Below, piece after piece: positions 1-34,081 of a stretch of 34,081 bases of DNA (its first letter is position 1; each line of letters begins with the position of its first letter). The position numbers and the translations under genes are program-made. Source of the stretch: Prevotella sp. (lineage in GTDB: Bacteria; Bacteroidota; Bacteroidia; Bacteroidales; Bacteroidaceae); NCBI GenBank assembly GCA_017557185.1, contig JAFZAP010000018.1, positions 1 to 34,081 of the forward strand, given 5' to 3'. Below the pieces are notes generated by a model. That model searched no databases. It had not been told where the DNA came from and worked only from the letters and a program-made list of their open reading frames with translations.

Positions 1-3000
1 ATGAGAACTACTAATCTATTCAAGCAATTGCTCCCTTCTCTGGGACAGCTTCTTTCTCCCTCCCTACGGGGGAGGGCTAGGGTGGGGCTTTCTCCCCTCC
101 ATTTGAATCGGGTCTGGGGTTGGCTCCTCCTTGCCTTCTTTATTTTCTCCTCTCCCTTAGGGAGGGGCTGGGGGTGGGCTGTCACCGCCTCGGCACAGGA
201 AGCGTATGCCTGCTACACGTCGTCGAACACGACGCTGACGTTCTATTACGACAACCTGCGGAGCACGCGCACGGGAAGTACTCTTCTCTTGAATACAGGT
301 ACTGATGCACCTAAGTGGAATGGCCCTGGTGCTACGAATATTACTTCTGTCGTCTTTGATGCTTCGTTTGCCAATGCCCGCCCGACAAGCACTTTTGAAT
401 GGTTTTGTTCTATGACAAATCTGACCTCCATCACGGGCATCGAATACCTAAACACCAGCCAGGTAACGAACATGAGTGAAATGTTCACTTCGTGTAAAAA
501 ATTGACGTCAGTCGATCTTAGCCATTTCAACACCAGTAATGTGACATCAATGCACCATATGTTCCAGGATTGTATAGCCTTGTCATCCCTTGATCTGACT
601 TCTTTCAACACAGCGAACGTGACGGCTATGTACTGTATGTTCTTGGATTGTTCCAACCTGACCTCACTCAATCTAAGTAGCTTCAACACCGCAAGGGTAA
701 CTCATATGTATAGTATGTTCTCCGGTTGTAGCAACCTGACCTCACTCAATCTAAGTAGCTTCAACACCTCTAACGTGACCAGTATGTATCATATGTTTAA
801 TGGTTGTAGCAGCTTGACCTCCCTTAACTTGAGCGGTATCAATACCACCCAAGTGACCGATATGAATGCTACGTTCTCTGGTTGCAGCAACCTGACCTCC
901 CTTGACCTGAGCGGCTTTGACACGCATAACGTGACCAGTATGAATGCGATGTTCTCCGGTTGTAGCAACCTGACCTCCCTTGACCTGAGCGGCTTTGACA
1001 CGCATAACGTGACCAACATGTACGCTATGTTCTCTGACTGTAGCAGCCTGACCTCCCTTGACCTGAGTAGCTTCAACACTGCTATGGTAACCAACATGAG
1101 TTATATGTTCAGTAAGTGTTCCAGTCTGACCTCCCTTGACCTGACCAACTTTAATACGGCACTGGTGACTAACATGGATAGAATGTTCTTAGATTGCAGC
1201 GACCTGAAAACCATCTATGCCAGCAGCCTTTGGAATGTCAACAGGCTTACGAACGACGTCAACAACCATATGTTTGAAGGTTGCACAAATCTGGTTGGCG
1301 GTCAGGGAACGACATACAAAAGCAACTATACCGGCATATCCCGCGCCCACATCGACGGAGGCGGGGCCGACCCAGGCTATCTGACCGATCCTAATGCCAA
1401 CGGGGCATATGCCGTGTTGAACGATGGTACGCTCACCTTCTACTACGACAAGCTCCTGCCCACTCGCACTGGTACGATCTACTCGATGCCAGCTTCAACA
1501 AAAAGTCCAGACTGGCCGACATCCTCTTCTGTAACCGCAGTGGTGTTCGACTCTTCGTTTGCCAACTACCAACCGACGAACACAAATAATTGGTTTAAAG
1601 GTATGGCAAGGCTTCCCTTCTTCATTTCTTATATGCCAATCCCATTTATAATTTCAGAAAATACTTTCCCTGATCGCAGTAATCAAACTCTCTTCGTTCC
1701 TGTGGGTTGCCTTTCAAACTATACCACAGCCGATTACTGGAATGAATTTAAGGAAATCAAAGAACCAAACAGGATTACTTTCGAGGATTCAAACGTGGAG
1801 GCTATCTGCGTGCAGAACTGGGACACAGACGGAAATGGCTATCTCGACCAGGTCGAAGCATACATGATCACCGACTTAGGAACCATCTTCCGTGGAAAGA
1901 CCCAGATAACCAAGTTCAACGAGCTGCAGTATTTCACGAACCTGACCACAATCAGCAGTCAAGCCTTCAGCGGCTGCACGGGCCTGACCACTATTGCTAT
2001 CCCCAGCAATGTGACTACCTTCGGTGATCATGCCTTCTCGAACTGCAGCAGCCTGGCAATCATCACCAATCTTAACAATGTGAACACTATCGGCGCGAGT
2101 GCCTTTTATGGTTGCACCAGTCTGGCGAGCGTCAGCATCGATGTCGCTACGGTGGAGAGCAACACGTTTAGTGGCTGCAGCAACCTGAGTCAGGTGACAT
2201 TCGGCAGCAAGGTCGCCAACATTAAGGAGGGAGCGTTTAAGAACTGCACGAAGCTGACCACCATCAGCATTCCTGGTGCGGTGGTTTCCATCAATAGTAA
2301 CTGCTTCGAGGGCTGCACCGCCCTGAATACGGTCACCCTGCATCAGGGCACGAAGTATCTTCTTCCCTCGGCTTTCAAGGGCTGCTACAACCTGCAGACC
2401 ATCAACCTGCCCGAGGGATTGCTTTCCATCGGTGAGAGTGCCTTCCATACCTGTCAGGCTTTGAAGAGCATCGACATTCCCTCGACGGTGACGAATATTG
2501 AAGGCAACGTGTTCCTTCAGTGCACGTCGCTCACGACCGTCACCGTGAACTGGCAGACGCCCCTTACAGTACCCGCCACCGCATTCCCCAACCGCACAAG
2601 GCAGGGGCTTGTCGTGCCCAAGGGCACGCTGGCCGCCTATCAGGCTGCTGACGTGTGGAAGGAGTTCAAGTACTTCCGCGAAGTGGGTGCCGGTTCAACG
2701 ACAATCAAGTTTGCCGATGCCAACGTGGAAGCCCTCTGCGTGCAGCACTGGGATCTCGACGGCGACGGTAAGTTGCAGATCGACGAGGCTGCCTTGGTGA
2801 CGTCGCTGGGCTCGGTGTTCTCAAGCAATGTCAGCATCACCTCGTTCAACGAGCTGCAGTACTTCACAGGACTGACGGCGATTGGCAACAGCGCCTTCAC
2901 CTACTGCACACAACTGACATCGATCGTCATCCCGGAAAACGTGCAGACAATCGGCACGTCGGCCTTCGACGGCTGTACGCAACTGCCAAAGATCGACATC

Positions 3001-6000
3001 CCTGCCAGCGTGACTTCCATCGGACAATATGCTTTCCGCAACACGCCGCGACTGAAGACGGTGACCGTGAACTGGACGACACCGATCTCGGTGACCGCCG
3101 ATGCCTTCCCGAACCGTGCCAACCAGGGACTTTATGTTCCCGCAGGCAAGAAGGCCGCCTATCAGGCTGCCGACGTGTGGAAGGAGTTCATGTGGATTCG
3201 CGAGGCTGGCGAGACCCCGCCCTTCATCGTGTTCGAAGACCCGAAGGTGGAAGAGATCTGTCTTGCGAACTGGGACACCGACGGCGACGGATACTTGCAA
3301 ATGGACGAGGCTGCTGCGGTAACGTCACTTGGAAATAAGTTTAAGAACTCCGAGATTGCCACCTTCGACGAGTTGATTTACTTCACAGGCTTGATCGTCA
3401 CGGGTGCCCAGAGCTTCCGCGGCTGCACCAACCTGAGATCCATAGTTCTCCCGTCGGGTTTGTCGACCATCAGCGGCCAGACCTTCTACGGCTGCACCAG
3501 TCTGGCTAGTGTCGAAATCCCGACAAGTGTTACAGCCATTCAAGGCTCGGCGTTCTCGGGCTGCACGGGCCTGAAGCGCATCGATATTCCCTCGAGTGTT
3601 GAGAGCATCGGCGGGTCTGCATTCAACGGCTGCACCAACCTTGAAGAGGTGACTGTTCACTGGACGACACCTATCACGGGTGTTGACGAAACGGCATTCC
3701 CCGACCGCGCCAGCCAGTTGCTCAATGTTCCAGCAGGCACGAAGGCAGCCTATCGCGCCGCTAATGTATGGAAGGACTTCCTGATGGACTACGGCATTGC
3801 AGTGAAAGGTGTCGACGTGAGCTTCAAGAATAACACCGACATACTGGGCGACGGAAAGGTGAGCTATGACCCCGAAACGCACACGCTGACGCTGAACAAT
3901 GCCAACATCTCCACCGATGCGGCTCCGGGCGTGCAGGTGACACCATACTATCTATATGATGACCTGACCATCAACCTCGTGGGTAGCAACACGCTGACCA
4001 TCTCCGGCTACATCGCCATGCCGCTACGCTGCAACACCACCATCAACGGAACGGGCACGCTGACGCTGACCGGAACGGGCGGTTATATAGATATGCGTGC
4101 CGCAAAACAGCTGACCATCGAGGGCGGCTGCATCATCAATGCCACCGACATCAGCTGCAATACCGACGGAGCGTCGCTGGTGATCAGGGATGTTGACACG
4201 CAGGTGAATTTGACGACAGGTATCAGCGGCTTCGACAGCGTAACGCTGGAAGACGGGCTGACCTTCGCGAAACCGGTGGGCGGCTACTACGACACGACAA
4301 ACAAGTACGTGGCAACAATCTTTGGTAGCCAATGGAACAGTGGTGTTACTATCAGCTCGCGCGGAGACTACGGTTTGAGCGTGAAGGGCATATCCGTGAA
4401 TCCCACCAATCAAGACGACGTGCTGGGTGACGGTACGGTGAGCTTCGATCCCGCAACCCTCACGCTGACACTGAACAACGCCAGCATCGTCACCGAGAGC
4501 GGCCACGCCATAGAGACGATAGCCGACTATAGCGGCGAACAGCTGATTATAGAGCTGTTGGGACAAAACTATATTGATAGCGGTGACGACTATCAGGCGG
4601 ACATCTTGCTGAGCACGAACACATTCATCAAAGGCCCTGGCGAGCTGACGCTCGAGGATAATAGTAGCAGCGCGATTTGGATAAACGGCGGCCACCATCT
4701 GTTTATTACCTACGGCTGTACCATACGCGCCCGCTTCATCGATGCCATAGGCTCCGACCCGGGCAATCTCTTTGTGACTGGTGCCGACACCCGCATCATC
4801 CTGAGAGCAGGTGACGAGACGGAGGCCAACATCTATGGCTTCAACGATGTTATCCTGGATGAGGACAGCGGTCTTGAATTCACCTATCCCGCCGGTGCCT
4901 GGTACGACGGCTACGAACTGTGTGTCATGAACAGCGAAGGCGAAGCCTATGGCGTGACCATCGAATGTCCTCCATACGTCGTATTTGACTCTAGCACTTC
5001 GACGCTGACGTTCTACAACGACAGACAGCGGGCATCGCACAACGCAACGACGGAGAAGGTGTACTTCTTGAACCAAGGAAGCACTGTTCCCGCTTGGTAT
5101 AGCGATAATAGCAGTGCGAGTGTCACCAATGTGGTGTTCCACGAGTCATTTGCCGATGTGTGGCCCACGAGTACCTATGGTTGGTTCACCCAAATGAAAA
5201 ACCTGACCAATATCACCGGTATTGAATATCTGAACACGAGCGAGGTGACGACTATGAGAAGCATGTTCAATAACTGCAGCAAGCTGACGAGCATCGACCT
5301 AAGCCACTTCAATACGGCGAAAGTGACCAGCATGAGGCTTATGTTCTACAATTGCAAAGGTCTGACGAGTCTCAACGTGAGCAGCTTCAATACGGCGAAT
5401 GTGACCGATATGAACTCTATGTTCCAGTATTGCAGCAGTCTGACTGGCCTCGACGTGAGTAACTTCAATACGGCGAATGTGACCGACATGTCGAGTATGT
5501 TCCACACTTGCAGCAGCCTAATGGAGCTCGACCTGAGCAACTTCAATACGGCGAACGTCTCCGACATGCAGGTTATGTTCGTTGATTGCAGCAACCTGAC
5601 GAGTCTCAACCTGAGCAGTTTCAACACGAAGAAAGTGACCGCTATGAACGGCATGTTTTGGGGTTGCAGCAGCCTGACGGAGCTCGACCTGAGCAGCTTC
5701 AATACTGCGAACGTAACCAATATGAAGAATCTATTCATTGATTGCAGCAACCTGAAGACCATCTATGTCAGTGACAAATGGAGTATGGAATCCATAGTTT
5801 CAGGTAATTCAACTAATATGTTCCTGAATTGCACGAGTCTTGTGGGCGGACAGGGCACGGTGTATAGCCCCGATCACGTTCATGAAGGCTACGCCCATAT
5901 CGACGGGGGTGCAAGCAATCCGGGTTACTTCTCGGAGAAGCCTGACGTCCTGCTGGGCGACGTGAACGGTGACGGCAAGGTGGATGTGGCTGACATCACG

Positions 6001-6153
6001 GCCCTGACCAATTATCTGATAGCCTACCCCCAGCCCCTCCCTGAAGGGATGGGAGATGGGTACAACCTCCAGGCGGCGGATGTGGACGGAAGCGGAACGG
6101 TGACGAGTGATGATGTGCCGGCGCTAGTGAACATGGTGCTTGGAAAGGAATGA
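1..6153 (+). CDS. BspA-like modular leucine-rich-repeat surface protein with dockerin-type C-terminus
   Basis: A 2,050-residue predicted secreted protein. The N-terminus (about residues 1-65) is a long signal region ending near TASAQ; its first 14 residues match those of the BspA-like protein at 30501, which supports the start at base 1. Domains in order: 11 BspA/DUF285-type repeats of about 26 residues (about 135-430, pattern LTSLDLSxFNTxxVTxMxxMF); an orphan copy of the header that precedes such blocks (about 470-540); three cassettes, each an EF-hand-like loop (Asp at 608, 918 and 1092) followed by Treponema-type LRRs (IPSSVTSIGxxAFxGC) and an AFPNR...VPxGT tail; two paralogous beta-strand-rich segments (about 1270-1610) with LTLNNAxI; 8 more DUF285 repeats (about 1715-1950); and a two-repeat dockerin-like module (about 1987-2047, DVNGDGKVDVAD then DVDGSGTVTSDD). 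BspA relatives act in adhesion; the ligand here is unknown. Repeat-derived DNA is translated in the signal region and in the dockerin linker. Confidence 0.9.
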   Translation: MRTTNLFKQLLPSLGQLLSPSLRGRARVGLSPLHLNRVWGWLLLAFFIFSSPLGRGWGWAVTASAQEAYACYTSSNTTLTFYYDNLRSTRTGSTLLLNTGTDAPKWNGPGATNITSVVFDASFANARPTSTFEWFCSMTNLTSITGIEYLNTSQVTNMSEMFTSCKKLTSVDLSHFNTSNVTSMHHMFQDCIALSSLDLTSFNTANVTAMYCMFLDCSNLTSLNLSSFNTARVTHMYSMFSGCSNLTSLNLSSFNTSNVTSMYHMFNGCSSLTSLNLSGINTTQVTDMNATFSGCSNLTSLDLSGFDTHNVTSMNAMFSGCSNLTSLDLSGFDTHNVTNMYAMFSDCSSLTSLDLSSFNTAMVTNMSYMFSKCSSLTSLDLTNFNTALVTNMDRMFLDCSDLKTIYASSLWNVNRLTNDVNNHMFEGCTNLVGGQGTTYKSNYTGISRAHIDGGGADPGYLTDPNANGAYAVLNDGTLTFYYDKLLPTRTGTIYSMPASTKSPDWPTSSSVTAVVFDSSFANYQPTNTNNWFKGMARLPFFISYMPIPFIISENTFPDRSNQTLFVPVGCLSNYTTADYWNEFKEIKEPNRITFEDSNVEAICVQNWDTDGNGYLDQVEAYMITDLGTIFRGKTQITKFNELQYFTNLTTISSQAFSGCTGLTTIAIPSNVTTFGDHAFSNCSSLAIITNLNNVNTIGASAFYGCTSLASVSIDVATVESNTFSGCSNLSQVTFGSKVANIKEGAFKNCTKLTTISIPGAVVSINSNCFEGCTALNTVTLHQGTKYLLPSAFKGCYNLQTINLPEGLLSIGESAFHTCQALKSIDIPSTVTNIEGNVFLQCTSLTTVTVNWQTPLTVPATAFPNRTRQGLVVPKGTLAAYQAADVWKEFKYFREVGAGSTTIKFADANVEALCVQHWDLDGDGKLQIDEAALVTSLGSVFSSNVSITSFNELQYFTGLTAIGNSAFTYCTQLTSIVIPENVQTIGTSAFDGCTQLPKIDIPASVTSIGQYAFRNTPRLKTVTVNWTTPISVTADAFPNRANQGLYVPAGKKAAYQAADVWKEFMWIREAGETPPFIVFEDPKVEEICLANWDTDGDGYLQMDEAAAVTSLGNKFKNSEIATFDELIYFTGLIVTGAQSFRGCTNLRSIVLPSGLSTISGQTFYGCTSLASVEIPTSVTAIQGSAFSGCTGLKRIDIPSSVESIGGSAFNGCTNLEEVTVHWTTPITGVDETAFPDRASQLLNVPAGTKAAYRAANVWKDFLMDYGIAVKGVDVSFKNNTDILGDGKVSYDPETHTLTLNNANISTDAAPGVQVTPYYLYDDLTINLVGSNTLTISGYIAMPLRCNTTINGTGTLTLTGTGGYIDMRAAKQLTIEGGCIINATDISCNTDGASLVIRDVDTQVNLTTGISGFDSVTLEDGLTFAKPVGGYYDTTNKYVATIFGSQWNSGVTISSRGDYGLSVKGISVNPTNQDDVLGDGTVSFDPATLTLTLNNASIVTESGHAIETIADYSGEQLIIELLGQNYIDSGDDYQADILLSTNTFIKGPGELTLEDNSSSAIWINGGHHLFITYGCTIRARFIDAIGSDPGNLFVTGADTRIILRAGDETEANIYGFNDVILDEDSGLEFTYPAGAWYDGYELCVMNSEGEAYGVTIECPPYVVFDSSTSTLTFYNDRQRASHNATTEKVYFLNQGSTVPAWYSDNSSASVTNVVFHESFADVWPTSTYGWFTQMKNLTNITGIEYLNTSEVTTMRSMFNNCSKLTSIDLSHFNTAKVTSMRLMFYNCKGLTSLNVSSFNTANVTDMNSMFQYCSSLTGLDVSNFNTANVTDMSSMFHTCSSLMELDLSNFNTANVSDMQVMFVDCSNLTSLNLSSFNTKKVTAMNGMFWGCSSLTELDLSSFNTANVTNMKNLFIDCSNLKTIYVSDKWSMESIVSGNSTNMFLNCTSLVGGQGTVYSPDHVHEGYAHIDGGASNPGYFSEKPDVLLGDVNGDGKVDVADITALTNYLIAYPQPLPEGMGDGYNLQAADVDGSGTVTSDDVPALVNMVLGKE
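31..178 (+). repeat. Two or three G-rich hairpin elements inside the signal-peptide codons
   Basis: Two clear copies of a dispersed element with the form CTCCC-TCCCT, short loop, GGGAGGG, then a G-run tail lie at about 54-88 and 147-179. A shorter related arm begins at 31 (CTCCCTTCTCTGGGAC). The G-runs at 68-87 and 160-178 each have four tracts of three or more G, which fits the G-quadruplex pattern. They are read in frame as LSPSLRGRARVG and SSPLGRGWGWA, which lengthens the signal peptide to about 65 residues. Confidence 0.8.
655..1045 (+). repeat. 78-bp tandem repeats in the DUF285 block
   Basis: Coding repeats of 78 bp (26 codons). Units starting with AACCTGACCTC at 655 and 733 share their first roughly 45 bases almost exactly, and those at 889 and 967 share more than 60 consecutive bases. 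This points to recent duplication or gene conversion, because other units of the same block are much more diverged. Confidence 0.85.
6022..6060 (-). repeat. Inverted copy of the G-rich hairpin element in the dockerin linker
   Basis: On the minus strand this reads GGGAGGGGCTGGGGGTAGG, matching the elements at 147-179 and 30531-30565 but in opposite orientation. It lies in frame between the two calcium-binding repeats of the dockerin-like module, where it is translated as YPQPLPEGMGDGY. The element therefore occurs in both orientations inside open reading frames of surface proteins. Confidence 0.8.
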
Positions 6154-6247
6154 CCCCTTTACCAAGAATGGAAAATTGATAATTGGAAATTGATAATTGA
6201 TAAAGGAAAATTGAAAATAAAACATTAACGCTCCTTAACTCACTGAA

Positions 6248-6284
6248 AATGGGCAATTCTGAATAATAAACAGAATTGCCCATT
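6248..6284. terminator. Hairpin downstream of the first BspA-like gene
   Basis: A perfect 14-bp inverted repeat (6248-6261 and 6271-6284, core TGGGCAATTCTG) with a 9-base loop lies about 95 bp after the stop codon. It could end transcription from the left, although the T-tract behind it is weak (TATATTT). Its right arm abuts the left 49-bp inverted repeat, so it may instead belong to that element. Confidence 0.5.
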
Positions 6285-6607
6285 ATATTTGGACACTGTG
6301 TAACACAGAAGACCTGCACCCGCTGCACCCACTGCACCGGTGCAGCAGGTGCAGAGTGAAAAGTGCGCTCGACCCGAAGGGGCGCTTGCGTAATAAATGG
6401 AGCAAGAATAGTGAAAAAGACATACGGAACAAACGTGACATAAGTTTTTTGCGGTGTATAGCGGGGAAAGAACAGTGCGAAGCACATTGAACCTTTTGAA
6501 CGTGACAAAGTCACAGTTGAACTTCTTGCGCTCGAGCTTGCTCGCTTTCGTAGTGTAGCGGAGAAAGAACTCGACCGTAGGGAGACAGTGGGCTCTTGTT
6601 TTTGATC

Positions 6608-6808
6608 AGAACTCTATGCTTTACGCATCAAAACTCTATGCTTTGTGACTCAAAACTCAATGCTTTTCAGCGGTCACCGATATGCAGTTATTCCGCTACC
6701 TTTATACGGTAGGGTCACTACCACATAGTGGTAGTGAGTACACCAGATGCTGGTAGAAACATTACCACATAGCGGTAATGACATTACCAGCATGCGGTGC
6801 CATTCTGG
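6608..6808. repeat. 22-bp-period tandem array, nine units (array 1)
   Basis: Units start at 6611 and recur every 22 bp to 6787. The first units carry ACTCTATGCTTT (ATGC at 6616, 6638, 6660 and 6682). The later ones are palindrome-like, CTACCACATAGTGGTAG type, with CC at 6699, 6721, 6743, 6765 and 6787 and GGT at 6708, 6730, 6752, 6774 and 6796, all in exact register. The sequence type changes part way along the array while the 22-bp phase is kept. Confidence 0.85.
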
Positions 6809-6950
6809 TAATGAATTTTGCAATCATTAACAATTGACAGATGAACAGACAAGCAGGAAAAATCTGCGTGATCAGTGGAATCTGTGGGAAAATACTTCTG
6901 TCCGTTTGTCTCGTATGTCTTAACCTTGTTTTTTCACTATTTTCATAGTT

Positions 6951-7075
6951 GTGTCTACTTTCTTAGGAAAGATGTCTACCTTTTCAGGAAAGTGTCTACA
7001 AAGTCAGGAAATAGAGTGTCTACAATATCAGGAAATAGGTAGAAATGTGTCTACCTAAATTAGGAAAAGACACTA
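6951..7075 (+). repeat. GTCTAC / AGGAAA iteron-like repeats
   Basis: Five copies of GTCTAC (6953, 6974, 6994, 7018, 7049), each followed after about 5-7 bases by TCAGGAAA or TTAGGAAA. Spacings are 21, 20, 24 and 31 bp, so unlike the neighbouring array the period is not fixed. They resemble a cluster of protein-binding sites. No replication gene lies nearby in the window. Confidence 0.7.
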
Positions 7076-7296
7076 TTCCCGGTGTCGCCGGTGCAACGGG
7101 TGCAGGTCTTCTGGGTTGCATAGTGTCCAAATATAGTGCGCTTTTGCGTAATCCGTGCAAAAAGGTGTGTTTTCGGAGAGTTAATGTTGGTTAAGGCTCT
7201 CTGAATTGATATGAATTATCCGGGCAGACACAGGGGTCTGCCCCTACGGCTGGCATTGCTCCCAAATACTTTGGGGCATCTCCAAAATCATTCCCA

Positions 7297-7336
7297 CAAT
7301 AAAAGCGCCAGGATACGAGTTGTATCTGGCGCTTTG
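7297..7336 (-). terminator. Terminator of the arabinose operon
   Basis: On the minus strand AAAGCGCCAGATAC pairs with GTATCCTGGCGCTTT with one bulged base and is followed by TTTATTG. It lies about 28 bp past the araB stop codon and is the only strong hairpin at the end of the six-gene operon. Confidence 0.75.
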
Positions 7337-7363
7337 GGTTGTGTTGTAAATCCTTATGGATGT

Positions 7364-8959
7364 TTACTTCTTGTTGGCTACAGCTGCCTGCTCGATAGCG
7401 AGACCTTGCTTGTAGGCTTCGATGTAGCGGTTGAAGCCTGCTACGTCGTTGGCGGTGGGGGCAATCTCGGTGCCGGTATTGCCTGCGAAGACTACGTCCT
7501 CGAGGTAGTCGGCAAGGTTCTTACCCTGTTTGTTCACCAGATAGCCTGCGAGCAGGGCGATACCCCACGCTCCGCCTTCGCCAGCGGTCTCCATAACGGA
7601 GATGGGCGAGTTGAGGGCGGCAGCAAGCATGCGCTGTCCTACGCCTGCGGTCTTGAAGTAGCCGCCGTGACCGGTGATGCGATCCACCTTGATCTGCTCT
7701 TCCTTGAACAGGATGTCGTTGCCGAACTTCAGCACGGCGATGGCTCCGTAGAGCTGTGCACGCATGAAGTTGGCGAGCGAGAACTTGTCGTTGGCAGAGC
7801 GCACGAAGAGGGGACGGCCCTCGGCAAGACCCGTGACGGGCTCACCAGAGACATAGTTGTAGGCCATCAGGCCTCCGCAGTCGGCATCGCCCTCGAGAGC
7901 TGCATTGAAGAGCTTGGTGTAGATTGCACCCATGTCGACGGGCACACCGAGCAGCTGCTGATACTCCTTGAACAGGCCTACCCAGGCGTTGATATCGCTG
8001 GTGCAGTTGTTGCAATGAACCATTGCGACGAGCGAGCCGTCAGGAGTGGTGACGAGGTCGATGGGCTCGTAGGGCTTCGAAAGAGGCTTCTCCAATACGA
8101 TCATCGAGAACGATGATGTACCTGCCGAGACATTACCCGTGCGCTGCTTCACGGCATTGGTGGCCACCATACCCGTTCCTGCATCGCCTTCGGGCGGGCA
8201 GAGGGGAACGCCAGCCTTCAGGTGTCCGCTGGGATCGAGACTCTTGGCACCCTTCTCGGTGAGCACGCCAGCAGCTTCGCCAGCGTTCAGCGACTTGGGC
8301 AGGATGTCGAGCAGCTTCCACGAGTAGCCGCGCGGAGCGATGAGCTCGTCGAACTTGCGAACCATCTCAGCATCGTAGGTCTTCGTGGCGGGATCGACGG
8401 GAATCATTCCCGAAGCATCGCCGACGCCGAGCACGAACTCACCTGTGAGCTGCCAATGGATGTAGCCAGCCAGCGTGGTGAGATACTTGATGTCCTTCAC
8501 GTGCTCGTTCTCCTCGAGGATGCACTCATACAGATGGCTGATGCTCCAACGCAGGGGGATGTTGTAGTTGAAGAGCTTGGAGAGCTCGGCAGCAGCCTTG
8601 CCGGTATTGGTGTTACGCCACGTGCGGAAGGGCACGAGAATCTCCTGCTGCTCGTTGAAAGCCATGTAGCCGTGCATCATGGCAGAGATGCCGATGGCGG
8701 CGAGGTTTTCGATTTCGCAGTCGTATTGTGCCTTCACGTCCTTGCGCAGGTCGGCATAGCAGTCCTGCAGTCCGTTCCAGATGGCCTCGATGCTGTATGT
8801 CCAGAGTCCGTCGACGAGTTGGTTCTCCCACTCGTGCGAGCCCTGTGCAATGGGCTTGTTGTCCTGGTCGATGAGGACGGCCTTGATACGGGTAGAGCCA
8901 AACTCGATGCCGAGAATGGCCTTACCCGATTCGATTACATTCTTTGCATTCATAAACAT
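7364..8959 (-). CDS. araB: L-ribulokinase, FGGY family (AraB)
   Basis: A 531-residue cytoplasmic sugar kinase that phosphorylates L-ribulose with ATP to give L-ribulose 5-phosphate, the second step of arabinose catabolism. Visible are the N-terminal phosphate-binding loop [15 protein letters not shown] (residues 17-31), [12 protein letters not shown] in the sugar domain, and the C-terminal ATP-binding stretch ending [15 protein letters not shown]. The sequence resembles Bacteroides kinases often labelled xylulokinase. The neighbours araA, araD and araR argue for ribulokinase, though substrate cannot be read from sequence alone. The start may be Met1 or Met3. It is the last gene of the operon, 310 bp after araA, with repeat debris in the gap and a terminator just downstream. 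Confidence 0.88.
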
Positions 8960-8970
8960 AATTTATTATG

Positions 8971-9263
8971 CACAGAGAGCACAGAGAAGACGGAGAGCAC
9001 AGAGTTTTATTAGACTTGTTGATTGGTCTTGTTGAATAGCTATCTTGATTGAATCTGTTGATCAGCCTTGTCGATTAGCCACTTACTCTTCGTTTGATAC
9101 CGTCAACGAGACGGGGGACGTTGAAGTTGATGAGCAATCCCAAATTCATTTGGGTTAGCTTGAGGTAGGTCATGAGCGTTCAAGTGTTCTAATCTCTCTT
9201 TGCTTATCATCCTCCACTTAACAATTCATCTCTGTGTCCTCTGTCTTCTCCGTGTGCTCTGTG
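8971..9263. repeat. CACAGAG-type inverted repeats flanking a dead gene fragment
   Basis: A 34-base purine-rich arm (8971-9004, CACAGAGAGCACAGAGAAGA and onward) recurs in inverted form at 9230-9263 with a few mismatches. Between them lie a GxxExxY remnant and diverged short TTGTTGATT-like repeats (about 9012-9075). From memory, such CACAGAG runs are often seen around GxxExxY genes in Bacteroidetes. The whole unit separates araB from araA inside one operon. Confidence 0.7.
9075..9200 (-). pseudogene. C-terminal fragment of a GxxExxY family protein
   Basis: On the minus strand, from about 9179 to the stop at 9075-9077, the sequence reads TLMTYLKLTQMNLGLLINFN followed by VPRLVDGIKRRVSG. This matches the conserved tail of GxxExxY proteins (TYLKLT, GLLINFNV, GIKR). 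Immediately upstream the reading frame is broken by an in-frame TGA, although the other frame continues plausibly (RLEHLNA), suggesting a frameshift. No start or N-terminal half is present. Only about 35-40 codons remain, so this is debris rather than a gene. The function of the intact family is not firmly known. Confidence 0.75.
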
Positions 9264-9269
9264 ATTAGG

Positions 9270-10802
9270 TTACTTCAAAGCTTTGTTGAGCATGAAATAC
9301 ACTTCGTTGTTGCGGAGAGTCTGCTTGAAGTCGGCGATGTTGGTCTTCTTGTTGATCTTGATGTACTCGATGCCAACCATCTCGGCGAAGTCCTCCCAGT
9401 ACTCCTCGTTGATGTCGTAGGAGAAGGCGCTGTGGTGAGTACCACCTGCGAGAATCCATGCGGCAGCACCAATCTCGAAGGTAGGCTGAGGAATCCACAG
9501 GGCGCTGGCAACGGGCAGGTGAGGCATGGGCTTCGGCTCGATGCACTCTACCTCCTGCGAGATCAGGCGGAAGCGATTGCCGAGGTCAACGACGGTAGCC
9601 TTGATGCCAGGACCGGTCTTCGAGGTGAAGACGAGGCGTGCGGTCTCCTGCTTGCGGATGCCGATGCCGAGGAAGTGTACCTCGAGCTTGGGTTTGTCGA
9701 CAGCGATGAGCGGGCAGATCTCGAGCATGTGGCTCTGCAGGCACGAAGAGCGGTCGCCGGCGAAGTTCAGCGTGTAGTCCTCAAGGAACGAGCAGCCTGT
9801 AGGCATGCCCTGCTGCATCACCCAAAGTGTGCGGAACAGGCAGGCGGTCTTCCAGTCGCCCTCGGCACCGAAGCCGTAGCCTTCTTCCATGAGGCGCTGT
9901 GAGGCCAGTCCGGGAATCTGGTCGAAGCCGAGGAAGTTGGGATCGTCGATGTCGGCACCGCCGAGGTCGTCGAAGTTGGTGGTGAAGGCAGTAGCGCCCT
10001 CATCCTTCAGCACGCGGCGCAGGGCAATCTCAGCCTTTGCTGAGTTGTGCACCTTCTCCCAATAAACCTTCTCGCCGCACTCATCGATCTTGATGGTGTA
10101 GAGCTTCTTGTACTCCTCAACGAGTTCGTCGGCCTCAGCGTCGGTCACCTTCTTGAAGTACTCCATGAGGCTGGAAACGGGATAGTAGTCAACATGATAT
10201 CCCATGCGCTGTTCGAACTCCACGCGGTCGCCATCGGTCACAGCAACGTTGTTCATGTTCATACCGAACATCAGGCAGCGTACGTTGTGAGCATCGGCAA
10301 CACCGGCAGCAACGCGAGCCCAGACGGCAATCTGCTTCTGAGCCTTTTCGTCCTTCCAGTAGCCGCAGACCACCTTGCGAGCCACGCGCATGCGAGTGCA
10401 GATGTGTCCGAACTCGATGTCGCCGTGAGCGCTCTGGTTCAGGTTCATGAAGTCCATGTCGATGGCGTCCCAGGGGATTTCGGCATTGTACTGTGTGTGG
10501 AAGTGGAGTAGGGGCTTCTGCAGCTGCTGCAGACCCTTGATCCACATCTTGGCGGGCGAGAAGGTGTGCATCCATGTGATGATACCGATACACTTCTCGT
10601 CGTTGTTGGCAGCCAGCATCACCTGCTCGACTTCCTTCGAGCTGTTGGCTGTGCCCTTGTAGACAATCTTCACGGGGATGTTGCCACCATCGTTCAGGCC
10701 AGCTACCATTTCCTTGCTGTGGGCGTCGACGGCAATCACGGCATCACCACCATAGAGCAACTGTGCGCCAGTCACCCACCAAATTTCATAATCTTTAAAC
10801 AT
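9270..10802 (-). CDS. araA: L-arabinose isomerase (AraA)
   Basis: A 510-residue cytoplasmic metal-dependent isomerase converting L-arabinose to L-ribulose. The length is normal for the family (about 500). Recognisable segments are the N-terminal WWVTGAQLLYG, the active-site stretch GYGFGAEGDWKTA containing the catalytic Glu, LQSHMLEICP with a metal-ligand His, and GGTHHSAFSYDI near the C-terminus with the second His. The start MFKDYEIWW fits family alignments. It lies 184 bp after araD; the gap holds two C/G-rich hairpin repeats. The stop codon lies only 6 bp from the CACAGAG repeat. Confidence 0.95.
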   Translation of the reverse strand: MFKDYEIWWVTGAQLLYGGDAVIAVDAHSKEMVAGLNDGGNIPVKIVYKGTANSSKEVEQVMLAANNDEKCIGIITWMHTFSPAKMWIKGLQQLQKPLLHFHTQYNAEIPWDAIDMDFMNLNQSAHGDIEFGHICTRMRVARKVVCGYWKDEKAQKQIAVWARVAAGVADAHNVRCLMFGMNMNNVAVTDGDRVEFEQRMGYHVDYYPVSSLMEYFKKVTDAEADELVEEYKKLYTIKIDECGEKVYWEKVHNSAKAEIALRRVLKDEGATAFTTNFDDLGGADIDDPNFLGFDQIPGLASQRLMEEGYGFGAEGDWKTACLFRTLWVMQQGMPTGCSFLEDYTLNFAGDRSSCLQSHMLEICPLIAVDKPKLEVHFLGIGIRKQETARLVFTSKTGPGIKATVVDLGNRFRLISQEVECIEPKPMPHLPVASALWIPQPTFEIGAAAWILAGGTHHSAFSYDINEEYWEDFAEMVGIEYIKINKKTNIADFKQTLRNNEVYFMLNKALK

Positions 10803-10805
10803 AAT

Positions 10806-10835
10806 TTAGGCCCCCCTCTTATCCCCCCAAGGGGG
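10806..10835. repeat. C/G-rich hairpin repeat upstream of araA
   Basis: CCCCCCTCTTATCCCCCC, AA, GGGGGG: a short palindrome 5-10 bp before the araA start codon on the minus strand. It belongs to the same general class as the G-rich hairpin elements elsewhere in the window. Its position means it could affect araA translation or mRNA stability. Confidence 0.6.
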
Positions 10836-10950
10836 GAAGACCATATAGGGGCATGGGTCTTTAGTTATTTAATAATGTTAGTAATTCGATTTTCGGAAGT
10901 TAAAGGACGATAGTTCTCTTTCTCCACATATCATTGACTACTGATTTCCT

Positions 10951-10985
10951 AGCTCCCCCTCTTTTTGGAGGGGGTAGGGGGAGGC
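10951..10985. repeat. G-rich hairpin element just after the araD stop codon
   Basis: AGCTCCCCCTC, TTTTT, GGAGGGGGTAGGGGGAGGCT: the stem arms CTCCCCCTC and GGAGGGGG are followed by a G-run tail. It is directly downstream of araD inside the operon. It may act as an intra-operon attenuator or an mRNA-end stabiliser. Confidence 0.65.
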
Positions 10986-10986
10986 T

Positions 10987-11688
10987 TTATTTCTTCTTCT
11001 GACCGTAGTAGGCGTTGGGCCCGTGCTTGCGCGAGAAGTGTTTCTCGATGAGCAGCGGGTTCATCGTGGTGTGCGGGTTGACGGCAAACGACACGAAGGC
11101 CATCTTTGCCACTTGTTCCATCACCACAGCGTTGTAGACGGCGTTGTCGGCGTCCTTGCCCCACGAGAAGGGTCCGTGGTTCTTCACGAGCACGCCTGGC
11201 GTGTGGACGGGATTGATCTTGCCGTAGGTGAGGCGCTTCACGATGACATTGCCCGTTTCCAGTTCGTAGTTGCCTTTCACCTCAGCCTCCGTCATATCGT
11301 CGGTGCAGGGGATGGCATCGTGGAAATAGTCAGCATGTGTAGTGCCGATGTTGGGGATGTCGCGCCCGGCCTGTGCCCATGCGGTAGCATAGGTGGAGTG
11401 TGTGTGCACGACGCCGCCTATCTCGGGATATGTCCTGTAGAGCACGAGGTGTGTGGGCGTGTCGGATGACGGGTTGAGGTCGCCTTCCACCACTTCACCT
11501 GTCTGGAGGTCGACGACGACCATGTCGGAGGCCTTCATCGTGTCGTAGTCGACACCCGATGGCTTGATGACCACCAGGCCCTTCTCGCGGTCGATGCCTG
11601 AGACATTACCCCAGGTGAAGATCACCAGGTTGTGCTTTACCAGGTCGAGGTTTGCACGGAATACTTTTTCTTTCAGTTCTTCAAGCAT
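10987..11688 (-). CDS. araD: L-ribulose-5-phosphate 4-epimerase (AraD)
   Basis: A 233-residue class II aldolase-fold enzyme that epimerises L-ribulose 5-phosphate to D-xylulose 5-phosphate, feeding the pentose phosphate pathway. The residues known from the E. coli enzyme fall at the same numbers: Asp76 (SSDTPTH), zinc ligands His95 and His97 ([14 protein letters not shown]) and His171 ([10 protein letters not shown]). The N-terminal GNVSGID substrate loop is present. The length equals that of the family. It lies 33 bp after araR in the same operon. Confidence 0.95.
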
Positions 11689-11721
11689 AATTGTCTTTGT
11701 GATTTAAGTTTGGTTTGCGTA

Positions 11722-12399
11722 TTACAGCTTGAACGTCGGATCGTCGGCATAGAGCTTCTTGTTGAAGCGGTAGAGGGCGGCTCCGCGCTTCGAGGTCTTC
11801 TTGTCGATAAGTTCAGTCTTCTCGATGAAGTCGATTTGCTTGATGCGCTTGCGGAAGTTGCGCTTGTCGATGCCGTCGCCGAGAATGGCCTCGTAGACGT
11901 GTTGCAGCTGTGTGAGCGTGAAGAGGTCGGGCAGCAGATTGAAGCTGAGCGGCTCGGTCTTGATGCGGCGTCGCAGCAGGCTGATGGCCTTGCTGACCAT
12001 CTGATTGTGGTCGGAGTATAGCTTCGGCAGCTTGTCGAGGTCCACCCATTCCACTCCGTACTGCTGGCGCAGCTTGTCGTCGTAGTCGGCGACGTTGATC
12101 AGCGCGCAGTAGGCCACCGAGATGACGCGCTCGCCGGGGTCGCGGTCGATGGCTCCAAACGCGCCCACCTGCTTCATGTAAGTCTTTTTAAGTCCCGTGA
12201 GGTCGCGCAGCACACGATAGGCTGCGTCGTCGAGGCTCTCGTCGTCTCTGACGAATCCTCCGTAGAGTGACCATTCTCCGCGTCCGGGGTCCATCTGACG
12301 CCGCCCGATGAGCAGCTTCAGATGGTTGTTCTCGAATCCGAACACGATGCAATCCACCGACACCCAGACCTTCGAATGTTCACGATAGTATTGAGTCAT
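11722..12399 (-). CDS. araR: AraR-type Nudix-fold arabinose-responsive regulator
   Basis: A 225-residue protein with an N-terminal Nudix-like domain (about 1-145) and a C-terminal winged-helix region (about 155-225, rich in Lys/Arg, KRNFRKRIKQIDFI). The Nudix box is degenerate: the segment GGFVRDDESLDDAAYRVLRD followed by LTG has Val-Leu-Arg-Asp-Leu where catalytic members have Glu-x-x-Glu-Glu, so hydrolase activity is unlikely. This matches the architecture of the Bacteroides AraR repressor that senses L-arabinose (established for B. thetaiotaomicron). Its place inside the operon suggests autoregulation; that is inference. The operator cannot be assigned with certainty. Confidence 0.85.
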   Translation of the reverse strand: MTQYYREHSKVWVSVDCIVFGFENNHLKLLIGRRQMDPGRGEWSLYGGFVRDDESLDDAAYRVLRDLTGLKKTYMKQVGAFGAIDRDPGERVISVAYCALINVADYDDKLRQQYGVEWVDLDKLPKLYSDHNQMVSKAISLLRRRIKTEPLSFNLLPDLFTLTQLQHVYEAILGDGIDKRNFRKRIKQIDFIEKTELIDKKTSKRGAALYRFNKKLYADDPTFKL

Positions 12400-12437
12400 T
12401 TCTCAAGACTTGATTACTGATTACTCACTACTCACGA

Positions 12438-14201
12438 TTACCAGAAGTAAGCATAGAAGCAGGCGCAGAGGGCAATGACGCCAAGCGTGGCGACGATGTC
12501 CCAGAAGCCCCAGCTCTCGCGAATCTGCTTGCGGTACTCCGGCGTGAAGGTGATGGCTTCAACCTGTGCCTTCGACGGAGCAGGTGTAAAGAAGCTGACT
12601 ACCACCATGAGAGCCACGATGAACACGAGCAACCAGCACTCGAAGACGAGCCAGTTGGTCTGCCAGAACCAGGCGGTGTTCTCCCAGAAGGCACCTTCCA
12701 TAACCTTGCTGCCCGTATCGGTGATGACATTGGTCACCAGGCGAAGCATACCGATGACGAAGCCACCGATAAGACCCCACTCACCAGCCTTCGGGCTAAT
12801 CTTCTTAGACAGGATACCGAGCGTGAACACTGCCACCATAGCCGGTGCCAGCAGCGACTGGATGCCCTGCAGGTAGCTGTAGAGGTTGCCCATTCCCATC
12901 ATTACAGGGAGCCAGAGCAGACCCAGAATCACCACCACAACAGTAGCGATACGGCCAACGAGCACGTAGTGAGCTTCGCTCAAGCCCTTCTTCATGGGTT
13001 TGTAGAAATCCTCAGTGAACAGAGTGGCACAGCTATTGAAGAAGGCGGCGAGCGAAGTGACGAGAGCGCAGATGAAGCCGATGGTCACAAAGCCCTTGAT
13101 ACCGGCAGGCAGGATGTTCTTCACCATCATAGCAAAGGCACCGTCGGTCTGATCGTGGTTGTTAATGTCCATGAGGATTCCGCTCGATGGATCATTGGAG
13201 AGTGCGATGGCCACCATACCGGGAATGAGGAACATGAACACGGGCAGCAGCTTGAAGTAACCTGCAGCGATAGAACCGCGGCGTGCACGCTTCATCACTA
13301 CGCTGTTGTCCTCGCCCTTGGTTTGTCCGAGTACACGTTGCACGATGTGCTGGTCGGTACACCAGTACCAGAAGCCGATGATGGAGGCTCCGATGAATAC
13401 AACGAATCCCGGATACTCATGGTAGAGTGGGTCGGGTTTACCAGAGGCGTTGATGTCGGCCCAGTGGAACATGTGTGTGGTACCGTATCCGTCGTGCAGA
13501 CTGCGGCAATAGTCCATCATGATGCTCCATCCCTCGGTGATGCTTCCATGACCAAGTGTGTTCAATCCGAGGAACAGCACGAGGAAGGAACCTATAATAA
13601 GAATAGGTGTCTGGATGGCCGACATCGTCATCACACCCTTCATGCCGCCGAATACGGTGAAGATGGCTGTGATGAGGATTAGGCCGAGAGCACCCCACCA
13701 GAACGGCAGGCCAAGCAGGTATTTGAAGAAGATACCACCTGTGAATGCAGTCACACTGACCTTTGTCAGGATGTAGGCTACGAGGGTGATGATGGAGAGC
13801 CACGAACCCGTGCGCTGGGTGTAGCGGAACTTCAGGAAGTCGGGCATCGTGATAATCTTGCCCATCTTGTTGTTGAGCAGCTGATAGAACGGTACGAATA
13901 GCCAGCCGAGGATGAGGATCATCCAGCCCTGCATCTCCCAGTGGGCCATACCCACACCGTCCTTAGCACCGGTACCGGCGAGACCTACGAGGTGCTCCGA
14001 TCCGATGTTGGCGGCGAAGATAGCCATACCGATCACATACCAGGGTTCACCCTTGCCGAACAGGTAGTCCTGCGAGTCGGCACCTTTCATCTTTTCCTTG
14101 TCTTTCTTGATTGCGCGATAAACCAGCCATACTATTGCCAGAATGCCAATGGCCATCACCAACCAGTCGACCCAAATAAATTCTTTTGCGTTCCAGTTCA
14201 T
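12438..14201 (-). CDS. Sodium:solute symporter family sugar transporter (probable arabinose importer)
   Basis: A 587-residue inner-membrane protein with about 14 hydrophobic segments, typical in length for SSS/SGLT-like sugar transporters. The N-terminus WVDWLVMAIGILAIVWLVYR is the first membrane helix. GSEHLVGLAGTGAKDGVG and FWYWCTDQHIVQRVLG are hallmark stretches of SGLT-type members. Position between the mutarotase lipoprotein and araR indicates L-arabinose as the substrate and Na+ as the coupling ion; both come from family and context. Gaps to its neighbours are about 40 bp, consistent with one transcript. Confidence 0.9.
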   Translation of the reverse strand: MNWNAKEFIWVDWLVMAIGILAIVWLVYRAIKKDKEKMKGADSQDYLFGKGEPWYVIGMAIFAANIGSEHLVGLAGTGAKDGVGMAHWEMQGWMILILGWLFVPFYQLLNNKMGKIITMPDFLKFRYTQRTGSWLSIITLVAYILTKVSVTAFTGGIFFKYLLGLPFWWGALGLILITAIFTVFGGMKGVMTMSAIQTPILIIGSFLVLFLGLNTLGHGSITEGWSIMMDYCRSLHDGYGTTHMFHWADINASGKPDPLYHEYPGFVVFIGASIIGFWYWCTDQHIVQRVLGQTKGEDNSVVMKRARRGSIAAGYFKLLPVFMFLIPGMVAIALSNDPSSGILMDINNHDQTDGAFAMMVKNILPAGIKGFVTIGFICALVTSLAAFFNSCATLFTEDFYKPMKKGLSEAHYVLVGRIATVVVVILGLLWLPVMMGMGNLYSYLQGIQSLLAPAMVAVFTLGILSKKISPKAGEWGLIGGFVIGMLRLVTNVITDTGSKVMEGAFWENTAWFWQTNWLVFECWLLVFIVALMVVVSFFTPAPSKAQVEAITFTPEYRKQIRESWGFWDIVATLGVIALCACFYAYFW

Positions 14202-14241
14202 AAAGATATTTACTATTTAATGATTGACTATTTACAATTGT

Positions 14242-15405
14242 TTATTTTGTCGAGAACTTATACACGCAGTGGCTCATGTACTTCTCGCCCGGCTTCAGAT
14301 ACGGGCTGGGCCAGCCTTTGGCCACCTTGTTTGGTGAGTCGGGATACTTCTGAGTCTCCAGGCAAACGCTGACGTGCTTCGGATACTTGATGCCGTGCTT
14401 GCAGGCGATACCCGTGCCCTGGAAGTTGCCTGTATAGACCTGGATGCCAGGCTCGTTGGTGTAAACCTGCAGGAAGATACCGGTGTTCTTGTCGTAGAGG
14501 CTGGCAGCCACCATCTGGTCGTTGCCCTTGCCGTCCTTATAGGTGTTCAGCACGTAGTTGTGGTCGTAGCCGCCGGCATACTTGATCTGATGCTCGGTGG
14601 TGTCGGCAATCATCTCGTAGAGGGGACGGGGCTTGTTGTAGTCGAGCGAAGAGCCGTAGACGTCGCGCAGCTCGCCGGTGGTCATGTAGGTGGTGTCCAC
14701 GGGAGTCATCTTGGCAGCGTTCACGTAGAGCTCCATGTTCGTGCCAGGCTGCGAGGGATCGCCCGTCAGCGTGAAGTACGAGTGGTTGCACATGTTGATC
14801 ACGGTTTCCTTGTCGGTCGTGGCCTCGAAGGTGCAGTCGAGAGCGTTGTCGTCGGTGAGCTTGTAGGTTGCAATAGCCGTCACCGTGCCGGGGAAGTTGT
14901 TGTCGCCATCGGGAGATACGATGGTGAGCTTCAGCGTCTGGTCGTCGATCTGCTCAGCGTCGTAAACCTGATACTGCCAGCCCGAAGGACCTCCGTGCAG
15001 ACAGTGTCCGAAGTTGTTCACCGGCAGCTGGATCTTCTCGCCGGCGATAGTCAGCTGGCCCTTGTTGATGCGGTTGGCATAACGGCCGATGGTAGCACCG
15101 AAGTCGCTCGGTGAGTTCACCGTGTCGGCATACTGGGCGATGTTGTCGTAGCCCAGCACCACGTCGATGAAGTTGCCCTGACGGTCGGGAACCATCAGCG
15201 ACACCACGCGTCCGCCGAAGTTGGTGATGCACACCTCGAGACCCTTCTTGTTGGTCAGCGTGTACAACTTGACGGGCTTCTCGTTGATGACGGTGTCAAA
15301 CTTGGCAGGATCAAGACCCGAGAGAGTCTTACCGCCGTTACCACACGAAGCAAGCAGCATCGTTGCCACGCCTGCTCCAATCAATAATGTTTTCAAGCTT
15401 GTCAT
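14242..15405 (-). CDS. Aldose 1-epimerase (mutarotase) lipoprotein
   Basis: A 387-residue GalM-family protein with an N-terminal lipoprotein signal (TMLLASC at about residues 15-21), so it is expected to be exported and lipid-anchored rather than cytoplasmic. Family motifs are present: GRYANRINKG, HCLHGGPSGW, the active-site His in MCNHSYFTLTG, and YTNEPGIQVYTGN with the C-terminal CLETQKYPDSPN. It would interconvert alpha and beta anomers of incoming sugar, presumably arabinose given that it is the first gene of the ara operon. It is only distantly similar to the cytoplasmic GalM encoded at 19985, which lacks a signal peptide. Confidence 0.9.
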   Translation of the reverse strand: MTSLKTLLIGAGVATMLLASCGNGGKTLSGLDPAKFDTVINEKPVKLYTLTNKKGLEVCITNFGGRVVSLMVPDRQGNFIDVVLGYDNIAQYADTVNSPSDFGATIGRYANRINKGQLTIAGEKIQLPVNNFGHCLHGGPSGWQYQVYDAEQIDDQTLKLTIVSPDGDNNFPGTVTAIATYKLTDDNALDCTFEATTDKETVINMCNHSYFTLTGDPSQPGTNMELYVNAAKMTPVDTTYMTTGELRDVYGSSLDYNKPRPLYEMIADTTEHQIKYAGGYDHNYVLNTYKDGKGNDQMVAASLYDKNTGIFLQVYTNEPGIQVYTGNFQGTGIACKHGIKYPKHVSVCLETQKYPDSPNKVAKGWPSPYLKPGEKYMSHCVYKFSTK

Positions 15406-15459
15406 AAATAAATGAAATTAAGTTAGTGTTTCAATTTTTGGTCTATCAATAAATTTTGG

Positions 15460-15471
15460 TGTAAAATTACA
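15460..15471. promoter_or_regulatory. Palindrome upstream of the ara operon (candidate operator)
   Basis: TGTAAAATTACA (half-site TGTAA, 2-bp centre) lies 55 bp upstream of the first ara gene. It is the clearest short dyad in this leader and overlaps a weak -7-like TAATTTTA on the minus strand. AraR binding is only a guess from position. No convincing -33 element was found. Confidence 0.3.
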
Positions 15472-15589
15472 ACTTTTTCTTGAAACTCCCATCATTATTC
15501 CTCAACTTTTTTCCAGAAACTTGCAGTTTTTAGATTTTTTATGTTTTCCCCTTCTGCATTCGCAACTGCTTCAGCATAACCCCAGTTTA

Positions 15590-15720
15590 TATGGAGCATG
15601 CCTCCGTACCCTCTGGAGCATTGCTCCATAGGTATATAGAGCAGTGCTCCGTAACATACAGAGGCGTGCTCCGTAACATACAGAGGCGTGCTCCGTAGGG
15701 TGTAGAGCAATGCTCCGTAG
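15590..15720. repeat. 22-bp-period tandem array, six units (array 2)
   Basis: Six imperfect palindromes of the form GGAGCATTGCTCC-GTA. CTCC recurs at 15602, 15624, 15647, 15669, 15691 and 15713, giving steps of 22, 23, 22, 22 and 22. The array lies in the divergent region between the ara operon leader and the cation transporter promoter. Two units (GAGGCGTGCTCCGTAACATA) are nearly identical; the others have diverged. Confidence 0.85.
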
Positions 15721-15793
15721 TATTTATTACGCGATAGTAACCATTTTGACTTCAGAGAGTGTTTTCTTTTTTATGATGTTTAGGCCTTTTCCT

Positions 15794-15824
15794 TTTGCCG
15801 TTTCGGAAATAATCGCTATCTTTG
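15794..15824 (+). promoter_or_regulatory. Promoter of the cation efflux gene
   Basis: TTTG (15794-15797), 19 bp, TATCTTTG (15817-15824): a full match to the Bacteroidetes -33/-7 pattern. The expected start of transcription is near 15831, 40 bp ahead of the preferred ATG at 15871. Confidence 0.8.
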
Positions 15825-15870
15825 CAGCATTAAAACGGTAATGGTTTTTCATACGATATCGTTACAAGAT

Positions 15871-16974
15871 ATGGAGAGAAGCAAGCAGATTATTCGGACG
15901 AGCGTCGTGGGAATAGTGGCGAATGTGCTGCTGGCGACGTTTAAGGCTGCGGTGGGACTCATCGCGGGCTCGATAGCCATCGTGATGGATGCGGTGAACA
16001 ACCTGAGCGATGTGTTGTCGTCGGTAATCACGATTGCCGGCGCAAAGCTCTCAGAACGCCCTGCCGACCATAATCATCCGTTCGGTCACGGCCGCATCGA
16101 GTATTTCAGCGCTATCATCATCGCGGTGATCGTGCTGATGGCAGGTGTAGGCTCGCTGGTGGCATCGGTGAGAAAGGTCATTGAGCCGACGGTGCCTACC
16201 TATACCACCGCCACGCTTATCGTCATCGTGGCAGCTATCGTGGTGAAGCTGTTGCTGGGCCGCTACGTGAGGAGTGAGGGCGTACGGCTGAAGAGCGATG
16301 CGCTCATAGCCAGCGGTGCCGACGCGCTGTTCGATGCCGTTGTGACGCTTGCCACGCTGGTATCGGCAGGCATTATGCTGCTGTGGGGCGTGAACCTCGA
16401 CGGCATCTTCGGCATCCTGATCTCGCTTGTCATCCTGAAGGCGGGCTGGGAGATGCTCTCGTCGCCCGTGAACGAACTGCTGGGAAGCCGTATCTCGCCA
16501 GAGTTCGTCGCACAGCTGAAGGAGGAGGTGATGAGCTTCGACCAGGTGCACGGGGTGTTCGATATCATCATGAACAGCTACGGCCCCGACACGATTATCG
16601 GCTCGCTTCACGTGAATGTGCCTGACACAATGACAGCCCGCGAGATACACGGGCTGACACGCGCCATTTCACAGCGCATCTACGAGAAGTTCCACGTCAT
16701 TCTGACCGTGGGTATCTATGCCATCCACACGGGCAACAGCCTGCATGCCAAGCTGCAGAGTGAGGTGATGAAGGTGGTGAGCAGCTATGAAGAGGTGATG
16801 CAGGTGCATGCATTCTACTACTATGAAGACCAGCGGCGGGTGACCCTCGACATCGTGCCGAAGGACACGGTGAAGGACGAGGCGGCCTTCATGAAGACGT
16901 TGAATGATGACTTGCAGAAGCGTTTCCCCGACGTGACGTTTGCACTTGTGATGGACCACAACTATAGCGAGTGA
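15871..16974 (+). CDS. Cation diffusion facilitator family transporter, Mn-type site residues
   Basis: A 367-residue inner-membrane metal/proton antiporter with six predicted helices (about residues 10-200) and a cytoplasmic domain (about 205-290). I start at 15871 (MERSKQIIRTSVVG), where family homology begins; the ATG at 15841 would sit only about 10 bases after the predicted transcription start. The transport site reads Asn43-x3-Asp47 in helix 2 (DAVNNLSD) and Asp151-x3-Asp155 in helix 5 (GADALFDAV). This Asn/Asp/Asp/Asp set is typical of manganese-exporting members rather than the Asp/Asp/His/Asp of zinc exporters, so Mn2+ is the best inference. HNHPFGHGR (67-75) is the family loop motif. 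It is a single-gene unit with its own promoter. Confidence 0.88.
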   Translation: MERSKQIIRTSVVGIVANVLLATFKAAVGLIAGSIAIVMDAVNNLSDVLSSVITIAGAKLSERPADHNHPFGHGRIEYFSAIIIAVIVLMAGVGSLVASVRKVIEPTVPTYTTATLIVIVAAIVVKLLLGRYVRSEGVRLKSDALIASGADALFDAVVTLATLVSAGIMLLWGVNLDGIFGILISLVILKAGWEMLSSPVNELLGSRISPEFVAQLKEEVMSFDQVHGVFDIIMNSYGPDTIIGSLHVNVPDTMTAREIHGLTRAISQRIYEKFHVILTVGIYAIHTGNSLHAKLQSEVMKVVSSYEEVMQVHAFYYYEDQRRVTLDIVPKDTVKDEAAFMKTLNDDLQKRFPDVTFALVMDHNYSE

Positions 16975-17010
16975 GTTCCCACGCATCGGTAAACACACAA
17001 ACCGGAAATA

Positions 17011-17301
17011 CTACTTACGCAGCTCCCAGTCGACGTCGAAGTCGCTACCCTCGTCGTTGACGGTGACATCGTAGACGACGCTCTCGCCGTTGAGCGTTCC
17101 CTTCAGCACGCCCTTATAGTCCTTGCCGGTCTTCTCGCCAAGGTCGAACTCAGTGATTTCCAATGTGTTACCTTCTTGCTTCTCGGCATCGATGATGGCT
17201 TCCTGCACTTTGTCGGTAAGCTTCTTCTCCGACACGACGCATGCGTTGAACGTGAACAGAGCTGCGCATGCAAACAGCAAAGTGATAATAGTCTTTCTCA
17301 T
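17011..17301 (-). CDS. Small predicted lipoprotein, unknown function
   Basis: 96 residues starting MRKTIITLLFACAALFTFNA with the lipobox Cys at about residue 21. A longer frame exists upstream, but the ATG at 17301 is the one followed by the signal sequence and lies about 35 bp after a good promoter. The mature part is acidic and strand-rich (LEITEFDLGEKTGKDYKGVL), with a KVQEAIIDAEKQEG helix first. I do not recognise a characterised family. It is a single gene, convergent with the cation transporter, with no hairpin seen in the 36-bp gap. Confidence 0.8.
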   Translation of the reverse strand: MRKTIITLLFACAALFTFNACVVSEKKLTDKVQEAIIDAEKQEGNTLEITEFDLGEKTGKDYKGVLKGTLNGESVVYDVTVNDEGSDFDVDWELRK

Positions 17302-17342
17302 TGTTTTTGTTGGTTTTATAGGTTGATAGTCTGATGATGTTG

Positions 17343-17373
17343 CAAAGATACACATTTCTGGCGAAAAAGCAAA
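17343..17373 (-). promoter_or_regulatory. Promoter of the small lipoprotein gene
   Basis: On the minus strand TTTG (17370-17373), 19 bp, then TATCTTTG (17343-17350). The -33 box lies in the T-tract of the terminator of the preceding gal operon. Confidence 0.75.
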
Positions 17374-17405
17374 AAAAACGCCAGCCCATTTCAGAGGGCC
17401 GGCGT
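17368..17405 (-). terminator. Terminator of the galactose operon
   Basis: On the minus strand ACGCCGGCCC, loop TCTGAAAT, GGGCTGGCGT (one mismatch/bulge), then eight T residues. It lies about 30 bp after the MFS permease stop codon. This is a strong intrinsic terminator. Confidence 0.85.
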
Positions 17406-17434
17406 AAATAATGTGGATTACAAAGTTCGGCGGA

Positions 17435-18715
17435 TTAGTCCACCTTGATGTCCTTGTTGACGTTCTTGCAGCCGATGAGGGCGTAGAACAGGATGTAGGC
17501 CACCATTGCCACCTGCAGCCAATAGCTGGTGATGGCACCGCTCGACTTGGCGATGATGTCCTGCAGCCAAGGCATCAGACCACCACCGACGACCATCATC
17601 ATGAAGATACCGGAAGCAGCCTCGGTGTACTTGCCCAGACCTTCGACAGAGAGGTTGAAGATTCCACCCCACATGATGGATGTGCAGAGTCCGCAGGCAG
17701 CAATGAAGAATACCTTCATCGGTACGGCGTGACCCTTGATGGTGACGGCTACGCTCTCGGGCAGGAAGATGGCGATGAGCAACAGGATGATGGCTACGGT
17801 TGCTACGGTAGTCATCTGTGTCTTCGTGCTCACCTTACCGGAGATCAGCGTCGACGAGAAACGTCCGATAAGCATCATGAACCAGTAGCTGGCGGCGAGT
17901 GTTCCACCAAGTGCGGCAGAGCCGTCGAAGCCCATATCGGTGACATAGAAGTTCAGCTCCATAGGAATACCGATCTCAATACCCACATAGAAGAAGATGG
18001 CGATGACGCCGAGGATGAGGTGACGGAAGCGGAGTGCGCCCTTCATGGAATCCATCAGCGATTCACTCTCACCGAAGTTGGGCTCGGGAATCTTCACACG
18101 GCTGATGATGATGAACGAGATGGCGAACACAGCAATACCGATGAAGAGCAGGGGAGAGACGTCGGTCATCGACGTGTTCTCGGTGACGGTACCCACGAGC
18201 ACACCGGCAAGCAGCGGGGTGAGGGTAGCGGTCAGCGAGTTCAGCGTGCCACCGATCTGGATGAGCTGGTTACCCTTGTTGCCACCGCCGCCCAGCATGT
18301 TGAGCATGGGGTTGACAACAGTGTTGAGCATGCAGACGCAGAAGCCGCACACCAGTGCACCAAGCAGGTAGATGTAGAGGTTCAGTGCCACAACGGTGCC
18401 ACCGACTTCGTTCACCTTGATGTTGTCGCCATAGATGCTGGAGAGGTACTGCAGGCCAAGACCTACGATACCCACGAGCAGAGCGGCCAGAGCAGTCTTC
18501 TTGTAGCCGATCTTCTTCAGCAGCATACCCGAAGGAATACCCATGAAGAGGTAAGCCACGAAGTTCATGAGGTTACCCCACGAAGCAGCAAATTCGTACT
18601 TGAAGCCCCAGATGTTGCCAAATGGTGCGCCCATGTTGGTAACGAAGCTGATCATGGCGAAGATGAAACACATGGTGATAATCGCCACGAGATTGGTATT
18701 TTTACTTGTACTCAT
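17435..18715 (-). CDS. MFS hexose permease of the FucP/GluP group (probable galactose importer)
   Basis: A 426-residue inner-membrane transporter with about 12 hydrophobic segments. The pattern near the N-terminus (FVTNMGAPFGNIWGFKYEFA, then SWGNLMNFVAYLFMGIPSG and KKIGYKK) is typical of the fucose/glucose/galactose H+ symporters of the major facilitator superfamily. It is the last gene of galM-galK-permease, 54 bp after galK, so galactose is the likely substrate; glucose or another hexose cannot be excluded. A terminator follows. Confidence 0.85.
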   Translation of the reverse strand: MSTSKNTNLVAIITMCFIFAMISFVTNMGAPFGNIWGFKYEFAASWGNLMNFVAYLFMGIPSGMLLKKIGYKKTALAALLVGIVGLGLQYLSSIYGDNIKVNEVGGTVVALNLYIYLLGALVCGFCVCMLNTVVNPMLNMLGGGGNKGNQLIQIGGTLNSLTATLTPLLAGVLVGTVTENTSMTDVSPLLFIGIAVFAISFIIISRVKIPEPNFGESESLMDSMKGALRFRHLILGVIAIFFYVGIEIGIPMELNFYVTDMGFDGSAALGGTLAASYWFMMLIGRFSSTLISGKVSTKTQMTTVATVAIILLLIAIFLPESVAVTIKGHAVPMKVFFIAACGLCTSIMWGGIFNLSVEGLGKYTEAASGIFMMMVVGGGLMPWLQDIIAKSSGAITSYWLQVAMVAYILFYALIGCKNVNKDIKVD

Positions 18716-18769
18716 TGTTGTTGATTTACGATTTACGGATTTATGATTTACTATTTACGGTTCCTTGGC

Positions 18770-19933
18770 TTAGCAGATCTTGCGCGAACCATCGCTGATC
18801 ACCACGTCATAGACCTTCGGAGCCTTGCCGTACTTGTCGAAGTACTTCTGGCAAGCTGTCTTGATGAACTCGTCGTAGAGCTCATCCTTCACGAGGTTGA
18901 TGGTGCAGCCGCCGAAGCCACCGCCCATGATGCGCGAACCGGTGACGCCACATTCCTTGGCTACGTCGTTGAGGAAGTCGAGCTCTTCGCAGCTCACCTC
19001 ATACTCCTTCGACAGTCCGTAGTGGGTCTCATACATCTTCTTGCCGACGGTTTCGTAGTCGCCTGCTACCAATGCGTCGCAAACGGCCAGCACGCGGTCC
19101 TTCTCGCCGAGCACGAAGTGTGCACGCTTGTAGTCTTCCTCGCCGACTTCAGCACGTACCTCGTCGAGCTGTTCCCATGTGCAGTCGCGCAACGTCTCGA
19201 ACTTTCCTTCCGGATGCTTGGCGGCGATGTGCTTCACAACGTTCTCGCAAGAGTTGCGGCGGTCGTTGTAGGGCGAGCCTGCCAGCTCGTGCTTCACGCA
19301 GGAGTTGAGCAGAACGAGCTTGTAGCCCTGCGGGTTGAAGGGGAAGTATTCAAATTCACGGCTGCGGCAGTCGAGGCGCATGAGCTTGCCTTCCTGTCCG
19401 AATACCGAAGCAAACTGGTCCATGATACCGCAGTTCACACCGCAGTAGTTGTGCTCAGTGGCCTGTCCGGCAAGCACGATGTCCCACTTTGAAACCTTGT
19501 TGTCGCCGAAGAGGTCGTTCAGACCGCAGGCAAAGCAGCTCTCCATAGCTGCCGACGACGACATTCCAGCTCCGAGGGGCACATCGCCGGCGAAGGCAAT
19601 GTTATATCCTTTCACGGGAACACCCAGCTTCTCCATCTCCAGCGTGATGCCGTAGATGTAGCGAGCCCATGAGGCGCGGGGGCCTTGTCCGTCGTGGAAG
19701 TCGAAGTCCACGCGGTCCTTCAGGTCGATAGAGTAAGCGCGGATGGTGCTCTCAGTTCCGTTGGGGCGCATCTCTGCCATGATGCCTTTGTCGACGGCAC
19801 CCGGGAATACGAAACCACCATTGTAGTCGGTGTGCTCACCAATCAGGTTGATACGGCCCGGCGATGCATAGATGTTACCGGTTTTACCATCGAAGTGCTT
19901 GATGAAGCGACTTCTTACGAATTCAATGTCCAT
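18770..19933 (-). CDS. galK: Galactokinase (GalK)
   Basis: A 387-residue cytoplasmic GHMP kinase that phosphorylates galactose to galactose 1-phosphate in the Leloir pathway. All three family motifs are present: GRINLIGEHTDYNGG (residues 26-40, sugar binding), GDVPLGAGMSSSAAMES (ATP loop), and GGGFGGCTINLV near the C-terminus. The length is normal. It sits between galM (51 bp upstream) and the permease (54 bp downstream). The transferase (galT) and epimerase (galE) are not in the window. Confidence 0.96.
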   Translation of the reverse strand: MDIEFVRSRFIKHFDGKTGNIYASPGRINLIGEHTDYNGGFVFPGAVDKGIMAEMRPNGTESTIRAYSIDLKDRVDFDFHDGQGPRASWARYIYGITLEMEKLGVPVKGYNIAFAGDVPLGAGMSSSAAMESCFACGLNDLFGDNKVSKWDIVLAGQATEHNYCGVNCGIMDQFASVFGQEGKLMRLDCRSREFEYFPFNPQGYKLVLLNSCVKHELAGSPYNDRRNSCENVVKHIAAKHPEGKFETLRDCTWEQLDEVRAEVGEEDYKRAHFVLGEKDRVLAVCDALVAGDYETVGKKMYETHYGLSKEYEVSCEELDFLNDVAKECGVTGSRIMGGGFGGCTINLVKDELYDEFIKTACQKYFDKYGKAPKVYDVVISDGSRKIC

Positions 19934-19984
19934 AGCTTTTTACGTTTTTAGATTATTGATTTGTGTAATTAAAGTTGTCGAAGA

Positions 19985-21073
19985 TTATTTGTCGATGCCG
20001 AACTTGTAGATGGTCTTCTGGCGATACTCCTGGCCCGGAAGCAGCACAACGCTGGGGAAGTAGGGACGGTTGGGAGAATCGGGGAAGTGCTGGCACTCGA
20101 AGCAGATGCCCGAGCGGCGGGGGAAGGTGGCACCATGCTGGCCCTCATAGCCGTCGGCCCAGTTGTCGGAGTAGAGCTGTACGCCCGGCTCAGTGGTGTA
20201 GACCTCCATCGTGCGTCCGCTCTTCGGCTCCACGAGGCGTGCGGCAAAGCTCAGCTCGCCTTCCTCGTTCTTGTTGAGCACGTAGCAGTGGTCGTAGCCG
20301 GCACCGTTCTTGATCTGTTCGTCGTCGGCATCGATGTCCCGGCCCACGGGCTTCGGCTCACGGAAGTCGAATGGTGTACCCTTCACGAAGCGGATTTCAC
20401 CAGTAGGAATAGAAGTGTCGTCGATGGGGAGATAGAAATCGGCGTTGATCTGGCAGATCTGGTCGTCGATAGTGGGAGTGGGGTTGGCAATTCCCTGCAG
20501 CGAGAAGAATCCGTGGCTGGTGAGGTTCAGAATGGTCTTCTTGTTGGTCTGTGCCATATACTCGATGACGAGTTCGTTTTCATCAGTGAAAGTATATACA
20601 ACCGTTACTTTCATCTCGCCGGTATAACCCTCTTCGCCATAAGGACTTACGTACTTCAGGACGAGCGTCTTATCATTCATCTGGAGGGCTTCCCAAACCT
20701 TGGCGTTCCAGCCTTTCAGACCGCCATGAAGGGCGTTGGGACCATTGTTGATGGCGAGCTCATACTTCTTGCCGTTGAGCTGGAACTTGCCGCGGCAGAT
20801 GCGGTTGCCATATCGGCCGATAAGTGTAGAGAGATAGGGTTCCGGACTGTTGATGACTCCTTCTATGGTGTCGTGTCCCTGAATGACGTTGGCATAGTTG
20901 CCGTCGCGGTCGGGAACCATAATGGCAACGAGGGCGCCTCCATAGTTGGTGATGGCAACTTCATTGCCCAGACTGTTCTTCAAAATGTAAAGATCGGTTT
21001 GTTTGCCGTTGACAGTGGTCTGGAAGTCTTCACGCTTCAGACCACAGAGATTCGCTGTTTCCATTGTGTTCAT
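19985..21073 (-). CDS. galM: Aldose 1-epimerase (galactose mutarotase, GalM)
   Basis: A 362-residue cytoplasmic mutarotase converting beta- to alpha-galactose for GalK. I take Met at 21073 (MNTMETANLCGLKRED); an in-frame ATG at 21121 would overlap the -7 region of the promoter. Motifs: GRYGNRICRGKFQ, NALHGGLKGWNAKVWE, active-site His in NLTSHGFFSLQG, and YTTEPGVQLYSDN with FECQHFPDSPNRP. It has no signal peptide, unlike the paralogue in the ara operon. It is the first gene of the gal operon. Confidence 0.93.
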   Translation of the reverse strand: MNTMETANLCGLKREDFQTTVNGKQTDLYILKNSLGNEVAITNYGGALVAIMVPDRDGNYANVIQGHDTIEGVINSPEPYLSTLIGRYGNRICRGKFQLNGKKYELAINNGPNALHGGLKGWNAKVWEALQMNDKTLVLKYVSPYGEEGYTGEMKVTVVYTFTDENELVIEYMAQTNKKTILNLTSHGFFSLQGIANPTPTIDDQICQINADFYLPIDDTSIPTGEIRFVKGTPFDFREPKPVGRDIDADDEQIKNGAGYDHCYVLNKNEEGELSFAARLVEPKSGRTMEVYTTEPGVQLYSDNWADGYEGQHGATFPRRSGICFECQHFPDSPNRPYFPSVVLLPGQEYRQKTIYKFGIDK

Positions 21074-21109
21074 GATTGTTACAGTTTTTAGTTGAATGAT
21101 ACTATCCTG

Positions 21110-21141
21110 CAAAATAAGCAAAAAAAAATGACAATAGCAAA
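21110..21141 (-). promoter_or_regulatory. Promoter of the galactose operon
   Basis: On the minus strand TTTG (21138-21141), 20 bp, TTATTTTG (21110-21117), a slight variant of TAnnTTTG. The leader to the galM ATG is about 30 bp. Confidence 0.65.
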
Positions 21142-21151
21142 CTTATTGTCA
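21129..21151. promoter_or_regulatory. Palindrome over the gal -33 box (candidate operator)
   Basis: TGACAATA-N7-TATTGTCA, perfect 8-bp arms, centred on the -33 element of the gal promoter. A factor bound here would be expected to block RNA polymerase. No candidate regulator gene is adjacent, so the binding protein is unknown. Confidence 0.55.
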
Positions 21152-21242
21152 AAAAAGTGACTCTTCGCCTGCGTTAAAAACAATTAAAGGCTTTTTTGCC
21201 TAGCAAAAAACAACGTGGCAAGAAGAATGACCTGAAGTGGAA

Positions 21243-21440
21243 AAAGCAATGTTCTTAGACGCTCAAGGCATTGTTTCCAGCCTCTAAGAGCATTGTTCTC
21301 AGCCTCCTGGAGCATTGCTTTCGACCTCCCAAAGCATTGTTCTTGGACTGCGAAAGCATTGTTCTAAGCGTCTGAAAGCATTGTAGTTAGCCTCCAGAAG
21401 CATTATTCTTGGCTTGCGAAAGCATTGCTGGAGAGCAAAT
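21243..21440. repeat. 22-bp-period tandem array, nine units in exact register (array 3)
   Basis: The core GCA recurs at 21246, 21268, 21290, 21312, 21334, 21356, 21378, 21400 and 21422, every step exactly 22 bp. The consensus is roughly AAAGCATTGTTCTTAGCCTC. Units are diverged (about 60-85 percent alike by eye) with the GCATTG core best kept. The last two units form the end of folC, including its stop codon. The array separates folC from the gal promoter. Confidence 0.9.
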
Positions 21441-22665
21441 CAGCGACGACATAGCTGCTTCCGCCGATGAAGATAAAGTCGTCGTGATGAGCATCGGCAA
21501 AGGCTGCCTGATAGGCTTCTGCTACAGAGGGGTATGTGTCGCCGTTGAGCTGATGACGGCGGGCGAGTTCTGCAACGTGTTCTGCTGGAATGGCTCGGTG
21601 TGTGGAAGCCTGCGTGAAATAGTAGCAGGCGTGCTTGGGCAACATGGCGAGTACGGTGTCAATGTCCTTATCGTCGACCATCCCGAAGACGATGCGCAGC
21701 TGCCGACAGGGTTGCGATGCGATTTGTGGGGCAAGGTATTGCCAGGCGGCTGGGTTGTGGCCTGTGTCGCAAATGACGAGTGGCTGCCGCCGGAGCGTCT
21801 GCCAACGTCCCATCAGCCCGGTGTTTTCACAGACATGGGAAAGAGCTGAGGCGATGTTGCCATCAAGTTGCAACAAACGAGACAGCTGGCTGGCAGCGCA
21901 GAGGATGGTGCGGAGGTTTCGTTCTTGGTAATTGCCTTTGAGTTCGAAGTCGGGCAGGGGAGAGGGCATCGGGTATTCCTCGGCAAAGATAATGGGTGCC
22001 TGTTCTTGAAGTGCCTTTTGCTCAAATACGGGCCGTGTCTCAGGTGTTGTCTCGCCAATGACGACGGGTACTCTTGGCTTGATGATGCCTGCCTTCTCGG
22101 ATGCGATCTCGGCAAGTGTCGAACCGAGGAATTGCGTGTGGTCGAGGGCGATATTGGTGATGATGCAGAGTTCCGGACTGATGATGTTCGTGCAATCCAG
22201 TCGTCCGCCCAAGCCTACTTCGATAACAGCCACATCCACATGAGCATCAGCAAAATATTTGAATGCCAAAGCTGTTGTAAGCTCGAAGAATGATGGATGA
22301 AGAACGTCGCTATTCTGGTCAGCGTTGTTCCAAACGATGAAGTCCTCTACAAAGTCGATGACGTATTGCTCGGGTATGCACTCGCCGTTCACGCGGATGC
22401 GCTCGCGGAAGTCAACAAGGTGAGGCGAGGTGTAGAGCCCGACGCGCAAGCCAGCTTCCTGCAGGATGCTTGCCAGCGAGTGGGAAACAGACCCCTTGCC
22501 ATTGGTGCCTGCCACATGGATGGTCTTGTAGTGCTGATGGGGGTGTCCGTAGTGGGCGTCGAGGGTCTCGGTGGTCTGCAGACCAGGCTTATAGGCCGCC
22601 GCCCCGATGTGTTCGAACACCGGTGTGGCGTTGTAGAGATATTGTATGACTTCCTCGTAGGACAC
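21403..22665 (-). CDS. folC: Bifunctional folylpolyglutamate / dihydrofolate synthase (FolC)
   Basis: A 420-residue cytoplasmic Mur-ligase-like ATPase that adds glutamate to dihydropteroate and to folates. Visible are the P-loop VAGTNGKGSVSHS (about 51-63), YTSPHLVDFRERIRVNG, DVAVIEVGLGGRLDCTN, ITNIALDHTQFLG, and the C-terminal CDTGHNPAAW. The length is normal. It is the third gene of grpE-dnaJ-folC, 11 bp after dnaJ. Its last residues (SNAFASQE) and TAA stop are encoded by array 3, so the array has grown into, or replaced, the original 3' end. Confidence 0.93.
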   Translation of the reverse strand: MSYEEVIQYLYNATPVFEHIGAAAYKPGLQTTETLDAHYGHPHQHYKTIHVAGTNGKGSVSHSLASILQEAGLRVGLYTSPHLVDFRERIRVNGECIPEQYVIDFVEDFIVWNNADQNSDVLHPSFFELTTALAFKYFADAHVDVAVIEVGLGGRLDCTNIISPELCIITNIALDHTQFLGSTLAEIASEKAGIIKPRVPVVIGETTPETRPVFEQKALQEQAPIIFAEEYPMPSPLPDFELKGNYQERNLRTILCAASQLSRLLQLDGNIASALSHVCENTGLMGRWQTLRRQPLVICDTGHNPAAWQYLAPQIASQPCRQLRIVFGMVDDKDIDTVLAMLPKHACYYFTQASTHRAIPAEHVAELARRHQLNGDTYPSVAEAYQAAFADAHHDDFIFIGGSSYVVADLLSSNAFASQE

Positions 22666-22676
22666 TCCTAAACTCC

Positions 22677-23834
22677 TTAACTAAAGTAGTTCTTGAACTT
22701 CTCGAAGATGGACTGCTTGGTTGAGGCATCACCCTTGAAGTTGTCGCTGTCGCGCAGTTGCTCGAGCGTCTGGCGCTCGTTGCGGTCGAGAGTCTTCGGC
22801 ACATAGACGCTCACTTGCACGACCAGATCGCCGCGCCCGCTGCCGTAGCCTTGCACAGCCGGCAGTCCTTTGCCGCGCAGACGGAGCGTCTTGCCGGGCT
22901 GAGTGCCTGGCTCAATTTTGATTTTCACCTTAGTGCCCTCGATGGTTGGTATATCTATCTCACCGCCCAGAGCAGCTGTCGGGAAGTCGAGCAGCAGGTT
23001 GTAGATGATGTCCTGACCATCGCGGACGAAGGTGTCGTTAGGCTCCTCCTCAACAAAGACTTGTATGTTGCCGGGAACTCCGTTGTGCGGAGCTGCGTTT
23101 CCCTTGCCCGGCACGTTGACGACCATTCCCTCGGCAACGCCTGCGGGGATGTTGATTTCAACGACTTCCTCGCCCTTCACGATGCCCTGGCCGCTGCAGT
23201 GGGGGCACTTGTTCTTGATGACAGTGCCTTCACCGTGACACGTCGGACATTCGCTCTGCGTCTGCATCATGCCCAATATGGAGCGCACGGTGCGCACGGT
23301 GTAGCCTTGTCCGTGACAGGTAGGACAGGTCTCGCTGCCGCTTCCTTTCTGGGCTCCGCTGCCGTTGCACTCGGAACACACGATGTCCTTTCTGACTTTG
23401 AACTTCTTGGTTACGCCTGTGGAGATCTCCTGCAGGGTAAGACGTACTTTCAAACGAAGGTCGGTGCCGCGATACTGGGCTTTCTGGCTGCCGCCAAAAC
23501 CGCTGAAACCACTGAATCCACCGCGTCCGCCGAACACATCACCAAACATCGAGAAGATGTCATCCATTGAGAATCCACCTGCGCCAAAGCCTCCGAAGCC
23601 GCCGCCCATGTTGGGTCCGTCGAATCCGAACTGGTCGTACTGCTGGCGTTTCTGCTTGTCGCTGAGCACACTGTAGGCTTCGGCAGCCTCCTTGAATTTC
23701 TCTTCGGCTGTCTTGTCACCAGGGTTGCGGTCAGGGTGGTATTTGATGGCAATCTTGCGATAGGCTTTCTTGATATCGTCTTCGCTGGCCTTCTTGTCTA
23801 CACCAAGTACTTCGTAGTAATCTCTCTTTGCCAT
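22677..23834 (-). CDS. dnaJ: Chaperone protein DnaJ
   Basis: A 385-residue Hsp40 co-chaperone that stimulates DnaK ATPase and delivers clients. The J domain (1-70) contains HPD at 33-35; a Gly/Phe-rich linker follows (about 75-115); the zinc-binding region has all four CxxCxGxG repeats ([32 protein letters not shown]); the C-terminal client-binding domains follow. It is thus a full type I DnaJ. It sits 15 bp after grpE; dnaK is not in the window. Confidence 0.97.
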
Positions 23835-23849
23835 TCTGTAATTGGTAAT

Positions 23850-24461
23850 TTATTGACCTACAGCGACTTTCGCATGTCGGATTACTTTATCGTTGAGCAT
23901 GTAGCCTGTCTGTACGCAGTCGATGACCTTGCCCTTCTTGTCGTCGCCCATACCGGGAACCATCGCGATGGCTTCGTGATAGTCGACGTCGAAATCCTGA
24001 TCCTGTGTCTCGATCTTCTTGACACCGAGGCCTTCGAGGGTTTTAATGAACTTCTTGAAGATGAGGTCCATTCCTTCCTTGATGGCGGCAGGGTCGTCGG
24101 TGTGCGTGTCAGCAAGTGCGCGCTCAAAGTCGTCGAGCACGGGCAGGATGGCGGTGATGGTCTTCTCGCCGCCGTTGAGGATGAGCTCAGCCTTTTCCTT
24201 CAAAGTGCGCTTCTTGTAATTCTCGAATTCAGCGATGGTGCGCAGAAGCTGATCCTTGAGCTTGGCAATCTCGTCGAGAGCAGCGTCGAGCGGGTCTTTT
24301 TCTTCGTCCTGTTCGTTGTCGGCGTCTGTTTCCGGTGTGTTTTCATCGACTTGGGCTTGCTCCTCGGCAGCCTCTTCGCTCTGGTTCTCAGTAGCCTGCG
24401 AGGCATTCTGTTCTTCCTCCAGGCTTCCGTCTTCGATATTGATGTTTCTTTCTTCGTCCAT
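23850..24461 (-). CDS. grpE: Nucleotide exchange factor GrpE
   Basis: A 203-residue cytoplasmic co-chaperone that releases ADP from DnaK. The N-terminal part is acidic and low-complexity (about 1-60), then a long helix (KDPLDAALDEIAKLKDQLLR, about 65-110) and the C-terminal beta domain with GMDLIFKKFIKTLEGLG and AVGQ at the end. I start at MDEERN (24461); the upstream in-frame ATG at 24494 would overlap the candidate promoter. It is the first gene of grpE-dnaJ-folC. Confidence 0.93.
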   Translation of the reverse strand: MDEERNINIEDGSLEEEQNASQATENQSEEAAEEQAQVDENTPETDADNEQDEEKDPLDAALDEIAKLKDQLLRTIAEFENYKKRTLKEKAELILNGGEKTITAILPVLDDFERALADTHTDDPAAIKEGMDLIFKKFIKTLEGLGVKKIETQDQDFDVDYHEAIAMVPGMGDDKKGKVIDCVQTGYMLNDKVIRHAKVAVGQ

Positions 24462-24493
24462 GATTTTTTGTTTTTTGTTCCTAAACAGCCTCA

Positions 24494-24512
24494 TACAAAT
24501 AACGTGCCAATG
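24494..24512 (-). promoter_or_regulatory. Sigma-54-like promoter candidate upstream of grpE
   Basis: On the minus strand ATTGGCACGTTATTTGTA: a perfect -24 part TTGGCACG, 4 bp, then TTGTA where the -12 consensus is TTGC(A/T). The implied transcript start is some 20 bp before the grpE ATG. No good TTTG/TAnnTTTG pair was seen here. The GC to GT change at -12 is the main doubt. Confidence 0.45.
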
Positions 24513-24535
24513 TCAGTTTTGAGTTGAACCATTTC

Positions 24536-26158
<1,623 letters not shown>

Positions 26159-26184
26159 TTATACCTTATTATTATTTACGGGTG

Positions 26185-26215
26185 CAAAGTTACGAAAAGT
26201 CGAGTGCAATACAAA
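26185..26215 (-). promoter_or_regulatory. Promoter of the ABC-F gene
   Basis: On the minus strand TTTG (26212-26215), 19 bp, TAACTTTG (26185-26192), a full match to the Bacteroidetes pattern. The leader is about 25-30 bp. Confidence 0.78.
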
Positions 26216-26263
26216 AGAAATCACGATTTATTTTGCATTGCTGCAGAATACTTTATGAAGAAA

Positions 26264-26460
26264 GGACGGTGAAGCCGTCCAAAATCAATAACCGAGGGTA
26301 CGAGCATGGCGAGCACCCTCGGATTGCTGTGATTGAGTACCATCGACCCTGACGGGGTCGCCCATCTGTTGGGGCACTCTGTTAGAGTGCATGCTCACAT
26401 CTACCCATTTATCCGTAGGTCGTCGACCTACGGTTATTGAGCGATGACCGCTTTGCGGTC
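26264..26460. repeat. Cluster of six consecutive hairpins
   Basis: Six palindromes follow one another in about 200 bp: GGACGG/CCGTCC (26264-26280), CCGAGGGT/ACCCTCGG (26292-26322), CGACCC/GGGTCG (26344-26360), GCACTCT/AGAGTGC (26374-26390), CCGTAGGTCG-T-CGACCTACGG (26413-26433) and GACCGC-TTT-GCGGTC (26446-26460). No coding potential was seen. The arrangement resembles a REP/BIME-type composite repeat placed between two minus-strand genes. Confidence 0.75.
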
Positions 26461-26528
26461 AATTTCTATTTTTCAAACCCCCAAACAATGCAGAATAATA
26501 AATTGAGAGTTTGTAGGAGATAAATACA

Positions 26529-26558
26529 AAAAACCGCCAGGTCTTGGACCCAGCGGTA
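26529..26558 (-). terminator. Terminator of the tiny lipoprotein gene
   Basis: On the minus strand ACCGCTGGGTC, CAA, GACCTGGCGGT, then six T (hairpin with one T/T mismatch). It lies about 40 bp after the stop codon. Confidence 0.85.
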
Positions 26559-26597
26559 TTCTCTCACTTTTTCAGTTCGAGCTTTTTTGTTAACTGA

Positions 26598-26765
26598 TTA
26601 CTCAGCTACAGCAGCAGTGTCAACAGCGGCGGTGTCAACAGCGGCAGTGTCAACCATTGCGGTGTCAACAGTTTCCTCAACAACCTCGGCGGGCTTCTGA
26701 GCGTTACCACAAGATGCGAACGAGATAGCTGCCATTGCTACGAACATAAAAACTAATTTCTTCAT
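26598..26765 (-). CDS. Tiny lipoprotein with VDTAA repeats
   Basis: 55 residues: MKKLVFMFVAMAAISFASC is a lipoprotein signal with Cys at residue 19, followed by about 36 acidic residues ending in tandem VDTAM, VDTAA, VDTAA, VDTAA, VAE. At DNA level these are 15-bp repeats (GTGTCAACAGCGGCG type, read on the plus strand). An in-frame ATG ten codons upstream exists, but the signal sequence starts here. The function is unknown; similar Ala/Val/Asp/Thr-rich small lipoproteins are frequent in Bacteroidetes. It is a monocistronic unit with a TACCTTTG -7 box at 26818-26825 and a strong terminator. Confidence 0.75.
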   Translation of the reverse strand: MKKLVFMFVAMAAISFASCGNAQKPAEVVEETVDTAMVDTAAVDTAAVDTAAVAE

Positions 26766-26817
26766 TTTCTTTGCTTTTTTAAATCTGTAAAACAATCATT
26801 TGTTTATTAAAACGCTG

Positions 26818-26825
26818 CAAAGGTA
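26818..26825 (-). promoter_or_regulatory. -7 element of the tiny lipoprotein gene
   Basis: TACCTTTG on the minus strand, about 53 bp ahead of the ATG. No good TTTG was found at -33, so the promoter is only half supported. The AT-rich stretch from about 26826 to 26990 shows nothing else I can name. Confidence 0.5.
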
Positions 26826-27020
26826 AGCATTTTTTTGATACGTTGTTCTTTTTTTTGCGACTTTTTTTTGCTGTTTTTGTAACTTTTTTGTAAAGTGTTG
26901 ATAATCAATAGGTTACAAATAGTGAAAAATAGTTAAAGATTTTGTGCTCCCACACAATTTAGCAAAAACAGGTATTTTTTGCGTTTTCTTCACTCTTGTG
27001 CCGATGAGATAATTCCAGCG

Positions 27021-27188
27021 TTTGATGGAAGTCATCGAAGGTACTTTCGCTCGGGAATGAAAAGAAAAACGCTTTTTCTTTTTGCATTTCGCTCGCTTAT
27101 TCGTACCTTTGATGGTACCCATCGAAAGTACTATCGCTCGGAAAAACCTAAAAAAATTTGGTTTTTCGCTCTCTTAATCGTACCTTTG
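27021..27188 (+). promoter_or_regulatory. Tandemly duplicated promoter region ahead of mtaB
   Basis: Two diverged copies of an 87/77-bp unit start with TTTGATGG at 27021 and 27108 and end with TCGTACC. Each has its own promoter: TTTG 27081-27084 with TACCTTTG 27104-27111 (19 bp), and TTTG 27157-27160 with TACCTTTG 27181-27188 (20 bp). Both copies keep the dyads GATGG-N3-(C/T)CATC and CGAA(A/G)GTACT(A/T)TCG. The first -7 box is part of a 27-bp near-palindrome (27104-27130). The second promoter is the nearer to the mtaB ATG, leaving a leader of about 50 bp. Confidence 0.7.
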
Positions 27189-27242
27189 CAGATGGTTTCA
27201 ATGATGGCATATACTATTATATATAATAAGGTGTAAAACAAG

Positions 27243-28583
27243 ATGATAGATTCTTCTGCCTTTCAAGGTAAGACTGCGGCGTACTACACGCTTGGCTGTA
27301 AGTTGAACTTCTCGGAGACTTCGACTTTCGGGCAGTTGCTGCAACAGCTTGGCGTCAGGACGGCTGGTAAGGGCGAAAAGGCTGATCTTTGTCTTATCAA
27401 TACCTGTTCCGTCACGGAGGTTGCCGATCACAAGTGCCGGCAGGCTATTCATCGGATGGTGAGAAACCATCCCGATGCATTTGTGGTGGTAACGGGTTGT
27501 TACGCCCAGTTGGAACCTTATACGATTGGTAAGATAGAAGGTGTCGACTTGGTGTTGGGTGCCAACGAGAAGGCAAATCTGATTCAGTTCCTGAGCGATG
27601 CCTGGTGTAGCGGGCAGAAGGAACCCGTTGTGCATGCCGTCGAGAAGACACGTGACATCAAGACTTTTGCACCATCATGTTCGCGTGGCAACCGAACGCG
27701 CTATTTCCTGAAGGTGCAGGACGGCTGCGACTACTTCTGCACCTATTGCACCATTCCCTTCGCCCGAGGTTTTTCGCGCAATCCCAGCATCGCATCTCTT
27801 GTGGAACAGGCCCGTCAGGCGGCAAGCGAAGGTGGCAAGGAGATTGTTCTCACAGGAGTGAACATCGGCGACTTCGGACATACTACAGGCGAGTCGTTCC
27901 TCGATCTGGTGAAGGCCCTCGACGAGGTCGAAGGAATCAGCCGTTATCGCATCAGCAGTTTGGAGCCGAACCTCCTGACCGACGAACTCATAGAGTTCTG
28001 TGCAACCAGTCGTCGGTTTATGCCTCATTTCCATATCCCCTTACAGAGCGGAAGCGATGAGGTGCTTCGGCTGATGCATCGCCGATACGACACAGCGCTC
28101 TTCGCCCATAAGATACAACTCATCAAGGAACGTATGCCCGATGCCTTCATCGGCGTTGATGTGATGGTGGGTACACGAGGCGAGACACCTGAGTATTTTG
28201 AAGCGTGTTACGAGTTTCTTAGTGGCTTGGATATTACGCAACTCCATGTGTTCCCCTATTCAGAGCGACCGGGAACGGCAGCCCTTCGCATTCCCTATGT
28301 TGTTTCCGATCAGGACAAGAAGTTGCGTTCGCATCGTCTGTTGCAACTCTCCGACGAGAAGACGCAGGCTTTCTATGCGCGCCATATCGGTCAGACGGCC
28401 GAGGTGCTCTTTGAGAAAGCTCCTCGAGGCAAGGCTATGCATGGATTTACGAGAAACTACATCCGTGTGGAACTGCCGCCTCAGGAAGCACGTGTAGAGT
28501 ATGATAACCAACTGATGACTGTCCGTTTGGGTGAGTTCAATCACGACAAGACAGCGTTAAAGGTTGAAATGTTGAAAGGTTGA
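27243..28583 (+). CDS. mtaB: tRNA (N6-threonylcarbamoyladenosine37) methylthiotransferase MtaB
   Basis: A 446-residue radical SAM enzyme that adds a methylthio group to t6A37 of tRNA. The N-terminal MTTase domain has its three cluster cysteines at 19, 55 and 86 (TLGCKLN, INTCSVT, VTGCYAQ). The radical SAM motif CDYFCTYC is at 162-169, and a C-terminal TRAM-like region follows (about 380-440). The YTLGCKLNFSE start and the CTIPFARG sequence favour the MtaB branch over MiaB or RimO. The glycosyltransferase gene starts one base after the stop codon, so the two are probably co-transcribed. Confidence 0.92.
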   Translation: MIDSSAFQGKTAAYYTLGCKLNFSETSTFGQLLQQLGVRTAGKGEKADLCLINTCSVTEVADHKCRQAIHRMVRNHPDAFVVVTGCYAQLEPYTIGKIEGVDLVLGANEKANLIQFLSDAWCSGQKEPVVHAVEKTRDIKTFAPSCSRGNRTRYFLKVQDGCDYFCTYCTIPFARGFSRNPSIASLVEQARQAASEGGKEIVLTGVNIGDFGHTTGESFLDLVKALDEVEGISRYRISSLEPNLLTDELIEFCATSRRFMPHFHIPLQSGSDEVLRLMHRRYDTALFAHKIQLIKERMPDAFIGVDVMVGTRGETPEYFEACYEFLSGLDITQLHVFPYSERPGTAALRIPYVVSDQDKKLRSHRLLQLSDEKTQAFYARHIGQTAEVLFEKAPRGKAMHGFTRNYIRVELPPQEARVEYDNQLMTVRLGEFNHDKTALKVEMLKG

Positions 28584-28584
28584 A

Positions 28585-29604
28585 ATGATGAAGACAGCCA
28601 TAGTTATATTGAATTGGAATGGGCGGAAGATGCTGGAGCAGTATCTGCCTTCGGTGATTGAGTATTCACGTGACGATGCTACGATCATCGTTGCTGATAA
28701 TGCTTCGAGCGACGACTCGCTGGCATTTCTGCAGACACATTATCCCGAAGTTCAAACGATTGTCCTCGACCAGAACTATGGTTTTGCCGATGGTTACAAC
28801 CGTGCGTTGAAACAGGTCGAGGCGGAGTATTATGTGCTGTTGAATAGTGATGTGGAGGTGACCCACCATTGGCTGGAGCCGCTCGTGGAATATATGGATG
28901 CTCACGAGGAGGTTGCTGCTTGTCAGCCGAAGTTGCTCTCGTATGTTGACAAGGGAAAGTTCGAGTATGCCGGCGCTTCAGGCGGTTACATTGACCGTTA
29001 TGGCTATCCCTTCTGTCGTGGGCGTTTGTTCGACTCTGTTGAAAACGATAATGGACAATACGACTATGCCACAACGGTACTTTGGGCGACGGGCGCTTGC
29101 TTGTTCATTCGCTCCAAGGACTATTGGCTGGTAGATGGTTTGGACAGCCGCTATTTTGCCCATAACGAGGAGATCGATCTTTGTTGGCGTCTGCATATCA
29201 TGCGTCGGCAGGTGGTCTGTCTGCCCGATAGCGTGGTGTATCATCTGGGTGGCGGAACGTTGCCGAAGGGAAATCCGCAGAAGACGTTCCTCAACTTCCG
29301 CAATAACCTCACGATGCTCTACAAGTGTTTGCCTGACGATGAATTGAAGCATGTGATGCGGTGGCGCTGGTTCCTCGACTATCTTGCCGCTTGGCAGACT
29401 CTCATCCTCAACCGCAACTATGGCGATTTCAAAGCCATCTATCGTGCCCGCCGGGCCTTCAAGCATTGGAAGCAGGATTTCGCTGCCGATCGTGAGCGAA
29501 TCCAGCAGTCGCGCGCTTTAGCTGAGATTCCCGAAAGGAAGCGCTACTCCTTGCTTTGGCAGTACTATGCCAAACGTATCCGCCGCTACTCCGATTTGCC
29601 TTGA
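28585..29604 (+). CDS. Family 2 glycosyltransferase (rhamnosyltransferase-like)
   Basis: A 339-residue GT-A fold enzyme. Visible are IVILNWNGRKMLEQYLPSV (start of the nucleotide-binding domain), VADNASSDDS, DQNYGFADGYNRA, and the NSD metal/nucleotide motif at 87-89 (LLNSDVEV). ATGACLFIRS and YFAHNEEIDLCWR contain the acceptor-side ED-like residues. These are features of the WbbL/rhamnosyltransferase-like GT2 group that builds cell-surface polysaccharides. The donor and acceptor cannot be told. It begins immediately after mtaB (ATG at 28585, with a second ATG at 28588) and is followed by a terminator. Confidence 0.88.
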   Translation: MMKTAIVILNWNGRKMLEQYLPSVIEYSRDDATIIVADNASSDDSLAFLQTHYPEVQTIVLDQNYGFADGYNRALKQVEAEYYVLLNSDVEVTHHWLEPLVEYMDAHEEVAACQPKLLSYVDKGKFEYAGASGGYIDRYGYPFCRGRLFDSVENDNGQYDYATTVLWATGACLFIRSKDYWLVDGLDSRYFAHNEEIDLCWRLHIMRRQVVCLPDSVVYHLGGGTLPKGNPQKTFLNFRNNLTMLYKCLPDDELKHVMRWRWFLDYLAAWQTLILNRNYGDFKAIYRARRAFKHWKQDFAADRERIQQSRALAEIPERKRYSLLWQYYAKRIRRYSDLP

Positions 29605-29652
29605 CTGCAATATGGTTTCATGAAGCGGCCTGAAAGGCCAATAAGCAAATAG

Positions 29653-29676
29653 CCCAGGGCGTCGCCCTGGGTTTTG
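29653..29676 (+). terminator. Terminator after the glycosyltransferase gene
   Basis: CCCAGGGC, GTC, GCCCTGGG, TTTTG: a perfect 8-bp stem with a short T-tract, about 50 bp after the stop codon. A second small hairpin GGCC-TGAAA-GGCC precedes it. Confidence 0.8.
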
Positions 29677-29771
29677 TGTGTTTAGGTGTGTTTTCGCGCT
29701 GTAAGTGCAAAAGCTTTGGTAATCATATACAATTAGACCCTGAAACTTTTTTTGATCCCGAAAACCATTTG

Positions 29772-30018
29772 TTTGTAAAGACTATCTAAGTAGTGGATTC
29801 TTAAGATTTAAGACAACATATACAACGTAGGACAACTTTATGTTGTCCCTTGTTGTTCAAGTTGTTTTTGGATTGATGAGCTCTTTGTAAAGACTATCTG
29901 AGTTGTGTGCTCATGAAGACCGCTCGACCCGCAGGGGCGCTTTCAGAGCGGAGCGGGGAAAGAACTTAGACAACTTTTGGACAACTTTACGTTGTCCCTT
30001 GTGGTTCGTGTTGTTTTA
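29772..30018. repeat. Imperfect direct repeat with GGACAAC hairpins
   Basis: Copy 1 (29772-29870) and copy 2 (29883-30018) share TTTGTAAAGACTATCT and GGACAACTTTA(T/C)GTTGTCC, CTTG, GTTGTTTT. Copy 2 contains an insert of about 50 bases with CGCTCGACCCGCAGGGGCGC and AGCGGGGAAAGAAC. Near-identical short modules occur at 6366-6385 and 6461-6475. No gene is seen in 29680-30055. Confidence 0.7.
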
Positions 30019-30057
30019 CCTTTCCTATATCATTCCCAAGAAAAATCGTCCAAATTC

Positions 30058-30088
30058 TTGGAAGTAAATAAAATATTCACTATCTTTG
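30058..30088 (+). promoter_or_regulatory. Promoter upstream of the structured RNA and second BspA-like gene
   Basis: TTG (30058-30060), 20 bp, TATCTTTG (30081-30088). The predicted start near 30095 would give a leader of about 400 bases to the BspA-like ATG at 30501. Two GC-rich hairpins (AGCGGC-TTT-GCCGCT at 30108-30121; GCGGC-TCT-GCCGC near 30150) lie in its first 70 bases. Confidence 0.65.
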
Positions 30089-30244
30089 CAATCGATAAAG
30101 ACAACAGCGGCTTTGCCGCTTACCTCTTGAACCGCGCATTTACGCATTGAACCGCGGCTCTGCCGCTTTGAACTAGAAACTTGAAACTTGAAACTTAAAA
30201 ACTCAGAGTTATGACATAAACCTAAAGAACAAAAGACATATAGG

Positions 30245-30425
30245 ATGAAGCGTTAGCTTTGATTCTTGTTCTTTTCGAAATCTCCCAAATTGACAAAAGA
30301 GCTACAGGAGCAAAAGTTAATGCTCACGCCGGATGGCGTGGGCTTTTACTCGTAGATGTAGCTCATGGTGTTTGGGAGATACCTGAAAAGAACGTAGACG
30401 AAGTAATTAGTCCACGTTTTTTTGT
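30245..30425 (+). ncRNA. Rod-shaped structured RNA, probable 6S RNA
   Basis: Four nested stems make one long interrupted hairpin: GTTCTTTTC/GAAAAGAAC (30268-30276 with 30385-30393), ATCTCCCAAA/TTTGGGAGAT (30280-30289 with 30371-30380), GAGCTACA/TGTAGCTC (30299-30306 with 30357-30364) and GCTCACGCC/GGCGTGGGC (30322-30330 with 30335-30343). Internal bubbles separate them, and a run of seven T ends it near 30423. The size (about 180 bases) and rod shape with an asymmetric central bubble fit 6S RNA, which binds the RNA polymerase holoenzyme. The alternative is a cis-acting leader of the BspA-like gene 76 bp downstream. A short frame running through it is not convincing as protein. Confidence 0.55.
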
Positions 30426-30500
30426 GGCCCTACCTCTTAACTATCTAACTCAATCATTCAGAAACTAATCAACTTAAATTTTATTTTAAAAACAAACGAT

Positions 30501-33500
30501 ATGAAAACTATCAATCTTTTCAAACATCTACTCCCATCCCTTCAGGGAGGGGTAGGGGGTAGGCTCCTTCTTCTGCTCTGCCTCATTGTGGCAGGAGTAC
30601 AGAGTGTGTGGTCGTGGACCAACTATCATCTTAGCTTCGAACAGAATCTAACTATTAATGGAGTTACTTATGAACTATATTCTGTACAGGAATATGATGC
30701 CTGGATTCAAGATGCTGAACAATTATTTGGTCATTACGTAAGTATTATCGGTTCTGTAGGCTATAATGAATTTCCAACTAGTAATGTATCCTATTATGCT
30801 ACAGTAGTAGACATCACCGCTACAGGAGAGGTCGTGATTCCTGAAATTATTACCAATGGTGGACATTCCTATATCATAAAAGGCATCTCGCATCTCGAAC
30901 AAGCAGTTAGGACTTGGGAAGGTACATATAGAATCTACGAGTCCGGCGAAGGAGCTCAAGGGCCTGACTATGATAAAACTACTTGTTACGAATATACCAT
31001 TGCAGAAACTCCCGTTGACATTTCTGCTAACGACATCACCAAACTGACGGTTAATGGAAAAGCTACGTTTAAGGGGAACTTTAGTGCTCCTTCATGTACG
31101 AGTGTGGAGTTTAAGGATGATGTTACGTTTAAGGGAAACTTTAATGCCCCTTCATGTACGAGTGTGGAGTTTAAGAAAGATGTCACCTTTGAGGCAAATG
31201 TGTCTTTCCCTGCAGCCACGAATATCGTGTTTGATAATTGTGCATTCATAAAAAGCACCGCCACACTTGTGTGTAGCAATGTGAGTGAACTGAGGTTTAA
31301 TTACCTATCACACGAAGGAAAGATACAATGCAATAGTCTGACAGACATCTATTACCAAAGCAACATACCTGGTTATTCAGGTGCGGCTAGCAATTACTTT
31401 ACGGGTGTGGCGCTTAATCAAGTAACTGCCCATGTGGTCAACAAGACTGAAGAAGAATGCGCTACGATGCATTCCACTTGGGCTGTGTACAGTGAATTTG
31501 ACAACATAGTACCCTGCGATACCCCGGTTCAGGGACACGCTGTGAACTTTGTGTTGATAGCAGGAATGTGCGACAAAGGCATTGAAGTGTGGAAGAATGA
31601 CGAGTTGTTGGGTTCTATCTCCGAAGAGGGTGGAACGTTCTTTGAAGCAATAGAAGATGCGATATACCTGCAGCTTCGTGTCCCCAGCGAATATCTGAAG
31701 AAGATTACCATCAATGGCGAGGATATGACTACATCTTTGTCTGCCACCACGCCTGACGACCCCGACTACGAAGGCTATATGTTCTATATCATGAGCGGCT
31801 TGTCAGAGACGTCAATCGTCGAAGTCAAGTACGACTATTCACTGTTTGCAACCTCGTCAATTCGTTTTGAAAGTTACAATGGAACGGGAAGTATAGATTA
31901 TTCAAAAATATGGTTCGATAATGGCAGATGGGAAACAAATCATGGAGGTGTTACCTGGGAAGAAAAGAAGACTATCTCCAAGATTGAGGTCACAATGAGG
32001 CCAGATGTTGATGACTTTGATTGGACGCAAGGCCACAACACATTGGGTACGTTGACCAACAATGGCGATGGAACTTACAACTATGTCTTACAAGGCACGG
32101 ACCTGACAAGTTCTGTCATTCCTATTTGGTTCCCAACAACTGATTACGGAAATGTGAAGACCTCTGTCAGCTCTCGTAACGATATTCCTTTGGGCTACTA
32201 CTTCGGAGAATACGTCAATGCAGAACGCGAGTTTATGTCAAACTTTGACCAGACGAAGGAACAGTTCATAAATACAAATGTAGTCGTATACCACTACGAT
32301 GCTTGGAGTTCGAGCCAAGGCGGAGGTTACTCGACAGGCATCATCTACGTGCAGGTACCACAAGGCACTACGTTCCGCATTGTTGAGAACGGCAGTGACG
32401 AAACTTCGAAATGTTATTGGCACAATGCCAACGAGCTATTCTCGGAACTTCAGAGTGTTTACAACGTCGATTCCTACCTCCAATACACTTGCCCCGTCGA
32501 TGGTTACTACTATCTGTTGCAGGATGTAGAGCATGACTCTTACATCATTGTCGATGACGGGACAACACTACTTAGTGAAATTGAGTCGCCCTTCCAGATT
32601 GTTCAGACAATTACGGCTTATGGCGATGCAACCCTGTCGTTGCATAAGAGCAACGGGGACGTGGTGGAAAGCGTGAGCAACGGTGAGTCGAAGACCGCAA
32701 GTATGGAGAAGGGTGCAAACATGCAACTTGTAGTAACCCTGCCCGCTAATGCTTCTGCTGCCAACTACGAAGCCCACTTGATTATCGACGGCATTGATAA
32801 CATCCTGACCACAATGACAGGCGATGGTGGCGTCTTGACGTTCCAAGCCTTTGACATGGAGAACGTCACATCTTCACACAACATCACCCTGATAACGAGG
32901 CAGACGGGAGGGCTCGCTGCTACCGATGTCATCGAGTTTGCCGATGCTAACGTGAAAGCCATTTGCGTCGCTGCGACAACAGGTTGGGACACCAATGGCG
33001 ACGGCGAACTCTCGAAGGCAGAGGCTGCAGCAGTAACATCGCTGAAGGTGGATGGTGCAGAAAATACTGTATTCTATAACAATACGACAATTACTTCGTT
33101 TGATGAGTTCCAGTACTTCACGGGGATTGAGACTATTGAAAGTAAAGCTTTCTATAACTGCCAAAGCCTGAAGTCAATAGTATTGCCCAATAGTATTACT
33201 CAAATAATGAGCAACGGCTTCTATAATTGCAAGGAATTGGAGTTTGTCGACCTGCCAGAAAATCTCTTGTCGATATCCGATTTAGCTTTTGCGTACACGA
33301 AACTAAAGACCATCTTTATACCAAAGAATGTAACTACAATCCAAACCCGTGCATTTATGTCTTGTAACAGCTTGCAAACTATCGCAGTCGATGAAGAGAA
33401 TACGAAATTCAAAGCCGGTGTCGGATACAATGTGATAGTCGAAAGTGGAACAACGGTCAAGGTCGGATCTAAGTATTCCCAGATTCCAGAAGGTGTAACG

Positions 33501-33857
33501 GGTATTTCTATGTATGCTTTCAATGGTCTTACAGGGCTAACTACGATTACGATACCAAGTACAGTTACTTCTGTGGGCCTCTCCTCATTTGCTGGATGTA
33601 CTAACCTGAAATCTGTTGTCTCCAAGAATGAAAATCCGCCCACGATGGGTAATAACGCTTTCTCCAGCATCAATGCCAATTGTGTGCTCACAGTTCCTTA
33701 TGGGACGAAAGGGGCATACATTGGTGCCGGCTGGACAACAGACATCTTTAAGGGCGGTATTGTGGAAGATATGTCGCAATATGATGTGAATAATGATAGC
33801 CAGGTCAATATTGCCGACGTGACGAAGCTGGTGAATAAGGTTGTCGGCAAAGAATAG
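30501..33857 (+). CDS. BspA-like leucine-rich-repeat surface protein with half dockerin-type tail
   Basis: A 1,118-residue predicted secreted protein. The signal peptide (about 1-37) has the hydrophobic core RLLLLLCLIVAG preceded by LPSLQGGVGG, which is the translation of a G-rich hairpin repeat. Residues 40-820 are strand-rich with no family I can name; a 63-bp coding direct repeat (FKGNF(S/N)APSCTSVEFK) lies at about residues 190-230. At 830 an EF-hand-like loop DTNGDGELSKAE opens the same cassette used three times in the protein at base 1, followed by about seven Treponema-type LRRs (853-1066). The C-terminus DVNNDSQVNIADVTKLVNKV (from 1095) is a single dockerin-like repeat. Probably cell-surface or secreted; the ligand is unknown. 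Confidence 0.88.
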   Translation: MKTINLFKHLLPSLQGGVGGRLLLLLCLIVAGVQSVWSWTNYHLSFEQNLTINGVTYELYSVQEYDAWIQDAEQLFGHYVSIIGSVGYNEFPTSNVSYYATVVDITATGEVVIPEIITNGGHSYIIKGISHLEQAVRTWEGTYRIYESGEGAQGPDYDKTTCYEYTIAETPVDISANDITKLTVNGKATFKGNFSAPSCTSVEFKDDVTFKGNFNAPSCTSVEFKKDVTFEANVSFPAATNIVFDNCAFIKSTATLVCSNVSELRFNYLSHEGKIQCNSLTDIYYQSNIPGYSGAASNYFTGVALNQVTAHVVNKTEEECATMHSTWAVYSEFDNIVPCDTPVQGHAVNFVLIAGMCDKGIEVWKNDELLGSISEEGGTFFEAIEDAIYLQLRVPSEYLKKITINGEDMTTSLSATTPDDPDYEGYMFYIMSGLSETSIVEVKYDYSLFATSSIRFESYNGTGSIDYSKIWFDNGRWETNHGGVTWEEKKTISKIEVTMRPDVDDFDWTQGHNTLGTLTNNGDGTYNYVLQGTDLTSSVIPIWFPTTDYGNVKTSVSSRNDIPLGYYFGEYVNAEREFMSNFDQTKEQFINTNVVVYHYDAWSSSQGGGYSTGIIYVQVPQGTTFRIVENGSDETSKCYWHNANELFSELQSVYNVDSYLQYTCPVDGYYYLLQDVEHDSYIIVDDGTTLLSEIESPFQIVQTITAYGDATLSLHKSNGDVVESVSNGESKTASMEKGANMQLVVTLPANASAANYEAHLIIDGIDNILTTMTGDGGVLTFQAFDMENVTSSHNITLITRQTGGLAATDVIEFADANVKAICVAATTGWDTNGDGELSKAEAAAVTSLKVDGAENTVFYNNTTITSFDEFQYFTGIETIESKAFYNCQSLKSIVLPNSITQIMSNGFYNCKELEFVDLPENLLSISDLAFAYTKLKTIFIPKNVTTIQTRAFMSCNSLQTIAVDEENTKFKAGVGYNVIVESGTTVKVGSKYSQIPEGVTGISMYAFNGLTGLTTITIPSTVTSVGLSSFAGCTNLKSVVSKNENPPTMGNNAFSSINANCVLTVPYGTKGAYIGAGWTTDIFKGGIVEDMSQYDVNNDSQVNIADVTKLVNKVVGKE
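30531..30565 (+). repeat. G-rich hairpin element in the signal-peptide codons
   Basis: CTCCCATCCC, TTCA, GGGAGGGGTAGGGGGTAGG: the same element and orientation as at 54-88 and 147-179, again 30 bp after the ATG of a BspA-like gene and read in frame as LPSLQGGVGGR. Confidence 0.8.
31062..31188 (+). repeat. 63-bp coding direct repeat
   Basis: Two adjacent copies of a 63-bp unit (ACGTTTAAGGG(G/A)AACTTTA(G/A)TGC start) encode FKGNF(S/N)APSCTSVEFK(D/K)D. The near identity at DNA level points to a recent duplication inside the second BspA-like gene. Confidence 0.8.
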
Positions 33858-33867
33858 AGCAACAGAC

Positions 33868-33907
33868 TCTCCCCCCTGCCCCTCTCTATAAGCGAGGGGA
33901 GTAGATG
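33868..33907 (-). repeat. Inverted G-rich hairpin element after the second BspA-like gene
   Basis: CTCCCCCCTGCCCCTCTC, then GCGAGGGGAG: an element in minus orientation, 11 bp after the stop codon, matching in form the copies at 6022-6060 and 10951-10985. Confidence 0.65.
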
Positions 33908-33925
33908 GCCTTTATTGATCCTAAT

Positions 33926-33966
33926 AGAAAGTGCCCTGCTGCTAGATGAGTGGTGGGGTGCTTTCT
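33926..33966. terminator. Hairpin downstream of the second BspA-like gene
   Basis: AGAAAGTGCCC pairs over 11 positions with GGGTGCTTTCT when two G-U pairs are allowed, with a 19-base loop. The T-tract after it is weak. It is a possible terminator for the gene ending at 33857. Confidence 0.5.
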
Positions 33967-33975
33967 GTTATATTG

Positions 33976-34081
33976 ATGACAGTTATGACAGTTATGACAG
34001 ATGACAGTTTATTTATGAGAGGAAAAGAGGAGAAAATAGTATATATATACTATAATCTATAATATATATACAATATATAAT
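33976..34081. repeat. ATGACAGTT direct repeats and AT-rich edge
   Basis: Four copies of ATGACAG(TT/A) stand in a row (33976-34009), followed by about 40 bases of almost pure A/T (TATATATA runs) to the window edge. No gene is visible here; the repeats may belong to a unit outside the window. Confidence 0.6.

Follow-up and report, generated by a model that had tools for sequence, protein, structure and literature searches.

In the portions of PMC4596501 on which we draw, the BrickBuilt MITE of Porphyromonas gingivalis, reported from this species and from P. gulae, carries 23-nt direct repeats of one consensus and has IS5-like ends (GAGACC..); its leader and tail showed bidirectional promoter activity in E. 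coli reporter tests, and 22- and 41-nt repeats of strain W83 are mentioned without their sequence (PMC4596501). The element that carries the array studied here resembles BrickBuilt in that both are dispersed intergenic elements of the Bacteroidales with short tandem repeats and inverted ends. It differs in the palindromic lattice of the array, the in-phase change of unit type and the link with a protein family, none of which is described for BrickBuilt in those portions of the paper. An assignment of the array to BrickBuilt was rejected, as its period is 22 bp rather than that of a 23-nt direct repeat and its later units are palindromic; the IS5-like terminal repeats given there (GAGACCTTTGCA) are likewise unmatched by the ends of the present element (TTAACCAnCATTAAC and TATATTTGGACACT).

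Other repeat systems share single features with the arrays. The iterons of plasmid origins and the centromere repeats of ParR and TubR are, like them, repeats on a helical step, and are bound by protein, but each has one sequence per replicon at one locus, whereas the arrays described below are of many types and occur chromosome-wide. The REP/BIME sequences with their RAYT transposases are, like the arrays, dispersed intergenic palindromes, and we know of no fixed 22-bp step among them. A REP/RAYT origin was rejected: the genome from which the array comes has three Y1_Tnp hits and none stands directly beside an array, the nearest row lying about 1.2 kb away (contig C7) with another gene between.

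The bacterial chromatin proteins HU and IHF are mostly regarded as weakly specific. HU-HIG proteins (PF18291), which belong to the HU/IHF superfamily and are encoded by genes that the rows of repeats adjoin, form a family expanded in the Bacteroidetes; in a sequence-based study of 2017, Burroughs and colleagues reportedly proposed that they act against mobile elements, and to our knowledge no binding site has been described. Taken singly, the parts assembled here are familiar: HU-like proteins, operators and mobile elements. A lattice with a fixed step, the letters of which change by paralogue and by species, is undescribed as far as our searches go; these covered open-access literature, including portions of PMC4596501 and PMC5771137, and we make no claim of absence from print. 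We propose, with a probability of roughly 0.56, that the arrays are cooperative DNA lattices of HU-HIG dimers, which would be autoregulatory at the HU-HIG gene and architectural elsewhere.

Unit types and the 22-bp register

The window, that is, the whole stretch of 34,081 nucleotides that was analysed, contains an array at 6605-6802 that was read directly and tabulated at 22 bp. It consists of nine units, starting at 6605, 6627, 6649, 6671, 6693, 6715, 6737, 6759 and 6781 on the forward strand, and all unit centres, read by eye, stand in column 12 of the 22-bp table. Three first-type units (AACTCTATGCTTT; AAAGCATAGAGTT on the opposite strand) occupy 6605-6670 with centres at 6616, 6638 and 6660, two transitional units follow in phase at 6671-6714 (centres 6682 and 6704), and four second-type units (CACTACCACATAGTGGTAGTG and variants, which are ACC..GGT palindromes) fill 6715-6802 (centres 6726, 6748, 6770 and 6792). 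The first-pass annotation had claimed that the 22-bp register persists through the change of unit type, and the nine centres at 6616+22k confirm this observation; the CC marks that it placed at 6699-6787 and the GGT marks at 6708-6796 were also correct on re-reading. Palindromy is weak in the first four units, the AACTC/GCTTT arms of which pair at 3 of 5 positions, and clear in the five units from centre 6704 on. The array matches itself locally at a lag of 22 with a score of 0.59, and its dyad score is 0.62, as against 0.41 with columns permuted (z 6.2). A CRISPR array was rejected, given that the units vary and there is no alternation of repeat and spacer. Elsewhere in the window, 1-6153 and 30501-33857 encode two large BspA-type leucine-rich-repeat proteins, the first of which ends in a dockerin domain.

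Two other 22-bp arrays of the window proved to be real, and they have a related palindrome (A type): one at 15594-15720, composed of GGAGCATTGCTCC palindromes and lying between divergent genes, and one at 21243-21430, composed of AAAGCATTGTTCT and variants, 27 bases of which overlap the end of the ORF at 21403-22665. The first unit of a related element in another genome (G027, L109) is AAAGCATAGCTTT, an A-type palindrome, and the first units of the window array look like A-type derivatives. The second-type motif recurs at 22-bp steps on four contigs of the window's own genome (C55, C6, C89 and C104).

To place these arrays, noncoding scan windows were surveyed for periods of 12-60 bp in 38 stretches of the own genome (460 kb; the window together with 18 of the 20 stretches of one set and 19 of the 20 of another). 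A period of 22 bp was found in 37 scan windows, 44 bp in 9, 12 bp in 4 and every other period in at most one, while shuffled sequence gave zero. As 8 of the 20 stretches in the first set and all 20 in the second had been selected by repeat hits, it is relevant that in the 16 stretches unselected for repeats 22 bp also led, with 10 scan windows (12 bp, 3; 20 bp, 2; 44 bp, 2). Two contigs that read N (L017 and L026) and had inflated every period were left out, and the low-complexity filter of the array surveys removes many pure rows of the B type defined below.

Three unit types were recognised in the own genome: A (RRAGCATTGCTYY), B (AGTAAATTAACTTAATTTACT) and C, the type of the window array. 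B-type rows usually have 5-7 units with A-like units adjoining. The A type (GGAGCATTGCTCC) and the B type (AAATTAACTTAATTT) meet within single arrays, and the lattice is kept across the change: the distance from an A centre to the nearest B centre was divisible by 22 in 43 of 45 cases (19 loci, A core with at most 1 mismatch) and in 99 of 118 when 2 mismatches were allowed. Three scrambled cores searched at the latter tolerance, the control by which the first-pass annotation proposed to expose chance matches, showed no such concentration, their largest residue classes being 3/13, 5/20 and 9/51. The noisier pair of first-type and second-type cores gave 22 of 47 at residue 0. Adjacent A cores lay 22 bp apart 46 times, 23 bp 3 times, 21 bp never, 44 bp 10 times and 66 bp 5 times, and control cores had at most 2 occurrences at any distance. 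A register kept across one type change alone is a 1-in-22 coincidence, and its recurrence makes chance an inadequate explanation. A B pair pattern (3 mismatches) matched 180 times per strand in the own genome and an A pair pattern (1 mismatch) 163 times, with 0 matches for the backward controls; over 295 genomes of the order, A pairs had one match each in 5 others.

The carrier element and the spread of the lattice

The window array lies within a dispersed composite element of approximate extent 6222-7195, the outer ends of which resemble TTAACCAnCATTAAC. Its inverted repeats lie at 6278-6340 (left, forward strand) and 7079-7141 (right, reverse strand), and share 84% identity over 63 bp. A TATATTTG box, read from the sequence, is directed into the element at 6284-6291 (forward strand), and a second one is directed inward from the right end at 7128-7135 (reverse strand); the box fits the Bacteroidetes -7 consensus TAnnTTTG. 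BLAST with parts of the element returned 95 matches in the own genome, including the element itself and cross-matches between its two ends. At 10 of 15 other places the order was the same, with the outer end and the TATATTTG box followed by a stretch of variable length and then by units on the 22-bp lattice, and second-type units were added in some copies, the window copy among them; at the remaining 5 the outer module stood without an array. These array-less modules (TTAACC..TATATTTGGACACT..) were seen at L061:6500-7120, L058:3050-3500, L062:2500-2990, L064:2860-3300 and L068:2900-3300, and the outer module looks like a mobile promoter-like module. The element shows general features of MITEs, namely terminal inverted repeats, a lack of coding capacity, many partial matches and short two-ended copies (L057 and L064), and no clear target site duplication was seen by eye at these two copies. 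When the element end with the first units was searched over 60 genomes, it was found in the own genome, with a good match in G027 and fragments in G009 and G028. Within the element, a further tandem repeat of about 21-24 bp (GTGTCTACAAAnTCAGGAAATA), apparently non-palindromic, is present at 6951-7038; it resembles the repeated ends of an insertion sequence.

The position of the array in such an element raises the alternative that the arrays are passive minisatellites within miniature transposable elements, spread by tandem duplication and transposition, with the 22-bp step just inherited. On our own reading, A-B-A rows keep similar spacers between copies and would thus multiply as wholes, and BrickBuilt, as far as the consulted portions of its description go, is a minisatellite inside an element of this kind (PMC4596501). 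A comparison of ten other copies of the element (nine from the own genome and one from G027, with the window copy left out) speaks against it: gap openings number 1 per 92 substitutions in the array but 33 per 109 in the GC-rich stretch before it, with 0 per 94 in the outer stretch and 1 per 28 in that inside the box. The copies share descent and the gap events are therefore not independent, but the contrast stands within the same molecules, and this low indel rate favours a constraint on length over mere generation. The first-pass annotation had left it undecided whether the period is selected or is fixed by the generating mechanism; that the period is kept was found to extend beyond the window, and the indel contrast leans towards the first of its two options. 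Furthermore, unit centres, beyond phase alone, coincide across types, the letters of the units are unrelated among species while the step is constant, and rows concentrate upstream of one protein family, as presented below. Of the three alternatives to HU-HIG lattices, we regard minisatellites as the one that survives best, although still unlikely.

The constancy of the step was seen in 39 stretches from 30 other species of the genus, where 22 bp was found in 24 scan windows, 12 bp in 13 and other periods in at most 4. Part of these stretches had been picked for hits, and the initial scan covered periods from 14 bp only, 12 bp being added in a later one. In the survey repeated with the 31 stretches unselected for repeats, 22 bp led with 20 scan windows (12 bp, 7; 13 bp, 4; elsewhere at most 3), and 13 of the 31 stretches had a 22-bp window. 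The palindromes of the other species are unrelated to those described above: TTGGCAGCGGCCGCTGCCAA, CTCTTTGATGCAAAGAG, TTGTCGCACGATCGTGCGACAA and a row in which TGGATAACAAATTATCCA gives way in phase to TGTATAATGAGTTATACA. Thus, the earlier suggestion that the three arrays of the window form one 22-bp family holds beyond the window, with 22 bp as the leading period in the own genome and in the genus; its interpretation is supported and is here extended.

Here and throughout, we infer the genus and family names of the comparison genomes (G handles). Three genomes from other genera of the family were compared: one had four rows with a step of 21 bp, of which two are clear palindromes on visual inspection (ACATTCC..GGAATGT and ATCTCC..GGAGAT), the second had three 22-bp windows, one of them palindromic (TTTCCC..GGGAAA), and the third had none; within the 21-22-bp windows of other family genera, L322:12088 reads coding-like and L322:19903 is a simple repeat adjoining masked bases. 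Twenty stretches from twenty other families of the order gave 22 bp in 1 scan window, 23 bp in 2 and 15 bp in 3. At orthologous loci upstream of a cation-efflux gene, gene order was unconserved in the relatives that were read, and hence no empty site was found; without masking and with the threshold lowered, these 30 loci gave 3 windows at 22 bp, which did not lead there, and 9 at 15 bp.

The exact A pair was present in 79 stretches of named genomes, 61 of them titled Prevotellaceae or Prevotella sp., 12 from other Bacteroidaceae/Bacteroides (Mediterranea massiliensis, Caecibacteroides pullorum, Candidatus Bacteroides merdavium and others) and 6 from unrelated bacteria. Eleven of the 79 loci were inspected, including three from unrelated bacteria: in Spirulina subsalsa, a perfect tandem row of 22-bp units has a AGCATTGCT core (L248:4366-4475), an Akkermansia-labelled bin has a row of about 22 bp with the same core (L290:7290-7420), and Mycobacterium has the pair alone. 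Such rows outside the Bacteroidales mean that neither the step nor the core proves kinship, and the Spirulina row, with its A-like core far from the family, fits passive minisatellites. Independent origin, or a binning error in the Akkermansia case, are possible accounts of these two rows. In viral contigs, A pairs had 11 matches at the 22-bp step and 10 at a control 21-bp step, so viral enrichment is absent, and the B triple had 0.

HU-HIG genes and their upstream rows

A reader of such arrays was sought as a dimeric protein with many paralogues, which differ in specificity and share one geometry, and the HU-HIG family was picked. The choice was made before the flanking DNA was examined, and was recorded afterwards. 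PF18291, which also matches plain HU in several control genomes, had 3-23 matches in each of 19 genomes of the family (f1) and 1-3 in 8 genomes of other families, and all five of the HU-HIG proteins tested passed its cut-off (66-84 bits vs 26.2; 4e-18 to 1e-23). In 20 stretches around HU-HIG genes, a 22-bp window was present in 10 and a 23-bp window in one.

For a direct comparison, we used 60 of 234 profile matches from 11 genomes, with flanks on the contig and taken blind to rows, and scored genes and controls alike. A 21-23-bp row was present at most 450 bp upstream in 28 of these 60 genes, as compared with 24 of 581 control ORFs (odds ratio 20, p=2e-18), and at most 450 bp downstream in 8 of the 60, two of these (L378 and L379) having 21 bp as a multiple of 7. 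The association was replicated, with 8 of the first 20 genes and 20 of the later 40 having an upstream row. HU-HIG genes have longer upstream gaps (median 330 vs 73 bp), and gaps were therefore matched between 59 HU-HIG genes (one with a negative gap was dropped) and 525 control ORFs. The difference held for gaps of 150-500 bp (21/37 vs 11/123, p=5e-9), 250-500 bp (17/28 vs 9/68) and at least 250 bp (22/45 vs 19/145), with odds ratios of 6-13; as the controls include genes from stretches chosen for arrays, the comparison is conservative. The first-pass annotation had asked whether array type correlates with a particular DNA-binding protein gene, and for rows and HU-HIG genes the answer is positive; the association, which like all the evidence presented here is one between sequences, is strong. 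Since rows precede about half of the HU-HIG genes examined, HU-HIG proteins are the prime suspects for reading the rows in Prevotella of the gut and the rumen.

Between the end of the best four units and the start codon lie 30-236 bp in 26 of the 28 cases, and the 28 upstream rows are palindromic as a set (0.651 vs 0.542, p=1e-7), with z of at least 1.5 in 18. A TAnnTTTG box marks the row start in 8 of 28 (0.4 expected) and lies between row and start codon in 7 of 28 (0.9 expected). For the other 32 of the 60 genes no row reaches the threshold, and several of the 28 rows lie close to it. A HU-HIG profile that we built ourselves detected none of these genes in random stretches totalling about 1.06 Mb, for which the density of PF18291 matches predicts 4-5. 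One of the 79 named A-type loci holds a HU-HIG gene, which is expected if most rows are dispersed, yet lends no support. In G099, repeats of 7- and 8-bp multiples adjoin two HU-HIG genes (L378 and L379), and the L379 row stands among 8-bp repeats.

With few exceptions, each of the 22 upstream rows that were compared has a sequence unlike that of the others. In G178, the units of two close paralogues are related, TCAAAGTCnGACTTnGA being repeated every 22 bp in one and TCAAGAGTCCGACnTnGA every 23 bp in the other. The A type is found upstream of HU-HIG genes in the own genome (L347) and in G099 (L377), the proteins of which are 51% identical, and a 96%-identical paralogue of L347 (L348) has an A-type row about 400-580 bp upstream, outside the counted 450 bp. 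Together with the A-type first unit of the related element in G027, this makes an A-type HU-HIG protein the likely candidate reader of the first half of the window array. A B-like type precedes L401 in G006. B-like pairs match 29 times per strand in that genome, and one or more of these matches lie at L401; close relatives of the L401 protein were sought in the own genome and none was found. For the second half of the window array, no second-type row (CTACCACATAGTGGTAG) was found upstream of a HU-HIG gene in seven own HU-HIG stretches or in the compared upstream rows, a search that covers the genes remaining after five of the eleven own HU-HIG matches fell at contig ends (C7, C72, C105, C19 and C27). 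These positions look as if HU-HIG genes and their rows had broken the assembly.

Some palindromes are dispersed as well. That of L371 occurs at 18 places in G026, including its own gene (40 forward and 29 reverse matches; two places were matched at 3 mismatches alone), and in G100 before the HU-HIG gene L353 and at one other place; it had 0 matches in 6 other genomes, as had the backward control. At the dispersed places that were read (five in G026 and one in G100), the adjoining genes are unrelated. For L388, the palindrome occurs nowhere but at its own gene. L353 and L371 thus have a palindrome in common although their proteins are 39% identical, while L352 and L353, in one genome and 69% identical, have different ones. 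Over 28 genes, protein similarity and array similarity are weakly correlated (rho 0.13, p 0.03), which may reflect either fast turnover of palindromes, or a crude comparison of units, or a looser pairing than we propose.

Possible readings: DNA lattices, RNA hairpins and other proteins

Dyad symmetry is significant over the arrays as a whole. The mean dyad score of 48 arrays of the own genome was 0.554, vs 0.468 with columns permuted (p=6e-9), and that of 20 arrays of other species was 0.591 vs 0.473 (p=7e-6); z was at least 1.5 singly in 38 of the 68. Palindromic units with short centres would also be expected if the arrays were transcribed and the 22-nt units folded as rows of RNA hairpins (attenuator, stabiliser or sponge), the spacing being that of hairpin plus linker, and the -7-like box right before the row in the 8 HU-HIG cases mentioned above would have the row transcribed. 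The two arms of the units, moreover, change together across the type change of the window array (z 3.3; excess of +0.10 over the phase-choice control). The window array is an exception in this respect: the mean excess of unit-by-unit arm covariation over that control was -0.001 in the 48 own arrays and -0.010 in the 20 others. Arm covariation was dropped as evidence, as 34 of 38 arrays exceeded an arm permutation but the effect was gone when dyad phase was likewise chosen on column-permuted arrays. In the 38 arrays with dyad z of at least 1.5, G.T mismatches showed no overall excess over A.C mismatches (176 vs 166), although single arrays vary in the share of the two (heterogeneity p 0.01). 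The rows have no bias towards gene ends: own rows lie in 15 tandem, 9 convergent and 7 divergent gaps (7 of 31 between divergent genes) as against 76/35/30 gaps overall, and rows of other species in 11/6/3 as against 109/36/43, a placement as expected for sites read as DNA. No Rfam family was matched in the window at gathering thresholds. Since overall covariation and orientation bias are absent and the steps of 21, 22 and 23 bp each correspond to two turns of B-DNA, we take the lattice to be read as DNA, and we hold RNA hairpins to be improbable, ranking them behind minisatellites.

In the proposed HU-HIG lattice, the dyad axes of imperfect palindromes would stand two helical turns apart (22 bp in Prevotella), so that like faces of neighbouring bound dimers would meet. 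The most likely readers are the HU-HIG proteins, the relatives of HU and IHF that have multiplied in this family. Every paralogue would have its own palindrome, and about four copies of it before its gene, near the promoter, would serve autoregulation; for some paralogues, further rows dispersed among unrelated genes would give the protein the role of a sequence-directed nucleoid protein. The palindrome could change because specificity can change, and the step could not because it would be set by the packing of dimers. The window array would be such a row inside a dispersed element, with A-derived first units and then another palindrome on one lattice.

The same lattice could be a cooperative binding array of another protein or proteins, with HU-HIG genes merely among the targets, and all evidence for a DNA lattice fits this too, as do the position of most rows far from any HU-HIG gene, the weak correlation between protein and array and the 69%-identical pair with different palindromes; nevertheless, we consider it the least probable of the alternatives, as HU-HIG genes carry differing palindromes rather than a single common one, and types shared before HU-HIG genes across species (L347/L377 and L353/L371) are unlike the action of one common regulator.

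If HU-HIG proteins do read the rows, a HU-HIG branch that multiplied in a family of major gut bacteria would be supplied with targets by its own phased operator rows. The binding site of each paralogue could then be read from the genome, the purpose of the expansion would be open to binding and deletion experiments, and DNA geometry would be conserved while the sequence is free to change. A more tentative extension, to which we give somewhat less than even odds, is a code from paralogue to lattice: each HU-HIG protein would have its own palindrome on the common two-turn step, mixed rows would form one continuous filament, and a turnover of specificity would rewrite the letters of chromosomal sites in their hundreds, with the lattice constant (21 or 22 bp, depending on the genus) left unchanged. 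Such a code would amount to a sequence-specific, self-renewing marking system of the nucleoid.

Two further arrays were noted during the survey. A genome from a different family within the order has a tandem array of CACAATCTTGTCAATTTTTATCT with a period of 23 bp (L211:8230-8321 and 9645-9736), perhaps a like phenomenon with another step. In G100, a ten-unit, two-type 22-bp row (L192:6845-7090) lies between what we take to be a relaxase-like gene upstream and a sigma-54-activator-like gene downstream.
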